Assembly: GCF_009799805.1 (NCBI RefSeq)
Contig: NZ_CP047050.1
Location: forward strand, 758,001-822,000
DNA length: 64,000 nucleotides
Source: Myroides phaeus
GTDB taxonomy: Bacteria > Bacteroidota > Bacteroidia > Flavobacteriales > Flavobacteriaceae
Reading direction: 5' to 3'
The position numbers were made by a program, and so were the translations under genes. Position 1 is the first letter of the stretch; the number at the start of each line of letters is the position of its first letter. Below the pieces are notes generated by a model. That model was not told where the DNA came from. It saw only the letters and a program-made list of their open reading frames with translations, and made no database searches. Of this stretch, positions 1 to 64,000 are shown in pieces.

Positions 1-521
1 CTATGACTATTCCATTGTGGATTTTAGGAGGTCTATCTGTAATTGGTGGTGTAATTAGTTTACCAGGAAATAGCTGGTTAAACGAATACTTAAAACCAGT
101 TATTGTAAACACGGCTACTAAACATCCTCATGCTTTAGGAACAACTGAATACATTTTAATGGCTGTTGCTACTATTGGATTCTTAATCGGTTTAGGAATT
201 GCATATAGCAAATACATTAAAAACAATGAAGTTCCTCAAGAAGACGAAGAGATTGTTGGATTCCACAAAGTTCTTTACAACAAATATTACATTGATGAAA
301 TCTATCAAAAACTATTTGTAAAGCCTATTTATGTACTTGCTACTTTCTTTAGAGATGTAGTAGAAGTAGCTTTATCTGGAACTATTTTTGGATTAGGAAA
401 AATAGCAGATGGTTTATCGTTACAAGGTAAAAAAGCACAAAATGGTAACATTGGATTGTACTTATTTGCTTTCGTATTCGGAATCTGTTTGATTTTATAT
501 TATTTATTCATTGCAAGATAA
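1..521 (+). CDS. nuoL: NADH-quinone oxidoreductase subunit L, C-terminal part (5' cut by window edge)
   Basis: Subunit L is one of the three antiporter-like, proton-pumping membrane subunits of respiratory complex I. Only the last 172 or so residues are here, and the reading frame is open to the left edge, so the gene starts outside the window. The fragment has hydrophobic segments near residues 1-20, 48-68 and 150-170, and between them the amphipathic stretch beginning GFHKVLYNKYYIDEIYQ that is typical of the long lateral helix and last transmembrane helix of NuoL. It is followed after 9 bp by nuoM and then nuoN on the same strand, the standard end of a nuo operon. The methionine at position 3 is internal, not the real start. 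Confidence 0.93.
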   Translation, partial: MTIPLWILGGLSVIGGVISLPGNSWLNEYLKPVIVNTATKHPHALGTTEYILMAVATIGFLIGLGIAYSKYIKNNEVPQEDEEIVGFHKVLYNKYYIDEIYQKLFVKPIYVLATFFRDVVEVALSGTIFGLGKIADGLSLQGKKAQNGNIGLYLFAFVFGICLILYYLFIAR

Positions 522-530
522 CTTAGAGAG

Positions 531-1964
531 ATGAACGTAACTATATTATTATTAACGTTATTAGTTGGTGCCTTTGCAACCTATTTATCAGGAAAACAGG
601 CCGCTGCTAAAGTAGCTTTGTTATTTGGACTTGTTGCTTTTGTAGAAACTTTAGTCTTAATCTGTTTACATAATTCTGGTACAGACACAGGATTTGTAAC
701 GCAATGGATGGTAAACCCAAACATTCATTTAGCATTCCGTGCAGATGGATTAGGATTAGCTTTAGTATTACTTACTACAGCACTAACACCATTGATCATC
801 TTAACATCTTTTGGTGATCATATTGAAAAATCAAATGCTTTTTATGCATTAGTAATGTTTATGTCATTTGCAATGACAGGAACATTCTTAGCATCAGATG
901 GTTTCTTATATTATATCTTCTGGGAATTAGCATTATTACCTATTTACTTCATTGCTTTACTTTGGGGTAATGACACATTTGAAGCTCGTAAAAAAGCAAT
1001 TTTAAAATTCTTTATTTACACATTTGCAGGTTCATTGTTTATGCTTGTAGGTTTTATTTACTTATACCAAAAAGCTGGAAGTTTTATGCTTTTAGACTTG
1101 TATAATGTAAACTTAACAGCTAAAGAACAATACTGGATATTCTTGGCTTTCTTCTTAGCTTACGCTATTAAAATTCCTGTTTTTCCTTTCCATACTTGGC
1201 AGGCTTCAACTTACGAAAAAGCACCAACAGTTGGTACTATGTTACTTGCTGGTATAATGCTTAAAATGGGATTATACTCAATAATTCGTTGGCAATTGCC
1301 TATTACTTCAACTGCAGCAAAAGACTTAATGCCTACAATTTTAGTATTATGTCTTATCGGAGTAGTTTATGGATCAATAGTAGCTTTGAAACAATCAAAC
1401 ATCAAAAGATTCTTTGCTTACTCTTCATTGGCTCACGTTGGACTAATTGCAGCAGGTTCTTATTCATTAACACTTGATGGTTTAAGAGGATCTGTTCTAC
1501 AAATGATTGCTCACGGTTTCGTAATCGTTGGATTATTCTATGTAGCTGATATCATTTACAAACGTTATGAAACAAGAATGATTGGTGAGATGGGTGGTAT
1601 CCGTCAACAAGCACCTAAATTTGCTTCATTCTTTATGATTTTAATGTTTGCTTCAATTGGTTTACCAGGTACATTCAGTTTCATTGGAGAATTCAGCTTA
1701 CTTTATGGTTTATCTCAAGTAAACTTATGGTATGCAATTATAGGGGGAACAACAATTATTTTAGGAGCTTTTTACATGTTGAGAATGTTCCAAAAATCTA
1801 TGTTAGGTGAAACTAATGCTAAAACATTCTTAGACGTAACTACAAAAGAGTCTATTGTTCTTGGTGTTTTAGTAATAGCGATAATTTTCTTTGGTATTTA
1901 TCCAAAACCATTATCAGATTTAATCACACCAAGTTTGGTTGAAATAATATCATATATTAAGTAA
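531..1964 (+). CDS. nuoM: NADH-quinone oxidoreductase subunit M
   Basis: This is a proton-pumping membrane subunit of complex I, 477 residues and close to the usual family length. It is almost entirely transmembrane helix, with about 14 segments. The glutamate in WELALLPIYF (Glu132) and the lysine in AYAIKIPVFPFHTW (Lys214) match the paired charged residues required for proton translocation in the Mrp-antiporter-like family. It lies 9 bp after nuoL and 45 bp before nuoN, so the three are very probably co-transcribed. No internal promoter is evident. Nothing appears damaged or unusual in the protein. Confidence 0.96.
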   Translation: MNVTILLLTLLVGAFATYLSGKQAAAKVALLFGLVAFVETLVLICLHNSGTDTGFVTQWMVNPNIHLAFRADGLGLALVLLTTALTPLIILTSFGDHIEKSNAFYALVMFMSFAMTGTFLASDGFLYYIFWELALLPIYFIALLWGNDTFEARKKAILKFFIYTFAGSLFMLVGFIYLYQKAGSFMLLDLYNVNLTAKEQYWIFLAFFLAYAIKIPVFPFHTWQASTYEKAPTVGTMLLAGIMLKMGLYSIIRWQLPITSTAAKDLMPTILVLCLIGVVYGSIVALKQSNIKRFFAYSSLAHVGLIAAGSYSLTLDGLRGSVLQMIAHGFVIVGLFYVADIIYKRYETRMIGEMGGIRQQAPKFASFFMILMFASIGLPGTFSFIGEFSLLYGLSQVNLWYAIIGGTTIILGAFYMLRMFQKSMLGETNAKTFLDVTTKESIVLGVLVIAIIFFGIYPKPLSDLITPSLVEIISYIK

Positions 1965-2009
1965 TAAGAAGTCAGTTTAACTGATGTATATAATTCCAAA
2001 ATATAACAA

Positions 2010-3383
2010 ATGAACACATTAATAGCAATTGGAGTATTAGCGGTCTTAGTACTTGTAGCAGAGATAATCAATTTGCGTAAAATTGTCATTCCTATGACGA
2101 TTGTTGGTTTATTGGGAATCTTAGTTTACACACTATGTAACATAGATGTGGTTGAAGCATATTATAATAATATGTTTGTTTCTACTAAATTCTCTACCGC
2201 ATTTTCATCTTTATTTATCGCCCTAACTGTATTTTTAGTTGGGATGAGTAAAGACTTTTATAAAAAACAATATTCAAAAATAGCAGACTATATATCTCTG
2301 AAACTTTTCTTATTAATGGGAGCCATTTGTATGGTAAGTTTTGGAAATATGGCAATGTTTTTCTTAGGATTAGAAATTCTTTCTATCACTCTTTACATCT
2401 TGTGTGGAACAGAGATTAAAAACATTAAAAGTAATGAAGCTGCAATGAAGTACTTCCTTTTAGGTTCATTCGCTTCAGGTGTTGTGTTATTTGGTATCGC
2501 TTTAGTTTATGGAGCAACAGGTTCTTTTGACCTTGTACAAATAACAAAAATAGCATCAACGAGCGCATTACCTATTTGGTATCCATTAGGAGTAATAATG
2601 ATTATCATTGGTATGTTGTTTAAAGTAGCTGCTGTTCCTTTCCACTTCTGGGCACCAGACGTATATCAAGGAGCACCAAGTTTAACAACTGCAATGATGA
2701 GTACTTTAGTTAAAGTAGCTGCTGTAGCAACTTTATACAAATTAAGCTTAGCATTATTTAGTCATATGCCTGATTACTTTACTGGAGTAATTGTAGTAAT
2801 TGCAATCTTAACTATGACAGTTGGAAATATCATGGCAATCAGACAAGACAATATGAAGCGTCTTTTAGCATACTCTGGTATATCTCATGCTGGATTTATG
2901 ATGATGGCTCTAACGGCTCTTGGATCGGCTACATCTAACTTATTCTACTATGCATCAGCTTATGCTATTGCAGGTATCGCAGCGTTCTCTGTTTTAATCA
3001 TTGTGACTAAAAATAAAGACAACGAGTTAATTTCTAACTTTTATGGATTAGGAAGAAGAAACCCTCTTTTAGCGGTAGTATTATCTATTGGTTTATTATC
3101 AATGGGAGGTATTCCAATCTTTGCAGGTTTCTTTGGTAAATTCTTCTTGTTCTCTCAAGCAATTTCTAATGGTTACATTGCATTAGTAATCTTCGGGGTA
3201 ATCAACTCTTTTATCAGTATTTATTATTACTTAAAAGTGATTATAGCAATGTTCTCTAACTATGAAGAAAACACAGACGAATTAGAAGTTCCTCTTTCTT
3301 ACAAAGTAATTGGAGTAACAGCTGTTGCAATTAATATTATCATTGGATTATGTCCTTCTTTATTACTTAATTTATTTAATTAA
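2010..3383 (+). CDS. nuoN: NADH-quinone oxidoreductase subunit N
   Basis: This is the third antiporter-like membrane subunit of complex I and the last gene of the nuo operon. At 457 residues it is a little shorter than many enterobacterial NuoN proteins but typical of this phylum. It shows about 13-14 hydrophobic segments, a glutamate in the helix FLGLEILSITLYIL and a lysine in GMLFKVAAVPFHFWAPDVYQGAP, the signature stretch of the family. The ATG at 2010 is preceded by an A-rich leader without a Shine-Dalgarno sequence, as is normal in Bacteroidota. A strong terminator starts 22 bp after the stop codon, which closes the operon. Confidence 0.96.
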   Translation: MNTLIAIGVLAVLVLVAEIINLRKIVIPMTIVGLLGILVYTLCNIDVVEAYYNNMFVSTKFSTAFSSLFIALTVFLVGMSKDFYKKQYSKIADYISLKLFLLMGAICMVSFGNMAMFFLGLEILSITLYILCGTEIKNIKSNEAAMKYFLLGSFASGVVLFGIALVYGATGSFDLVQITKIASTSALPIWYPLGVIMIIIGMLFKVAAVPFHFWAPDVYQGAPSLTTAMMSTLVKVAAVATLYKLSLALFSHMPDYFTGVIVVIAILTMTVGNIMAIRQDNMKRLLAYSGISHAGFMMMALTALGSATSNLFYYASAYAIAGIAAFSVLIIVTKNKDNELISNFYGLGRRNPLLAVVLSIGLLSMGGIPIFAGFFGKFFLFSQAISNGYIALVIFGVINSFISIYYYLKVIIAMFSNYEENTDELEVPLSYKVIGVTAVAINIIIGLCPSLLLNLFN

Positions 3384-3404
3384 GAAGCACTCCAAATCTT
3401 ATAT

Positions 3405-3439
3405 AAAAGCTCTACTTAGTTTTAAGTAGAGCTTTTTTT
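3405..3439 (+). terminator. Intrinsic terminator of the nuo operon
   Basis: A perfect 14-bp stem (3405-3418 with 3423-3436) closes on a 4-nt loop and runs into a T tract. It sits just downstream of nuoN, with no other plus-strand gene before it. Confidence 0.9.
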
Positions 3440-3589
3440 ATGCAGTATTATTTCTTCTACATTACAAACAAATTAAGAAACTAATGTTTACAAAACCTTA
3501 AACATTACTACGCCTTACAAAAGAAATGTAAAGATTTTTGTATCTTAGTCTATATGGGGAGAATATTCCTCCCCTTAAAAAATTAGACT

Positions 3590-4528
3590 ATGACAGATAT
3601 CAGTGCAAAACCTTCAGTTGTTTGTTTTGGAGAAGTACTTTGGGACATCTTCCCTACCTATAAAAGAATCGGAGGAGCTCCTCTAAATGTAGCTTTTCAT
3701 TTACATAAATTCAATATTGATTCACACATCATTACAAAGATTGGTCAAGACGAATTAGGAAGTAAAATTCTTGACAGAATTACAACTGATGGAATACCAA
3801 CTGCTACTGTACAAGTCGATCCGAATCATCAAACAGGAACTGTCTTTGCAACATTTGACGACAACAATGATGCGTCTTACGAGTTCTTAGATAAAAGTGC
3901 TTGGGATTATATAGACTTCAAACAAAGTGACTACGATTTAGTAGCAAAATCAGATGCTTTTGTTTTTGGAACTTTAGCAAGTAGAAAAGAGCATACAAGA
4001 AACACACTTCATCAATTATTAGAAGCGGCAAAATACAAAGTCTATGATGTCAATTTTAGACCTCCTCATTATGATTTGGATTTTGTAACAGAACTAATGA
4101 AAAAATCCGACTTGTTAAAGATGAATAAGGCTGAATTAAAAGAGATCCTTGAATACATTGGTAAAGTATACACAACAGAAGAAGATGCTGTTAAACATAT
4201 CCAGGATTACTTTAAATGCAATGAAATTATAGTTTCTAAAGGGAGTAAAGGAGGCATCTACCAAAGCAATGATGTTTTTTATCGCTTTCCAGCAGTTGAA
4301 ATTGTAATCAAAGATACTGTAGGTAGTGGTGATTCTTTCTTAGCAGGTTTTTTAGCAGAAAAAATTAAGCAAAGTAATGACCTTGAAGTTATTAAAAAAG
4401 CATCTTGCTTAGGAGCATACATAACCTCTCACGCAGGGGCTTGTCCTCCATATAAATTAGATGATTTTCACCTTTTCTATGAAGAGAACACATTTCACGA
4501 TCAAGATATAATACAAGTAAAGCTTTAA
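3590..4528 (+). CDS. PfkB-family carbohydrate kinase, fructokinase-like
   Basis: This is a cytoplasmic ATP-dependent sugar kinase of the ribokinase/PfkB superfamily, 312 residues. The N-terminal signature GGAPLNVAFHLHKF lies at about residues 28-41. The C-terminal signature DTVGSGDSFLAGFL starts at residue 242, with the anion-hole GSG at 245-247 and the catalytic base Asp248. The sequence around GEVLWDIFP and VNFRPPHYD resembles bacterial fructokinases, but the substrate cannot be proved from sequence alone. It stands as a single gene between the nuo terminator and the trp promoter. A weak -7-like box, TATCTTAG at 3541-3548, is the only promoter candidate. No sugar transporter or glycosidase gene lies beside it to hint at the substrate. 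Confidence 0.85.
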   Translation: MTDISAKPSVVCFGEVLWDIFPTYKRIGGAPLNVAFHLHKFNIDSHIITKIGQDELGSKILDRITTDGIPTATVQVDPNHQTGTVFATFDDNNDASYEFLDKSAWDYIDFKQSDYDLVAKSDAFVFGTLASRKEHTRNTLHQLLEAAKYKVYDVNFRPPHYDLDFVTELMKKSDLLKMNKAELKEILEYIGKVYTTEEDAVKHIQDYFKCNEIIVSKGSKGGIYQSNDVFYRFPAVEIVIKDTVGSGDSFLAGFLAEKIKQSNDLEVIKKASCLGAYITSHAGACPPYKLDDFHLFYEENTFHDQDIIQVKL

Positions 4529-4568
4529 AGATTAATCGATTAATGTCATAAAAAAATTAATATTAATA

Positions 4569-4598
4569 TTTGTTATTTAATTTTTTTTTATACTTTAG
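4569..4598 (+). promoter_or_regulatory. Probable promoter of the trp operon
   Basis: TTTG at 4569-4572 and TACTTTAG at 4591-4598 are separated by 18 bp. This matches the Bacteroidota -33/-7 pattern TTTG...TAnnTTTG with one mismatch. Transcription would start near 4604, just upstream of the leader peptide ATG at 4618. Confidence 0.65.
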
Positions 4599-4617
4599 CA
4601 TCAACATTCAAAAGAAA

Positions 4618-4704
4618 ATGAATACACAATTCTTAAATACTAATTGGTGGTGGCTTACTCAATCCGACAAAGGGTTTAGTTGGCTATGCTGTGTATTTAA
4701 GTAA
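4618..4704 (+). CDS. trpL: trp operon leader peptide (attenuation)
   Basis: This 28-residue open reading frame begins about 14 nt after the predicted transcription start and ends in TAA. Codons 10, 11 and 12 are all TGG (4645-4653) and codon 22 is a fourth TGG (4681-4683), so 4 of 28 residues are tryptophan, an extreme enrichment for this rare amino acid. It lies directly upstream of a terminator hairpin and of trpE. The arrangement is that of a classical leader peptide, whose translation measures the supply of charged tRNA-Trp. The peptide itself is not expected to have another function. A chance ORF is very unlikely given the Trp run, the position and the matching RNA pairings. Confidence 0.88.
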   Translation: MNTQFLNTNWWWLTQSDKGFSWLCCVFK

Positions 4705-4777
4705 TCTACTCTAAAATAAGTATATTATTCTTATATATATAAAAGGCTCACTGTTAACCCAGTGGGCCTTTTTTTTT
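4654..4777 (+). promoter_or_regulatory. trp attenuator: protector, antiterminator and terminator segments
   Basis: Segment 1 (4654-4665) directly follows the three Trp codons and pairs with segment 2 (4672-4683) in 10 of 12 positions across the 6-nt loop GACAAA. Segment 2 can instead pair with segment 3 (4748-4760): GGGTT at 4672-4676 with AACCC at 4756-4760, plus 4678-4680 with 4750-4752 and 4682-4683 with 4748-4749. That second pairing uses up the 5' arm of the terminator. A ribosome stalled on the Trp codons would cover segment 1, free segment 2 and allow read-through. The pairings were found by hand and no folding energies were computed. Confidence 0.75.
4742..4777 (+). terminator. Leader terminator hairpin of the trp attenuator
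   Basis: A 12-bp stem (4742-4753 with 4760-4771, one G-U pair) has a 6-nt loop and is followed by a run of T. It lies between the leader peptide stop (4704) and the trpE start (4805), so it can only act as a conditional terminator ahead of the operon. Confidence 0.88.
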
Positions 4778-4804
4778 GCTTTTTTATAACTCAACTTTTA
4801 TCGT

Positions 4805-6190
4805 ATGAATATCACAACTCATTATCAGAAACTACTGGGAGATACCTATACCCCTGTAGAACTTTATCTAAAATTAAGAGACAAATTTCCTAATAGCCTT
4901 CTATTAGAAAGCTCTGACTATAACAGTAAAGAAAACAGCTATTCTTATATCTGTTTAACTCCCATTGCGTCTATTTGTGTAGAAAAGCAATTCACACATA
5001 TTAACCTAATTGACGTTAGTAAACAATATCCTACTAATTCAATTGATGTGATTCAAGAATTAAACGCTTTTACACAATCTATCAACCTTAAAAAACCTAC
5101 TGAACTAAACTTTATCAACAACGGTCTATTCGGTTATACTTCATACAACAGTATTCCTTTATTACAAGAAATAACAATTGATTCTAACGATTTTGAATTG
5201 CCTTTAATGCAATATGCTTTCTATAAAAATCTAATTGTATTCAATCACTTCAAAAATGAATTATACCTCATCGATCACACTATTGAAGAGGAAGAAAACA
5301 ACATAGAACAACTTAAAAGTCTTATAAACAACAACGCTATTTCCTCTTTCCCTTTCCAAACAAAAGGAGAAGAAAAAACAATGCTCTCAAACGATGAGTT
5401 TCTATCTACAATCAAAAAAGGAAAAGAACATTGTCAAAATGGTGATGTATTTCAATTAGTCTTATCGCGTAAGTTTAACCAAGAATTTCAAGGAGATGAG
5501 TTCAATGTGTATAGAACACTTCGATCAATCAACCCCTCTCCTTACCTATTTTTCTTTGACTATGGTGATTTCAAAATATTTGGTTCTTCTCCTGAAGCAC
5601 AACTTGTCATCAAAGAAAACAAAGCTTACATACATCCAATTGCAGGTACATTTCAACGAAGTGCCGATCCTTTAGATGATAAACATATTGCTGAACAATT
5701 ATTAAATGACCCTAAAGAATCTGCAGAACACGTAATGCTTGTAGACCTTGCGAGAAATGACCTCAGCAAAAACAGTGAGATTGTCCAAGTAGAAAAATTC
5801 AAACAAGTAGAATATTACTCTCACGTAATTCACCTTGTCTCAAAAGTCAGTGGAACTCTTGCTAACAATGCTAATCCTATACAAATCTTTGCAGATACAT
5901 TCCCTGCAGGCACACTATCAGGAGCACCTAAACACAAGGCAATGCAACTAATCAATCAATACGAACCTGAAAGTAGAGGTTTCTATGGAGGAGCTGTCGG
6001 AATTATTGGATTAGATGGAACGCTAAACCAAGCTATTTTCATTCGCTCTGTATTAAGTCACAATAATCACCTTACCTACCAAGCAGGCTGTGGCATAGTC
6101 ATACAATCGAATGAAAACTTAGAACTACAAGAAATAGACAATAAACTTAGAGCAGTTAGGTCTGCTATCCAACAAGCAGAAAACATATAA
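4805..6190 (+). CDS. trpE: Anthranilate synthase component I
   Basis: TrpE converts chorismate to anthranilate using ammonia supplied by TrpG, the first committed step of tryptophan synthesis. The protein has 461 residues, within the family range. The N-terminal stretch LLLES at residues 32-36 corresponds to the tryptophan-binding LLES motif, so feedback inhibition by tryptophan is expected. The C-terminal chorismate-binding domain carries PIAGTFQRSADPLDD, ARNDLS and PAGTLSGAPK. It is the first gene of trpEGDCFBA, 28 bp after the leader terminator T-run and 2 bp before trpG. Expression therefore depends on read-through of the attenuator described above. Confidence 0.97.
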   Translation: MNITTHYQKLLGDTYTPVELYLKLRDKFPNSLLLESSDYNSKENSYSYICLTPIASICVEKQFTHINLIDVSKQYPTNSIDVIQELNAFTQSINLKKPTELNFINNGLFGYTSYNSIPLLQEITIDSNDFELPLMQYAFYKNLIVFNHFKNELYLIDHTIEEEENNIEQLKSLINNNAISSFPFQTKGEEKTMLSNDEFLSTIKKGKEHCQNGDVFQLVLSRKFNQEFQGDEFNVYRTLRSINPSPYLFFFDYGDFKIFGSSPEAQLVIKENKAYIHPIAGTFQRSADPLDDKHIAEQLLNDPKESAEHVMLVDLARNDLSKNSEIVQVEKFKQVEYYSHVIHLVSKVSGTLANNANPIQIFADTFPAGTLSGAPKHKAMQLINQYEPESRGFYGGAVGIIGLDGTLNQAIFIRSVLSHNNHLTYQAGCGIVIQSNENLELQEIDNKLRAVRSAIQQAENI

Positions 6191-6192
6191 TT

Positions 6193-6756
6193 ATGAAAAT
6201 AATAGTTATTGACAATTACGACTCCTTTGTTTATAACATCGTATATGCCCTAAAAGAATTAGGTGCACAACAAGTAGATGTTATTAAAAACGACAAAGTT
6301 AACCTTCAAGAACTTGCTAAATATGATAAAATAGTTATCTCTCCCGGTCCGGGAATACCTATTGATGCTGGTCAAGTAATGAATATTCTAAAAGAATACA
6401 GTACTTCCAAAAGCATATTTGGAGTCTGTTTAGGACACCAAGCCATCGGTGAGTTCTTTAAGCACAATCTAAAACAACTAAATAACCCTTTACACGGCAT
6501 TCAAGGACAACTACAAATTACACAGGAAGATTACTTGTTAAAAGATATCCCCAACCATACCAAAATAGGTCATTACCACTCTTGGGTTATTGATGAAAAC
6601 GACAACTCTGAACTTGATGTTATAGCTTATGATACAAATGGAAACATTATGGCAATCAAGCATAAGCATTACGATATAAGAGGTGTACAGTTTCACCCTG
6701 AGTCAATCCTAACGGAAAACGGACTACAACTATTAGCTAATTGGATAAAAAATTAA
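6193..6756 (+). CDS. trpG: Anthranilate synthase component II (glutamine amidotransferase)
   Basis: TrpG hydrolyses glutamine and passes ammonia to TrpE. This 187-residue class I amidotransferase is a stand-alone subunit, not fused to TrpE or TrpD as in some other bacteria. The nucleophile is Cys79 in FGVCLGHQAIGE, and the triad is completed by His168 and Glu170 in VQFHPESIL. The oxyanion strand SPGPG lies at residues 50-54. It begins 2 bp after the trpE stop codon and ends 3 bp before trpD, so translational coupling is likely. Confusion with PabA is possible in general, but the operon position makes TrpG by far the better call. Confidence 0.95.
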   Translation: MKIIVIDNYDSFVYNIVYALKELGAQQVDVIKNDKVNLQELAKYDKIVISPGPGIPIDAGQVMNILKEYSTSKSIFGVCLGHQAIGEFFKHNLKQLNNPLHGIQGQLQITQEDYLLKDIPNHTKIGHYHSWVIDENDNSELDVIAYDTNGNIMAIKHKHYDIRGVQFHPESILTENGLQLLANWIKN

Positions 6757-6759
6757 ACT

Positions 6760-7749
6760 ATGAAAGAGTTACTTAACAAACTTATACAACATAAAACCCT
6801 GACCACAGATGAGGCTAAACAAGTATTACTTGATATGGCAACAGGAGCATATAGCGAACCTCAACTATCTGCTATTCTAACAACCTACTTAATGCGCTCT
6901 ATTACTTTAGAAGAACTTACGGGGTTTAGAGAAGCAATGCTACAATTAGCAACTAAGGTAAACTTATCTCAATTCAATCCCATGGATGTTTGTGGTACGG
7001 GAGGTGATGGAAAAAACACATTCAATATATCTACCCTAACTTCTTTTGTACTTGCAGGAAACAATATTCCTGTTGCTAAACACGGAAATTATGGCGTATC
7101 CTCTGTTTCTGGTTCTTCAAGTGTTCTTGAAAACTTAGGTATTCACTTTAGAAAAACAGAAGCAGAATTGCAAAACCAATTAGCAGAAGCTAACATTTGC
7201 TTTATTCACGCTCCCTTGTTTCACCCAGCAATGAAGAGAATTGCTCCTGTGAGAAAATCACTTGGTGTAAAAACCTTTTTCAATATGCTTGGTCCTCTTA
7301 CAAATCCGGCAGAACCCAAAGTGCAAATGGTTGGTTTATTCAATCTTGAACTATTGCGTATGTATCAATATTTCTTTCAAAAATCTGACACCCAATATTG
7401 CATTATCCACGCTTTAGATGGATATGATGAATGTACACTTACAGACAAATGTAAAATCGTAACAAATACTAAAGAGCAAATAATAGACGCTTCATATTTC
7501 AATCAACCTAAAGTCAGTCAAACGGATATCATTGGTGGTAATACCGTAGAAGAATCTGCTTATATCTTTTGGCAAATCCTAAAAGGAAAAGGTACAGAGG
7601 CACAAAATAGCGTTGTCCTTGCTAATAGTGCTTTAGCAATTAAAACCTATCATCCATCACTAACTATTGAAGAGGCATATAACCAAGCTGAAGAGTCCCT
7701 TTTAGGAGGTAATGCAAAAAAGAAATTTGAAATACTGCGAAACTTATGA
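6760..7749 (+). CDS. trpD: Anthranilate phosphoribosyltransferase
   Basis: TrpD transfers the phosphoribosyl group of PRPP to anthranilate. The protein has 329 residues, typical of the family. The PRPP-binding loop CGTGGDGKNTFNIST is at residues 78-92, and the conserved KHGNYGVSSVSGSSSVLENLG follows at about 107-127. The first 65 residues form the usual small helical domain. It starts 3 bp after trpG and overlaps trpC by 4 bp (ATGA), a sign of translational coupling in the operon. No unusual feature is seen. Confidence 0.96.
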   Translation: MKELLNKLIQHKTLTTDEAKQVLLDMATGAYSEPQLSAILTTYLMRSITLEELTGFREAMLQLATKVNLSQFNPMDVCGTGGDGKNTFNISTLTSFVLAGNNIPVAKHGNYGVSSVSGSSSVLENLGIHFRKTEAELQNQLAEANICFIHAPLFHPAMKRIAPVRKSLGVKTFFNMLGPLTNPAEPKVQMVGLFNLELLRMYQYFFQKSDTQYCIIHALDGYDECTLTDKCKIVTNTKEQIIDASYFNQPKVSQTDIIGGNTVEESAYIFWQILKGKGTEAQNSVVLANSALAIKTYHPSLTIEEAYNQAEESLLGGNAKKKFEILRNL

Positions 7750-8534
7750 AACTGATATTAGAAAAAATAAGACGACATAAAGAACAAGAAGTTGCTTACA
7801 AGAAATTAAACCAACCTGTAGAATCCTTACGAACACAGGAACTATACAACAGACAGTGTACTTCTTTAAAACAAGCGATAATAGCATCAAAGGGCAAAGG
7901 AATTATTGCCGAATTCAAAAGACAATCGCCAAGTAAAGGAAATATACATCCAAATGCAGATGTCACAGCCATTGTCAAAGGTTATACACAAGAAGGAGCT
8001 ACTGCTTTGTCTGTTCTTTTTGACCAGCAATTTTTTGGTGCTAAAACAGATGATTTTCAGAAAGCAAGAAAGGCAACACACCTTCCTCTTTTACAAAAAG
8101 AATTTATTGTTGACGAATATCAACTTGAGGAAGCGAAAGCAATCGGAGCTGATGCCATCTTACTAATTGCAAAACTCCACCCAGTGGACAGAATCGTTCA
8201 ACTCACAGAATATGCACACAAACTTGGTTTGGAAGTACTATTAGAAACGCATACAGCAGAGGAAGTTCGTTTATACAGCCATACAAACTTTGACTTAATA
8301 GGTATAAACAATAGAAACCTAAACACCTTTGACGTTGACATTGAAAATAGCATTCTATTAGCTTCATACTTGCCTACTAATGCGGTAAAAATTGCAGAAA
8401 GTGGAATATACTCTGCTAATACCATAAAGGAGTTACAACAAGCAGGTTTTGCAGGATATCTTATAGGAGAATATTTTATGAAAGAACACAATCCGCCAGA
8501 AAGATTAAAACAATTACAAACGGAACTGCTATGA
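7746..8534 (+). CDS. trpC: Indole-3-glycerol phosphate synthase
   Basis: TrpC closes the indole ring to give indole-3-glycerol phosphate. This is a single-domain (beta/alpha)8 barrel of 262 residues, not fused to TrpF as in enterobacteria. The signature IIAEFKRQSPSKG begins at residue 53 and holds the conserved acid and lysine (Glu56, Lys58). LLETHTAEEV and INNRNLNTFDVD lie on later strands, and IAESGIYS near residue 217 is part of the phosphate-binding region. It overlaps trpD by 4 bp and trpF by 4 bp, both as ATGA. Confidence 0.96.
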   Translation: MKLILEKIRRHKEQEVAYKKLNQPVESLRTQELYNRQCTSLKQAIIASKGKGIIAEFKRQSPSKGNIHPNADVTAIVKGYTQEGATALSVLFDQQFFGAKTDDFQKARKATHLPLLQKEFIVDEYQLEEAKAIGADAILLIAKLHPVDRIVQLTEYAHKLGLEVLLETHTAEEVRLYSHTNFDLIGINNRNLNTFDVDIENSILLASYLPTNAVKIAESGIYSANTIKELQQAGFAGYLIGEYFMKEHNPPERLKQLQTELL

Positions 8535-9163
8535 AAATAAAGATTTGCGGAATGAAAACTCCTGAAAATATCCAAGAAATAGTTTCATTAAACCCTGATT
8601 TAATAGGGTTCATCTTTTATAAAAAATCAAGCAGATACATAGACGAATCTACTTTGCAAAGTAGTATTCAAAAGATACCTGCCCCGATAAAGAAAGTAGG
8701 TGTATTTGTCAATGAAAGCAATGATGTGATACAAGCTATAGCACTGCAATACGCTTTAGATATTATTCAATTACACGGAGAGGAGTCAATCGCCCAATGT
8801 CAAGCACTACACGAAAAGGGATTTAATATCATAAAAGCATTCCCCATTCAAGACAAAATAGACATAAAAATACTTGAAACATACATCCCCTATTGCTCGG
8901 CTTTTTTATTTGACACGAAAACATCACAGTATGGAGGAAGTGGACAAGCGTTTAATTGGAACATTCTGCAAAACTATACATTAGATAAACCTTTCTACCT
9001 CAGCGGAGGAATAGGGTTATCTAATATTACACAAGCATTAAAAGTTAAACACCCTGCTTTAATAGGCTTTGATTGCAATAGCCAATTAGAAGATGAAGCA
9101 GGACTAAAAAATTACAATCACACAAAACAACTTATAAATAGTATTAGAAATGAACACATTTAA
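8531..9163 (+). CDS. trpF: Phosphoribosylanthranilate isomerase
   Basis: TrpF isomerises N-(5-phosphoribosyl)anthranilate to the 1-deoxyribulose form. It is a 210-residue barrel protein of normal length. The N-terminal [11 protein letters not shown] carries the catalytic cysteine (Cys7), and the catalytic aspartate lies in [18 protein letters not shown]. The gene overlaps trpC by 4 bp at its start and trpB by 14 bp at its end, so it is tightly embedded in the operon. Confidence 0.95.
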
Positions 9164-10340
9164 CCCTACATCAGATGGCTACTACGGAGAATTTGGAGGT
9201 GCCTTCATTCCTGAAATGTTGCACGCCAATGTAGCAGAACTACAAGCAAAATACTTAGATATACTTCAAGATAGCAGCTTCCAACAAGAAATGCAGTCCC
9301 TTCTAAAAGACTATGTCGGAAGGCCAACCCCTCTGTTTTATTCTGAAAACTTATCAAAACAATACAAAGCTAAAATCTACCTAAAAAGAGAAGATTTAAA
9401 CCATACAGGAGCCCATAAAATCAATAACACTATTGGACAAGTATTATTGGCAAAACGCCTAAACAAAAAAAGGATTATCGCAGAAACAGGTGCAGGACAA
9501 CACGGTGTTGCCACTGCCACTACTTGTGCTTTATTAGGTTTAGAGTGCACTGTATTTATGGGAGCAATAGACATCGAAAGACAAAAGCCAAATGTTGAAC
9601 GAATGAAGATGCTTGGAGCCACTGTAGTTCCAGCAAATAGTGGTAGCAAAACATTAAAAGATGCTACAAACGAGGCTATCAGAGAATGGATAAACAATCC
9701 TACCGATACTCATTATGTAATTGGTTCTGTCGTTGGTCCACACCCTTATCCTGATATGGTAGCAAAATTTCAATCTATTATTAGCAAAGAGATTCAAGAA
9801 CAACTATTAGAAAAAGAAAACACAGCAAAACCGGATTATGTAATTGCTTGCGTTGGAGGTGGTAGTAATGCTATGGGAGCTTTCTATCATTTTATCGATA
9901 ACAAGCATACCAAACTAATTGCTGTTGAAGCAGCCGGAAAAGGAACACAAACGGATAAAACAGCCGCTACAATTGCATTAGGCAAAAAAGGTATTATCCA
10001 CGGTAGTAAAACCTACCTTATACAAACAGAAGACGGTCAGATTATAGAACCCTATTCTATATCAGCTGGATTAGACTATCCTGGTATTGGTCCTGCTCAC
10101 GCTTATCTTAATGATACTAATAAAATAATTGTAGATAGCATCACTGATGACGAAGCTGTAAAAGCAGCTTTTCATTTAACCAGAACGGATGGAATTATAC
10201 CTGCTTTAGAATCGGCTCACGCTTTAGCTTACTTAGAAAAACTAACCTTAAAAGAAAACGACATTGTCATTGTCAACTTATCTGGAAGAGGAGATAAAGA
10301 TATGCTAACCTATCAAAAATACTTTACCAATGAAAAATAG
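9150..10340 (+). CDS. trpB: Tryptophan synthase beta chain
   Basis: TrpB is the pyridoxal-phosphate subunit that joins indole and serine to form tryptophan. At 396 residues it belongs to the standard TrpB1 type that works with TrpA. The PLP lysine is Lys90 in [14 protein letters not shown], and the cofactor phosphate loop is [10 protein letters not shown] near residue 232. ERxK-type and GRGDKD motifs are also in place. It overlaps trpF by 14 bp and trpA by 11 bp, so the ATG at 9150 lies within trpF. The ATG is supported by alignment with the usual TrpB N-terminus ([14 protein letters not shown]). Confidence 0.97.
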
Positions 10341-11103
10341 AATTACAACAACTTTCCAACAAAAAAATAAAAATATACTCTCTATCTTTTTCACTGCTGG
10401 TTATCCTAACCTAAACGATACACTTACTATTATTGAAAACTTAGAGAAAGCGGGAGTAGATATGATTGAAATAGGCATTCCTTTTTCGGATCCCCTTGCC
10501 GATGGTCCCGTTATACAAGAAAGTAGCGAGAAAGCCCTTAAAAACGGTATGAGCCTAACTCTTTTGTTTGACCAGCTAACAACACTTAGAAAAAACACAA
10601 CCATTCCTATTGTATTAATGGGGTACCTAAACCCTATCCTACAATACGGCGAAGAAAACTTTGTCAAAAAATGTGCTGAAGTCGGTATTGATGGATTCAT
10701 TATTCCAGATTTACCTCTTGATTATTATAAGCAGCATCTCAAAGCTTACTGCCATCAATACGGCATCTTAAACATTATGTTGATAAATAATGAAACAACA
10801 GAAGAACGAATCAAAATGATTGACCAAGAAACAAATGGTTTTATCTATATGGTCTCTTCAAACAGCATAACTGGAGCAAATAAAAACTTAGAAATACAAG
10901 CAGACTATTTCCAACGCGTTCAAAACCTACAATTAACCAATCCACGATTAGTTGGTTTCGGGATCCACAATGCTACAACCTTTCAAACCGTTTGCAAATA
11001 CAGTCAGGGTGCTATTGTTGGTTCTGCTTTTGTCAAGCATATAGAACACAACGGTATATCACTACCCTCTATACAAGAATTTGTAAACAGCCTAAAACAA
11101 TAA
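10330..11103 (+). CDS. trpA: Tryptophan synthase alpha chain
   Basis: TrpA splits indole-3-glycerol phosphate to indole, which is channelled to TrpB. The protein has 257 residues, typical of the family. The signature [19 protein letters not shown] holds the catalytic Glu47 and Asp58. It is the last gene of the operon. The stop codon TAA at 11101-11103 is immediately followed by, and overlaps, the left arm of a long terminator stem, so no further plus-strand gene belongs to the unit. Confidence 0.96.
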
Positions 11104-11141
11104 AAGCGAAAGCCATCTAAAATAGATGGCTTTCGCTTTTT
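11102..11141 (+). terminator. Terminator of the trp operon
   Basis: A perfect 18-bp stem (11102-11119 with 11123-11140) with a 3-nt loop and a T run begins inside the trpA stop codon. Because the stem is flanked by A on the left, it may also stop minus-strand transcription coming from the feo operon. Confidence 0.92.
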
Positions 11142-11168
11142 ATATATAAATAGTAAACTATATCTCTG

Positions 11169-11300
11169 TTAAGAGCAACCGCAACTTCCGTTACCACAAG
11201 ATCCATTCTTGCCTCCCTTATTCTTCCAAAAACTCTTTTTGATAAAATACCCTAAAGCAATAATAACAATTGCATAGGCTATTACTTCTTGGTAGTCCAT
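11169..11300 (-). CDS. FeoB-associated Cys-rich membrane protein
   Basis: This 43-residue ORF has a hydrophobic helix at about residues 6-20, then a basic stretch (KKSFWKNKGGK) and a glycine- and cysteine-rich tail ending GSCGNGSCGCS with three cysteines. Its ATG lies 6 bp after the feoB stop, on the same strand. The size, single membrane helix, Cys-rich tail and position match the family annotated as FeoB-associated Cys-rich membrane protein, whose role is not known. A function in handling ferrous iron or supporting FeoB is an inference from context. The downstream stop lies close to the bidirectional-looking trp terminator. Confidence 0.85.
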   Translation of the reverse strand: MDYQEVIAYAIVIIALGYFIKKSFWKNKGGKNGSCGNGSCGCS

Positions 11301-11306
11301 ATTAGT

Positions 11307-13409
11307 TTATTTTAAAAGTTGATACACTACTAATGCAACAACATACGCAAACACAGTCATAAACACTACTTGGAATATAGTCCATTTCCAAGACTTTGTC
11401 TCTCTTCTGGTAATTGCAACTGTCGAAGCACATTGCATTGCAAATGCATAAAAGAACATCAATGAAAGTCCACTTGCTAAAGTAAACACCTTCTCTCCTG
11501 TGTCTGGCCAAACCTCAGCCTCCATACGAGCCTTGATCGTTTCTTCTTCTTCACCACTTGAACCCACATTGTAAATAGTAGCCAATGTTGCCACAAATAC
11601 CTCACGAGCTACGAATGATGTAATCACTGCAATACCAATTTTCCAATCATATCCCAATGGTTTAATAACAGGTTCAATTGTTTTACCAACAATTCCGATG
11701 TATGAATTTTCTAATCTATACCCTGCTACATAATCATCCATTTCTTCAGCTGTTACAACCTCTCCTTTGTATCTTTCAGCAATAATTTCTTCTGCATTTT
11801 CAAAATTATTTCCAGGTCCGTGAGCACCTAAAAACCAAATAATAATTGAAAGGAAAAAGATAATCTTACCTGCTCCAACAACGAAAGCTTTAGTCTTTTC
11901 ATACATTGTAGCAACTACGTTTTTCAATATAGGTGCACGGTAGCTTGGCATTTCAATTACAAAATATGACTTGTGTTTTACGTCAATAAAGTGTTTCAAT
12001 ACCCACGCACCAATCAATGCAGAGAAGAATCCAATTAAATAGAAGAACGTCAACGTTAACGCCTGCATTCCAAATATACCAATACGAGTATCAGGAATAA
12101 CCAATGAAATCAAGATGATATAAACTGGAATACGAGCAGAACAAGTAGTAAACGGAGTCACTAAAATTGTCAACAAACGCTCTTTTGGATTTTCAATATT
12201 ACGAGCAGACATAATTGCTGGAATCGCACAAGCATTACCTGAGATTAATGGAACAACTGATTTTCCACTTAATCCAAAAGGACGCATTAAACGGTCCATT
12301 AAAAACACTACTCTACTCATATATCCCGTTTCTTCAAGAATCGCGATAAACATAAATAAAATAGCAATTTGAGGAATGAATGGCATAATACCACCAATAC
12401 CCGGAACGATACCATCTGCTATTAAGTCTGTCAGTTTCCCCGGTGTCATTACCTCGTGTACCCAAGTTGTCAAAGACGCAAATTGATCTTCTATCCAATC
12501 CATCGGAATACTTGACCACTCAAATATCGCTTGGAACACCAATAACATAATTGCGAAGAAGATTACATAACCCCAAACGCGGTGCGTTAAAATACGGTCA
12601 ACCTTACTTCTGATATCTGTTGCCTTAGAAGAGTCCTTTACATAAGTCTCTTTTAAAACATCATTTATAAATTGATAACGTTTAATTGTTTTCTTGTGTT
12701 GTAAACGCTTAACCTCATCCTCAGATAATTTAACTCCTTTAGATTCGATTTCATTTTTACCTATTCCTCCAATTGTAACCTCTTGCGAGTAAATCATCCA
12801 TAATTTATACACAGATAAATTAGAGAACGTAAGTGCTAAACGACCAAAGAACTCAGGATCTACACCTGTAGCGTTCATACAAGGCTTAATAGAAAGCTCC
12901 TTGTAGTCTAAAACAGCTTGTTTTATTTCTTGAATACCTAATTTCTTCTTAGCACTTGCTAAAACGATTTTAGTTTTCAACTTTTCTTCTAACTCAGCTA
13001 CAGCAAGAGTAATCCCTTTCTCTTCCATTCGGTCAGCCATATTCACAACCAATACCGTTGGAATACCTAACTCTTTCACTTGCGTAAATAAAAGTAGATT
13101 ACGTTTTAAATTCTCGATATCTACAACAACTACAGCAACATCTGGATAATCTTCATTAGTAGGATCGAACAACAAATCTAAAACGATGCGTTCGTCTAAT
13201 GAGCTGGCATTGATACTATACGTACCTGGTAAATCTACAATTGTAGCATTTGTGTGTTCATCAAGTTTTGACACACCTGTTTTCTTATCAACAGTAATTC
13301 CTGGATAATTCCCTATTTTATGATTAAGTCCAGTTAAAGCATTAAATACTGAGGTTTTCCCTACGTTAGGATTACCTATTAGGGCAACTTTAATATTTTT
13401 TTTCATCAA
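11307..13409 (-). CDS. feoB: Ferrous iron transport protein B
   Basis: FeoB is the membrane permease for Fe(II), with an N-terminal G-protein domain. The 700-residue protein has G1 GNPNVGKTS at residues 12-20, G3 DLPGTYS near 59-65 and G4 NMAD. A helical linker follows, and then two Gate-type blocks with about eight membrane helices, including SGNACAIPAIMSAR and FVAREVFVATLATIYN. It follows feoA by 25 bp and precedes the Cys-rich partner by 6 bp, which gives a three-gene feoA-feoB-partner unit. Iron-dependent control is expected from biology, but I did not identify a Fur box. Confidence 0.96.
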   Translation of the reverse strand: MMKKNIKVALIGNPNVGKTSVFNALTGLNHKIGNYPGITVDKKTGVSKLDEHTNATIVDLPGTYSINASSLDERIVLDLLFDPTNEDYPDVAVVVVDIENLKRNLLLFTQVKELGIPTVLVVNMADRMEEKGITLAVAELEEKLKTKIVLASAKKKLGIQEIKQAVLDYKELSIKPCMNATGVDPEFFGRLALTFSNLSVYKLWMIYSQEVTIGGIGKNEIESKGVKLSEDEVKRLQHKKTIKRYQFINDVLKETYVKDSSKATDIRSKVDRILTHRVWGYVIFFAIMLLVFQAIFEWSSIPMDWIEDQFASLTTWVHEVMTPGKLTDLIADGIVPGIGGIMPFIPQIAILFMFIAILEETGYMSRVVFLMDRLMRPFGLSGKSVVPLISGNACAIPAIMSARNIENPKERLLTILVTPFTTCSARIPVYIILISLVIPDTRIGIFGMQALTLTFFYLIGFFSALIGAWVLKHFIDVKHKSYFVIEMPSYRAPILKNVVATMYEKTKAFVVGAGKIIFFLSIIIWFLGAHGPGNNFENAEEIIAERYKGEVVTAEEMDDYVAGYRLENSYIGIVGKTIEPVIKPLGYDWKIGIAVITSFVAREVFVATLATIYNVGSSGEEEETIKARMEAEVWPDTGEKVFTLASGLSLMFFYAFAMQCASTVAITRRETKSWKWTIFQVVFMTVFAYVVALVVYQLLK

Positions 13410-13434
13410 CTAATGTAATAATATATTGTACTAA

Positions 13435-13665
13435 TTAACCCTCTACTTCTACAAGTATTTCACGAGCTAATTCTTTACGAATAGATAAATGTGTGTCATT
13501 TATACACAAATAAATCGGATCTCCCAATGGGGCTACTTCTAACAACACTACTTCATTGCCAGGTAAACATCCCATCTCTAATAATTTCAAAGGAACCTTA
13601 TGCATATCAAACTCTGCAATTACTCCTCTTTCGTTTCTTTTTAACAAGTCTAAAGTTGTACTCAC
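13435..13665 (-). CDS. feoA: Ferrous iron transport protein A
   Basis: FeoA is a small cytoplasmic SH3-like protein that acts with FeoB in Fe(II) uptake. At 76 residues it has the normal length. The core LLEMGCLPGNEVVLLEVAPLGDPIYL matches the family pattern, in which a helix with a conserved LxxMG turn precedes the beta barrel. It is the first gene of the feo unit, and a -7 box (TAGCTTTG on the minus strand) lies 24 bp upstream of its ATG. Confidence 0.94.
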   Translation of the reverse strand: MSTTLDLLKRNERGVIAEFDMHKVPLKLLEMGCLPGNEVVLLEVAPLGDPIYLCINDTHLSIRKELAREILVEVEG

Positions 13666-13689
13666 TTTATTTAGATTTAATTCACATTA

Positions 13690-13697
13690 CAAAGCTA
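13690..13697 (-). promoter_or_regulatory. -7 box of the feoAB promoter
   Basis: The minus-strand sequence TAGCTTTG matches TAnnTTTG exactly and lies 24 bp upstream of the feoA start. A clear -33 TTTG at the right distance is not visible. Confidence 0.55.
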
Positions 13698-13783
13698 AGT
13701 ATAAAAAAAGATAATAGTAGCATAAACACAAGATTTCTTATTATTTAAACTTCTATTACCTTTAGTTTTATCTCTTAACAAGG

Positions 13784-14491
13784 TTATTTTTTACTCTCTT
13801 CGTGCTTGTATAACCATTGGATATCTTCCCACAAATCTTGCATATTCTTAGCCTCTTCATCCTTCGTATCTAAGTTCGTTCCATCATAGAAACCTCTAAT
13901 ACGCCCACTTCCATCTACCAATATAAAGTTCTCTGTATGTACCATATCGTACATCTCTTCAGGAGAACCTGTCTTCACTGCTAAGTAAGAATTTCTTGCG
14001 ATATAATAGATATCTCTCTTATCTCCTGTTACCAGATTCCAAATGTTATCATCTACCCCTTTGTGAAGTGCGTATTCTTTCAACACTGGAACACTATCAA
14101 TATCTGGAGTTACAGTATGAGAAAGTAACTTAACACCCGGTAAATCTTTAATCTTATCTTGTAACCACACCATATTATCTCCCATAATTGGACAAATAGT
14201 AGGACAAGTAGTAAAAAAGAAATCTGCTACATAAATATGCCCTTCATAGTCTTTATTAGAAATAGTATCCCCATTTTGATTTACAAACTTAAATGGCGCT
14301 ATACGGTGTTTTTGCTTATTTGCTTGATGTTGAATCAAACTATCTACCATCTCCGGGTTTACCATTGCAGGAGTATAAACAGGTAGTGACTTTCTGTACT
14401 TCAATGCATTATAAAACATAATCATTATTCCTGCACACAATAAGAAGAAAAATAAAAAGAAATATCTGTACTTTTTAAAGAACTGTAACAT
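13784..14491 (-). CDS. SCO1/SenC-family copper chaperone or thiol protein
   Basis: This is a membrane-anchored thioredoxin-fold protein of 235 residues. A membrane segment at about residues 9-27 anchors it, with the rest outside the cytoplasm. The copper-binding CxxxC motif is Cys96 and Cys100 in TTCPTICPIMG, and the third ligand is His185 in MVHTENFILVDG, so all three metal ligands are present. SCO proteins deliver copper to the CuA site of cytochrome oxidase or act as thiol reductases. The partner oxidase is not in this window. It is transcribed toward feoA but each has its own -7 box, so a joint operon is not needed. Confidence 0.9.
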   Translation of the reverse strand: MLQFFKKYRYFFLFFFLLCAGIMIMFYNALKYRKSLPVYTPAMVNPEMVDSLIQHQANKQKHRIAPFKFVNQNGDTISNKDYEGHIYVADFFFTTCPTICPIMGDNMVWLQDKIKDLPGVKLLSHTVTPDIDSVPVLKEYALHKGVDDNIWNLVTGDKRDIYYIARNSYLAVKTGSPEEMYDMVHTENFILVDGSGRIRGFYDGTNLDTKDEEAKNMQDLWEDIQWLYKHEESKK

Positions 14492-14509
14492 AATTATTTG
14501 AGTTTATGC

Positions 14510-14517
14510 AAACTTAC
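14510..14517 (-). promoter_or_regulatory. -7 box upstream of the SCO gene
   Basis: The minus-strand TAAGTTTG matches TAnnTTTG, 18 bp before the ATG of the SCO gene. No clear -33 element was found. Confidence 0.5.
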
Positions 14518-14607
14518 AAATTCACTTCTAAAAAAAGGTTAAAGACTTTATAAATGCTTCATCCTCATTTTGCTTTGTTAAAAATTATATTAACCAAAGA
14601 TATTTTC

Positions 14608-14615
14608 TATTTTTG
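14608..14615 (+). promoter_or_regulatory. -7 box upstream of the M13 peptidase gene
   Basis: TATTTTTG matches TAnnTTTG exactly, 37 bp before the ATG at 14653. The nearest TTTG upstream (14574-14577) is too far for a standard -33 box. Confidence 0.5.
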
Positions 14616-14652
14616 TTAGCATATCATTAAAAACGAAAATAATCTTAATATT

Positions 14653-16719
14653 ATGAACAAAAAGGTATTATTAACTTCTGCCTTTGCTGTTGTTTCTTTA
14701 GTTGCTTGTAAAGACGCTAAGAAAACAGCTGACGCAGAAGACACAGTAAACCACGGAATTACATTAGAGTATATGGATACTTTAGTGAAGCCAGGTGATG
14801 ACTTCTTCCGTTATGTAAACGGAACTTGGTTCGACAAAACAGAAATTCCAGCTGATAGAACTCGTTGGGGAAGCTTTGACGAATTAAGACAGAATACAGA
14901 TAAAGATGCTTTAGCTATTTTAAAAGAAGCTGGACAAAATAAAAAACTTGATCCTAAATCTGACCAAGCAAAAGCTGTTGCTGTTTTTGAAACTTACTTG
15001 GATGCTGAAACAAGAAATAAATTAGGAGTTGATCCACTTAAACCTTACTTAGATAAAATTAATGCTATTGCTACACCTGCTGATGTAACAAAGTTAATTA
15101 ATGATTTAGCTGACGAAGGTGGATTAGGTTTATATTCTATCTACGTTTATGCAGATGCTAAAAACTCTAACGAAAATGCAGTTTATTTAAGCTTAGGTTC
15201 TCTTGGTTTACCTGACCGTGATTACTATATCTTAAAAGATAAAGATATGCAAGAAAAACGCGAGCAATATACAGCTCACGTTGCTCGTATGTTAGAAATG
15301 GCTGGAGAGTCTAAAGAAGAAGCTACAGCAGATTCTAAAAGAGTACTTGCTATTGAAACTAAAATGGCTGAGCCTCGTTTAACTCGTGTTGAGCGTAGAG
15401 ATAGTCGTTTAACTTACAATCCAATGACAATTGCTGATTTACAAAAATTAGCTCCTGTTGTAGATTGGAACGCATACATCACAGCAAGTGGATTGAAAAA
15501 CGTAGATAAAGTAATCGTTTCTCAACCTAAATACATCAAGTCATTAAACGAAATCTTGACTGCTAAGAATATTGCTGATGTAAAAGCTTACTTAAAATGG
15601 ACATTAGTTAATAGTTCTGCAAGTTTATTATCTACTGATATGGAAACTGCAAACTGGGAATTCTACTCAAAAACACTTGAAGGTGCTAAAGAGCAAAGAC
15701 CAGTTGAAGAAAGAGCATTAGCTGTTGTTAACAGAACTGTTGGTGAAGCTTTAGGACAATTATATGTTGAGAAGAAATTCCCAGCTGAAGCGAAAGCAAA
15801 AGCTCAAGCTATGATTAAAAATGTTTTAACAGCATTCGGTGATCGTATTAAAGCTTTACCTTGGATGGCTGAAGAAACTAAAAAAGGAGCTTTAGAAAAA
15901 TTAAGCACAACTACAGTTAAGATTGGTTACCCTGACAAATGGGAAGACTACTCTAAAATGGCAATCAAATCTGTAGCTGACGGAGGTAACTACTTCGAAA
16001 ATATGAAAAATGCTGAGAAATGGGAAGTTGCTAAAAATATGGCTGACTTCGGAAAACCAGTTGATAAATCTCGTTGGGGAATGGCACCACAAACAGTGAA
16101 CGCTTATTTCAACCCAATGTATAACGAAATTGTTTTCCCTGCTGCAATCTTACAACCTCCTTTCTATGACTATAAAGCAGATGAGGCAATTAACTACGGT
16201 GGTATCGGTGCTGTAATTGGACACGAAATCTCTCATAGTTTTGACGACTCAGGTGCTCGTTATGACAAAGATGGTAACTTAAACAACTGGTGGACTGATA
16301 CTGATTTAGAGCGTTTCACTAAATTAGGTAATGCTTTAGCAGATCAATACAGTGCTTTAGAACCGCTACCAGGTGTATTTGTTGATGGTAAATTTACTTT
16401 AGGTGAAAACATCGGTGACTTAGGTGGTGTTAATGCTGCTTATGACGGATTACAACTTTATTTAAAAGAAAATGGAAACCCTGGATTAATCGATGGATTT
16501 ACACCAGAACAACGTTTCTTTATTTCTTGGGGTACTATTTGGAGAACTAAGGCTCGTGATGAAGCTATTAAGAACCAAGTAAAAACTGACCCACACGCTC
16601 CAGGTCATTACAGAGCTTATGTGCCTTTACAAAATGTTGATGCTTTCTACGAAGCATTCCAAATTAAAGAAGGGGATAAACTATATATCAAACCAGAAGA
16701 GAGAGTTAAAATTTGGTAA
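14653..16719 (+). CDS. M13 family metallopeptidase (neprilysin/PepO-like lipoprotein)
   Basis: This is a zinc endopeptidase of the neprilysin family, 688 residues, full length. The first 19 residues form a lipoprotein signal with a probable lipidated Cys19 in SLVACKD, so the enzyme should be anchored to a membrane outside the cytoplasm. The zinc motif HEISH occupies residues 524-528 and the third ligand Glu585 lies in LGENIGDLGG. The substrate-binding NAYFNP (as NAYFNPMYNEIVFPAAI) precedes it. It is a single gene with its own -7 box and its own terminator. The natural substrate is unknown, presumably small peptides. Confidence 0.95.
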   Translation: MNKKVLLTSAFAVVSLVACKDAKKTADAEDTVNHGITLEYMDTLVKPGDDFFRYVNGTWFDKTEIPADRTRWGSFDELRQNTDKDALAILKEAGQNKKLDPKSDQAKAVAVFETYLDAETRNKLGVDPLKPYLDKINAIATPADVTKLINDLADEGGLGLYSIYVYADAKNSNENAVYLSLGSLGLPDRDYYILKDKDMQEKREQYTAHVARMLEMAGESKEEATADSKRVLAIETKMAEPRLTRVERRDSRLTYNPMTIADLQKLAPVVDWNAYITASGLKNVDKVIVSQPKYIKSLNEILTAKNIADVKAYLKWTLVNSSASLLSTDMETANWEFYSKTLEGAKEQRPVEERALAVVNRTVGEALGQLYVEKKFPAEAKAKAQAMIKNVLTAFGDRIKALPWMAEETKKGALEKLSTTTVKIGYPDKWEDYSKMAIKSVADGGNYFENMKNAEKWEVAKNMADFGKPVDKSRWGMAPQTVNAYFNPMYNEIVFPAAILQPPFYDYKADEAINYGGIGAVIGHEISHSFDDSGARYDKDGNLNNWWTDTDLERFTKLGNALADQYSALEPLPGVFVDGKFTLGENIGDLGGVNAAYDGLQLYLKENGNPGLIDGFTPEQRFFISWGTIWRTKARDEAIKNQVKTDPHAPGHYRAYVPLQNVDAFYEAFQIKEGDKLYIKPEERVKIW

Positions 16720-16738
16720 TTTAACCTATCTATAAATT

Positions 16739-16771
16739 AAAAACGGCTTCACTATTTGAAGCCGTTTTTTT
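16739..16771 (+). terminator. Terminator after the M13 peptidase gene
   Basis: An 11-bp stem (16741-16751 with 16757-16767) with a 5-nt loop is followed by T residues. Confidence 0.88.
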
Positions 16772-16783
16772 ATGTATATACGT

Positions 16784-16813
16784 AAAAAAAGTCACCAAAC
16801 TTTGGTGACTTTT
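16784..16813 (-). terminator. Terminator of the dCMP deaminase-ctp unit
   Basis: A near-perfect palindrome (16787-16799 with 16801-16813) reads on the minus strand into a seven-T run (plus-strand A at 16784-16790). It lies 23 bp after the protease stop codon. Confidence 0.85.
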
Positions 16814-16836
16814 CTATTATTCTTTACTGTATTTTC

Positions 16837-18411
16837 TTATTTCTTTCGATCGATTGCTACGATCATTGGATCAGTTTTCATCAACCAAGTATAATACTCT
16901 TTTGGTCCGTATAATTGATTAATAAACTCTGCTGCCAAATATCTCTTAATCAAGTCTTTTTTACTATCAAGTTTAAAGAATAAATTACTTGCCTCTAAAT
17001 GCTTTATAAAGGCCTGATACACTTTATCACTATTCTGAACATAGGCAAAAACCTCAGCCTGTTTCATAGAGGTAAACTTATTTCTGTCTTTATCTATTTC
17101 ACCAAAAACAAAGTAATTAACAATATTAGACCTCATCAGCATAATTGTATTCTCTTCTCCGTGTTTTTCTGCAATAGGAACAAATACATCTGGCACTATT
17201 CCACCACCTCCATATACAATCTTACCCTTAAGGGTTTTAAATTGTAAGCTATCCGCTACTTTTATACTATCTGCGGCATAAAGTTCACCATGCTCATAAC
17301 GGGATTTAAAATCATTGTTATAACTTTTTATTCCATTGCTATAAGACTTTTGAATAGAGCGCCCAGAAGGTGTGTAATAACGAGCTGTAGTTAATCGGAT
17401 AGCCGAACCATCTCCCAACATTAACTCGCGTTGAACAAGACCTTTTCCAAAGCTTCTTCTTCCTACAATCACCCCTCTATCGTTATCTTGTATAGCCCCA
17501 GCAATAATCTCACTCGCTGAAGCAGAATTCTCATCTATTAAAACATACAAAGGTTTCTCCGTAAAGATGCCGTTACCTCTACTTCTATTAACCGTTTCTT
17601 GTCCTCCTTTATTAATTGTCTTTACAACGACAAGTCCTTTATCTAATAAATCATCAAGCATTTTGATTGCCTGATCCATATAACCACCACCATTATCTCT
17701 CAAGTCTAAAACTAAACCTGAAATATCTGCAGCAACTAATTTTTCTAATGCTGTCCTAAATTCATTATAAGTTGTACTTGCAAAGCGGTTAATCTTAATA
17801 TATCCCTTACCGTCTTCCAATTTTATAGCAACATCAACACTTTTAATCGGAATAGGCTGTCTATTCACAACAATATCAAAAGTCTTTCCGGTTGTTTTTC
17901 TGTAAATAGACAAAACAACATCCGTATTCTCTGCTCCTCTCAAAACAGCAGCAATCGTATCTGTACTTATATTCTTGCCAAAAAGGGTAGTATCATCAGC
18001 CTTAAGAATTCTATCCCCTGCTTTAACTCCAGCTTTCATAGCTGGCCCATTTGCAATTTCCTTAATAACCGCAATACTGTCTTTATAAAAATAATACTGA
18101 ACTCCAATACCTACAAAACTCCCTTTCATTGACTCTGTAACTGACTGCATATCGTTCTTTGCAATATAGATAGAATGCGGATCAAGTTGTTCTAATATAG
18201 TTGATACTGTTTTATCAACGATAGAGTCTGTATTGACATTATCAACATATTCTTGCTCAATAAAATCAAGAAGTCTATTTAATTTCAGTTTATTGTGATT
18301 AGTATAAAAACCACTTCTACCCTTTTGAGAGGCAGAAACAACAAACCCTCCTAAGAGAACCCCCAGAGCAAGTGATATTGAAATAATCAGTGGCCAGTAA
18401 TACTTTTTCAT
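16837..18411 (-). CDS. S41 family C-terminal processing peptidase (CtpA/Prc-like)
   Basis: This is a serine protease with a Ser/Lys dyad, 524 residues. A membrane anchor lies at about residues 7-26, and the rest should be periplasmic. A PDZ domain covers about 95-180 (GIGVQYYF, AGDRILKADD), followed by the catalytic domain with ENSASASEI at 294-302 and the lysine Lys323 in RRSFGKGLVQ. Proteases of this type trim C-terminal tails of envelope proteins. It follows the dCMP deaminase gene by 13 bp on the same strand, so the two are probably co-transcribed, a common neighbour pair in Bacteroidota. The gene symbol is left open because several paralogues are usual. Confidence 0.93.
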   Translation of the reverse strand: MKKYYWPLIISISLALGVLLGGFVVSASQKGRSGFYTNHNKLKLNRLLDFIEQEYVDNVNTDSIVDKTVSTILEQLDPHSIYIAKNDMQSVTESMKGSFVGIGVQYYFYKDSIAVIKEIANGPAMKAGVKAGDRILKADDTTLFGKNISTDTIAAVLRGAENTDVVLSIYRKTTGKTFDIVVNRQPIPIKSVDVAIKLEDGKGYIKINRFASTTYNEFRTALEKLVAADISGLVLDLRDNGGGYMDQAIKMLDDLLDKGLVVVKTINKGGQETVNRSRGNGIFTEKPLYVLIDENSASASEIIAGAIQDNDRGVIVGRRSFGKGLVQRELMLGDGSAIRLTTARYYTPSGRSIQKSYSNGIKSYNNDFKSRYEHGELYAADSIKVADSLQFKTLKGKIVYGGGGIVPDVFVPIAEKHGEENTIMLMRSNIVNYFVFGEIDKDRNKFTSMKQAEVFAYVQNSDKVYQAFIKHLEASNLFFKLDSKKDLIKRYLAAEFINQLYGPKEYYTWLMKTDPMIVAIDRKK

Positions 18412-18424
18412 TTTTCTATTTTGA

Positions 18425-18853
18425 TTAATCTAAATCGGGGATATGAACTACTTCCACCCCTGCTTTTTCTAAGAAATTAATTCCCTCTACATCTTTATAT
18501 CCTTCCATATAAACAACTCTCTTAATTCCTGCTTGATGGATAAGTTTACTACAATCTCTACAAGGAGACATCGTAATATAAAGCGTAGCATCCTGACAAC
18601 TTTGTGTTGAACTTGCTACTTTTAAAATAGCGTTTGCTTCTGCGTGAAGTACATACCAATGTGTATTATCATTGTCATCTTCACAACAATTTTCAAATCC
18701 AGTTGGCGTACCGTTATACCCATCAGAAATAATCATTCTGTCCTTTACAATAATTGCTCCTACTTGCTTTCTTTTACAGTAAGATAGTTGTCCCCACTCA
18801 CGTGCAATACGCAAATAAGCCTTGTCGTATTTTGTGTTTTTATTTGTATCCAT
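18425..18853 (-). CDS. Deoxycytidylate (dCMP) deaminase
   Basis: This zinc enzyme deaminates dCMP to dUMP and so feeds thymidylate synthesis. It has 142 residues. The zinc-binding set is His70 with the proton-shuttle Glu72 in HAEANAIL, and Cys98 and Cys101 in SPCRDCSKL. The extra CCEDDNDN segment before the HAE motif and the DGYNGTPTGFENC stretch are typical of the dCMP deaminase branch rather than of cytidine deaminase or tRNA deaminase. It is sometimes labelled ComE operon protein 2. It is the first gene of a two-gene unit with the S41 protease. Confidence 0.93.
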   Translation of the reverse strand: MDTNKNTKYDKAYLRIAREWGQLSYCKRKQVGAIIVKDRMIISDGYNGTPTGFENCCEDDNDNTHWYVLHAEANAILKVASSTQSCQDATLYITMSPCRDCSKLIHQAGIKRVVYMEGYKDVEGINFLEKAGVEVVHIPDLD

Positions 18854-19140
18854 AGAAAGTTGTGCAGTTTTTAAGACTTAAATAGTCAATAAATAACAAA
18901 AATAAACATTCCTTTTGTTATTCAAGGGTTTAGTCAAACTTAAAAAAAGTCAATATAAAGCTTTGTATTCCTTACAACGTCCCCTCTCATTTCCTAAATT
19001 TATCATAAGACTATCGTTTAATCAAAAGTTTTTCAGCATAATAGCAAGTATTTTAGTACATTTAATATAAGTTTTACTTCGAAATAAATACTTTGTAAAA
19101 ACAACTAATCAAAAACTATTAACCCCTAAATTATTTAAAA
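18854..19140. other. Divergent intergenic spacer, dCMP deaminase / TerB-like gene
   Basis: This AT-rich spacer of 287 bp lies between two divergent genes and must hold both promoters. I see no exact TAnnTTTG box in the correct orientation. TACTTTG near 19089-19095 (one base short) is the best plus-strand candidate. No ORF or RNA gene is evident. Confidence 0.5.
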
Positions 19141-19572
19141 ATGGCATACTCAGATTTATTTGACAGTGGATTTAAAGACAGAAACAAAGGCCATTTTGCT
19201 TCGATTGTACGTGTTGCATTAGCAAATGGGCACTTCAGTCCGGAAGAAAAAGCCTTTTTAGACGAGCTTGCACATCGTTTAGAGATATCTGTAGAAGAAT
19301 ATAATAACATATTAGAAGACCCAGAGAAATATCCTGTAAATCCACCTTACTTAGAAACACATCGTATCGAAAGATTATACGATTTGGCGAGAATGGTTTA
19401 TGTAAACCACATATTAGGACCTAAACAAAAAGAGATATTAAAGAAGTTTGCTGTTGCTCTTGGTTTTACACAAAACATCGACTTCTTAGTAGATAAAGCA
19501 TTATCTCTCTTAGTTTTAAATGTAGATATTGACACATTTATTACAGAAATGCACAATCTAAAAAAGAAATAA
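19141..19572 (+). CDS. TerB-family protein
   Basis: This 143-residue, all-helical protein has no signal peptide. The segment IVRVALANGHFSPEEKAFLDELAHRLEISVEEYNNI matches the TerB fold, including the DG/NG-H-x-x-E-E-x-x-x-L pattern found in each half of such proteins, and the second half (NHILGPKQKEILKKFAVALGF) repeats it. TerB domains occur in tellurite-resistance operons, but also alone as proteins of unknown function. Since no terZ, terC or terD gene is near, tellurite resistance should not be inferred. It is a single gene closed by a strong terminator. Confidence 0.82.
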   Translation: MAYSDLFDSGFKDRNKGHFASIVRVALANGHFSPEEKAFLDELAHRLEISVEEYNNILEDPEKYPVNPPYLETHRIERLYDLARMVYVNHILGPKQKEILKKFAVALGFTQNIDFLVDKALSLLVLNVDIDTFITEMHNLKKK

Positions 19573-19630
19573 TATTCTTATTACAATGGATAGTTGAAAT
19601 AAACTATTAGTGTGATACTAACAAACTCGA

Positions 19631-19665
19631 AAGAGGAAGCCTTAAAAAAGGTTTCCTCTTTTTTT
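19631..19665 (+). terminator. Terminator after the TerB-like gene
   Basis: A 13-bp stem with one G-U pair (19631-19643 with 19648-19660) and an AAAA loop leads into a T run. Confidence 0.88.
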
Positions 19666-19935
19666 ATTATTAAAGTTTTCAACTTTTTAATTACTTCAAA
19701 AAAATCTTATTACTCGATCGCAAAACAAACTATACTATGTTTTTTAGCACTTTTATAATGAGTGTATGTATACTGTATGTATAGTGTATGTATACCCGTT
19801 GTATACTTTCTATGTAAAAGAATACATTCAATATACATAAACTACACAAATTATATACAAGCATACAAATTAGCATACTAATAATTATCAGATAGGATAA
19901 ACAGAAGTAAGTTTTGAAACACACAAAAAAATCCA
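19666..19935. other. Non-coding spacer between two convergent terminators
   Basis: About 270 bp lie between the TerB-gene terminator and the fbp terminator, a place where no promoter for either flank is needed. The right two thirds are unusually rich in GTATA/TATAC words, and 19763-19795 holds three perfect 11-bp direct repeats (separate entry). No ORF of convincing quality is present. Confidence 0.6.
19763..19795. repeat. Three tandem 11-bp direct repeats, TGTATGTATA(C/G)
   Basis: TGTATGTATA occurs at 19763-19772, 19774-19783 and 19785-19794, each followed by one variable base (C, G, C), so the spacing is exactly 11 bp, about one helical turn. A further GTATAC lies at 19801-19806. Such spacing is what binding sites of a cooperatively acting protein would look like, but simple sequence drift in AT-rich DNA is an alternative. 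Confidence 0.8.
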
Positions 19936-19968
19936 TAAAAAAAGGAGCTGTTTTACAACAGCTCCTTC
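19936..19968 (-). terminator. Terminator of fbp
   Basis: An 11-bp stem (19942-19952 with 19957-19967) with a TTAC loop is followed on the minus strand by a T run (plus-strand A at 19937-19943). It lies 20 bp beyond the fbp stop codon. Confidence 0.88.
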
Positions 19969-19988
19969 TATTTATAAACTAAAAATTC

Positions 19989-20993
19989 TTATTTCTTCAT
20001 GAATTCTTCAGCCTTCTCTACCATATTTTTACTTCCACAGAAGAAAGGTACTCTTTGGTGTAATTCAGTTGGTTCAACCTCCATAATACGTTGGTAACCA
20101 TCTGATGCTCTACCTCCTGCTTGCTCAACAATAAAAGCAATAGGATTACATTCATACAACAATCTCAATTTACCTTTTGGCGCTTTAGTACTTGTTGGAT
20201 AAATATAGATACCTCCTTTTAAAATATTTCTGTGAATATCAGACACTAAACTTCCGATATATCTTGAAGTATATGGACGATCTTGTTCTTCAGCTTGACA
20301 GTATTTTAAGTAATCTTTTACTCCTTGAGGAAAGTGTACGTAGTTACCTTCATTGATTGAGTAAATATGTCCATCTTCATTGATTTTCATATTTGGGTGA
20401 GATAAGAAGAAAGTTCCAATAGCTGGATTTAATGTAAATCCGTGAACTCCATTCCCTGTAGTGTAAACTAACATTGTAGAAGACCCATAAACGATATAAC
20501 CTGCAGCAACTTGATTCTCTCCTTTTTGTAAGAAGTCTTCTTTAGTTACTGGTGTTCCAATTGGCGTAACACGTCTGTAAATAGAGAAAATAGTTCCTAC
20601 TGATACATTCACGTCAATATTAGAAGATCCATCTAAAGGATCCATAAGAACAACATATTTATTGTCATTACTTCCATTTCTACCGTGGATTGATATAAAA
20701 TCATCCTCTTCTTCTGAAGCAATACCACAAACAATCTCTCTATTGATTAATGTTTGAATAAATACTTCATTGGCAAAAACATCTAATTTTTGTTGTTGCT
20801 CGCCTTGAACATTTTGTTTTCCAAAAGCTCCTACGATATCAACTAACCCTGCTTGGTTCACTTGGTGACTTACGACTTTAGCAGCAAGTCTAAGAGAATT
20901 GATTAATCTTGATAACTCACCAGAAGAATATTTAAAATCTTCCTGTTTTTCAATAATAAACTCTCCTAAAGTCTGGTTTCTTTCTGTTGTCAT
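19989..20993 (-). CDS. fbp: Fructose-1,6-bisphosphatase, class I
   Basis: This enzyme removes the 1-phosphate of fructose 1,6-bisphosphate in gluconeogenesis. It has 334 residues, the usual length of class I enzymes. The metal-binding core is visible as IASEEEDDF and the motif [25 protein letters not shown], and the C-terminal part contains [20 protein letters not shown]. It is a single gene with its own terminator. Its promoter probably overlaps that of the divergent acetyltransferase-aspartate kinase pair. Confidence 0.97.
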
Positions 20994-21030
20994 TTTTAAA
21001 AATGATTCTTAAGTTGTGTATTTTACACTG

Positions 21031-21038
21031 CAAATATC
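21031..21038 (-). promoter_or_regulatory. -7-like box of the fbp promoter
   Basis: The minus-strand sequence GATATTTG is one base off TAnnTTTG and lies 37 bp upstream of the fbp ATG. It is only 2 bp from the -7 box of the divergent gene pair. Confidence 0.5.
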
Positions 21039-21040
21039 GT

Positions 21041-21048
21041 TAATTTTG
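21041..21048 (+). promoter_or_regulatory. -7 box upstream of the acetyltransferase-aspartate kinase pair
   Basis: TAATTTTG matches TAnnTTTG exactly. It places transcription start near 21054, too close to an ATG at 21060 for normal initiation, and therefore favours translation from the ATG at 21090. Confidence 0.6.
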
Positions 21049-21089
21049 TCATTGTATCTATGATATTAACCATTAAATCAACAACGCGT

Positions 21090-21566
21090 ATGAATATTAG
21101 ACCGGCAAAAACTGACGATATGTACGATGTGCTTCAATTAATTAAGGAGTTAGCGACTTTTGAAAGGGAGCCCGAAGCTGTAGAAATTACGGTTGAGGAT
21201 TTAATCAGAGATGGGTTTTCCCAAAACCCTCTTTTTAATGTAATAGTTGCAGAACACGACCAAAAAATAATTGGAATGGCCTTGTATTACAACCGCTATT
21301 CTACGTGGAAAGGGAAAACAATTCACTTAGAAGATCTAATTGTTACTGAAACAATGAGAGGTACAGGAGCAGGATATGCTTTGTATGCTGAAATTATGAA
21401 TATAGCAAAAAGAGAAGGTGTAAAAAGAGTAGAATGGGTAGTGCTAAACTGGAATGAGGCTGCTATTAATTTCTACAAAAAATCAGGGGCAACTGTATTA
21501 GAAGATTGGTACACTGTTCAAATGGATTATAACGGAATAGAAAAATTTAGTAGTTCTAAATTATGA
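21090..21566 (+). CDS. GNAT-family N-acetyltransferase
   Basis: This is a 158-residue acetyl-CoA-dependent acetyltransferase of unknown substrate. The acetyl-CoA loop RGTGAGYALYAEI follows LEDLIVTETM, the strand-loop-helix core of the fold, and WVVLNWNEAAINFYKKSGA is the usual C-terminal block. The sequence resembles the diamine/polyamine acetyltransferase branch (ELATFEREPEAVEITVEDL), but I would not name the substrate. I chose the ATG at 21090, where the conserved fold begins (MNIRPAKTDD), over the in-frame ATG at 21060, because a -7 box sits at 21041-21048. The stop overlaps the aspartate kinase start by 4 bp (ATGA). Confidence 0.9.
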   Translation: MNIRPAKTDDMYDVLQLIKELATFEREPEAVEITVEDLIRDGFSQNPLFNVIVAEHDQKIIGMALYYNRYSTWKGKTIHLEDLIVTETMRGTGAGYALYAEIMNIAKREGVKRVEWVVLNWNEAAINFYKKSGATVLEDWYTVQMDYNGIEKFSSSKL

Positions 21567-22816
21567 GAATATTTAAATTTGGTGGTGCCTCTGTTAGAGA
21601 CGCAGAAAATGTAAGAAACGTTTGCAAAGTATTGCGAACTGTTGGTTATGAAAATAGCCTTATCGTAGCATCTGCTATGGGCAAAACGACAAATGCCTTA
21701 GAGGTTGTCGTACATAATTACTTCCAAAACAGATTTGATTTAGCTGAATCTCTGGATGTCGTAAAAAATTACCACTACCCGATTGTTAATGATTTATTTC
21801 CTAACAAAGAGCACGTGATTTATACTAAATTGGAAGAGCTTTTTGAAAATATCACTTACTTTTTACTAAATAACAAATCGCCAAATTACAATTTTGTTTA
21901 TGACCAAATTGTAAGCTTTGGGGAAGTGATTTCTACAACTATCCTTCATTACTACTTACAAGAAGAACAAATAGTAAACCATTGGATTGATGCCAGAAAC
22001 TTAGTAAAAACAGATACTGTTTATCGCGATGCTAATGTACATTGGGATATTACTATCGAAAATATTAAAAGAAGTATTAATACCAGTAACTTATATATTA
22101 CACAAGGTTTTATTGGGTCTGATTATAACGGATTCTCTACTACTTTAGGACGTGAAGGCTCAGATTATTCTGCGGCTATATTTGCGTATGCTTTAGATGC
22201 TACAAGTGTTACGATATGGAAAGATGTACCTGGTGTTTTAAATGCTGATCCGAGATATTTTACTGAAACAACTTTATTAGAACACATCTCTTATCAAGAG
22301 GCTATTGAACTTGCGTTTTATGGTGCATCCGTTATCCATCCAAAAACACTGCAACCTCTTAGACAAAAAGAGATTCCGCTTTACGTGAAGTCTTTCCTTA
22401 ATCCGTTATTAGAAGGAACTAATGTTTCTAAAGGTGCGGCACTAACTCCTAATGTTCCTTGCTTTATTGTAAAGAAAAATCAACTTTTGATTTCATTATC
22501 TTCTAAAGATTTCTCTTTTATAATGGAACAAAACATTAGTGATATCTTCAAATTGTTTTGTGAGTACAATATCAAAGTAAATGTAATTCAAAACTCTGCG
22601 ATAAGCTTTTCTGTTTGTGTAGAGGATAAATTCAACCACTTTGAGGACTTGAGATTGGTATTAAGCGACAAGTTCAAAGTGAGCTATAATGAAAATGTTT
22701 CTTTGTACACCATTAGACATTTTGACGACTTATCTGCTCAGAAAGTATTAGGCGATAAAACATTGCTATTAAAACAAGTAAATAGAGAAACAATGCAAAT
22801 TGTAACGAAAGAATAA
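21563..22816 (+). CDS. Aspartate kinase
   Basis: Aspartate kinase makes beta-aspartyl phosphate, the first step toward lysine, threonine and methionine. This is the short, monofunctional form (417 residues), without a homoserine dehydrogenase domain. The N-terminal KFGGASVRDAENV and the TLGREGSDYSAAI stretch near residue 195 are family signatures, and the C-terminal 120 residues carry a regulatory region of ACT type that looks less conserved than in the long enzymes. It overlaps the acetyltransferase gene by 4 bp, so the two are translationally coupled, although no shared pathway is obvious. A terminator follows directly. Confidence 0.93.
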   Translation: MRIFKFGGASVRDAENVRNVCKVLRTVGYENSLIVASAMGKTTNALEVVVHNYFQNRFDLAESLDVVKNYHYPIVNDLFPNKEHVIYTKLEELFENITYFLLNNKSPNYNFVYDQIVSFGEVISTTILHYYLQEEQIVNHWIDARNLVKTDTVYRDANVHWDITIENIKRSINTSNLYITQGFIGSDYNGFSTTLGREGSDYSAAIFAYALDATSVTIWKDVPGVLNADPRYFTETTLLEHISYQEAIELAFYGASVIHPKTLQPLRQKEIPLYVKSFLNPLLEGTNVSKGAALTPNVPCFIVKKNQLLISLSSKDFSFIMEQNISDIFKLFCEYNIKVNVIQNSAISFSVCVEDKFNHFEDLRLVLSDKFKVSYNENVSLYTIRHFDDLSAQKVLGDKTLLLKQVNRETMQIVTKE

Positions 22817-22819
22817 TTG

Positions 22820-22850
22820 AAAAGGGATACACTATAGTATCCCTTTTTTT
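22820..22850. terminator. Terminator shared by aspartate kinase (+) and the DUF3592 gene (-)
   Basis: A 10-bp stem (22821-22830 with 22837-22846) runs into seven T on the plus strand. On the minus strand it is followed by TTTT. It fills the gap between two convergent genes and may act in both directions. Confidence 0.75.
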
Positions 22851-23769
22851 ATTTCTTTTCTCGTGATGTGCGTTGTTTATATGTAGTTTCTTTTCGTTGT
22901 AATAAGTCATTATCTGTTTTGGTTTCACTCTTTTCAACCACTTCTCCACTCCAAGTACCTGCTCCTGTTTTTACCCATTTTATTTCTTTGCCAACAACTC
23001 CTTTTATATAACCCCAAATACCTAATGTCAACATTAAAACGAAGAAACCGACAACTAAATTCACCCATATAGGTTTTTCTTCTCCATCAAATAAAACGTA
23101 AATCAATAACCCGTCAAATAACACCATTAACACAGGAACAAGTATATTTAAACCTACATAAGACGCTATTTGTTTATAGCGCTTCATAGAATGTCCCATG
23201 GCATAAATCGTTACTCCAACGAATATAAAGATGATTATGGAAAGGAATAAGGTTACACCTAAAGACATTGCAATTATTCCAAGAGAAAGGATAGCAATAT
23301 CAGAACGAGCTGCATCAAAATACACTGTTACCTTGCTTCCTATAGTAGGTCTTGAACTACTGGAATAATTTAAAGTTTTCTCCATTAACTGACCTTCTTC
23401 TGTTGTGAACCGAATGATTGGTGTGTACATTGTAGATGTTCTCCCGCTTTCAGAATCATAACTTTCATAAGAGGTGTAATCGTAATAAACAGCTTCGTAT
23501 TTATCTCCTTTTGTAAATGTTCTTGTTTTATCATAAATAGTATCTCCCAATACTAATAACCCGGTTAAAGCAAATGTTGTAATACATCCAACGACTAAAA
23601 AAACATAACCAAAACCAATACAACCAAGAGATGTCCCCTTACTTTGTTTTAATCGCTTACCTATTCGGAAAGTCAGCCACAAACAATATAAAAAACCCAA
23701 TATTACCGCATATTGATATGCTGATAATGACAAAATAGAAAGTATGTACATATTGCTAAATATAAGCAA
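22849..23769 (-). CDS. DUF3592-type membrane protein
   Basis: This 306-residue membrane protein has hydrophobic segments at about residues 10-30, 48-73, 158-190, 200-222 and 232-255. Between the second and third lies an extracytoplasmic beta-rich stretch with YYDYTSYESYDSESGR and SSRPTIGSKVTVYFDAARSDIA, the pattern of DUF3592 domains (a variable surface loop followed by G-x-x-V-x-V-x-Y-x-P/D). The tail is charged and ends with several lysines. The function is unknown. An alternative start is the ATG at 23751 (residue 7). It is a single gene, convergent with aspartate kinase. Confidence 0.75.
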   Translation of the reverse strand: MLIFSNMYILSILSLSAYQYAVILGFLYCLWLTFRIGKRLKQSKGTSLGCIGFGYVFLVVGCITTFALTGLLVLGDTIYDKTRTFTKGDKYEAVYYDYTSYESYDSESGRTSTMYTPIIRFTTEEGQLMEKTLNYSSSSRPTIGSKVTVYFDAARSDIAILSLGIIAMSLGVTLFLSIIIFIFVGVTIYAMGHSMKRYKQIASYVGLNILVPVLMVLFDGLLIYVLFDGEEKPIWVNLVVGFFVLMLTLGIWGYIKGVVGKEIKWVKTGAGTWSGEVVEKSETKTDNDLLQRKETTYKQRTSREKK

Positions 23770-24034
23770 TGCATTTCTACTTTGTATGATTTAGTTTCCA
23801 ATACGTACTTAGTTTAGATAAATTATTTAGTTCCCTACTACTTAAATATCAATTAATTATAGGTATTCGAGTAAGTAACTATTTTCATTTAGTAAAAGAG
23901 ATTCTAAAATATTGTTTGAAGGACTTCTTAGCTGTACTACAAGGTAAGTTGGTTTATCAACTATTGAAAAGTTTGTAAAACAAGTGATTATCCTAAGTAA
24001 TTACCTAATTTTGATAGTTTTAAAATATAGAATA
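23770..24034. other. Divergent spacer upstream of the YwqK-like gene
   Basis: This 265-bp AT-rich spacer contains the plus-strand -7 box at 24006-24013 and must also hold the promoter of the DUF3592 gene, for which TATATTTA on the minus strand (23757-23764) is a weak candidate. No other feature was seen. Confidence 0.5.
24006..24013 (+). promoter_or_regulatory. -7 box of the YwqK-like gene
   Basis: TAATTTTG matches TAnnTTTG exactly and lies 21 bp before the ATG at 24035. It rules out the more upstream in-frame start at 23984, which precedes the promoter. Confidence 0.55.
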
Positions 24035-25054
24035 ATGAAAAAGATTTACGCTATTATTTTGTTATTATTTGTTTCTATTGATTGCAAACCCCAAAAGATT
24101 GCGATGGATAAACTGCAGGAGAGAAATGGTGTGTTTTATCTACTAAATACAGATGAGAAATTTAATGGAATTTCGACAGAGTACTATGCTAATGGGCAAT
24201 TAAAATACGAAATAAACTACAAGGAGGGTAAACATCACGGAGTTGGGAAATGGTATTACGAGAATGGACAATTAAAAGCTGAAGTCAACTCCAAAGAAGG
24301 ACAACTTTATAAAATTGGAAAGGAATATCACGAGAATGGGAAGTTAAAGATTAAAATAAATTTCCAAGAAGGGAAACCTCAGGGAAGCTCTATAGAATAT
24401 TATGATAATGGAAAATTAAAAGCTGAAAGAAATTATAAAGATGGCGCACGTCAGGGCATTTCTAAAGAGTATTATAGAAATGGTAAATTAAAAACTGAAG
24501 TCAATTACAAAGATGGCGCGCGCCACGGGGTTTCTAAAGAGTATTATGATAATAAACAATTAGAATCCGAAGAGAATTACAAAGATGGAGAACGCCACGG
24601 AGTTTCTAAAAAGTATTATACGAATGGCCAATTAGAATCGGAAGAGAATTATATAGACGGAAAAGAAATTGGTAATTGTAAGTGGTATTATGATAATGGA
24701 CAATTAAAATCTGAAGTGGATTACAAAGATGGGCAACTGCATGGAGTTTTTAATATGTACTATAAGAACGGGCAATTAGAATCCGAAGAGAATTACATAA
24801 ACGGAAAACGAAATGAGATATTTAAGAGGTATTATGACAATGGACAATTAAAAGCTGAAGAGCACTACAAAGATGGAAATCGCCATGGAAGTTCTAAAGA
24901 ATACTATGATAACGGACAATTACAATTTGATAAAAATTACAGAAATGGGGAACTTGATGGTCTCTATAAGGAGTATTATAAGAATGGAAAATTAAGGTTT
25001 GAAGAGAACTATAAAAAAGATGAGTATCATATAATTCCTAAAAGGGAATATTAG
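24035..25054 (+). CDS. YwqK/MORN-like repeat lipoprotein
   Basis: This 339-residue protein has a lipoprotein signal (Cys17 in SIDCKPQ) and a body made of tandem 24-residue repeats with the consensus YYxNGQLKxExNYKDGxxHG. I count twelve repeats starting near residue 50, in an exact 72-bp period from 24182 to about 25045. The repeat is the one found in proteins labelled YwqK-family antitoxin or MORN-variant repeat. In Bacillus the name comes from an LXG toxin locus, but no toxin gene lies beside this one, and a role as surface or periplasmic beta-repeat protein is equally possible. The start at 24035 is chosen because of the signal peptide and the promoter position. Confidence 0.85.
   Translation: MKKIYAIILLLFVSIDCKPQKIAMDKLQERNGVFYLLNTDEKFNGISTEYYANGQLKYEINYKEGKHHGVGKWYYENGQLKAEVNSKEGQLYKIGKEYHENGKLKIKINFQEGKPQGSSIEYYDNGKLKAERNYKDGARQGISKEYYRNGKLKTEVNYKDGARHGVSKEYYDNKQLESEENYKDGERHGVSKKYYTNGQLESEENYIDGKEIGNCKWYYDNGQLKSEVDYKDGQLHGVFNMYYKNGQLESEENYINGKRNEIFKRYYDNGQLKAEEHYKDGNRHGSSKEYYDNGQLQFDKNYRNGELDGLYKEYYKNGKLRFEENYKKDEYHIIPKREY
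24182..25045 (+). repeat. Twelve 72-bp tandem repeats within the YwqK-like gene
   Basis: The tyrosine pair that opens each unit recurs every 72 bp, from 24182 to 24974, without insertions or deletions between units. Units differ by many substitutions, so this is an old protein repeat and not a recent DNA expansion. Units 5-6 (about 24470-24613) are the most alike. Confidence 0.8.
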
Positions 25055-25271
25055 ATTAACCTCTAAATTGAAAAGCTTAGGCATAATTATAGACTTACAT
25101 AAACATAAATAGCCAGTTTACTAACTAACCTGATTACAGTCATAGCAATCATATAGTCAACTAAAACTAATAATCCGTAATTAAAGCAATCTACTTGTTT
25201 AACTCTTAATTTAAACGCTATATCACTTATATTTTGTAACTTACCTAATAACCATATAAACAACGACAATT

Positions 25272-25490
25272 ATGAAATACGTAAAAGAATTTTCGTCTTT
25301 AGATTTTGACAACGATGTACTACATGTAACTTTTAATCAACATCAAATTGAACACCCTATTGTTCAAGTTGAAGAGATTATAGATAATTTTGTTTATCAA
25401 ATTAAACCGTGTAAAGTTTTTATTTCAAAGGCTCATAATATTGATATCAATTGCGATGTGCCTTTTAAAGGACGCGTTATCTTACGATAA
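25272..25490 (+). CDS. Small protein of unknown function (72 aa)
   Basis: This is a 72-residue acidic protein without signal peptide, membrane segment or cysteine-rich motif. It has a short beta-rich pattern (VLHVTFNQHQIEHPIVQVEEIIDNFVYQI) and ends in KGRVILR. I do not recognise the family. Support for it being real is the ATG start, codon use similar to neighbours, a near-match -7 region (TTATATTTTG at about 25227-25236) and a strong terminator right after the stop. It stands alone; the next plus-strand gene is 245 bp away. Confidence 0.65.
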   Translation: MKYVKEFSSLDFDNDVLHVTFNQHQIEHPIVQVEEIIDNFVYQIKPCKVFISKAHNIDINCDVPFKGRVILR

Positions 25491-25495
25491 AAAAC

Positions 25496-25596
25496 AAAAA
25501 AAAGGTATCTTGAATCAAGATACCTTTTTTTCCTTTATAACTAACCAAAAAACCGCTAACTCTATTTTCATTTGATTATGAAGCAGCTTTAAAACC
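25496..25596 (-). ncRNA. Candidate small RNA, copy B of a two-member family
   Basis: On the minus strand a -7 box TATCTTTG (25602-25609) is followed about 100 nt later by a perfect terminator hairpin with a T run, and no ORF of any quality lies between or beyond. Just upstream of the hairpin is the box TTTTTTGGTTAGTTA (25538-25552, minus strand), and an upstream TTCATAAT word is also shared with copy A at 40250-40365. In both copies the box lies about 8-11 nt before the terminator stem. No minus-strand gene follows within 1.7 kb, so this is not a 5' leader. RNA size and start are predictions. Confidence 0.6.
25499..25531. terminator. Bidirectional terminator
   Basis: A perfect 12-bp stem (25501-25512 with 25516-25527) with a 3-nt loop has T on one side and A on the other. 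It can end the 72-aa gene on the plus strand and the candidate small RNA on the minus strand. Confidence 0.88.
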
Positions 25597-25601
25597 TATA
25601 A

Positions 25602-25609
25602 CAAAGATA
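25602..25609 (-). promoter_or_regulatory. -7 box of candidate small RNA B
   Basis: The minus-strand TATCTTTG matches TAnnTTTG exactly. It is not upstream of any minus-strand protein gene, which is the main reason to suspect a small RNA. Confidence 0.5.
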
Positions 25610-25735
25610 CCTCACTCAGTTAGCTAAAAATATGACACTTATCAGCTTGGCTCAAAAAAAGCTTTATTAACTATTTTTTAAGCTTTTTTCCTCAACACGA
25701 TTTATTTTTTTACTTTTATCCATAAATAAAATCGT

Positions 25736-26302
25736 ATGCATTCTATTCACAAATATTCTCTGTGCTTTCAGCCTAATGATCAAATCATTGAGACTGTGAA
25801 ACTAATGAAGCTAAAGCTCGCTGAAGAAATCGGCTGGTATAATAGCAAGAATTCATTGGCACACTTGACTATTGTTGAATTTCACGCTTCAGAAACTGAA
25901 ATAAAAAGAGTAAAACAACAAGTTGAACGATGTTGTAATAGATTCGTTCCCACTGATGTGATTTTAAACGATTTTGACACCTACCCGAACGGAGCTTTTT
26001 TCTTAACTGTTGATACAAACGCAAAGATAATTTTACAAGACTATGTAAAGCAGCTACTTGAAATATTACAAGTCAAAGTGATAACTAAAAGTTATGATGC
26101 TCACTTATCTATAGCGCGTAAATTAGATGCTCAGAAAATAGAAAAAGCATATCAATTATTTGGAAAACAACACTTAGAATTTTTATGTAACCATATTGCT
26201 CTTCGAAAATTCAATCTGGAAAGAAGACAATATGATATAATTGATACGTTTATGTTTCTTTCTCAACCTGATGACCGTCCCATACAAATGGAGTTATTTT
26301 AG
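25736..26302 (+). CDS. 2'-5' RNA ligase family protein (2H phosphoesterase)
   Basis: This is a 188-residue cytoplasmic protein of the 2H superfamily, which acts on 2'-5' linked or cyclic phosphate RNA ends. The two hallmark motifs are present: HLT at residues 43-45 in LAHLTIVEFH and HLS at 123-125 in SYDAHLSIARKL. The domain spacing of about 80 residues is normal. Which reaction it performs in the cell (ligase, cyclic phosphodiesterase or other) cannot be read from the sequence. It is a single gene with a weak -7 candidate TACTTTTA near 25713. No RNA-repair partner is adjacent. Confidence 0.85.
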   Translation: MHSIHKYSLCFQPNDQIIETVKLMKLKLAEEIGWYNSKNSLAHLTIVEFHASETEIKRVKQQVERCCNRFVPTDVILNDFDTYPNGAFFLTVDTNAKIILQDYVKQLLEILQVKVITKSYDAHLSIARKLDAQKIEKAYQLFGKQHLEFLCNHIALRKFNLERRQYDIIDTFMFLSQPDDRPIQMELF

Positions 26303-26358
26303 GAAATACTACTTTATAAAAAAACATACCCTCGTTTTAAGAACAAAGATTATTGTAA

Positions 26359-26366
26359 TACATTTG
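26359..26366 (+). promoter_or_regulatory. -7 box of the DUF5074 lipoprotein gene
   Basis: TACATTTG matches TAnnTTTG exactly, 45 bp before the ATG at 26412. Confidence 0.55.
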
Positions 26367-26411
26367 AATTAATTCCATTTATAAAAACAGAATTAACTCA
26401 AAAATCAAAAA

Positions 26412-27845
26412 ATGATATTTACTAAGAATGTGCTTTTCCGCTCAATGTCTTTGAGCTTACTTGCTTTAACTTTTGCTTGTAATAGCGATGATAACTCAAC
26501 TCGTGATGATGAAGGTTTTAGAATCATTCCACCAACGGCAGCTACTCCTTTAATTAAACCAACTGCTTTTTATATTGCTAATGAAGATTGGTTTGGACAC
26601 GATGAAGGTACTGTGAACCAATTAGACTATAATTTACAACCACAATATCGAATTTATAGAGCCGCTAATTCTGGAAAGAAATTTGGTATAACCTTAGCTT
26701 ATGCAACAGCTTATGGCGACTATTATTATTTTGTATCTAAGCAAGGAAACCGTTTTGTTATAACTGATAAGAATTTCAAAGAAGTAAAAACAATTGAAGA
26801 TATCAATGGTGATGGACGTGCTTTTGTTGGTGTTTCAGATTCAAAAGGATACATCTCTACTACAAATGGGATAACTATCTTTGATATTAAAAGCCTAAAA
26901 ACGGTAGATACAATAGCAGATGTTGCTGGTCAGACTGGAAATATGGTATATGCAGATGGTAAAGTTTATGCAGTAGTTCAAGGAAAAGGTCTTGTTATTA
27001 TTGATACAAAAACAGATAAAGTTAAAATAACATTAGCTGGTAATTATACCCAGCTAACGATTGATAGACATGGTGTAATTTGGGCAGGAAAAGAAAAAGA
27101 ACTTATCCGCATCAACCCAAAAGACTACAATGATATTAAATCTTACGACATTGCTCCATCGAATATACCAGGTACTTGGGGTGCGTGGAATGCTGGTTCA
27201 TTTACGGCAAGTATGCAAGAAGATGCCTTATATTGGGTTTCAGATGCTGGATCATGGGGTGGTGGTAACAAAGTTGGTAAATTTGACACTACAACCGGAA
27301 CATTAAATACAGATTTTCACCTATTAGGAAATGATGCTGATGGTAATAAACTTGCTTTCTATGGAGCTGGTTTACGTGTAGATCCTATTAATGGAGACAT
27401 TGTCCTTTTAATCAAAAAAGATGGTTGGGCTACTAACGGAGGATACAATTGGACAAGAATTTTATCAAATTCAGGTGCTAAAAAAGGAGAAGTGTTTATG
27501 CAAGGTGGAGAAGCAAATGATAAGAATGGTCATTATTGGTTCCCTTCTATGCCTTTCTTCCAAGATAATAATGCTCCTGAAATATTACCAAATCAAATTG
27601 TACTTAAGCCAAATAAAGAATTCTCTGTCTCTATTGGTGAAATAATTGTTGATCAAGACTCTCCATTAGGATTGATTGAAAAAACAATTACTAAATTTGA
27701 TTCCACTTTTGGAACAGCAGTTATTGAAAATGATAAATTGATTTTCAATACGAATGACAAAACAGGAAAATCTTCAATAACTATTCGTGCAAATTCAAAC
27801 GGTAAAGTTGTTGAAAAAGAAATAGAACTTTGGGTTAGAAACTAA
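26412..27845 (+). CDS. DUF5074-type surface lipoprotein, beta-propeller
   Basis: This 477-residue protein has a lipoprotein signal (Cys23 in LTFACNSDD). Residues about 50-390 look like a YncE/quinoprotein-type beta-propeller, with repeated short strands such as VSDSKGYISTTNGITIFDI and MVYADGKVYAVVQGKGLVIIDT. A final beta-sandwich-like part of about 90 residues follows (EFSVSIGEIIVDQDSP onwards). This arrangement is that of DUF5074 proteins of Bacteroidota, often near TonB receptors, but none is adjacent here. The ligand is unknown. It is a single gene with its own -7 box and terminator. Confidence 0.8.
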   Translation: MIFTKNVLFRSMSLSLLALTFACNSDDNSTRDDEGFRIIPPTAATPLIKPTAFYIANEDWFGHDEGTVNQLDYNLQPQYRIYRAANSGKKFGITLAYATAYGDYYYFVSKQGNRFVITDKNFKEVKTIEDINGDGRAFVGVSDSKGYISTTNGITIFDIKSLKTVDTIADVAGQTGNMVYADGKVYAVVQGKGLVIIDTKTDKVKITLAGNYTQLTIDRHGVIWAGKEKELIRINPKDYNDIKSYDIAPSNIPGTWGAWNAGSFTASMQEDALYWVSDAGSWGGGNKVGKFDTTTGTLNTDFHLLGNDADGNKLAFYGAGLRVDPINGDIVLLIKKDGWATNGGYNWTRILSNSGAKKGEVFMQGGEANDKNGHYWFPSMPFFQDNNAPEILPNQIVLKPNKEFSVSIGEIIVDQDSPLGLIEKTITKFDSTFGTAVIENDKLIFNTNDKTGKSSITIRANSNGKVVEKEIELWVRN

Positions 27846-27856
27846 TTCATGTTTTC

Positions 27857-27886
27857 AAAAAGGCTACGATTACGTAGCCTTTTTTT
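27857..27886 (+). terminator. Terminator after the DUF5074 gene
   Basis: A 12-bp stem (27857-27868 with 27873-27884) with an ATTA loop is followed by T residues. Confidence 0.88.
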
Positions 27887-27958
27887 ATACCCATAAACTA
27901 CTACATATCAATACCATAACAGCATTTAAAAACTTCATCAAACTAAAAGCTTTTTTTG

Positions 27959-27966
27959 TATTTTTG
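27959..27966 (+). promoter_or_regulatory. -7 box of the lipoprotein-membrane protein pair
   Basis: TATTTTTG matches TAnnTTTG exactly. It overlaps the TTG codon at 27964, so translation must start downstream, at the ATG at 27982. Confidence 0.55.
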
Positions 27967-27981
27967 ATTAAAATTTTCATT

Positions 27982-28548
27982 ATGAATTCGAAAAGCTACG
28001 TTGCCTTTATCCTTTTATGTCTCGGTCTATTTTTGACGAGTTGTAATGATAAAAACATCAATACTTCAAAAGCGTACTCAACAATTGAAAGCTATTTGAA
28101 TGAGAAACCTATTTATGAGAGCAATAACTTTCAAATAGGTAAAATGCGATTGAAAACAACAAAAGATAAAGAGTTAATCACTTTTTATAAACAATTGGAA
28201 AACGAGGGCTATATCTCATTTGAAGAAGAAACTGCAAAAAAGAAATGGTTGTCTAAAGACTCTATTTGGAATGTTACTTTAAAGATGGCTGAAAAGTCTC
28301 ACCCTTTTGTGTTAAGTCAAAAAAATGATAGAGTGAAAGTAAAAACAGTTGTCTATCGCTTAGATAAAAATAGCAATGTGCAAATTGAAAATAACGGAAA
28401 GAAAACAGCCACTGCGAATGTTATGCTAAACAAAGAGTTTACACCGTTTGCTTTTTTATATAAAGACAAAACTCCGAATACGAAGTTCATCACTAAAAAG
28501 TTTAAACTTAAGTATTCTGAAGAAAATGGTTGGAAGGTTACAAATTAG
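27982..28548 (+). CDS. Lipoprotein of unknown function (188 aa)
   Basis: This is a 188-residue predicted lipoprotein. Residues 1-20 are a signal peptide and Cys21 follows in FLTSCNDKN. The mature part is lysine-rich, without recognisable catalytic motifs. A short motif KTVVYRLDKNSNVQIENNGKKTATANV suggests beta structure. I do not recognise the family. The start at 27982 is preferred over the TTG at 27964 because that codon lies within the -7 box. The next gene, a four-helix membrane protein, begins 3 bp after the stop, so the two are very probably co-transcribed and may act together in the envelope. Confidence 0.72.
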   Translation: MNSKSYVAFILLCLGLFLTSCNDKNINTSKAYSTIESYLNEKPIYESNNFQIGKMRLKTTKDKELITFYKQLENEGYISFEEETAKKKWLSKDSIWNVTLKMAEKSHPFVLSQKNDRVKVKTVVYRLDKNSNVQIENNGKKTATANVMLNKEFTPFAFLYKDKTPNTKFITKKFKLKYSEENGWKVTN

Positions 28549-28551
28549 ATT

Positions 28552-29055
28552 ATGGCAAAAAAAATTACGTTTCTAATCTTTACGCAATTGCTTTTGTCTT
28601 TTGCATCTGCAATGCTCTTTTCTAAAATGTCTTTTGTAGGGCGAGTAAGTATTAGCCTGTTTTACAAAGAATACACAATTTTCAAAACCGTTTGGAAGAC
28701 AGCATTAGTAATTTTTGCTATTCAACTGATGCTGATTTTGATATTGGTTCTTTTTAAAAAATTTTCGTCTAAATGGATATATATCCCTATTATACTTCTT
28801 GCAATTGGTATTGGTATATATGGTGCGTATTATACATTTCAAGACTTTACAACAACGTCACATAAGCATATGAAAATATACTTTCACGCTGGTGGTTATT
28901 TATTTTGGGCTAATTGGCTTATTTCTTGCGTGTTTATTATGCTTATTAAAAAACAACAAACAACTAATGACACAGGATCTATAGGTAGTGAATTTACTAT
29001 TCCTAAAGCTTCTATTGAAATTATTAAAGATAGTAATACTTCTACGGATTCATAA
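28552..29055 (+). CDS. Four-helix membrane protein of unknown function (167 aa)
   Basis: This 167-residue protein has four hydrophobic segments at about residues 5-25, 43-67, 75-93 and 112-130 and a polar C-terminal tail with a Ser/Thr-rich end. No family motif is recognised. It starts 3 bp downstream of a lipoprotein gene and ends before a small lipoprotein gene that has its own -7 box. The arrangement suggests an envelope function, but nothing more precise can be supported. Confidence 0.68.
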   Translation: MAKKITFLIFTQLLLSFASAMLFSKMSFVGRVSISLFYKEYTIFKTVWKTALVIFAIQLMLILILVLFKKFSSKWIYIPIILLAIGIGIYGAYYTFQDFTTTSHKHMKIYFHAGGYLFWANWLISCVFIMLIKKQQTTNDTGSIGSEFTIPKASIEIIKDSNTSTDS

Positions 29056-29076
29056 ACTATTCTATTTTGAAAATAG

Positions 29077-29084
29077 TAATTTTG
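29077..29084 (+). promoter_or_regulatory. -7 box of the small lipoprotein gene
   Basis: TAATTTTG matches TAnnTTTG exactly, 20 bp before the ATG at 29105 and 11 bp before the ATG at 29096. Confidence 0.5.
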
Positions 29085-29104
29085 TGCATTAAGAAATGAT
29101 AAAC

Positions 29105-29350
29105 ATGAAAACAAAAATATTTACTTTACTAACAATCGGAACTGTGTTTATAGCTTCGTGTACTGATAAGAAATCAGAGTCTACAACAAGTACTACTACT
29201 GAATCGTCAAAGAGTGCTTCTGAACAAACTGATAAAACTGTGGAGATTCCGATGCACGGAACAGGTGAAAACAGCTCGTCTTCAACAAATCAACGTTTTG
29301 AAATGAATGACGATATGAAACAAATGATACAAAACGAAAAGAGCAAATAA
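29105..29350 (+). CDS. Small Ser/Thr-rich lipoprotein (81 aa)
   Basis: This 81-residue protein is almost only a lipoprotein signal (Cys19 in IASCTDKK) and a low-complexity tail rich in Ser, Thr, Glu and Lys that ends in NDDMKQMIQNEKSK. It is probably a membrane-tethered, disordered peptide. The ATG at 29105 is chosen because it begins the signal peptide proper, and an in-frame ATG at 29096 would add three residues. No family is recognised. It has its own -7 box and no clear terminator. Confidence 0.62.
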   Translation: MKTKIFTLLTIGTVFIASCTDKKSESTTSTTTESSKSASEQTDKTVEIPMHGTGENSSSSTNQRFEMNDDMKQMIQNEKSK

Positions 29351-29477
29351 CTTGCCTTTTCACAGAATTCTATATTAGAAAAACAATTCACTATAATTTT
29401 GACGATAAATTGTTCTTGTTAACTACACTGTAAACAAGATGATTTAAAATAAATAGATGTATTCCGTTCGTAATGCT

Positions 29478-29485
29478 TATTTTTG
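29478..29485 (+). promoter_or_regulatory. -7 box of metG
   Basis: TATTTTTG matches TAnnTTTG exactly, 42 bp before the metG ATG. A second exact match, TAATTTTG, lies at 29394-29401, so two start sites are possible. Confidence 0.5.
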
Positions 29486-29527
29486 CAGTCTTATTTGAAT
29501 TGTTTTTTAGAAAACTATAATTGATTT

Positions 29528-31588
29528 ATGATACAAAATCCAAAAAGATACACGCTTACAGCGGCGTTGCCATATACTAATGGTCCTATTCACATTGGAC
29601 ACTTAGCAGGAGTATATGTACCTGCTGATATTTATGCAAGATTTTTACGTTTACAAGGAAAAGACGTAGCTTTTATTTGTGGAAGTGATGAACATGGGGT
29701 AGCTATTTCTATGAAAGCGAAAAAAGAAGGTATTACTCCACAACAAGTTATTGATAAATACAACGGAATTATCAAACAATCGTTTGCGGATTTTGGTATT
29801 TCTTTTGACAATTATTCAAGAACTTCTTCTTCAATCCATCATCAAACTGCTTCTGAATTTTTCAAAAAGCTTTATAATGAAGGTAAATTTATTGAAGAAG
29901 TTACTGAACAATTATATGATGAACAAGCACAACAATTTTTGGCAGACCGTTTTGTAACAGGTACTTGTCCAAAATGTGCTAATGAAGAAGCATACGGAGA
30001 CCAATGTGAAAAATGTGGTACTTCATTAAATGCTACTGATTTAATTAACCCTAAATCGACTATTACAGGTTCTAAACCTATTTTAAAATCAACTAAGCAC
30101 TGGTTTTTACCACTTGATCAATATGATGCATTCTTACGTGAATGGATTTTAGAAGGTCATAAAAATGACTGGAAACCAAATGTATATGGTCAGGTTAAAT
30201 CTTGGTTAGAAGATGGTTTAAAACCACGTGCAGTAACTCGTGACTTAGATTGGGGTATTCCTGTTCCTGTTGAAGGTGCTGACGGAAAAGTTCTTTATGT
30301 ATGGTTTGATGCTCCGATTGGGTACATATCTTCTACAAAAGAATGGGCAGAAAGAGAAGGAAAAGATTGGGAACCATATTGGAAATCTGATGACACTAAA
30401 TTAGTGCACTTCATTGGAAAAGATAATATTGTTTTCCATTGTGTTATTTTCCCTGCCATGTTGAAAGCAGAAGGTAGTTATATTCTTCCTGACAACGTTC
30501 CTGCAAATGAGTTCTTAAACTTAGAAGGTAATAAACTTTCTACTTCTAAGAATTGGGCTGTTTGGTTACACGAATATTTAGAAGATTTCCCAGGAAAACA
30601 AGATGTTTTACGTTATGCATTGACATCAAATGCTCCTGAAACAAAAGATAACGACTTTACTTGGAAAGATTTTCAAGCAAGAAACAACAATGAGTTAGTT
30701 GCTATTTTTGGTAACTTCATCAACCGAGTTGTTGTTTTAACAAATAAATATTACAACGGAATTGTTCCTCATCCAAATGAGTTTTCTGATGTTGATATCG
30801 CCACTTTACAAGAATTAAGAGCGTACCCAAGTGTTATTGAGAGTTCTGTTGAAAGATACCGCTTTAGAGAAGCATTGTCTGAATTGATGAATGTTGCTCG
30901 TCTTGGAAATAAATATCTTGCTGATGAAGAACCTTGGAAATTGATTAAAGAAAATCCAGAAAGAGTAAAAACTCAAATGTATGTAGCTTTACAAATTGCT
31001 GCTGCATTAAGTACACTTGCTGAGCCTTTCTTACCATTTACTGCTAACAAATTGAAGTCTATCTTAAATATTAGTACTCCTATTTCTTGGAAGTCTGTTT
31101 CTGAAGATACAGTAATGATTGCAGCAGACCACCAAATTGGACAAGCTGAATTGTTATTCGCTAAGATTGAAGATGAAGAGATTCAAAAACAATTAGACCG
31201 CTTAGAAGCTTCTAAAAAAGCTAATGCTGCTGAGAACAAAAAAGTAGAAGAACAAAAAGAAACTGCAACGTTTGAAGACTTCGCAAAATTAGACTTAAGA
31301 GTCGGGACTATTCTTGAAGCAGAAAAAATGCCTAAAGCAAATAAACTTTTAGTTTTAAAAGTAGATACTGGATTAGATGTTAGAACTATTGTTTCTGGTA
31401 TTGCTGAACATTTCTCTCCTGAAGAAGTTATTGGAAAAAAAGTTACTGTTCTTGCTAACTTAGCTCCAAGAAAATTAAGAGGAGTTGAAAGTCAAGGTAT
31501 GATTTTAATGACTGAAGATCCTGATGGAAAATTAGTTTTCGTAAATCCTGATAATGATACTGTGAAAAACGGTTCAACAATAAACTAA
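29528..31588 (+). CDS. metG: Methionine-tRNA ligase
   Basis: This enzyme charges tRNA-Met with methionine. It has 686 residues, the long form. The HIGH motif HIGH is at residues 22-25 ([11 protein letters not shown]). A zinc knuckle with [18 protein letters not shown] follows near residue 145. The KMSKS equivalent is KLSTSK in [13 protein letters not shown]. The last 110 or so residues form the EMAP-type tRNA-binding domain ([20 protein letters not shown]), which is preceded by a charged linker. It is a single gene with its own promoter and a strong terminator. Confidence 0.97.
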
Positions 31589-31593
31589 ATAAT

Positions 31594-31630
31594 AAAAGCG
31601 GTTATCTGATGTAGATAACCGCTTTTTTTT
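31594..31630 (+). terminator. Terminator of metG
   Basis: A perfect 14-bp stem (31594-31607 with 31613-31626) with a 5-nt loop runs into a T tract. Confidence 0.9.
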
Positions 31631-31652
31631 CTTTACGAAAGACATTTTTGAA

Positions 31653-32606
31653 TTATTCAAACTCACTTGCCTTTTCTAAGAACAACATATCTTCTATAGA
31701 CAACTTCAAAGAAGTTGCTTTAATAATACTTTCTAATTGTTTAGCATTCGTAGCACTCACAATTGGTGTACTAATATCTGGTTTGTGAATTTGCCAAGCT
31801 ATTGCAACCTCTGCTATTTGTGCTTGATATCGATTTGCTACAACAGACAAAGATTCTATAATACGAAGGCCTCTTTCATTTAGATAACCTTTTACCATTT
31901 CTTTACGCTGGCTGTTACTTATATCTTCTTGCGTTTTATACTTCCCTGTTAAGAAACCACTTGCTAACGCAAAATAGCTCATTACAGCAAGGCTTTCTTC
32001 CTTAACCAAGGGTAAGTACTCTTTTTCATATTTCTCTCTATCATAGAGGTTATATAAGGGCTGAATAGCTATATACTTAGTCCATCCTTTCTCTTTACAC
32101 AATTCATTCGCTGCCTTAATGCGATTTACTTCAAGATTTGAAGCTCCCAAATAACGTACTTTTCCTTCTCGCACTAAATCATTAAAAATAGACATGGTTT
32201 CCTCTTGAGAAACATTCAAGTCATCATGATGAGCAAAATATAGATCAATATAGTCAGTGTTCAACCTTCTTAATGAGGATTCTACTCCCATTCTAATATT
32301 ATCTCTACTAAGTCCTCGTTGAACATCTTTCATACTTCCTCCTACCTTAGTTGATAAAACTATATTGTGACGCTTTTTAGACTCCTTAAACCATTTACCT
32401 ATTATTGCTTCAGACTCTCCTCCAACATTACCAGGTGCCCAATGAGAATAGTTATTTGATGTATCAATAAAAGTCAATCCTTTTTCTTGAAGTTCATCTA
32501 ACATTCTCAAAGACTCCTTTTCATTTATTGTCCATCCAAATACATTCCCACCAAAACACAATTCTGGTACTTCTAAGTCACTTTCACCTAATTTTAATCT
32601 ATTCAT
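31653..32606 (-). CDS. Aldo/keto reductase
   Basis: This NADPH-dependent oxidoreductase has the AKR barrel fold, 317 residues from the chosen start. The conserved FIDTSNNYSHW carries the catalytic aspartate and tyrosine, LSTKVGG the lysine, and YFAHHDD the histidine. The C-terminal part IAIAWQIHKPDIS-like region (VAIAWQIHKPDISTPIVSATN) binds the cofactor. The substrate is unknown. I chose the ATG at 32606, where the typical AKR N-terminus begins (MNRLKLGESDLEVPEL), over the ATG at 32621. It is a single gene, convergent with metG. Confidence 0.9.
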   Translation of the reverse strand: MNRLKLGESDLEVPELCFGGNVFGWTINEKESLRMLDELQEKGLTFIDTSNNYSHWAPGNVGGESEAIIGKWFKESKKRHNIVLSTKVGGSMKDVQRGLSRDNIRMGVESSLRRLNTDYIDLYFAHHDDLNVSQEETMSIFNDLVREGKVRYLGASNLEVNRIKAANELCKEKGWTKYIAIQPLYNLYDREKYEKEYLPLVKEESLAVMSYFALASGFLTGKYKTQEDISNSQRKEMVKGYLNERGLRIIESLSVVANRYQAQIAEVAIAWQIHKPDISTPIVSATNAKQLESIIKATSLKLSIEDMLFLEKASEFE

Positions 32607-32661
32607 CTTTTTATCTAACAATTCATTTTTAAAGGTAAAACTTTTAAAAAACTTAACGCAT

Positions 32662-32694
32662 AAAAAAAGAGCTAATCATATGATTAGCTCTTTT
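32662..32694 (-). terminator. Terminator of the TonB-dependent receptor gene
   Basis: A perfect 30-bp palindrome (32665-32694) reads on the minus strand into a T run (plus-strand A at 32662-32668). It lies 22 bp after the receptor stop codon. Confidence 0.88.
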
Positions 32695-32716
32695 AAAATA
32701 TATTATAAAATTCTTA

Positions 32717-35488
32717 TTAGAAGTTATAACGTAATGTTACGTTCCATGTTCTACCATTTCCGAAATAAACCTCGTTTGCAGTATCTACACCTTTCCAATT
32801 TACATTATTCGCTTTTGAATCACCACTATGAATATTAGTTCTTGAATAAGAAATATAAGTAGTATCAAAAACGTTATTAACATTCACGCGCATAGAAACA
32901 CTATTTTGTTTCTCTTTACCAACTTTCATTTTGTATGATAAACCTGCATCAAATAAATTAAACGAAGGTAATGAAATAGATCCTTTAGAATCTTTAGATC
33001 CAAAATCAGTTGGGTTAATTCCAGCGTAGAATTTATCATTGTAACGGAAGTTACCATCAACTTTTAACCCTTCTACAATTTCATATGCAGCACCTAAATT
33101 TAAAATGAACTGAGGAGCATCTCCCACTTTAGCACCATCTAAATAAAGAGTTTTTTGCATTGGTTTTCCATTTTCTCCTAAGATTGGGTCGTTTGTTTGC
33201 TCATTCAAGAAATCAGCACTTACGTTCCCTTTGTACTTCCAATCACCCCAAGATAAAGATCCTGTAATGTCTAAACGATCAATTGGATTATAAATAAAGT
33301 CAACTTCTAATCCTGTATGTATTTGTTCAATACCATATAAGTTAGCATATCCAGGAGTTTGAGTTCCATTTTTACCTACATTAAATACATCTCTTTCGAA
33401 AATTCTTTGAATTCTGTCTTTCCAAGACGTACGATATAAGTTAACATTACCTCTAAATTTCTCTAAACGTAATCCATACCCTAATTCTAAACCAAAAATC
33501 TTTTCATTTTTTAAGTTAGGGTTTTCTGTATTACTATTATTAATATAAACTCCATTATTCATGAAAGGCTGACGAGAGAAATATCCAGAGTTAACAAAAA
33601 CATTATGATTTTCATCAATATTGTAGTTCAATCCTCCTTTAACACTTCCTCCTGCTAAACTTTTCCAAGAAGTTTTATATTCTGAAGCACCTTTTTCAGT
33701 TCTACGGTCATATCCCATATAATCAATACGTCTAAACCATTGATTAGAGATAGATCCTTGTACGAATACAGTTAATGCGTCTTTAGAATACTCAACTTGT
33801 CCAAAACCACCTAACCATTTAACATTTCCATCATTGTCGTAAGCAACTTTTTCTCTCTTACTCCAATCAAGCCAAGGATTAGCTGGAGCTTTACTATTAT
33901 AAGTTTCAGTAATAACACGATTACCAGTACTCTTATTAGCCATATCAATATAACCTGGAGCCCCTAAAAGGTTATCCAATACTTGGAAATGGTATCCTAC
34001 ATATGTACGAGCATCAACTCCAATATCAAAATTCCAATTCTCATTAATTTTAGCATTTAAGTTCATTACAGTACCATACCAGTCATGAGAGTTTATACTT
34101 GTACGACGTACAAGACCATTTCTTGATGTTGAATAATATTCTCCATCTTCCATAACTTTATCATTACCAAAACCTTCTACATGTTTTCCTGAATTCCATG
34201 CAGCGATGTCATCAAAACGGATATGTCCATTATTATCTTTAAATAAACTATCTCTTTGTCCCTTTCCATTAATACTTCCAAGAGCACCATTTCCTCCTCC
34301 ACGGCCCCAAGAACCATAAGCAACAGTATTTAAAGTAAATGTTTCATTTATTCTAAAATCCCAGTTTACAGAAGCAATAGGTTTATTATAGAAGTTTCTT
34401 GCCCAAGAATATCCTTTTCCATTATACATACCATAATCAGCATTGTAACGTCTATTAGGTTTACCATTATCACTATATTCTAAGTAATCAGCGATTGTAG
34501 GGTTAGTACTACTTTGGTTGTGCCATTGATTAGCACCGGTAAAAGTAAATTGAATATTATGCTTAGTATCTTTTGAACGGTAACCTAATCCTAAGAAATA
34601 TGCTACACTTTCAAAATCAGTACCTTCTGTATATCCATTACCGCGAGTATAAGACATTAAAACAGAAGCGGATAAACCATTTTCTAAAATACCTGTATTG
34701 TAAGATGCAGATCCTTTAAAATAATCATTATTACCAACACCTGCAGAAAGAGATCCTCCCTCTTTCATATCTGATGTTTTTGTAATAATATTCATCGTTC
34801 CTCCTACAGAAGAGATAGCAATTTTAGAAGATCCTAATCCTCTTTGAACTTGAACAGCAGATGCAATATCTTGAGCTCCAGCCCAGTTTGACCAATATAC
34901 AGATCCACCTTCCATATCGTTAACAGGCATACCATTAACCATTACAGCGATGTTCTTTTGATCAAATCCACGAATATTAAGTTTTGAATCTCCAAATCCT
35001 CCACCAGCTTGAGAAGCATAAACAGAAGGAGTAGTATTTAAAAGTTCAGGAAATTCTTGAGAACCAATTTTTTCCTGAATAACAGCTGCTTTAATTGTAG
35101 AAACAGCAACTGGAGTTTTACGATCTTTTGCTACGTCAGCAACACCCATAATAACGATGTCATCCAACATATTCTCATCAGCAGCTAAAACAATATTTCC
35201 TAAATTAGCTTTTTTGTCAGCACCAATTTTAAAAGAAACAGTTTTTGACTGGTAACCAATAAAAGAGAATACTACTTCTCCTTTATCTGAAGAAACATTT
35301 AATTCAAAATTTCCATCCATATCTGTAGATGTTCCATTTTGTGTTCCTTTAACAATTACTGTTGCACCTGGTAATCCCGATTGGAACTCACCATCGATTA
35401 CAACACCAGTAATCTTGTTTTGTGAAAGTGCGGATACTGAGGTAAGAATCATTACCATCATCAGCATCCAGTTCTTCAAGTTTTTCAT
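32717..35488 (-). CDS. TonB-dependent outer membrane receptor with CarboxypepD_reg-like domain
   Basis: This outer membrane, TonB-energised transporter has 923 residues from the chosen start. A signal peptide covers about residues 1-22 (ending SALSQ). A carboxypeptidase-regulatory-like domain follows (ITGVVIDGEFQSGLPGATVIVKGT), then the plug (LNIRGFDQKNIAVMVNGMPVNDMEGG), then a 22-strand barrel ending in NVTLRYNF with the terminal aromatic residue. No SusD-like gene follows, so it is not a typical polysaccharide uptake pair. The ligand is unknown. The start at 35488 is chosen because the -7 box at 35524-35531 overlaps the upstream ATG at 35524. Confidence 0.92.
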   Translation of the reverse strand: MKNLKNWMLMMVMILTSVSALSQNKITGVVIDGEFQSGLPGATVIVKGTQNGTSTDMDGNFELNVSSDKGEVVFSFIGYQSKTVSFKIGADKKANLGNIVLAADENMLDDIVIMGVADVAKDRKTPVAVSTIKAAVIQEKIGSQEFPELLNTTPSVYASQAGGGFGDSKLNIRGFDQKNIAVMVNGMPVNDMEGGSVYWSNWAGAQDIASAVQVQRGLGSSKIAISSVGGTMNIITKTSDMKEGGSLSAGVGNNDYFKGSASYNTGILENGLSASVLMSYTRGNGYTEGTDFESVAYFLGLGYRSKDTKHNIQFTFTGANQWHNQSSTNPTIADYLEYSDNGKPNRRYNADYGMYNGKGYSWARNFYNKPIASVNWDFRINETFTLNTVAYGSWGRGGGNGALGSINGKGQRDSLFKDNNGHIRFDDIAAWNSGKHVEGFGNDKVMEDGEYYSTSRNGLVRRTSINSHDWYGTVMNLNAKINENWNFDIGVDARTYVGYHFQVLDNLLGAPGYIDMANKSTGNRVITETYNSKAPANPWLDWSKREKVAYDNDGNVKWLGGFGQVEYSKDALTVFVQGSISNQWFRRIDYMGYDRRTEKGASEYKTSWKSLAGGSVKGGLNYNIDENHNVFVNSGYFSRQPFMNNGVYINNSNTENPNLKNEKIFGLELGYGLRLEKFRGNVNLYRTSWKDRIQRIFERDVFNVGKNGTQTPGYANLYGIEQIHTGLEVDFIYNPIDRLDITGSLSWGDWKYKGNVSADFLNEQTNDPILGENGKPMQKTLYLDGAKVGDAPQFILNLGAAYEIVEGLKVDGNFRYNDKFYAGINPTDFGSKDSKGSISLPSFNLFDAGLSYKMKVGKEKQNSVSMRVNVNNVFDTTYISYSRTNIHSGDSKANNVNWKGVDTANEVYFGNGRTWNVTLRYNF

Positions 35489-35523
35489 TTTGTAAGTGTA
35501 AGTGATAAAATTAATTTTCGGCA

Positions 35524-35531
35524 CAAATGTA
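35524..35531 (-). promoter_or_regulatory. -7 box of the TonB-dependent receptor gene
   Basis: The minus-strand TACATTTG matches TAnnTTTG. TTG lies 16 bp upstream of it. The box overlaps the in-frame ATG at 35524 and so decides the start in favour of the ATG at 35488. Confidence 0.6.
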
Positions 35532-35598
35532 CAAAAACATCGATATTCAATGTTACCTTATCATTAAATTTTAACTTGCATTACAATTTAGACTTATT

Positions 35599-37218
35599 CT
35601 ACTTTCTATTATTCAGATAATAATCCAATAAAAACACTGTAGAACTATCATGTTTACTGATATTTTTGGTTTTTATTTCATTTTGAATATTTTTAGCTAA
35701 AACTTTTCCATACTCTACACCAAACTGGTCAAAGCTATAAATATTCCAAATTACACCTTGTACAAAGGTTTTATGCTCATATAAAGCAATCAATGCCCCT
35801 AAGTTTTTAGGCGTTAACTTACTAATCAACAATGTATTTGATGGTTTATTACCACAGAACTCTCTAAAATTACTTAAAAACTCACTATTATCTGATTCAT
35901 AAACCTCTCCAGATTTACCTTTTAATAATGCTTCACTTTGTCCAAAAAAATTAGACATTAAAATATCGTGACTTGAATTTCCTTCAACAAAAGGATTAAC
36001 AAAACCAATAAAATCAATTGGAATAACTTTTGTTCCTTGATGAAATAGCTGAAAAAAAGCATGCTGTGCAGAAACACCTACTTCTCCCCAAATCAAAGTT
36101 CCTGTTTGATAATTAACAGGTATTCCACTTCTATCTTTATTTTTTCCATTACTTTCCATTATCATTTGTTGAAGATGAGCAGGAAACTTTTCTAATACCT
36201 GACTATACGGAACAACAGCTTCTGTTTCATATCCATAAAAATTATTGTACCAAACACTTAAAAGCGCCATTATTACAGGTAAATTACTTTCGAATTCCGC
36301 GCTTTGGAAATGATTATCCATTTCATAAGCCCCTTTTAATAAAGCTTCAAAATTATCATATCCAACTGCTAAAGCCACAGACAAACCAACAGCACTCCAC
36401 AAAGAAAACCTTCCTCCAACATAATCCCACATTGGATAAATATTCTCTTTATATAGTCCAAATTCTTCAGCTTCTTCAACTGAAGCAGATACACCTATAA
36501 AGTGTTTGTTAAAATCTTTTCCAACGAGTTCCTTCTCAATCCAACTTTTAATACGTTTAGCATTTTCAATTGTTTCTTGAGTAGTAAAGGTTTTAGAAAC
36601 AATTAAAACTAATGTTGTAGCTGGATTTAATTGTTTTAAAACTGAATGCAAATAATCATCATCTACATTCGATATATAATGAATTCCTAAATCATTTCTA
36701 TAATTCACTAATGCATTTACAACCATCTTAGGACCTAAATCAGATCCTCCAATACCAATATTAATTACATCTGTAAACTTCTGTCCAGTCGCTGATAAGT
36801 ACTCTCCATTTAAAACTTTCTCTGTAAAATCTTTAATTCTCTTACGAGTTCCCTTTATATCTAATAATATATCTTCTCCTTCAATCTCAATTTTCTTATT
36901 ATCAGAGAAGTCACGTAATGCTGTATGCAATACAGAACGATCTTCTGTTGCATTGATTTTAAAACCGTCAAACATTGCATTTATCGCGTCTTTCAAGCCT
37001 ACTTCTTTGGCTAAGTCAAACAATAACGACAATGTTTCATCTGTAACTTTATTCTTAGAATAATCTAACAAAAACTCCTCCCATTTAACGCTCAAACTAT
37101 TAGCTCTTTGAGGATCTTTCTCAAAAAGTTTTTGCATTTGAACAAACTCCATATCTCCAAAATGATTTCTCAACTCTTTCCAAGACTGAGTCCCAGACGG
37201 ATTTATACTTTTTAACAT
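35599..37218 (-). CDS. pgi: Glucose-6-phosphate isomerase
   Basis: PGI interconverts glucose 6-phosphate and fructose 6-phosphate. The 539-residue length is normal for the large bacterial type. The phosphate-binding IGIGGSDLGPKMV lies at about residues 153-165, and the signature DYVGGRFSLWSAVGLSVALA follows near 265-284. The sequence QQMIMESNGKNKDRSG is also typical. It begins 15 bp after the M23 peptidase gene and is the last gene of the DUF3108-TDO-M23-pgi series. The next minus-strand gene (the receptor) has its own promoter. Confidence 0.97.
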   Translation of the reverse strand: MLKSINPSGTQSWKELRNHFGDMEFVQMQKLFEKDPQRANSLSVKWEEFLLDYSKNKVTDETLSLLFDLAKEVGLKDAINAMFDGFKINATEDRSVLHTALRDFSDNKKIEIEGEDILLDIKGTRKRIKDFTEKVLNGEYLSATGQKFTDVINIGIGGSDLGPKMVVNALVNYRNDLGIHYISNVDDDYLHSVLKQLNPATTLVLIVSKTFTTQETIENAKRIKSWIEKELVGKDFNKHFIGVSASVEEAEEFGLYKENIYPMWDYVGGRFSLWSAVGLSVALAVGYDNFEALLKGAYEMDNHFQSAEFESNLPVIMALLSVWYNNFYGYETEAVVPYSQVLEKFPAHLQQMIMESNGKNKDRSGIPVNYQTGTLIWGEVGVSAQHAFFQLFHQGTKVIPIDFIGFVNPFVEGNSSHDILMSNFFGQSEALLKGKSGEVYESDNSEFLSNFREFCGNKPSNTLLISKLTPKNLGALIALYEHKTFVQGVIWNIYSFDQFGVEYGKVLAKNIQNEIKTKNISKHDSSTVFLLDYYLNNRK

Positions 37219-37233
37219 TAGCTTTTTATATTC

Positions 37234-38475
37234 TTATTCTTCTTTAAACTTCTCACTAATCGTTTTATCTAATTCCGCTTTCAAAGGATTAATATGCTCT
37301 TTAAACGCAGGAATATTTTTTTTATCCATTGGCTCAGAATTCGGTAATGCTTGCCCCATTGGATCAACTTGAACCCCATTCTTCCAAAAACGATAGCACA
37401 CATGCGGTCCAGTTGCTAACCCTGTACTTCCGACTAATCCGATTGTCTGTCCTTGATCAACGTACTGCCCAACCTTAACTAATATCTTTGACATATGTAA
37501 ATACTGAGTCGAATATGTTCCGTTATGTCGAACCTTCACAAAGTTACCATTTCCTGCGGTATAACCAGCTCTTTCAACAACACCTGATGCTGTTGACATA
37601 ATTGGTGTTCCCGTTGGAGCAGCGTAATCCGTTCCATTATGAGACTTCCATCTTTTCTGTACAGGATGAAATCTATTTTTAGAGTACTTTGATGTAATTC
37701 TAAAGAATTTTAAAGGAGCTTTTAAAAACATACTCTTCATTGGTCTTCCCTCTTCATCATAATAATCAACACCTTTTGCACCATTTCTTTTATATGGAAA
37801 TGAATACAGATCTTTTCCTCTATATCTAAAATATGCTGCATCAATCTTAGAAATACCAACATAAATAGTATCATTTATATACTTCTCTTCAATGGTTACA
37901 GCAAACCTATCTTCTGGCTGTAACTTAAAAAAGTCTATTGACCAAGCAAATATTTGTGACATCTTAGTTGCTAACGATTGGTCAACTCCTTCTTTGCTAA
38001 GGCTTAATGATAAAGAACCATCAATTGTAGAAGCAACGGTACGTCTTTTTATGGTAACTGGATAAGTTTTTGTATATGCGTGAATAGTATCTCTCAAATC
38101 GATAACTTGATAACCTGAAATATTTGGATGATACACAAAAGCAGCAAGCTTTTCTTTTTCTTTTTTATATTTCACTAATGCATACGGCTGTCCTACACGA
38201 ATATTTTTAACATTAAACGTGTCTTTTACCTTCGAAACAATATCATGTACTTCAGTAGCATTTAGATTATTATTACCAAAAATCTTTCCTAAATTATCAC
38301 CGCTTCGAATGGTATCTTCAACTAATACATAGTCTTTCAAATTAAAACCATATAACTCGGCAACTACCTCTTCTGCGTTCTCATCTTCTACTTGTGGTTC
38401 AATAGTCGGCTCTTCTGTGTTTTTACACGAAAAAAGTGCCAACGAGACCATTATACTATATATAAATTGCTTCAA
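37234..38475 (-). CDS. M23-family metallopeptidase, LytM-type lipoprotein
   Basis: This 413-residue protein has a lipoprotein signal (Cys17 in ALFSCKNT), an N-terminal LysM/OapA-like part with IRSGDNLGKIF, and a C-terminal LytM domain (about residues 275-375). Zinc ligands His279 and Asp283 lie in HNGTDYAAPTGTP, and His358 sits in GPHVCYRFWKNG. The third ligand position, normally the second His of HxH, is Cys360. The enzyme is expected to cut peptidoglycan stem peptides or to regulate another hydrolase. It lies 29 bp after the dioxygenase gene and 15 bp before pgi. Confidence 0.9.
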   Translation of the reverse strand: MKQFIYSIMVSLALFSCKNTEEPTIEPQVEDENAEEVVAELYGFNLKDYVLVEDTIRSGDNLGKIFGNNNLNATEVHDIVSKVKDTFNVKNIRVGQPYALVKYKKEKEKLAAFVYHPNISGYQVIDLRDTIHAYTKTYPVTIKRRTVASTIDGSLSLSLSKEGVDQSLATKMSQIFAWSIDFFKLQPEDRFAVTIEEKYINDTIYVGISKIDAAYFRYRGKDLYSFPYKRNGAKGVDYYDEEGRPMKSMFLKAPLKFFRITSKYSKNRFHPVQKRWKSHNGTDYAAPTGTPIMSTASGVVERAGYTAGNGNFVKVRHNGTYSTQYLHMSKILVKVGQYVDQGQTIGLVGSTGLATGPHVCYRFWKNGVQVDPMGQALPNSEPMDKKNIPAFKEHINPLKAELDKTISEKFKEE

Positions 38476-38504
38476 AATGTAAATTCTTTACTTCAACTTC
38501 TTTT

Positions 38505-39440
38505 CTAAACTAATCCCCAATTGTCTATTTCCTCTTTTGACCATAATTCTGGAAAAAATATACGTTTTTGATATTGTGGTAACATATACTTCTTCCAATC
38601 ACTCCCCCCTGTTGCCTCTTTAACTCCTTTCACATCATCATCTAAATATTTTTCAGCTGTATGATAATGCCCCAATACCCAGGTCACATTTATTGTTTTA
38701 TCTAAATGTCTCATCGCTTGTATTAATTCTTTATCACTACGAGCCGCTTCTGGCAACATTACAAATTTCTGCCATAAATTTGTTTTTTCATAGTCTTTCA
38801 TGGCTTTAACAAAAATTTCACAATATTTATCTTCAAATGCCTTCAATAAATAAGACTTCTCACCTGTTCGATAATCTTTGCCTGCAGCCTGCCAGTATAA
38901 ATATTCTAACGCTTCTTTTTCTGAAATATTTTCCTTTAATGTATCAACAAAACGTTTATCTATTAAATTATACCAATCGGTACAAGCAAACTCAATTAAA
39001 CGATATTGACTACTTTGAAAACCACTTGCTGGAGCAAGTGTATTACGAAATTGTAAATATTGATCCTTACTCATCCCATCTTTCATAATGGAAAAAGAAG
39101 ATGTTAGCATATCAAAATATCTACTTATACGATTAATCTTCTCTTTAAATAATTCAATCGTCAACTTATCATCTTCACAATTACTAACTTGGTTAATTTC
39201 CCAAAGTACCATTTTAAACAATAATTCATTAACCTGATGATACATTATAAACACCATTTCATCAGGAATTATTGTTCTCTGTGTTTGCAAATTCAACAAT
39301 GCATCTGTTTGTATATAATCCCAATATGTTAAAGGCTTAGCATAGAGCATTCCTTTTATATGAGTTTCTGTCTTCAATCCTAACTCATCAAATCTATCTT
39401 CTAAGTCCGTATATAGATCAATAATTGTTTTCTCTTCCAT
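38505..39440 (-). CDS. kynA: Tryptophan 2,3-dioxygenase
   Basis: This heme enzyme opens the indole ring of L-tryptophan to form N-formylkynurenine. It has 311 residues. Family signatures are YWDYIQTDALLNLQ at 39-52, MYHQVNELLFKM with His68 at 66-77, FRNTLAPASGFQS at 131-143, a HYH at 258-260 near the expected heme ligand, and ATGGS at 276-280. Its ATG overlaps the stop of the DUF3108 gene (TAATG), so the two are coupled. No kynurenine formamidase or kynureninase is in this window. The product would be consumed elsewhere or, in Bacteroidota, used for other purposes. Confidence 0.9.
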   Translation of the reverse strand: MEEKTIIDLYTDLEDRFDELGLKTETHIKGMLYAKPLTYWDYIQTDALLNLQTQRTIIPDEMVFIMYHQVNELLFKMVLWEINQVSNCEDDKLTIELFKEKINRISRYFDMLTSSFSIMKDGMSKDQYLQFRNTLAPASGFQSSQYRLIEFACTDWYNLIDKRFVDTLKENISEKEALEYLYWQAAGKDYRTGEKSYLLKAFEDKYCEIFVKAMKDYEKTNLWQKFVMLPEAARSDKELIQAMRHLDKTINVTWVLGHYHTAEKYLDDDVKGVKEATGGSDWKKYMLPQYQKRIFFPELWSKEEIDNWGLV

Positions 39441-40228
39441 TACTTTTCAAATTCAAGCTTACTAACTAAGTTTTTATACTCTTCTAAATCTGCTTTTAAG
39501 GATCCAACAGCTAAACTTGCTTTTATTCGAATAGGAACTTTATTATTATCTGCAGTTACCCATACTGTTAAGCTTTCTTTTTCTTTAAAAACTCTACCTG
39601 CCATAACGTAGGGTCTAAATTTCAATGTTTTTGTTCTCCCAAACTTAGTTTTCAAAATTTCTTCACCAAGATATTTTAGCTTAAAACGAAAAACTTCACC
39701 GTCAAAAAACATATCAATTTCAACAGACTCTCCTTGTTTCATAGTGTTCAAACCTGGATACTTTCTCAAATAATAGAAAGCAGAAACAATATCTTGAACA
39801 TCTTTAACAACAGAATATTCTTTTTTTGTCTGTTTTTCTTTATCATGAACTAAGACCTTCATTGTTTTGTAATTAAAAACACCATCTTGATCTTTAGTAT
39901 ACCCTCCCTCATCAATTTTTCTAATAAAACGATGAGGAACAACACTTTTCTTTTCAAAATAACTTTCATAATTGTCATAGACTTTAAAGAAAGCTTTAGG
40001 CACACCTGTTGTATATCCAATGCCTTTTGCATGATATACAGGTATTCCATTATAAACTGTGTCTGTTAATTTCAGAGTAGCTATCCCTGCATTAAATATA
40101 CCATAACTAATGCGGAATTTTAAATATTCACCAGTATCAAATGCCTTTGGCAAAGTCTGTGCAAATAAATAACTTGTACTTATAAGAAAAGCAACAAGTA
40201 AGAAGAGACGTTTTTTCATATTGGTCAT
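39440..40228 (-). CDS. DUF3108 domain-containing exported protein
   Basis: This is a 262-residue protein with a signal peptide (to about residue 23, ending SYLFAQ) and a beta-rich body typical of DUF3108: GEYLKFRISYGIFNAGIATLKL, then KGIGYTTGVPKAFFKVYDNYESYF, and GRTKTLKFRPYVMAGRVFKEKESLTVWVTADNNKVPIRI. The function is unknown, and it is probably a periplasmic, lipid- or envelope-related protein. The first in-frame ATG is used; an ATG three codons later (40219) is equally possible. It is the first gene of the DUF3108-TDO-M23-pgi unit. A minus-strand terminator, part of candidate small RNA A, lies only about 20 bp upstream of its start. Confidence 0.85.
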   Translation of the reverse strand: MTNMKKRLFLLVAFLISTSYLFAQTLPKAFDTGEYLKFRISYGIFNAGIATLKLTDTVYNGIPVYHAKGIGYTTGVPKAFFKVYDNYESYFEKKSVVPHRFIRKIDEGGYTKDQDGVFNYKTMKVLVHDKEKQTKKEYSVVKDVQDIVSAFYYLRKYPGLNTMKQGESVEIDMFFDGEVFRFKLKYLGEEILKTKFGRTKTLKFRPYVMAGRVFKEKESLTVWVTADNNKVPIRIKASLAVGSLKADLEEYKNLVSKLEFEK

Positions 40229-40249
40229 ATTTTATTCAAAAATAGCAAA

Positions 40250-40365
40250 CAAAAAAACCCAGCCAAAGAAATGACTGAGTTTTTATGCTATTAACCAACC
40301 AAAAAACTATAAATTATGAAAAATTTATTACACTCAAATAAAGCTTATGACGACCTTATTTTTGC
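40250..40365 (-). ncRNA. Candidate small RNA, copy A of a two-member family
   Basis: On the minus strand the -7 box TACATTTG (40371-40378) is followed about 80 nt later by the box TTTTTTGGTTGGTTA (40293-40307, minus strand), and then by a terminator hairpin (40255-40265 with 40274-40284) plus seven U. Two of the stem pairs are G-U on the minus strand and would be mismatches on the plus strand, so the hairpin is built for the minus transcript. Copy B at 25496-25596 has the same order. A 21-codon plus-strand ORF (40318-40383) also covers this stretch but has no support. An alternative reading is a conditional leader of the DUF3108 operon. Confidence 0.6.
40255..40284 (-). terminator. Terminator of candidate small RNA A
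   Basis: An 11-bp stem (two G-U pairs) with a loop of 8 nt is followed on the minus strand by seven T (plus-strand A at 40252-40258). It sits about 25 bp upstream of the DUF3108 start. Confidence 0.75.
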
Positions 40366-40370
40366 GAGTG

Positions 40371-40378
40371 CAAATGTA
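40371..40378 (-). promoter_or_regulatory. -7 box of candidate small RNA A
   Basis: The minus-strand TACATTTG followed by CA matches TAnnTTTG exactly and has the same TTTGCA context as the tRNA-Asn promoter at 56769. Confidence 0.6.
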
Positions 40379-40477
40379 TAGCTTTTTTTTAATTAAAACT
40401 ACTGTCATTGCATTTTAACTAATCATTAACTTTACAAGCTTATTTGTTGGTCTTTTTAATATTTAATTAACTGAATT

Positions 40478-41638
40478 CTAAAGTGTTCCTCTTTTTTCTT
40501 GCTCACGTTCAATAGACTCAAACAAGGCCTTAAAGTTACCTGCTCCGAATCCACGAGCTCCCATTCGCTGAATAATTTCAAAAAACAAAGTTGGTCTATC
40601 CTCTACTGGCTTAGTAAAAATCTGTAATAAATACCCTTCTTCGTCAGCATCAATCATAATACCTAACTTTTGAAGCTCTTTAATATCTTCTTTCATCATA
40701 TCCATATGAGATCCTAAACGTCGAGGAATATCATCATAATAAGCTTGTGGTGGTGCTGATAAAAACTCGACTCCTCTACTTTTCATTAACCCGACTGTAC
40801 TTAAAATATCATCAGTAGCTACAGCAATATGTTGTACTCCTGGTCCATTATAAAAATCTAAATATTCTTCTACTTGAGATTTTTTCTTTCCTTCTGCAGG
40901 TTCGTTAATTGGGAACTTAATACGCCCATTCCCATTAGACATAACTTTACTCATCAACGCAGAATATTCTGTATTAATTTGTTTATCATCAAAAGACAAG
41001 AAATTCACAAAGCCCATTACATCTTCATACCAGTTAACCCACGTATTCATTTCATTCCATCCAACATTCCCTACCATATGATCAACATACTTCAATCCAA
41101 CTGCAGTTGGATTATAATCACTTTCCCATTTTACAAATCCAGGTAAGAATATTCCTTTATAGTTTTTTCGCTCAACAAACATATGAACTGTTTCACCATA
41201 AGTATAAATACCAGCACGAACAGCTTCTCCAAATTCATCCTTTTCTACTATAGGTTCCATATACGACCTTGCGCCTCTACTTATCGTTTCCTCATATGCT
41301 TTACGAGCGTCCTCTACCCATAATGCTACAACTTTAACTCCATCACCATGTTCAACAATATGATTATTTAATTCTGACTCTGCAGTCAAAGGAGTTGTTA
41401 ATACAATTCTAATTTTATCTTGCACTAAAACATAAGAAGCACGGTCTCTAACACCTGTTTCTAAGCCAGCATAAGCTAACGATTGAAATCCAAAAGCTGT
41501 CTTATAGAAATGCGCAGCTTGTTTAGCATTCCCTACAATAAACTCTACATAATCTGTCCCTAAAAGAGGTAAAAAATCTTGTGCTCCTTCAAATATCTTT
41601 TCTAAGCCAAACTCTACTGATTTAACTTCTCTGCTCAT
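40478..41638 (-). CDS. hpd: 4-hydroxyphenylpyruvate dioxygenase
   Basis: HPD turns 4-hydroxyphenylpyruvate, the transamination product of tyrosine, into homogentisate. The protein has 386 residues and two vicinal-oxygen-chelate halves. The iron ligands are His187 in VDHMVGN, His270 in GPGVQHIAVAT and Glu354 in LFFEIIQRMG, and the C-terminal gating helix GARGFGAGNFKALFESIE is present. It follows hmgA by 27 bp on the same strand. The two enzymes catalyse consecutive steps, so this is a tyrosine-degradation operon. The later enzyme fumarylacetoacetase is not in the window. Confidence 0.96.
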   Translation of the reverse strand: MSREVKSVEFGLEKIFEGAQDFLPLLGTDYVEFIVGNAKQAAHFYKTAFGFQSLAYAGLETGVRDRASYVLVQDKIRIVLTTPLTAESELNNHIVEHGDGVKVVALWVEDARKAYEETISRGARSYMEPIVEKDEFGEAVRAGIYTYGETVHMFVERKNYKGIFLPGFVKWESDYNPTAVGLKYVDHMVGNVGWNEMNTWVNWYEDVMGFVNFLSFDDKQINTEYSALMSKVMSNGNGRIKFPINEPAEGKKKSQVEEYLDFYNGPGVQHIAVATDDILSTVGLMKSRGVEFLSAPPQAYYDDIPRRLGSHMDMMKEDIKELQKLGIMIDADEEGYLLQIFTKPVEDRPTLFFEIIQRMGARGFGAGNFKALFESIEREQEKRGTL

Positions 41639-41665
41639 AATTTATAGTTTAATAGTTGTTGTGTT

Positions 41666-42832
41666 CTAAATTTCTGGATCTAACCACGATTGGTAATATT
41701 GCTCATCTGCAATTTCCATTGCCTCTTCTGTTAACATTAATGGTTTAAAAGTATCTACCATTACAGCTAATTCCTCTGTGCTCTTTTTACCTATAGAACG
41801 TTCTGCTGCACCAGGATGAGGACCATGTGGAATACCGGCTGGATGTAAAGAAATATGTCCTGCTTCAATATCATTTCTACTCATAAAATCTCCATCTACA
41901 TAATATAAAACCTCATCACTATCAATGTTACTGTGATTATACGGTGCAGGAATTGCATCTGGATGGTAATCATATAAACGAGGAACAAATGAACAAATTA
42001 CAAATGCATCTGTCTCAAATGTTTGATGAACAGGAGGTGGTTGGTGAACTCTTCCTGTAATAGGTTCAAAATCGTGAATAGAAAACGCATAAGGATAATT
42101 ATAACCGTCATAGCCTACTACATCAAAAGGATGTGTAGCATAAACCATATCAAAAATTTCGTCTTGCTTTCTTACTTTTATCAAAAAGTCTCCTTTTTCA
42201 TTATGAGTTTCTAAATGATTTGGTCTTCTTATATCACGCTCACAAAATGGAGAATGTTCTAAAAGTTGTCCAAACCAATTTCTATAACGTTTTGGAGTAT
42301 AAATTGGTCGCCTTGACTCAACGATAAACAATCTGTTATCTTCAGTGTCAAAATCAATTTTATAAATAACACCACGTGGGATTAAAAGATAGTCCCCGTA
42401 TTTGAAAGTTAAATTTCCAAGCATCGTGCGCAAGGTTCCTGTACCACGATGAATAAAAATCAACTCATCAGAATCTGTGTTTTTATAAAAATAATCATCG
42501 GTAGATTTTAAAGGCGCTGACAATACAATAGTACAATCACTATTGGTTAAAACAGCCTTTCTGCTTTTTAAAAAGTCTTCCTCTGGTTTTACCTGAAATC
42601 CTTTTAATCTATAAGATTGAATGTTATTAGCTTTCGCTATTTTTGGAGCAACACTATATTGTCCTAAAATCTTTTTAACCTGAGTTGGCCTGTGTTCGTG
42701 ATACATATTAGTTGACATTCCATCAAATCCAATAGTTCCAAACAACTGTTCATAATACAACTCTCCATTTGGTTTTCTAAAAATAGTATGTCGCTTAGGA
42801 GGTATCTCTCCTAACTGATGATATAATGGCAT
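41666..42832 (-). CDS. hmgA: Homogentisate 1,2-dioxygenase
   Basis: This iron enzyme cleaves the ring of homogentisate to maleylacetoacetate. It has 388 residues, somewhat shorter than the roughly 430-residue human-type enzyme. Candidate iron ligands lie in APYNHSNIDSDEVLYY (His300, Glu307) and in PAGIPHGPHPG (His336 or His339), on a cupin scaffold. SIHDFEPITGRVHQPPPVHQ is another family block. It is the first gene of the hmgA-hpd unit, with a promoter about 125 bp upstream and a short ORF in the leader. Confidence 0.94.
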   Translation of the reverse strand: MPLYHQLGEIPPKRHTIFRKPNGELYYEQLFGTIGFDGMSTNMYHEHRPTQVKKILGQYSVAPKIAKANNIQSYRLKGFQVKPEEDFLKSRKAVLTNSDCTIVLSAPLKSTDDYFYKNTDSDELIFIHRGTGTLRTMLGNLTFKYGDYLLIPRGVIYKIDFDTEDNRLFIVESRRPIYTPKRYRNWFGQLLEHSPFCERDIRRPNHLETHNEKGDFLIKVRKQDEIFDMVYATHPFDVVGYDGYNYPYAFSIHDFEPITGRVHQPPPVHQTFETDAFVICSFVPRLYDYHPDAIPAPYNHSNIDSDEVLYYVDGDFMSRNDIEAGHISLHPAGIPHGPHPGAAERSIGKKSTEELAVMVDTFKPLMLTEEAMEIADEQYYQSWLDPEI

Positions 42833-42882
42833 AATTACTAAATATTTTTGGTTGGTAAATAAAATATCGTAAGTATGCTACC

Positions 42883-42948
42883 TCATTCTGGATCTCTCTT
42901 AATAAGGTACTTTAATAAAGCTAATAAGCCGTCCCATTGTGTTTTCAT
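42883..42948 (-). CDS. Short ORF in the hmgA-hpd leader (21 aa)
   Basis: The ATG lies only about 7 bp downstream of the predicted -7 box of the hmgA promoter, almost at the expected transcription start. The 21-residue product begins MKTQWDGLLALLKY and ends RDPE. It is amphipathic, with a Leu/Ala-rich middle. It lies in the 5' leader of a tyrosine-degradation operon but contains only one Tyr and no Phe, so it is not a tyrosine attenuator of the usual kind. It might be a real small protein, a regulatory upstream ORF, or chance. There is no terminator between it and hmgA. Confidence 0.4.
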   Translation of the reverse strand: MKTQWDGLLALLKYLIKRDPE

Positions 42949-42955
42949 AATAACA

Positions 42956-42985
42956 CAAATATCGACATTAAAATGAATTATGCAA
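42956..42985 (-). promoter_or_regulatory. Promoter of the hmgA-hpd unit
   Basis: On the minus strand, TTG (42983-42985), 19 bp and GATATTTG (42956-42963) resemble the -33/-7 pair with one mismatch in the -7 box. It predicts a leader of about 120 nt before hmgA. Confidence 0.55.
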
Positions 42986-43045
42986 TTTTTAATCTAAATT
43001 TATTTCACATATACACAACAAATAGCTTTTATTAAAACCATATCC

Positions 43046-45268
43046 TTAAAACCAAAAACCAACTGAAAATACCGAATATGTTTTTCCTGTATCTGGTGAG
43101 TAAGTAAACTTAGCTTCAATTGGACCAATGATAGTTTGCATACCATATCCTACTGCATAACCAGTATATCTTGTTTTAGTAAACCAATCTCCACTGTTAA
43201 ATATATCATCTCCTGCATTTGCATAGTTTGCTGAAATATTAATATGATGCTTTTTAAATATCTCATAATCAAACTGAACAGACCCCATTATATATGAATC
43301 TCCTCCAATACCTAATAAATCATAACCATAAAAAGGAACAATATTATCTCGCTCTGCAAATCCATACCCTCCTAAGAAATAACCAAAACCAATTGTTGGT
43401 AAAGTTCCTATAACAGCACCAAGTTTTGATTTCAAATCAACTGAAAGTTTATTTGTAATACGTGCAGCATATCCTATTTGACCTGTAATAGATGAGAAAT
43501 TTTCAAAATTCCCTAAATAATCACTTGAATAAAAATAGTTTTTATACTCTCCTTTGAATAAGAACCCTTTTCTTGGAAAATATTTGTTGTCATAAGTATC
43601 AACAACAACATTAGCAAATCCTCCTAAATAATGACTACGATCGAATCGAGAATCTGCTGTATTTAAAGTTTTACTACGAATATCAAAAAAATGATGCTCA
43701 ACCCCTATACTCAATAAATATTTTTGTTGATAAAAAGTTTGAAAATATAATCTATTCTCTAAATCCGCATAATTAATTCCAAACATTGAAGGAGGATTAT
43801 CCATTTCAACAACACCTCCTGCTTCTAACAACATATTATAAGGTAAGTCTCTCTTAAATTGATTAAATTTAGAATTAAACCCTACACTCCAATAAAATCC
43901 ATTATCGACAAAATAATTAAAATTATATCGCATATTGTCACCTAACCCAACATCTAACGAAGCTACATCACTCTTAGTAAAAAGATTCTTTTGAGTCACA
44001 TTTACTAATGCAGCAGATTTATATAAAGCGTCATAGTGAATACCTAATTTTAAATAACGTTGAACAGGATTTTCTACTAATTCCATATCTAACGAATCCT
44101 CATCTCCATCCTTATTAAACACATAGGAAATACTACTAAAGTTTTCAGTTCCGTTTAATTGTGTAATACCTTTACTCAATTGCTCAAAACTAATTTTAGA
44201 ATGAGGTTTAAAACCTAATTTACCATAAACATAGCGTCTTGTGTATTTCTCAAGACCATTAATATTAATATCTGAGACCTGAATAGAATCCGTATACTTT
44301 GGTACATATTGTTCTTTTAAAACATTAGGGTTTCCTCCTACTGTTTTTAATTCATCAATTACTTTATTTGCTGCTTCTGCTCCTTTATCAATAATAGCAC
44401 GACCTTCATCAAAAGATACTACTGTATATCCAACAATATCTGGTTTAATATAAATATCAGTATGGGGCTGCTTTCCTTTCATTTGATTAATCGTAGAATA
44501 ATTTGAAATTTGCAACAATAAATCTGGAGCTCCTTCAATTTCATCCATATTCTTCAACCCATCTTGAACATCAACACCAATAATAATATCAGCACCCATC
44601 TTACGTAATTCTTCTAAAGGATAATTATTGACAACCCCTCCGTCTATTAAATTATGCCCATCTATCAACACAGGAGCAAATAGCGAAGGAAAAGCTCCAC
44701 TTGCTAAAATTGCTTGAGGCAAATATCCTTTATCTAAAACGATACCTTCTCCAGTTTCTAAATCTGTAGCAATACATAAGAATGGTGTATTTAACTTACT
44801 AAAATCGCGGACATCTCTAACATGAGCTAACAACTGATTCATCAAATTATAATTATACATCCCTCTTGATAACGCTTTAGGAAACCCTATTTTAAATTTA
44901 TCAAAAGGTAATGTCAATGCATAAATTTCATCATTTTTTTTCTCATAGAAAGATTTAGATAAACGAGGTATATAATCTCTGATTAATGCAGAAACATCAA
45001 TACTACTGAAAATAGAGTCTAATTCAGAAGCTGTATAACCAGAAGCATACAACCCTCCAACTATAGCTCCCATACTTGTCCCTGCAATATAATCTACCTT
45101 TACTCCTTGTTCTTCTAAAACTTTTAATACTCCAATATGTGCTAATCCTTTAGCTCCACCTCCACTCATCACCAAACCAACTTTTGGCCTTTTCTCTTCT
45201 TGAGATTGACCATAAATCACTGTATTTGCAACGATACTAACTAATATTAAAAGTATTAACTTACGCAT
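43046..45268 (-). CDS. Patatin-like phospholipase with C-terminal surface-antigen barrel
   Basis: This outer-membrane-targeted protein has 740 residues from the chosen start. A signal peptide covers about residues 1-20. The patatin domain carries GGGAKG in the oxyanion loop, the nucleophile serine in GTSMG (Ser65) and the catalytic aspartate in DGGVVNNYP. A POTRA-like segment follows (about residues 330-395), then a barrel of the Omp85/BamA surface-antigen type ending in YSVFSVGFWF with a terminal aromatic residue. The layout is that of PlpD-type autotransporters (type Vd). It begins about 25 bp after uvrC on the same strand. The ATG at 45268 gives the better signal peptide; 45277 is an alternative. 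Confidence 0.92.
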   Translation of the reverse strand: MRKLILLILVSIVANTVIYGQSQEEKRPKVGLVMSGGGAKGLAHIGVLKVLEEQGVKVDYIAGTSMGAIVGGLYASGYTASELDSIFSSIDVSALIRDYIPRLSKSFYEKKNDEIYALTLPFDKFKIGFPKALSRGMYNYNLMNQLLAHVRDVRDFSKLNTPFLCIATDLETGEGIVLDKGYLPQAILASGAFPSLFAPVLIDGHNLIDGGVVNNYPLEELRKMGADIIIGVDVQDGLKNMDEIEGAPDLLLQISNYSTINQMKGKQPHTDIYIKPDIVGYTVVSFDEGRAIIDKGAEAANKVIDELKTVGGNPNVLKEQYVPKYTDSIQVSDININGLEKYTRRYVYGKLGFKPHSKISFEQLSKGITQLNGTENFSSISYVFNKDGDEDSLDMELVENPVQRYLKLGIHYDALYKSAALVNVTQKNLFTKSDVASLDVGLGDNMRYNFNYFVDNGFYWSVGFNSKFNQFKRDLPYNMLLEAGGVVEMDNPPSMFGINYADLENRLYFQTFYQQKYLLSIGVEHHFFDIRSKTLNTADSRFDRSHYLGGFANVVVDTYDNKYFPRKGFLFKGEYKNYFYSSDYLGNFENFSSITGQIGYAARITNKLSVDLKSKLGAVIGTLPTIGFGYFLGGYGFAERDNIVPFYGYDLLGIGGDSYIMGSVQFDYEIFKKHHINISANYANAGDDIFNSGDWFTKTRYTGYAVGYGMQTIIGPIEAKFTYSPDTGKTYSVFSVGFWF

Positions 45269-45293
45269 GATTCTCAATTATTTAAATATCCCT

Positions 45294-47090
45294 CTAATGT
45301 AACTTAAAAAACTCAAAAACAATCTTGCCTTTTGATTTTCCTATAACTTTTTCTAATTCTTCTAAGCTTGCTTCTTTAATACGTTTCACAGATTTGAAAT
45401 AATTAAATAAACTTGTTTTTGTTTTCTCACCTACACCTTTAATGTTATCTAACTCACTTGTAATTGCATTCTTACTACGTTGATTTCTATGAAATGTCAA
45501 TCCAAATCTATGTGCTTCATCTCTTAAATGAATAATAACCTTCATCGTTTCTGAACGCTTATCCAAATACAAAGGAAAACTATCTCCTGGATAAAATATC
45601 TCTTCTAAACGTTCGGCTAAACTTATTACAGGTACTTTCCCTCGCAAACCTAAACTTTCTAAACTTTTTAAAGCTACACCTAACTGTCCTTTTCCCCCAT
45701 CTATTACAATCAAATCAGGCAATGGCTGTTTCTCTTCTAAAACTCGCTTATATCTTCGATAAACGATTTCCTCCATTGAATCATAATCATTAGGACCTTC
45801 AACTGTTTTTACATTAAAATGGCGATAATCTTTCTTACTTGGCTTACCATCTTTAAAAACAACACAAGCAGCAACCGGATTAGTCCCTTGTATATTTGAG
45901 TTATCAAAACACTCTATATGACGTGGTTCATTATGCAAGCGCAAATCTTTCTTCATTTGTTGCATGATACGATTCACGTGTCTCTCTGGATCAACAATCT
46001 TAATCTGCTTCATTAAATCCATACGGTAAAATTTAGCATTTCTCTCTGATAATTCTAATATACGTTTCTTATCACCTAATTTAGGCACTGTAATATGTAT
46101 ACCCTCCGCCACTTCAACATCAAATGGCACAATAACCTCCTTTGATGTCAAGTTAAATCGTTCTCTCAATTCTGTAATTGCTAATTCTAATAACTCTACA
46201 TCAGTTTCGTCCAATTTCTTTTTTACTTCCATAGTATGTGAACGAATAATTGAACCATACGATACTTGCAAAAAGTTTATATAGGCAGCTGATTCATCAG
46301 AAATTATAGAGAAAACATCTATATTACTAATCTTCGGATTTATAATCGTTGATTTTGCTTGGTAATTCTCAAGTAAATCTACTTTCTCTTTTACTTTTTG
46401 GGCCTCTTCATATTTCATATCTGAAGCTAATTCCATCATATAATCCTTAAACCCTCTCAAACTTTCTTTGAAATTACCTTTCAGAATATCCCTAATATCT
46501 TTTATCTTCTTATCATATTGCATATCGCTTTCATACTCTTGACAAGGACCCGCACAATTACCTATGTGATATTCTAAACAAACTTTAAACTTACCAGATC
46601 GAACATTTGTAGTTGATAGATCATAGTTACAGGTTCTTAAGGGATACAATTCTTTTATTAATTCTAAAAGCGTATGAACTGTCTTTATATTGGTATAAGG
46701 TCCGAAATACTCTGAACCATCCTTAATCATTCTACGTGTCATAAAAACACGAGGAAATGGCTCTCGCTTAATACAAATCCAAGGATATGATTTATCATCT
46801 TTTAAAAGAACATTATACCTTGGTTGTAATCGCTTAATCAAATTGTTTTCTAACAATAATGCATCTGTTTCTGTAGGAACAACAATATGTTTTATTGTTT
46901 CTATTTTCTTAACTAATACATTTGTCTTTGCATTGTCGTGAACTTTATTAAAATAAGAACTTACCCTCTTTTTTAAATTTTTAGCCTTTCCTACATATAA
47001 GATCTTATCTTCCTTATCAAAATATTGGTAAACCCCAGGTTGATCAGGCAGTGTTTGTATTTGTAATGCTAAAGACGGTTTTATTGGCAT
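45294..47090 (-). CDS. uvrC: UvrABC system protein C
   Basis: UvrC makes both incisions in nucleotide excision repair. With the ATG at 47090 it has 598 residues, the normal length. The order is the GIY-YIG domain at about residues 12-92 (PGVYQYFDKEDKILYVGKAKNLKKRV), a Cys-rich segment, the UVR motif near 205-240, the RNase H-like endonuclease with CFDNSNIQG and IVIDGGKGQL, and a helix-hairpin-helix tail (LDNIKGVGEKTKTSLF). The ATG at 47090 is chosen over 47126 because the conserved part starts there. It is followed after about 25 bp by the patatin gene; the pairing has no known functional logic. Confidence 0.96.
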   Translation of the reverse strand: MPIKPSLALQIQTLPDQPGVYQYFDKEDKILYVGKAKNLKKRVSSYFNKVHDNAKTNVLVKKIETIKHIVVPTETDALLLENNLIKRLQPRYNVLLKDDKSYPWICIKREPFPRVFMTRRMIKDGSEYFGPYTNIKTVHTLLELIKELYPLRTCNYDLSTTNVRSGKFKVCLEYHIGNCAGPCQEYESDMQYDKKIKDIRDILKGNFKESLRGFKDYMMELASDMKYEEAQKVKEKVDLLENYQAKSTIINPKISNIDVFSIISDESAAYINFLQVSYGSIIRSHTMEVKKKLDETDVELLELAITELRERFNLTSKEVIVPFDVEVAEGIHITVPKLGDKKRILELSERNAKFYRMDLMKQIKIVDPERHVNRIMQQMKKDLRLHNEPRHIECFDNSNIQGTNPVAACVVFKDGKPSKKDYRHFNVKTVEGPNDYDSMEEIVYRRYKRVLEEKQPLPDLIVIDGGKGQLGVALKSLESLGLRGKVPVISLAERLEEIFYPGDSFPLYLDKRSETMKVIIHLRDEAHRFGLTFHRNQRSKNAITSELDNIKGVGEKTKTSLFNYFKSVKRIKEASLEELEKVIGKSKGKIVFEFFKLH

Positions 47091-47239
47091 TGGGTATGAC
47101 TTTTTATTTGATAACAAAAATAACATTATTTTATCGCTATGCCATCTATTATACAGATCAACTATTTGACCATCCAGAGCTTCAAATATTTTTTAAATAA
47201 AAACTACTTTTTCCTATCTTCACATTTCAAAAAAAAGCT

Positions 47240-48187
47240 ATGACTATACTTGACGAAACTATTTTACCTGGAGAAACAAAAACACTTAATTTAGAAATAG
47301 CACGTTTACACACAGCAACTAAACTTAAGATACCAGTAATTGTTTCAAGGGCCAAAGAAGACGGACCAACAGTTTTATTATCAGCAGGCCTTCACGGAGA
47401 TGAAATTAATGGCGTAGATATCGTTAGACAAATTGTTCATTCTAAAATTAACATTCCTAAAAAAGGAACTATTATCTGTATACCTGTTATCAACATATTT
47501 GGTTTCATTAACAAATCAAGAGAGTTTCCTGATGGAAGAGATATGAATAGAGTTTTCCCAGGAAGTAAAAATGGATCACTTGCAGGTAGATTTGCATATC
47601 ACTTAATTCAGTATATTCTTCCTTATGTTGATTACGCTATTGATTTCCATGCAGGGGGGCAAAGTAGATTTAATGCTCCTCAATTACGTATAACTCCAGA
47701 CAATAAAGAATTAGAAGATTTAGCAACAATCTTTAATCCTCCTTTTTTACTGTATTCAAACCAAATATCTGGTTCTTTTAGGAATGCTTGTGCCAAGAAA
47801 GGTATCAAAATGTTATTATTTGAAGGAGGTAAATCATTAGATATAAATAGTGATGTTTCGACAATGGGAGTAGAAGGAACAAAACGATTCTTAAAAGCTT
47901 TTGATATGCTTCGAGATAACTTCCTTATTGAAAAAGCAACAGAAAAAATGACTATTATTACAAATTCTGTTTGGGTACGTGCTAAAAAATCAGGGCTTTT
48001 ACACGATCAAGTAAAAATTGGTACTTTCGTAGAAAAAGGTCAAGTATTAGCAGAAATATCTGACCCCTATGGAAACGAAAATACACTTATTAAAGCTCCG
48101 AATAAAGGATATGTAATAAATGTTAATGATGCACCTATTGTTTACCAAGGAGATGCTGTTTTTCACATTTCTAAAAACATAAAATAA
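47240..48187 (+). CDS. Succinylglutamate desuccinylase/aspartoacylase family protein
   Basis: This is a zinc-dependent deacylase or M14-type hydrolase of 315 residues. The zinc motif HxxE lies in GLHGDEINGVD, and a further ligand His in DFHAGGQSRFNAPQLR. The C-terminal 80 residues look like a biotinyl-lipoyl-type barrel (VKIGTFVEKGQVLAEISDPYG), usual for this subfamily. The substrate is unknown. The stop codon overlaps the start of the next gene by one base (TAATG), so it is coupled to the 5-formyltetrahydrofolate cyclo-ligase gene. Confidence 0.88.
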   Translation: MTILDETILPGETKTLNLEIARLHTATKLKIPVIVSRAKEDGPTVLLSAGLHGDEINGVDIVRQIVHSKINIPKKGTIICIPVINIFGFINKSREFPDGRDMNRVFPGSKNGSLAGRFAYHLIQYILPYVDYAIDFHAGGQSRFNAPQLRITPDNKELEDLATIFNPPFLLYSNQISGSFRNACAKKGIKMLLFEGGKSLDINSDVSTMGVEGTKRFLKAFDMLRDNFLIEKATEKMTIITNSVWVRAKKSGLLHDQVKIGTFVEKGQVLAEISDPYGNENTLIKAPNKGYVINVNDAPIVYQGDAVFHISKNIK

Positions 48188-48750
48188 TGAATAAAGAAGA
48201 ACTAAGAATTAAATACAAAGCACTACGCGATAACTTATCAAGTGATGAAATAGAAGACTTAAGTTTACATATCGCTAACCGAGCACTACAATTACCGATT
48301 TGGAACAAAAGTAATTACCATCTTTTTTTGAGTATCACAGATAAAAAAGAAATTAATACTGAGTACCTTCTACAAATATTAGCAGGAAAAGACAAGAATG
48401 TGATTTTGTCGAAATCCAATTTTAAAGAAGGAACCTTAACAAACTTCTTACTAACTGATAATACTACAATCAAAATAAACTCTTATGGCATTCCTGAACC
48501 TGTTGATGGAATACAAGTACCAGAGCAGCAAATAGACGTAGTTTTTATTCCTCTATTAGCTTTTGACAAACAAGGAAATCGAATTGGATACGGAAAAGGT
48601 TTCTATGATCGTTTTTTAGAAAAATGTAATCCTAATATCCTCAAAATAGGAGTAAGTTTTTTTGAACCTGAAGATTATATTAATGACATACAATCTAATG
48701 ATGTTCCATTAGATTTCTGCATTACTCCAAATACAACATATACTTTTTAA
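48187..48750 (+). CDS. 5-formyltetrahydrofolate cyclo-ligase
   Basis: This enzyme converts 5-formyl-THF to 5,10-methenyl-THF with ATP. It has 187 residues, normal for the family. The signature RIGYGKGFYDRFLEK lies at about residues 136-150, preceded by VFIPLLAFDKQGN. The N-terminus MNKEELRIKYKALRDNLS is typical. Its start overlaps the stop of the preceding deacylase gene, and no clear plus-strand terminator is seen after it. Confidence 0.93.
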   Translation: MNKEELRIKYKALRDNLSSDEIEDLSLHIANRALQLPIWNKSNYHLFLSITDKKEINTEYLLQILAGKDKNVILSKSNFKEGTLTNFLLTDNTTIKINSYGIPEPVDGIQVPEQQIDVVFIPLLAFDKQGNRIGYGKGFYDRFLEKCNPNILKIGVSFFEPEDYINDIQSNDVPLDFCITPNTTYTF

Positions 48751-48859
48751 AAAGTTGCACACTAAAGTTCTACTTCTGAAAAACACGTACACATAATTTA
48801 TTATTATTTACTTTCAGCAGTCCCAAACTCAAGCTATCAAATTAAAAAAAGAATAACAA

Positions 48860-48893
48860 CAAAAAAGGGCCTCCAAATCGGAAGCCCTTTTTA
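48860..48893 (-). terminator. Terminator of lspA and its operon
   Basis: The hairpin pairs fully only on the minus strand (G-U where the plus strand has C and A) and is followed there by a T run (plus-strand A at 48861-48866). It lies 16 bp after the lspA stop. Confidence 0.8.
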
Positions 48894-48908
48894 TACTTTA
48901 TATGTCGT

Positions 48909-49502
48909 TTATTTCTTAAACACTTTCTTATTAAAAACAATTAGAATACCTACTCCAACTGAAATCGCAACATCCGCAATATTAAAGATTGCATTAAAAA
49001 AAGTAAAATCATTACCTCCTACAAATGGCAACCAGCTTGGTAAATTACCTCTCCAAATGGGAAAATAAAACATATCTACTACTTTTCCATGAAACCAAGT
49101 CCCATATGGCTTATCTGTAAATATAGTTGCTAATTGATGTGTACTATCATCAAATATTACTCCATAAAAAACAGAATCTAAAATATTACCTACCGCCCCT
49201 GCTAATATTAAAGCAATAGCGACTATTAGATAATTAGAAGCTTTTTTATTAATAGAATCACTTAACCACCACGCAATACCTCCTACAGCAACAATTCGAA
49301 AAGCTGTTAAAGCTAACTTACCATATATACCTGGTAACTCAACTCCCCACGCCATCCCATCATTCTCAATGAAATGTATACGAAACCAGTTAAAAACAAC
49401 ATATTCATCATTTAATACAAAAGTAGTTTTTATATAAATTTTCAATACCTGATCTAAAACTAATACAAGTAGAACAAGCAAGTAAGCTCTCTTTAAAGAC
49501 AT
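48909..49502 (-). CDS. lspA: Lipoprotein signal peptidase (signal peptidase II)
   Basis: LspA removes signal peptides from prolipoproteins in the inner membrane. It has 197 residues, longer than the enterobacterial enzyme because of an insert between the catalytic aspartates (about residues 115-140), as often seen in this phylum. Membrane segments lie at about 5-23, 66-82, 90-110 and 172-190. IENDGMAWG, GNILDS, the catalytic Asp143 (GKVVDMFYF) and Asp177 (FNIADVAIS) are present. It is the last gene of the recO-ileS-dksA-lspA series. The many lipoproteins in this window are its presumed substrates. Confidence 0.95.
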   Translation of the reverse strand: MSLKRAYLLVLLVLVLDQVLKIYIKTTFVLNDEYVVFNWFRIHFIENDGMAWGVELPGIYGKLALTAFRIVAVGGIAWWLSDSINKKASNYLIVAIALILAGAVGNILDSVFYGVIFDDSTHQLATIFTDKPYGTWFHGKVVDMFYFPIWRGNLPSWLPFVGGNDFTFFNAIFNIADVAISVGVGILIVFNKKVFKK

Positions 49503-49548
49503 TTTTTCTTATTTACGCAAGGAACAAATGTATATTATTTTATTAGAT

Positions 49549-49577
49549 AAAAAAAGCGCTCTTTTAGAGCGCTTTTA
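49549..49577 (-). terminator. Terminator between the DksA-like gene and lspA
   Basis: A perfect 11-bp stem (49552-49562 with 49566-49576) with a TTT loop reads on the minus strand into a short T run. It may end or weaken transcription coming from ileS and the DksA-like gene, so lspA expression could be partly separate. Confidence 0.8.
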
Positions 49578-49590
49578 ATTTTATTAAAGA

Positions 49591-49977
49591 TTAACGTTGC
49601 ATATTTTTTGCTTCAATACTCATTGTAGCATGAGGCACTAACTTCAATCTCTCCTTGTCAATCAATTTACCTGTAACTTTACAGATACCATACGTTTTGT
49701 TTTCGATACGAACTAAAGCATTTCTTAAGTCGCGAATAAACTTTTCTTGACGAATTGCCAATTGAGCATTTGCTTCTTTAGACATTGTTTCACTTCCTTC
49801 TTCGAATGCCTTGAATGTTGGAGAGGTATCATCTGTACCATTATTCAAATCATTCATATAGGCGCTTTTGATCAATTCTAAATCCGCTTGAGCTTTATCA
49901 ATCTTAGCTGTAATCAACATTTTAAATTCCGCCAAATCCGCATCAGAATAACGTACTAATTCACCTATGTCTTTCAT
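49591..49977 (-). CDS. TraR/DksA-family transcription factor-like protein lacking the zinc cysteines
   Basis: This 128-residue protein has a long coiled-coil-like N-terminal part (about residues 10-85) and a C-terminal segment YGICKVTGKLIDKERLKLVPHATMSIEAK that aligns with the zinc finger of DksA. Only one cysteine remains (in GICKVTG), so the four-cysteine zinc site is absent. DksA proteins bind RNA polymerase through the secondary channel, using acidic residues at the coiled-coil tip, but such residues are not clearly placed here. The one-cysteine form is common in Bacteroidota. It lies 8 bp after ileS. Confidence 0.88.
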   Translation of the reverse strand: MKDIGELVRYSDADLAEFKMLITAKIDKAQADLELIKSAYMNDLNNGTDDTSPTFKAFEEGSETMSKEANAQLAIRQEKFIRDLRNALVRIENKTYGICKVTGKLIDKERLKLVPHATMSIEAKNMQR

Positions 49978-49985
49978 GATTTTAA

Positions 49986-52900
49986 TTATTTTAAAATTAA
50001 CACTCGTGTCTTTAGCTCATCGAACTCTACATCAACACCTTCTACTAATTCAGTAGTAAATTCTAATGTATGAGTCAACGTTTCAGATTTTATGTAATCT
50101 TCATTCGCTAAAACAGCCTCTTTTATTTCTTTTTCTTCTTTTATTACAACTTTAATTTTATCTGTAACTTCAAATCCAGAGTCTTTTCTAATATTCTGAA
50201 TTCTATTTACTAATTCTCTTGCAATTCCTTCGCTTCTTAATTCTGGGCTAATTGTTATATCTAATGCCACTGTTAATCCACTATCATTTGCAACTAACCA
50301 TCCTTCAATGTCTTGAGATGTAATTTCCACATCTGACAATGTTAAGATAATGCTTTTTTCTAATAATTTAACATTAATCTCTCCATTTCTTTCAATTTCA
50401 GAAATATTTTCTTGTGTAAACTTCTGTATCTCCTTAGCTATCAATCCCATATCTTTTCCAAAACGTGGTCCTAATGTTTTGAAATTAGGTTTAATCTGCT
50501 TAACTAAGATTCCTGAAGCATCATCTAAAAGTTCAATTTCTTTTACATTCACCTCTGCTTTAACAAGATCCGCAATTAATTCAATCTCTCCTCTTTGTTT
50601 TTGATCCAAAATAGGAATCATAATTCTTTGAAGAGGTTGACGAACTTTTATCATTTCTTTCTTACGTAGAGACAATACTAAAGATGAGATAACTTGTGCT
50701 TTTTGCATTCTGCTTTCTAAATCTTTATCTACAACTTCTTCTTCAAAAACTGGAAACTCTGCCAAATGTACTGATTCAAATCCTTCTGAAGATGTCGTTA
50801 ATGTTAAGTCTCTGTAAAGTTTATCCATAAAAAATGGAGCAATTGGAGATCCTAATTTTGCAACAGTAATTAAACATGTGTACAATGTTTGGTATGCAGC
50901 AATCTTATCTTGTGCATATTCTCCCTTCCAGAATCTTCTTCTACATAAACGAACATACCAGTTACTTAGGTTTTCTGTTACGAAATCAGTAATTGCTCTC
51001 GCTGCTTTTGTTGGCTCATACTCTGCATAAAACTCATCTACACGTTTTACAAGTGTGTTTAATTCAGATAAAATCCAACGATCAATCTCTGGTCTATCTT
51101 TCAATGGAACATCTTGTTCTTCATACTTAAACCCATCAATATTAGCATATAACGCAAAGAATGAATAAGTATTATATAGTGTTCCGAAGAATTTTCTTCT
51201 AACTTCTGTAATACCATCTAAATCAAACTTCAAATTATCCCATGGATTTGCATTTGATATCATATACCAACGTGTTGCATCTGGTCCGTGTTCAGCTAAG
51301 GTATCAAATGGATCTACAGTGTTACCTAAACTCTTAGACATTTTCAATCCATTCTTATCTAAAACTAAACCATTAGACACAACATTCTTATATGCTTTTG
51401 TATCAAATACAAGCGTAGCAATTGCGTGTAAAGTATAGAACCATCCACGTGTTTGATCTACTCCTTCTGCAATGAAATCAGCTGGGTATGATAAGTTATT
51501 ATCAATCAACTCTTTATTTTCAAAAGGATAGTGCCATTGTGCATAAGGCATAGACCCTGAATCAAACCATACATCAATAAGATCTGCTTCACGATACATT
51601 GGTTTACCTGAAGGTGACACTAAAACAATATTATCAACAACATTTTTATGCAAATCAACTTTGTCATAATTCTCTTCAGTCATATCTCCAACTACGAATC
51701 CTTCAAATGGGTTCCCTTGTTGATGTCCTGCTTGTTGTGACTTTTCAATTTCAGTCATCAATTCTTCTACTGAACCAATGATCATCTCTTCAGTCTTATC
51801 CTCTGTTCTCCAAATTGGCAATGGAATACCCCAATAACGAGATCTCGATAAGTTCCAGTCATTCGCGTTTTTCAACCAATTTCCAAAACGTCCTTCTCCT
51901 GTTGCTTTTGGTTTCCAATTCACCTCTTCGTTTAATTCAAACATACGTTCTTTTACTTCCGTAATTTTAATAAACCAAGAATCTAAAGGATAGTATAATA
52001 CAGGTTTATTAGTTCTCCAACAATGTGGGTAACTGTGAACGTATTTTTCTACTTTAAATGCTTTATTTTCTTCTTTTAAACGAATCGCAATTTCTACATC
52101 TACAGAACGCTCTGGAGCTTGTCCTTCATCGTAGTATTCATTTTTTACATATTTCCCTGCAAGGTCTCCCATTTCTTTAACAAAACGTCCTTGTAAGTCA
52201 ACTAATGGAACTGCGTTACCATCTGCGTCTAAAATTAACATCGCTGGTACCTCTGGCGTAGCTTCTTTTGCTACTTTAGCATCATCCGCTCCAAATGTAG
52301 GTGCTGTATGAACAATACCAGTACCGTCTTCTGTTGTAACAAAATCACCTGAAATTACTCTAAAAGCATTCTCTGGTGTTTGATACGGCAAAGTATACGG
52401 TAATAATTGCTCATATTTTGTTCCTACTAAATCAGCTCCTTTAAAATCTTTAACTACTAAGAATGGTATTTTTTTATCTCCTTCTTTGTACGCATTCAAT
52501 TCTTCTTCTGTTGAAACTTCAACAAACTTCCCAGCAAATTGCTTTCCTACTAATGGTTTCCCAAGAACAACATTTATAGCATCCCCTGTATATTGATTAA
52601 ATGATTTTACCAACACATAATCGATTTTCGGACCTACTGTTAATGCTGTATTTGAAGGCAATGTCCATGGTGTAGTTGTCCAAGCTAAGAAATGAATTGT
52701 TCCAAATCCTTGTAAGAACTCTGGCAATGTTTCATCTATCGCTTTAAACTGAGCTACAATCGTAGTATCTGTAATATCTTTATAACATCCAGGTTGATTA
52801 ATCTCGTGAGAAGACAATCCTGTCCCTGCTTTTGGTGAATATGGCTGAATAGTGTACCCTTTATAAATCAAATCTTTTTTATAGATTTCTTTTAAAAGCC

Positions 52901-53387
52901 ACCATACTGTTTCCATATATTTCGGTTTATATGTAACATATGGATCATTCATATCAACCCAATACCCCATTTTCTCAGTAAGATCATTCCACAAGTCAGT
53001 GTAGCGCATTACTGTACGCTTACATGCTTGATTGTACTCCTCTACTGTGATTTTTGTACCAATATCTTCTTTCGTTATTCCTAACTCTTTCTCTGTTCCT
53101 AACTCAACTGGTAATCCGTGAGTATCCCATCCGGCCTTACGCTTTACTTGATATCCTTTTTGAGTTTTGTATCGACAAAAAATATCTTTAATTGCACGAG
53201 CCATTACGTGGTGAATCCCTGGCTTACCATTAGCTGAAGGTGGTCCTTCAAAAAATACAAAAGGCTTATTATCATCTCTTGTACTAATACTTTTTTCGAA
53301 TATTGATTGTTCTTTCCAAAACTCCAGCATCTCTGATGCTACCCCTGACAAATCAAGACCCTTATATTCTGTAAATTTAGTGCTCAT
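49986..53387 (-). CDS. ileS: Isoleucine-tRNA ligase
   Basis: This enzyme charges tRNA-Ile. It has 1133 residues, longer than the roughly 940 of E. coli. The HIGH region reads GIHHVMARAIKDIF (residues 58-71), and GWDTHGLPVE follows. The CP1 editing domain lies at about 190-430 (AWTTTPWTLPSN). The KMSKS motif is in GLKMSKSLGNTVDPF. The C-terminus lacks the Cys-rich zinc motif of the E. coli type and instead has a long tail, a pattern like the second, eukaryote-like IleRS class. It starts 97 bp from recO and ends 8 bp before the DksA-like gene. Confidence 0.96.
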   Translation of the reverse strand: MSTKFTEYKGLDLSGVASEMLEFWKEQSIFEKSISTRDDNKPFVFFEGPPSANGKPGIHHVMARAIKDIFCRYKTQKGYQVKRKAGWDTHGLPVELGTEKELGITKEDIGTKITVEEYNQACKRTVMRYTDLWNDLTEKMGYWVDMNDPYVTYKPKYMETVWWLLKEIYKKDLIYKGYTIQPYSPKAGTGLSSHEINQPGCYKDITDTTIVAQFKAIDETLPEFLQGFGTIHFLAWTTTPWTLPSNTALTVGPKIDYVLVKSFNQYTGDAINVVLGKPLVGKQFAGKFVEVSTEEELNAYKEGDKKIPFLVVKDFKGADLVGTKYEQLLPYTLPYQTPENAFRVISGDFVTTEDGTGIVHTAPTFGADDAKVAKEATPEVPAMLILDADGNAVPLVDLQGRFVKEMGDLAGKYVKNEYYDEGQAPERSVDVEIAIRLKEENKAFKVEKYVHSYPHCWRTNKPVLYYPLDSWFIKITEVKERMFELNEEVNWKPKATGEGRFGNWLKNANDWNLSRSRYWGIPLPIWRTEDKTEEMIIGSVEELMTEIEKSQQAGHQQGNPFEGFVVGDMTEENYDKVDLHKNVVDNIVLVSPSGKPMYREADLIDVWFDSGSMPYAQWHYPFENKELIDNNLSYPADFIAEGVDQTRGWFYTLHAIATLVFDTKAYKNVVSNGLVLDKNGLKMSKSLGNTVDPFDTLAEHGPDATRWYMISNANPWDNLKFDLDGITEVRRKFFGTLYNTYSFFALYANIDGFKYEEQDVPLKDRPEIDRWILSELNTLVKRVDEFYAEYEPTKAARAITDFVTENLSNWYVRLCRRRFWKGEYAQDKIAAYQTLYTCLITVAKLGSPIAPFFMDKLYRDLTLTTSSEGFESVHLAEFPVFEEEVVDKDLESRMQKAQVISSLVLSLRKKEMIKVRQPLQRIMIPILDQKQRGEIELIADLVKAEVNVKEIELLDDASGILVKQIKPNFKTLGPRFGKDMGLIAKEIQKFTQENISEIERNGEINVKLLEKSIILTLSDVEITSQDIEGWLVANDSGLTVALDITISPELRSEGIARELVNRIQNIRKDSGFEVTDKIKVVIKEEKEIKEAVLANEDYIKSETLTHTLEFTTELVEGVDVEFDELKTRVLILK

Positions 53388-53484
53388 CGTTGTTAACTAT
53401 AATATTTTTTATCAATTGCGCGAATTTAAACAAATTACTTCAATTCCATCCTAATTAATTGGCAGAAAAACCATTAAAAAACAA

Positions 53485-54201
53485 TTAGAGTGAAAAAACT
53501 TCTTGTAAAACCTCTAAAGATTTTGGCTTTCTAAAATCACTCACGTGTTGCTCATAGTAACTTATCAATAGCTTTAGAAGCTTTTTCCTATCTAATCCTG
53601 TAAAAACTTTTTGTTCTTTATTAAACCCAAGATTTACTAACCTTTTTAAAAGTATTGTCTCTTCTTCATCTACACAAACAGGTGTAAAATGATTTGTAAA
53701 AACTCCTCCTTCAAGATCAAAATAAAAACAATCTATGTCTTTTATTGCTGGGTAAAAACCATAAAACTTACTAATCTCTAATAACAATATTAAATGAAAG
53801 TTATATGTTTCATCATGGGTATCAAACCATAATAAAGCAGTTTCTAAAAAAGTGTAAAAACTAAGATCTTTCACTCGATCTTTTATCAAATTGTGTAATA
53901 CTTCTGCTACAAAAATCGCAATACAATTCTTAGCATAATCGTAATAAATTGTTTGGTACACATTTCCTAACTTCACTTCTTTAAAATACTCTAATCCTCC
54001 TTTGTTTTTAAAAGTAAAATCAATCTCTAACATTGTTAAAGGCTGAAAATAGGCTATTTTCTGCGCACTTTTCCCTTTTGAAAAAGCATTGCGTACAAAA
54101 AAAGACAATACTCCTTCTTCTTCTGTTAGGCATTTCACAATCAAACTTTTATCTTGATATTTTAAAACACTTAATACAATCGCCTTTGTCTTAACCTGCA
54201 T
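53485..54201 (-). CDS. recO: DNA repair protein RecO
   Basis: RecO works with RecF and RecR to load RecA on gapped DNA. It has 238 residues. The N-terminal OB-fold begins with MQVKTKAIVLSVLKYQDKSLIVKCLTEEEGVLSFFVRNAF, the typical start. The middle is helical. Zinc-binding cysteines found in some RecO proteins are not present. It lies upstream of ileS on the same strand, with a 97-bp gap, and has a -7 box about 65 bp upstream. Confidence 0.92.
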   Translation of the reverse strand: MQVKTKAIVLSVLKYQDKSLIVKCLTEEEGVLSFFVRNAFSKGKSAQKIAYFQPLTMLEIDFTFKNKGGLEYFKEVKLGNVYQTIYYDYAKNCIAIFVAEVLHNLIKDRVKDLSFYTFLETALLWFDTHDETYNFHLILLLEISKFYGFYPAIKDIDCFYFDLEGGVFTNHFTPVCVDEEETILLKRLVNLGFNKEQKVFTGLDRKKLLKLLISYYEQHVSDFRKPKSLEVLQEVFSL

Positions 54202-54265
54202 TCCTTCTTATTTAATTGCAATATACTCAAACTACTTATAAAAAAAGCAGTATAAACACACTCCT

Positions 54266-54273
54266 CAAATATA
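54266..54273 (-). promoter_or_regulatory. -7 box upstream of recO
   Basis: The minus-strand TATATTTG matches TAnnTTTG exactly, 64 bp before the recO ATG. Confidence 0.5.
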
Positions 54274-54387
54274 AGTTTTAAAATATGATTTATTCTAATA
54301 ATCAAGTCATTGAATATGATTTCTGCCTTTTTTCATAACCTAATCGAAATCTATCCTTTCCTATCGACTAATCAATATCAAAATTCA

Positions 54388-54395
54388 TAGCTTTG
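54388..54395 (+). promoter_or_regulatory. -7 box of the DUF3298 lipoprotein gene
   Basis: TAGCTTTG matches TAnnTTTG exactly. It predicts transcription start near 54401, which makes the ATG at 54404 almost leaderless and supports the ATG at 54419. Confidence 0.55.
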
Positions 54396-54418
54396 CAATT
54401 ACTATGAAAAAATTGAAA

Positions 54419-55180
54419 ATGAAAAAAATAATTTACACCTTACTAATTCCTATCGTTTTTGGAAGCTGTACTAAGAACACTAACTTCGCATTTGAAGAAA
54501 GAGAGTTTAGCAGAAAATCATCTTTAAACTGCACTACTGAAAACTGCACAGAAATTACAATCAATGCTGCTATTATTGTTTCCCCTGACAATTCTGCTTC
54601 CCAATTAATTAACAAAAGCAATATTGCGTTAATTAACGAACTACTGCCTTTTACAGATAATGGAACTAATGTTAATCAATACGAAGAAATAACAAATACT
54701 TTCATCTATGCTTATGAAGAAATTGCTCAAAAGTTCCCTACAGACGCTTTTCCTTGGAAAGCAACAGTATCAAATAATATAACTTTTTACAATCACGAAT
54801 TAATAAGCTTTGCCATTGAATACTACACCTATTCAGGTGGTGCACACGGATTTAAGGGAGAAAAAGCTATACATTACAATCCTAATAATGGCCATATATA
54901 TACTAACGAAGAACTCTTTTCTGATTGGCAAGGTTTTCAACAACTTGTAAAATCACAGCTTCGCTCTAAAATTGGAAGTGACCAAGATAGTATACTATTT
55001 GATGATGATCAATTTAAAATGCCAGAAGACATCTTTTTTTATGAAGACTCAATTATAGCATATTACAATAGTTTCGATATTTCAGCTTTTTCTGATGAAC
55101 CTGTTAAAATTGAAATCCCAAAAATTCAAGCAGATACTTTTCTGAAAATAAAATTGGAACCAATAGCAACAAACGAATAA
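54419..55180 (+). CDS. DUF4163/DUF3298-type lipoprotein
   Basis: This 253-residue predicted lipoprotein carries Cys17 in FGSCTKN. The body matches the DUF4163-DUF3298 pair of secreted proteins: ITFYNHELISFAIEYYTYSGGAHGFKGEKAIHY is the DUF4163/PdaC-like strand-loop motif with GGAH, followed by YNPNNGHIYTNEELFSD and a C-terminal DUF3298 region. The function in this phylum is unknown; related domains occur in the Bacillus deacetylase PdaC and the anti-sigma factor RsiV. The start at 54419 fits the signal peptide; 54404 is an alternative. It is followed after 43 bp by a flippase gene. Confidence 0.85.
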   Translation: MKKIIYTLLIPIVFGSCTKNTNFAFEEREFSRKSSLNCTTENCTEITINAAIIVSPDNSASQLINKSNIALINELLPFTDNGTNVNQYEEITNTFIYAYEEIAQKFPTDAFPWKATVSNNITFYNHELISFAIEYYTYSGGAHGFKGEKAIHYNPNNGHIYTNEELFSDWQGFQQLVKSQLRSKIGSDQDSILFDDDQFKMPEDIFFYEDSIIAYYNSFDISAFSDEPVKIEIPKIQADTFLKIKLEPIATNE

Positions 55181-55223
55181 TAGTAAACTAAATTTACAAA
55201 CGAATAAAAAGCACTTTTAGACT

Positions 55224-56681
55224 TTGAGTATCTATAAAAAAATATTTAAACAGACTGCCATCTATGGATTAGCCGCTGTGTTCCCGAAGGTTATAGGATT
55301 TTTTCTTGTTCCTTTTCACACAGAAGTAATGCAGAATGACGCATATGGACAGTACAATGTCGTATATGCCATTTTAATGTTCTTTAATGTTATCCTTGCT
55401 TTTGGTATGGAGACTGCTTTCTTTAGGTTTTATAATCTACAAGAAAACAAAAAGGAAGTATTCAATAATGCATTGCTTTTCTTATCAATAACTACATTGC
55501 TTTTCTTAGGAATTGCTTTACTAACAGAAGATTTCTGGGCTACTTTTTTAAATATCCCATCTGAAATTCTACAATATGTAATTTGGATATTGGTACTTGA
55601 TGCATTAGTTATTATTCCTTTTGCAAAACTAAGAGCAAATCAACGTCCAATGGTTTATAGCGCTATTAGAATTGGGAATGTCTGTATTTATACATTCTTA
55701 AATGTGTTTTTCCTATATTTCTTGCCAAAATTAAGCATTGCTTATCCTGAAACTATTTTTGATAAAATCTATATTAAAAACTATCAAGTATCCTATATTT
55801 TTATAGCTAATCTTGTAGCAAGCTTACTTACATTCATTGTTTTCTATAAAGATTATTTGACAATTAAGTTGAAGTTTAATAAAGTACTGGGAAAGGAAAT
55901 GATGCGTTATGGAGTTCCCATTATGATCGGAGGACTTGCTTTTGCAATCAATGAAAGTTTTGATAAAATTCTTCTGGAAAGATTACTTCCAGCAGATATT
56001 GCATTATCTGAAGTTGGAAAATATGCTGCTTGTTATAAACTCGGTCTTTTTATGGTTCTTTTTAGACAAGCATATACACTTGGAATTGAACCATTCTTTT
56101 TCAACTATGCTAAAAATGATGATGCCCCAACTAAATACGCTACAATAACAAAGTACTTTACTATTTTCGGAAGTGCTATTCTCTTAGGAGTTGTTGTCTT
56201 TTCTGATATTTTAAAAGTATTATTTATAAGAAATGAATCGTATTGGGATGCTATGGCTGTAGTTCCTTTAATTTTATTAGCCAATTTCTGTATGGGTATT
56301 TATACAAACCTATCTGTATGGTACAAGTTAAGAGACAAGACAATGGTAGGCGCTTATATCTCAATATTTGGAGCTATTCTAACCCTTGTCTTCAACTATT
56401 TCCTTATTCCTTTTTGGGGATATATAGGATCTGCTATTGCAACTTTAATAGCCTATGCTTCAATGATGCTAATTTCATACTTAATGGGACAGAAATATTA
56501 CCCTATACCTTATGATAAAAAGGCTATCTCTGGATATTTAGGTTTAGCTGTCGTTCTATCATTTGGATATTTTTACTTCTTTAGAGAAAACTATTTTGTG
56601 GGAGTTACAGCAATATTAGTATACGCTCTTATAGTCTTTAAAAGCGAACAAAAAATAATCAAAAGTATCTTGAAAAGATAA
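55224..56681 (+). CDS. Oligosaccharide flippase family protein (Wzx/MATE-like), TTG start
   Basis: This 485-residue membrane protein has about 14 hydrophobic helices, starting with IYGLAAVFPKVIGFFLVPFHTEVM, the usual N-terminus of polysaccharide flippases. Such proteins move lipid-linked sugars across the inner membrane. No glycosyltransferase genes are nearby, so the cargo is unknown. An in-frame TAG at 55218-55220 lies just 3 bp before the TTG at 55224, and the first in-frame ATG would remove 35 conserved residues, so TTG must be the start. It ends 120 bp before the tRNA-Asn gene, with no clear terminator. Confidence 0.9.
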   Translation: MSIYKKIFKQTAIYGLAAVFPKVIGFFLVPFHTEVMQNDAYGQYNVVYAILMFFNVILAFGMETAFFRFYNLQENKKEVFNNALLFLSITTLLFLGIALLTEDFWATFLNIPSEILQYVIWILVLDALVIIPFAKLRANQRPMVYSAIRIGNVCIYTFLNVFFLYFLPKLSIAYPETIFDKIYIKNYQVSYIFIANLVASLLTFIVFYKDYLTIKLKFNKVLGKEMMRYGVPIMIGGLAFAINESFDKILLERLLPADIALSEVGKYAACYKLGLFMVLFRQAYTLGIEPFFFNYAKNDDAPTKYATITKYFTIFGSAILLGVVVFSDILKVLFIRNESYWDAMAVVPLILLANFCMGIYTNLSVWYKLRDKTMVGAYISIFGAILTLVFNYFLIPFWGYIGSAIATLIAYASMMLISYLMGQKYYPIPYDKKAISGYLGLAVVLSFGYFYFFRENYFVGVTAILVYALIVFKSEQKIIKSILKR

Positions 56682-56745
56682 CCCTCTATTTCTTAATTGA
56701 TTATAAACAAACTATATTATTTTCCATAATAACCTAAATATTTTT

Positions 56746-56776
56746 TTTGCAGAAATAAAAAAACATTTTATATTTG
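56746..56776 (+). promoter_or_regulatory. Promoter of tRNA-Asn
   Basis: TTTG (56746-56749), 19 bp and TATATTTG (56769-56776) form a perfect Bacteroidota -33/-7 promoter, 25 bp before the tRNA. Confidence 0.8.
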
Positions 56777-56801
56777 CACCGCAATAAAGGTAAAACAACC
56801 T

Positions 56802-56875
56802 TCCTCCTTAGCTCAGTTGGTTAGAGCATCTGACTGTTAATCAGAGGGTCCTTGGTTCGAGCCCAAGAGGGGGAG
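56802..56875 (+). tRNA. tRNA-Asn (anticodon GTT)
   Basis: This is a complete cloverleaf of 74 nt. The acceptor arm 56802-56808 pairs with 56868-56874 (one G-U). The D arm is GCTC/GAGC. The anticodon stem TCTGA/TCAGA encloses the loop CTGTTAA with anticodon GTT, and the T arm is CTTGG TTCGAGC CCAAG. The discriminator is G. The CCA end is not encoded (CA, then TTT follows). It is a single tRNA with its own promoter and terminator. Confidence 0.97.
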
Positions 56876-56880
56876 CATTT

Positions 56881-56913
56881 AAAAAAAGCCAGTCTTACGA
56901 CTGGCTTTTTTTG
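56881..56913 (+). terminator. Terminator of tRNA-Asn
   Basis: An 11-bp stem (56884-56894 with 56899-56909) with a TTAC loop leads into a T run, 6 bp after the tRNA. Confidence 0.9.
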
Positions 56914-57145
56914 TTTTATACTATTTCTCAAAATCAGAACTCAGTTATTAATACACTTAAACAACATTTATCATAACTGAGATAACCTGCCCTATTTTAT
57001 ACTTCATCAAACTAAACAGGTACTTGCTACATTTTGAGTATTTCAAAGACAAACCTCAATAAACAACGATTCATATACTTACGTCGTAAAAGTTTCTCAA
57101 AAGGCCTATAAGAAGCCCTAATCAGTACAAATAAGAAGCTAAATC
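56914..57145. other. Non-coding spacer between tRNA-Asn and atpC
   Basis: About 230 bp lie between two terminators of convergent units. The only structure seen is a perfect 9-bp inverted repeat, CTCAGTTAT at 56940-56948 and ATAACTGAG at 56973-56981, separated by 24 bp, without a T run. No ORF or exact -7 box with a following gene is present. Confidence 0.55.
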
Positions 57146-57182
57146 AAAAAGCCCCTTACATAATTTATGTAAGGGGCTTTTT
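57146..57182 (-). terminator. Terminator of atpDC
   Basis: A stem of about 17 bp, nearly perfect, centred at 57164 and flanked by T on both strands, lies 24 bp after the atpC stop codon. It could act in both directions. Confidence 0.85.
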
Positions 57183-57206
57183 ATATAATCAATTTAGCAA
57201 TACATT

Positions 57207-57488
57207 TTAGTTTGCTAAGATAATAATCTTATTATCGCTCAACTCTAACGTTCCAAGGTTGATAGGTAAATGATAAGTATCTTTACTTACTTGTTGAAAT
57301 TTCGAGCTAAAAGCTGGTGCAATAGAAATGTTTTGCCCTGTAAACTTTACGTTTCCTTTTGTTAGAATCGAAACAATAGGAGCGTGATTGTTTAACATTT
57401 GAAACTCTCCTTTTGCTCCTGGAACAGATACAGAAGTAACTTCTCCAGTGAATAAAGTTGCCTCAGGTGATACAATTTCTAATTTCAT
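57207..57488 (-). CDS. atpC: ATP synthase F1 epsilon subunit, short form
   Basis: Epsilon is part of the central stalk of F1. The protein has only 93 residues and consists of the N-terminal beta-sandwich (MKLEIVSPEATLFTGEVTSVSVPGAKGEFQMLNNHAPIVSIL). The C-terminal helical hairpin, which inhibits ATP hydrolysis in longer epsilon subunits of about 130-140 residues, is absent. The stop is followed at once by the operon terminator, so this is the native length and not a frameshift. It follows atpD by 26 bp. Confidence 0.94.
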   Translation of the reverse strand: MKLEIVSPEATLFTGEVTSVSVPGAKGEFQMLNNHAPIVSILTKGNVKFTGQNISIAPAFSSKFQQVSKDTYHLPINLGTLELSDNKIIILAN

Positions 57489-57514
57489 AATGATATTTTT
57501 AAAATGTGATTAGA

Positions 57515-59029
<1,515 letters not shown>

Positions 59030-59087
59030 TTATGTATTTATTTAACAGCTATTTACGTTTAATGAAAAAATCTACTTTTTCAGAGTG

Positions 59088-59095
59088 CAAAGATA
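59088..59095 (-). promoter_or_regulatory. -7 box of atpDC
   Basis: The minus-strand TATCTTTG followed by CA matches TAnnTTTG exactly, 61 bp before the atpD ATG. Confidence 0.6.
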
Positions 59096-59146
59096 GTTTT
59101 TTTCTCTGAATATTAAAAAGTTTGAAATTTTATTTTTATACAAAAT

Positions 59147-59175
59147 AAAAGCGGACTGTTTTTTAGCCCGCTTTT
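59147..59175 (-). terminator. Terminator of the glmS unit
   Basis: An 11-bp stem (59147-59157 with 59165-59175) that pairs fully only on the minus strand (one G-U) is followed there by T-rich sequence. It lies a few bases after the glmS stop codon. Confidence 0.78.
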
Positions 59176-59180
59176 TGTGA

Positions 59181-61025
59181 TTATTCAACCGTTACTGACT
59201 TAGCTAAGTTTCTTGGTTGATCGACATTACACTCTCTCAACACTGCAATGTGATATGAAAGTAATTGTAATGGAATTGTCGTTAAAATTGGAGTCAAAGC
59301 TTCAGAAATACCTGGAACCTCAATAACGTGGTCAGCTAATTCTCTAACTTGTTTATCTCCTTTTGTTACTACAGCAATAATTTTTCCATTTCTTGCTTTA
59401 ATCTCTTGAATATTACTCACCACTTTGTCATAGTGATTTTGATTTGGAGCAATTACAATAACTGGCATATGCTCATCAATTAAGGCAATTGGTCCGTGTT
59501 TCATCTCTGCAGCCGGATATCCTTCTGCATGGATGTAAGAGATTTCTTTTAGTTTTAGAGCTCCTTCCAAAGCAACTGGGTAGTTATATCCTCTACCTAA
59601 GTATAAACAGTTTGTAGCGTCTTTATAAACTTCCGAAATTTTTAAAATCTCGTCATTTTGCGTTAACGCCTCTTCTACTCTTTCTGGAATAATAGATAAC
59701 TCGTGTAAGTATTTTAAATACTCTGAATTCGCAAGCGTACCTTTCGCTTTAGCTAATCTTAGAGCAATCAAAGTAAGTACTGTAATTTGAGTTGTAAATG
59801 CTTTTGTTGAAGCTACTCCAATTTCTGGTCCGGCGTGTGTATATGCTCCGGCGTGTGTCTCTCTTGCAATTGAAGACCCAACTACATTACAAACACCAAA
59901 TACGAATGCTCCCTTTTCTTTTGCTAATTTAATAGCTGCTAACGTATCTGCAGTTTCTCCTGATTGAGAGATTGCAATTAATACATCTGATGAATCTATA
60001 ATTGGGTTTCTATATCTAAACTCAGATGCATACTCTACTTCTACTGGTATTCTTGCAAATTCCTCTATTACATATTCTGCAACTAAGGCAGCGTGCCACG
60101 ATGTACCACAAGCTGCAATAATGATTCTTTTTGCATTTAAGAACTTATCGATATTGTCTTCAATACCTGCCATTCTAATTAAACCTTGATCTGCTAATAA
60201 ACGACCTCTAAAAGTATCTTTAATTACTTCTGGTTGCTCGTAAATTTCTTTCAACATAAAGTGCTCATAGCCATTTTTCTCAATTTGCTCTAAGTTTAAT
60301 TGTAACTCTTGAACATAATGAGTAACCAATGAATCATCTTTAATTTTACGAATACGCAAAGGTTTATGTAATCTAATAATTGCCATTTCTTCATCTTCTA
60401 AATAAATAGCATTATTAGTATACTCTATAAATGGAGAAGCATCAGAAGTAATGAAGTATTCATTTTCACCAATTCCAATTGCTAATGGGCTCCCTAAACG
60501 AGCTGCAATAATTTCATTTGGTTTCTTAATATCCATTACTGCAATTGCATATGCACCTACTACTTGGTTTAATGCAATCTGAACAGCTTTTCCTAATTTT
60601 ACTTTTTGTGTTTTTTGAACGTCCTCAATTAAGTTAATCAATACTTCTGTATCAGTTTCTGATTTAAAAGTATATCCTCTTTTAATTAATTCTTGTTTTA
60701 GAGAATCATAATTCTCAATAATTCCATTGTGGATGATAACTAATTCTCCTGAATTAGAAAAGTGTGGGTGAGAATTCACATCATTTGGAACACCGTGTGT
60801 AGCCCATCTTGTATGACCTATACCAACAGTTCCTTTTTTTACTGCATCATCACTCTTTTCCTCTAAGTCGGCAACCTTCCCTTTTGTCTTGCAAAGGTTT
60901 ATTTTCTCTCCATCAAATGTCGCAAGTCCAGCAGAATCATATCCTCTGTACTCAAGTCTTGTTAACCCTTTAATTATCACAGGGTATGCGTCGCGATGTC
61001 CTATGTATCCAACAATTCCACACAT
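59181..61025 (-). CDS. glmS: Glutamine-fructose-6-phosphate aminotransferase (isomerizing)
   Basis: GlmS makes glucosamine 6-phosphate, the entry to UDP-GlcNAc, peptidoglycan and lipopolysaccharide synthesis. It has 614 residues, the standard length. The nucleophile is Cys2 in CGIVGYIGHRDAYPV, and GHTRWATHG lies near residue 72. Two SIS sugar-isomerase domains follow (AACGTSWHAALVAEYV and YLGRGYNYPVALEGALKLKE), with SQSGETADT in the first. The C-terminus NLAKSVTVE is complete. It starts 6 bp after the DUF4270 gene. No glmS ribozyme is seen or expected upstream. Confidence 0.97.
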   Translation of the reverse strand: MCGIVGYIGHRDAYPVIIKGLTRLEYRGYDSAGLATFDGEKINLCKTKGKVADLEEKSDDAVKKGTVGIGHTRWATHGVPNDVNSHPHFSNSGELVIIHNGIIENYDSLKQELIKRGYTFKSETDTEVLINLIEDVQKTQKVKLGKAVQIALNQVVGAYAIAVMDIKKPNEIIAARLGSPLAIGIGENEYFITSDASPFIEYTNNAIYLEDEEMAIIRLHKPLRIRKIKDDSLVTHYVQELQLNLEQIEKNGYEHFMLKEIYEQPEVIKDTFRGRLLADQGLIRMAGIEDNIDKFLNAKRIIIAACGTSWHAALVAEYVIEEFARIPVEVEYASEFRYRNPIIDSSDVLIAISQSGETADTLAAIKLAKEKGAFVFGVCNVVGSSIARETHAGAYTHAGPEIGVASTKAFTTQITVLTLIALRLAKAKGTLANSEYLKYLHELSIIPERVEEALTQNDEILKISEVYKDATNCLYLGRGYNYPVALEGALKLKEISYIHAEGYPAAEMKHGPIALIDEHMPVIVIAPNQNHYDKVVSNIQEIKARNGKIIAVVTKGDKQVRELADHVIEVPGISEALTPILTTIPLQLLSYHIAVLRECNVDQPRNLAKSVTVE

Positions 61026-61031
61026 AATTGT

Positions 61032-62669
61032 TTACTTTTTAACTTTAGTATAAAAAATTTCTAATTTCATTTTTTTATCGCTATCAGTTGTTTTTGGCCC
61101 GTGTAACACTGTTCCAAGTGGACAACTTAATGATAACGAAGGGATAGTAAGTGTTGTTTTAGGTGTATTGTCGATTGGTGTTTCTAATGATTGCATACTA
61201 TATCCAGCATTTGCAAAATTATTTGCAACAGTTAATGCTAACTTTGGACTGGCATTAGTTTCATTTTTAATTACTCCTCTTACGTGATCAGTAATTTTAA
61301 ACTTATAGTAATTACCTTCTTTATTGTTTTCTGTATCTTCTTTTACAAATATTCCATTGTACCCAGATTTAATACTCTGAGCAGTAGTCATATTATCACT
61401 TGTAAAATCAGATAATGGTATTGCATTATCATAATCGTATAAGAATAAACGCTCCGGATTTGGAAGTCCATTCATTTGATTACGATCTACAAATATTGTT
61501 AAATAAGCCTCATTAATAAGTACTTTCTCTTCTTTCAAACGCTTCAACTCTTCAAAATCATTGCTACGCAACAAATCTATAATAGCAACACTACCTTCTC
61601 CTCCTCTTAGATACAAGAATTCATCTCCTGTTTCTGGATTCGCCGATGCTACTTTAGCTTTATACTCCTCGTCATTTGAATTATTGTACAAGTTTACATT
61701 AAACTTAGTACTTGTATTTCCGTTTGGAGCAAATGTTAAAGTAATTTCTTTACGCTGTTTTTCAGTTGTTTCTTTCGTAGTAGTTTCTTTTTTATCGTCA
61801 CGAAGAATAATAACTAATTTCCCTTTAGTAATATCTACAAGTCCTGCCATTCCATTAGAACCATTTCCGTTTGCTTTAAACAAAAGACCTCTAAATAAAT
61901 TATTAAAAGAACTTGAATTACCTAATTGTGTTTTATTCTTTTCTATAAATTCTTGAAAATAAGCTTTATCTAAATCTAACCACATACCAGGGGCTAAACG
62001 CTCTTTCACAAGTGGCTTCCCATTTGCTTCGTCTCTAATAACTTCTCCTTTACTATCAGTTCTATAGATAGTTTTATCTCTATTACTAAATGTAAATTGT
62101 TTATTTTGAGTAGCGTCAGCAGAATTATTCAACGGTTTAGAGCTCACTTTTTGAGATTCAAAAAGCCCTAATGTGTTTGAATAAAACTTTAATGATCCTC
62201 CTGCTATAATGTCTTCATTATTTAGATAATATCCATTTTGATAAACCTCTAAATTAAAAGTTCCATCACCATAGATGTTTTTAAGTTTATACTTATTCAC
62301 ATCATTCTCAACTTTATCAAATTGAGAAAAATAAGGCAAGTAAACATAAACAGAATCGACAATTGGATTGTCATTGATAAATGCAAAAGTATTTCCATTA
62401 TCAAGTACCTGTACAACAAGATTATTACTTGACTCCCCAAACAAACCATTCTTTAAGTATCCAAATGATGTTTCGTTTAATCGAGATCCATCAGCCGCTC
62501 CATATGATTGGTTGTATGCTTTAATATCTTTTACAGTATAAGAAACGATATCAAATTTTCCATCGCCGACAATATTACTTCCAGCTTCCGTAAAATCGCT
62601 TTCACAAGCTTGTAATGTTACAATACCTAAAGTAAGGAATAATCCTTTAATGATTTTTTTATGGTTCAT
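61032..62669 (-). CDS. DUF4270 lipoprotein
   Basis: This 545-residue predicted lipoprotein carries Cys22 in TLQACESDF. The body matches DUF4270, a large beta-rich family almost confined to Bacteroidota: FTEAGSNIVGDGKFDIVSYTVKDIKAYNQSYGA near the N-terminus, then PIVDSVYVYLPYF, LFRGLLFKANGNG and a C-terminal jelly-roll-like part. The function is unknown; in many genomes it sits, as here, between a glycogen-synthase-like gene and glmS, which suggests an envelope or surface-polysaccharide role. It lies 48 bp after the upstream gene and 6 bp before glmS. Confidence 0.9.
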   Translation of the reverse strand: MNHKKIIKGLFLTLGIVTLQACESDFTEAGSNIVGDGKFDIVSYTVKDIKAYNQSYGAADGSRLNETSFGYLKNGLFGESSNNLVVQVLDNGNTFAFINDNPIVDSVYVYLPYFSQFDKVENDVNKYKLKNIYGDGTFNLEVYQNGYYLNNEDIIAGGSLKFYSNTLGLFESQKVSSKPLNNSADATQNKQFTFSNRDKTIYRTDSKGEVIRDEANGKPLVKERLAPGMWLDLDKAYFQEFIEKNKTQLGNSSSFNNLFRGLLFKANGNGSNGMAGLVDITKGKLVIILRDDKKETTTKETTEKQRKEITLTFAPNGNTSTKFNVNLYNNSNDEEYKAKVASANPETGDEFLYLRGGEGSVAIIDLLRSNDFEELKRLKEEKVLINEAYLTIFVDRNQMNGLPNPERLFLYDYDNAIPLSDFTSDNMTTAQSIKSGYNGIFVKEDTENNKEGNYYKFKITDHVRGVIKNETNASPKLALTVANNFANAGYSMQSLETPIDNTPKTTLTIPSLSLSCPLGTVLHGPKTTDSDKKMKLEIFYTKVKK

Positions 62670-62717
62670 ATAGCCAATCCTGTATGTTTGGTTATTACTT
62701 TCTTCTGAAGATGTTTT

Positions 62718-63527
62718 CTACAAAAACTTTTGATAAAACTCAGTGTATGCCTTTGCAAATTCATCTTTCGGAACGAAAGGTAAAAAAGGTTTTTCAGAAG
62801 ACTCGATAAATTTTGTTAAATTTGAACTTACTTCCTCTGATGCAATTATCACTCCATCAGAGTTTTTGATAGCATTAATCATAATGTTCTCATAAGTTGG
62901 AGTTGAGAAATCTTCCAAAATTTCTTCAGGAAGTTCATCAAATGCAACTTTTTCTTTCATATTGTCACTTAAAACGCCACTAAAGCCTTCTTTAAAAATA
63001 GAAGTAACTACTTTCGTATCAGAAAAGATAGCCTCATCTTTATAATAGTGTTTTAAATACGTTGGCAATAATGAAGCCATCCATCCTTGAACGTGAATTA
63101 CGTCAGGGACCCAATTTAATTTTTTAATTGTTTCGATAACTCCTTTTGTAAAGAAAATTGCTCTCTCATCATTATCAACGAATAAGTTTCCATCTTCGTC
63201 TGTGAAAGTTGATTTTCTTTTAAAATATTCATCATTATCGATAAAGTAAACCTGAATTCTTTCTTTCGGAATTGAAGCGACTTTAATAATCAACGGCATG
63301 TCCATATCATTAACCACAAGATTCATTCCTGATAATCTAATAACTTCATGCAATTGATGTCTTCTTTCATTTATGCTACCGTATCTTGGCATAAAAATTC
63401 TTATCTGGCCTCCTTGGTCATTTATCATTTTAGGTGCATCATATGACATAGAAGAAACTTCATTTTCTGCTAAATATGGCACTACCTCTGATGATACATA
63501 TAATATCCTCTTTTCTTTCATCTTCAA
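62718..63527 (-). CDS. Glycogen/starch synthase-like protein, N-terminal (GT5) domain only
   Basis: This 269-residue protein matches the N-terminal Rossmann domain of GlgA-type glycogen synthases: RILYVSSEVVPYLAENEVSSMSYDAPKMINDQGGQIRIFMPRYG, then VYFIDNDEYF and PDVIHVQGWMASLLPTYLK. The C-terminal GT-B domain that binds ADP-glucose is absent, and the usual KTGGLGD loop reads AENEVSSMSYD. It may therefore lack synthase activity. The gene ends cleanly in a stop codon followed by the DUF4270 gene on the same strand. It is divergent from panC, a gene order common in this family of bacteria. Confidence 0.85.
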   Translation of the reverse strand: MKMKEKRILYVSSEVVPYLAENEVSSMSYDAPKMINDQGGQIRIFMPRYGSINERRHQLHEVIRLSGMNLVVNDMDMPLIIKVASIPKERIQVYFIDNDEYFKRKSTFTDEDGNLFVDNDERAIFFTKGVIETIKKLNWVPDVIHVQGWMASLLPTYLKHYYKDEAIFSDTKVVTSIFKEGFSGVLSDNMKEKVAFDELPEEILEDFSTPTYENIMINAIKNSDGVIIASEEVSSNLTKFIESSEKPFLPFVPKDEFAKAYTEFYQKFL

Positions 63528-63561
63528 TTATAATTTCTGTATTTGAAATAAATAAACAACG

Positions 63562-63569
63562 CAAATTTA
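63562..63569 (-). promoter_or_regulatory. -7 box of the GT5-like-DUF4270-glmS unit
   Basis: The minus-strand TAAATTTG matches TAnnTTTG exactly, 35 bp before the ATG at 63527. Confidence 0.6.
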
Positions 63570-63600
63570 CGAAATTTTAGCGAGTTATTTTCTAAATAAC

Positions 63601-63608
63601 TAATTTTG
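63601..63608 (+). promoter_or_regulatory. -7 box of panC
   Basis: TAATTTTG matches TAnnTTTG exactly, 23 bp before the panC ATG. It is divergent from the box at 63562-63569. Confidence 0.6.
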
Positions 63609-63631
63609 CCATTATTTTAAACTCGAAGCTA

Positions 63632-64000
63632 ATGTTTCTTTTTAGTACTAAAGCTGAATTACAAGCGCATTTAAATACATTTCGCGAAGCTAATAAAGCA
63701 ATTGGTCTTGTACCAACAATGGGGGCCATTCACAACGGGCACCTTTCATTAATGGAACAATCATTAAATGAAAATGAATGTACGGTTGTTAGTATTTTTG
63801 TGAATCCTACTCAATTCAACAATGTTGAGGATTTAGAAAAATATCCACGTACATTAGAAAGAGATGTGGAGAAAGTGAAGTCTCTTTCTAATCAAATTGT
63901 AATATTTGCACCGACAGTAGATGAAATGTATGGTGGAAATACTGTAGCCCAATCATTTGACTTTGATGGACTTGAACACGAAATGGAAGGGGCACAAAGA
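63632..64000 (+). CDS. panC: Pantothenate synthetase, N-terminal part (3' cut by window edge)
   Basis: PanC joins pantoate and beta-alanine with ATP to form pantothenate, the precursor of coenzyme A. The first 123 residues are present and the frame is open to the right edge. The ATP-binding HxGH motif is HNGH at residues 34-37 in PTMGAIHNGHLSLM, and FVNPTQFNNVEDLEKYPRTLERD is the next conserved block. The ATG at 63632 is the natural start (MFLFSTKAELQAHL), with a -7 box at 63601-63608. It is divergent from the GT5-like gene. Confidence 0.95.
   Translation, partial: MFLFSTKAELQAHLNTFREANKAIGLVPTMGAIHNGHLSLMEQSLNENECTVVSIFVNPTQFNNVEDLEKYPRTLERDVEKVKSLSNQIVIFAPTVDEMYGGNTVAQSFDFDGLEHEMEGAQR

Follow-up and report, generated by a model that had tools for sequence, protein, structure and literature searches.

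A probable small regulatory RNA gene of Myroides sharing a short recognition sequence with a widely conserved RNA

Locus B, on the minus strand of a 64,000-nucleotide stretch of a Myroides genome (the window), most likely encodes a small regulatory RNA. A short recognition sequence is common to this RNA and a far more widely conserved one from the same window, locus A. The preferred reading takes B for a sibling of A, restricted to one lineage and equipped with the same base-pairing seed. In the full model, B would be a free-standing small RNA (sRNA) gene, ~100 nt long, that has a TAnnTTTG promoter and a terminator of its own, and A and B would both expose a U-rich GGUURGUUA segment just ahead of the terminator. 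This segment would pair with TAACYAACC-type sites in mRNA leaders near the start codon, and pairing would change, most likely lower, the translation of uptake and catabolic genes. The predicted targets are SusC-type receptors, sugar transporters and glycoside hydrolases in polysaccharide-degrading Flavobacterium; hmgA and an SQR-like gene are the candidates in Myroides. B would place the same seed under a different promoter. The chances that this model holds in full, with B as an sRNA gene, as a sibling of A and as carrier of a common seed that regulates the leaders of uptake and catabolic genes, were judged to be even.

Elements and constraint of locus B

The elements of B were located at 25609-25496, which bears out the earlier note's description of a minus-strand TAnnTTTG box, about 100 nt and a perfect terminator. 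Downstream of B on the minus strand there is no protein gene. The features, with the evidence for each, are as follows.

25602-25609, minus strand: -7 box (TAnnTTTG) of B, TATCTTTG (sequence; 25601-25620 identical in M. phaeus)
25497-25596, minus strand: locus B, predicted small RNA of ~100 nt with its start placed from the -7 box (fold z -4.4 to -5.3; M. phaeus comparison)
25575-25582, minus strand: TTCATAAT element of B, present in A too (sequence)
25538-25552, minus strand: TTTTTTGGTTAGTTA box of B, proposed pairing seed (shuffle counts; core of A)
25496-25532, minus strand: intrinsic terminator of B, which can also end the plus-strand ORF 25272-25490 (hairpin search; paired change 25512/25516)

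The terminator-like hairpin (25532-25496) has 17 pairs, and one such hairpin was found versus 0.1 in shuffles. As for the usual criteria of an intergenic sRNA, B has a promoter element (a consensus match only), its own terminator and no long ORF. A 72-aa ORF (25272-25490, plus strand) converges on B; the predicted RNA points into the 3' end of this ORF, and the hairpin is usable by both. No match to this ORF was obtained in Pfam or NCBIfam; related frames, judged by eye, occur at loci of several other Myroides. A second bidirectional terminator (L009 1501-1554, genome 1691033-1691086) is 82% like the B 3' end over ~53 nt and lacks the box.

B was compared with locus L036 of M. phaeus, the closest named genome. 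The B region (25517-25625) differs at 1 of 109 sites. The two flanking genes agreed at 216/260 (83%) of their third codon positions, and the non-coding strip next to B (25621-25735) at 108/115 sites. At these two rates, no more than one change in 109 sites would arise with a chance of 4e-8 and 0.009, respectively. Two sites are changed in the M. phaeus terminator, 25512 and 25516, and they pair with each other. Given the near-identity and the paired terminator change, B looks constrained as RNA, on evidence from two species.

The same comparison bears on two other readings. B might not be expressed, the hairpin being the bidirectional terminator of the 72-aa gene and the TAnnTTTG box and the box match fortuitous. 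The symmetrical hairpin does also serve the plus-strand gene, and plain bidirectional terminators such as L009 occur in the same genome, but the identical stretch spans the promoter and the whole body, beyond the terminator, and this reading is very unlikely. Still a little less credible is a small protein, encoded from an ATG at 25571-25569 by an 18-codon frame (MKIELAVFWLVIKEKKVS) with its stop at 25517-25515. M. phaeus keeps that frame intact, with TAA in place of the stop TGA; however, the stop change makes up one side of the paired change in the terminator stem, the identity reaches upstream of the frame into the promoter, A lacks such a frame, and there is no substitution within the frame by which coding could be judged.

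B was found in few genomes. At 28 loci around the neighbouring 2'-5' RNA ligase-like gene, the box was present at L036 only. A blastn search with the 136-base B region gave any match in 21 of the 398 genomes of the GTDB genus and matches over most of its length in 2/398, the window's own genome and G205; the box matches of G205 coincide with those of the genome of L036. The other 19 genomes contained short pieces only, with the terminator in 11/19. Outside the two species, B was not found by blastn in the 398 genomes.

Locus A and its relation to B

The earlier note had paired B with an unlinked locus, here called A, as two members of an sRNA family. A has the following features.

40371-40378, minus strand: -7 box of A, TACATTTG (sequence)
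40251-40369, minus strand: locus A, an sRNA conserved across the family, with hairpin 1, hairpin 2, open box and terminator (covariance models, covariation, genome searches)
40292-40306, minus strand: TTTTTTGGTTGGTTA box of A (alignment; shuffle counts)

A covariance model (R1) was built from 8 sequences. A search with R1 found A in 384/398 genomes of the genus, and in 331/333 of the near-complete ones. The further copies and conservation in relatives that the earlier note had asked for were obtained for A, and for B in two species only. Covariation was assessed on 42 chosen A loci (38 distinct), in an alignment fitted to the model, which favours structure; 17 of 32 pairs were changed on both sides. 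Doubly changed cells numbered 97, versus 24.6 in shuffles and 6-11 with slid partners. The segment CATAATTTATAGTTTTTTGGTT[G/A]GTTAATAGCATAAAAAC is nearly invariant in the 42 loci, and likewise in most of 20 further loci. The box lies within this nearly invariant core, and the variable N that the earlier note had marked in it is G or A across the genus. Since A is conserved and covarying, the box lies in its core and B is constrained in the sister species, two sRNA genes with a shared functional box are well supported.

A second model (R2) was built from the 42 A loci and used to search 316 genomes of the order under strict filters. Matches were obtained in 39 genomes, 27 of the same genus and 12 from 11 other genera, every one of the 12 in the same family. 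Ten of these 12 have TTTTTCATAATTTA, GTTGGTTA and the terminator, and two are looser. Second R2 matches were ruled out as paralogues, as 1 of 20 fetched has the box (L275, extended as L391) and the rest are plain terminators or unrelated. In 44/44 genomes with both positions listed, hmgA and A are on the same strand, with A 1.3-4.3 kb downstream. As regards spread by mobile elements, viral contigs held no exact core match, and neither A nor B matched in plasmids. A reading of A as a plus-strand coding gene (a chance 21-aa frame, by eye) was ruled out, since hairpin 1 covaries and has indels.

The window was scanned with Rfam 15. The gathering score was reached by a tRNA only; 6S, SRP, tmRNA and RNase P RNA were included in the scan, in agreement with the earlier view that B is none of these. 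The sub-threshold scores were far under the cut-offs, and Rfam has no family for A.

GTTAA repeats are present upstream of the A promoter (window ~40380-40480) and in many relatives, with a commonest spacing of 11 bp. With the promoter placed by a crude rule, 25 pairs 11 bp apart were counted in 103 distinct regions upstream of A. The repeats may be bound by a response regulator of the kind that recognises direct repeats. At B, one GTTAA copy was counted in 110 nt.

The box TTTTTTGGTTNGTTA has exactly 2 copies in the window versus a mean of 0.01 in shuffles, and 0/100 shuffles reached 2; the 3.1-Mb genome has 3 copies versus 0.17 expected from base composition. A (40378-40251) and B have the same order of TAnnTTTG promoter, TTCATAAT, box and terminator, and in both the box is 7 nt before the start of the paired A-tract of the terminator. 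The layout described in the earlier note agrees in promoter type, order and terminator distance, but not in the spacing from TTCATAAT to TTGGTTNGTTA, which is 26 nt in B and 10 nt in A. Of the marks of the A family, the core box GGTTNGTTA between a T run and the terminator is present in B, but hairpins 1 and 2 of A were mostly unpaired or deleted when B was aligned to R1 and R2. B scored second in the window by the two models (29.6 and 28.6 bits) and was the second match in its own genome (28.7 bits, E 0.038); in other genomes, plain terminators scored 30-39 bits. Descent of B from A is not established by the covariance models, so that the proposed family keeps a conserved and covarying A, a constrained B and the shared box, but not an established homology. 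The argument for a common origin is drawn from the exact 16 letters GTTTTTTGGTTAGTTA and from TTCATAAT, together with the promoter type and the terminator 7 nt away.

B could instead be a real sRNA with its own targets, unrelated to A, the shared 16 letters having arisen by convergence or coincidence. The low model score, the different 5' half, the different spacing and the restriction to two species fit such an origin. Two boxes in 64 kb versus 0.01, the common order of three elements and the common 7-nt terminator distance argue against it, and we regard it as improbable.

Seed complements in mRNA leaders

The third genome copy of the box was ruled out as an sRNA gene, as it lies antisense to the 5' leader of the SQR-like gene. 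There, TAACCAACCAAAAAA lies directly upstream of the ATG of an oxidoreductase gene with a Pfam Pyr_redox_2 match and a score below the cut-off of the NCBIfam sulfide:quinone reductase model. Being antisense to a leader, this copy is a candidate pairing site. In duplex tests with the SQR leader, A beat all but 1/300 shuffles and B all but 6/300. A candidate site in Myroides was also read in the hmgA leader.

42845-42856, minus strand: ACCAACCAAAAA in the hmgA leader, candidate pairing site (leader reading; duplex test with A)

With the hmgA leader, A beat all but 2/300 shuffles, and B was no better than shuffles (84/300). In 11 Myroides and near genomes, ACCAACCAAAA was counted 106 times versus 84 for the reversed pattern (hand sum). 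Among the sites read, it stands before hmgA in five genomes and, by an identical match, in G205, before the SQR-like gene in two, and before two further genes in two each. The first of these further genes we take to encode a protein like a methylmalonyl-CoA mutase subunit, and the second presumably one like a lysine-catabolic dehydrogenase. hmgA was ruled out as a genus-wide target, ACCAACCA being found in 2/30 leaders. In a second set of hmgA leaders (20 pieces), AC[CT]AACC occurred anywhere in 1, and the confirmed near-start copies were 0. Judged from these leaders, the hmgA site is absent beyond Myroides.

The complement of the seed was then counted before start codons in G369, a polysaccharide-degrading relative with an A-type seed. 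Two separate 400-kb sets were used, with 457 starts that have free upstream space and 45-nt leaders. Counts in the two sets versus dinucleotide shuffles were 6 and 3 versus 0.77 and 0.72 for ACTAACC, 3 and 3 versus 0.56 and 0.47 for ACCAACC, and 4 and 3 versus 0.45 and 0.48 for TAACTAAC; antisense counts were 0 or 1 per motif. ACTAACC and ACCAACC together marked 9 leaders versus 1.3 in one set and 6 versus 1.2 in the other, or 15 versus 2.5 when pooled (Poisson 8e-8). One of the 15 belongs to a gene cut at a piece edge and is therefore a false start. Ten seed 7-mers were inspected in the first set; among all 7-mers, ACTAACC ranked 9/4193 there and 346/3894 in the second, repeat set. The leaders precede genes for three outer-membrane receptors, GH3 and GH43 enzymes, a porin, a DUF5009 protein, an amino-acid permease, an aldo/keto reductase, a histidine kinase, an SdpI-like protein and three proteins without a Pfam match.

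In 464 kb of the host genome (242 leaders) there was no enrichment, with 0 ACTAACC and 1 ACCAACC (hmgA). The hairpin-1 loop complements AAACCACC and AACCACC numbered 0 in all three leader sets. A poly-A-extended site was not enriched in 62 genomes (110 matches versus 119 reversed, hand sums). No co-variation of the seed N with the target Y was seen, C:T at Y being 33:17 in G-type and 26:24 in A-type genomes (hand count); the transporter leader of G260 has C at Y although the G260 seed has A.

The pattern TTCATAATN{13,43}TTGGTTRGTTA, which is TTCATAAT plus the box at B-like spacing, was searched in the 398 genomes. It gave 32 matches in 30/398 genomes, versus 7 for the reversed pattern. The 30 matches with a locus comprise 25 antisense leaders, 2 that are B, and L392, L400 and L393. 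In the 25 antisense cases, TAACYAACCAA lies 13-43 nt upstream of ATTATGAA, which opens an ORF of at least 54 codons. ATTATGAA is the reverse of TTCATAAT and in its own right a common context of start codons, so that the leader count is inflated; start codons are therefore expected there, and the information is carried by the gene classes. By a raw class count, 18/25 leaders stand before uptake or catabolic genes: six MFS transporters of one kind, seven TonB/SusC-type receptors, a XylE-type transporter, another MFS transporter, an alpha-amylase, a pectate lyase and an acyl-CoA dehydrogenase. The remaining 7/25 precede other genes, including a sigma factor and a MutS-like protein. The Pfam scan covered 20/25; L415, L417, L418 and L420 were placed by likeness to scanned ones, and L421 is unscanned. 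In six genomes the MFS leaders (L397, L404, L411, L415, L417 and L418, at ~1500) are rich in AACC/ACC repeats directly before the ATG.

L392 (1481-1584, plus strand, in G184) is an orphan sRNA candidate with a promoter-like TAATTTTG, TTTTTTCATAAT, TTTTTGGTTGGTTA and a strong terminator. A weaker orphan candidate is L400 in G164; L393 is neither an orphan sRNA nor a leader. At L391 (650-744, minus strand, in G191), a hairpin-2-like hairpin, TTTTGGTTGGTTA and a terminator directly follow an ORF; from this 3' untranslated region an sRNA may be released.

The earlier note had left open whether the box is a pairing seed or a protein-binding site. The G369 leaders and the target-like leaders across the genus support a seed. 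Counting against the seed model are the 464 kb of the host without enrichment, the poly-A-extended site at background level, the missing co-variation of N with Y, the restriction of the hmgA site to Myroides and the duplex of B with hmgA, which is no better than shuffles. In the other case, A and B would be sRNAs whose box chiefly binds a protein (an RNA chaperone or translational regulator), recruiting or titrating it, with pairing secondary. The invariance of A, which exceeds any single seed and includes the uncompensated hairpin 2 and the stretch to the terminator, is in keeping with a protein site, as is the recurrence of GGUU-type motifs in the hairpin-1 loop of other members. A precedent is RbpB, which binds single-stranded parts of the FopS sRNAs. 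However, it is the complement of the box, not the box, that is over-represented before starts, and on the sense strand only. We hold a chiefly protein-binding box to be unlikely, if with an appreciable chance, and prefer the pairing seed.

Known systems and significance

Spot 42 of Escherichia coli is one conserved sRNA that acts on the leaders of many secondary-carbon genes. A and B would work like Spot 42, but no homology was seen, the best Rfam Spot_42 score being 22.6 versus a cut-off of 80. In Bacteroides thetaiotaomicron, GibS and the FopS paralogues are sRNAs with one conserved seed, FopS having 14 copies (PMC7366714, PMC11697453). They resemble the proposed A/B system in having several sRNAs with one seed, near-start pairing and TAnnTTTG promoters. 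They differ in copy number (14 FopS versus one A and one B) and in the seed, which is in the 5' part of the RNA, whereas the A/B box is 7 nt before the terminator. Their targets are SusC-type and carbohydrate genes; here there are sequence matches in G369 and across the genus, and none in the host sample. No sequence relation of A or B to GibS/FopS was found with Rfam.

Rfp18 of Flavobacterium psychrophilum is described as a strongly folded small RNA that is conserved throughout Flavobacterium and has a predicted set of mRNA targets (PMC9723704). Its pairing is placed in a third stem-loop, with metalloproteases and an adhesin as targets, unlike A. Compared by description only, A may be a published F. 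psychrophilum RNA such as Rfp18. For F. columnare, too, sRNA candidates that lack Rfam matches are on record (PMC5395568). Among the papers listed on sRNAs of Flavobacterium, including F. johnsoniae, and of Myroides, and on SusC, none was identifiable with A.

More tentatively, and with somewhat less than even confidence, A may be a master sRNA of the Flavobacteriaceae, encoded downstream of hmgA and hppD, that controls carbon-uptake and catabolic mRNAs through a 3'-proximal GGUURGUUA seed. It would be an independently arisen counterpart of Spot 42 and GibS/FopS, to which single lineages add orphans with the same seed but another promoter (B in two species of Myroides, L392 in G184, and in G191 the 3'-UTR copy). 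Little is charted of post-transcriptional control in flavobacteria, and no Rfam family covers A. If the proposal is true, the control of glycan and amino-acid use in flavobacteria could be tested directly through the readable seed and the orphan gene that carries it.
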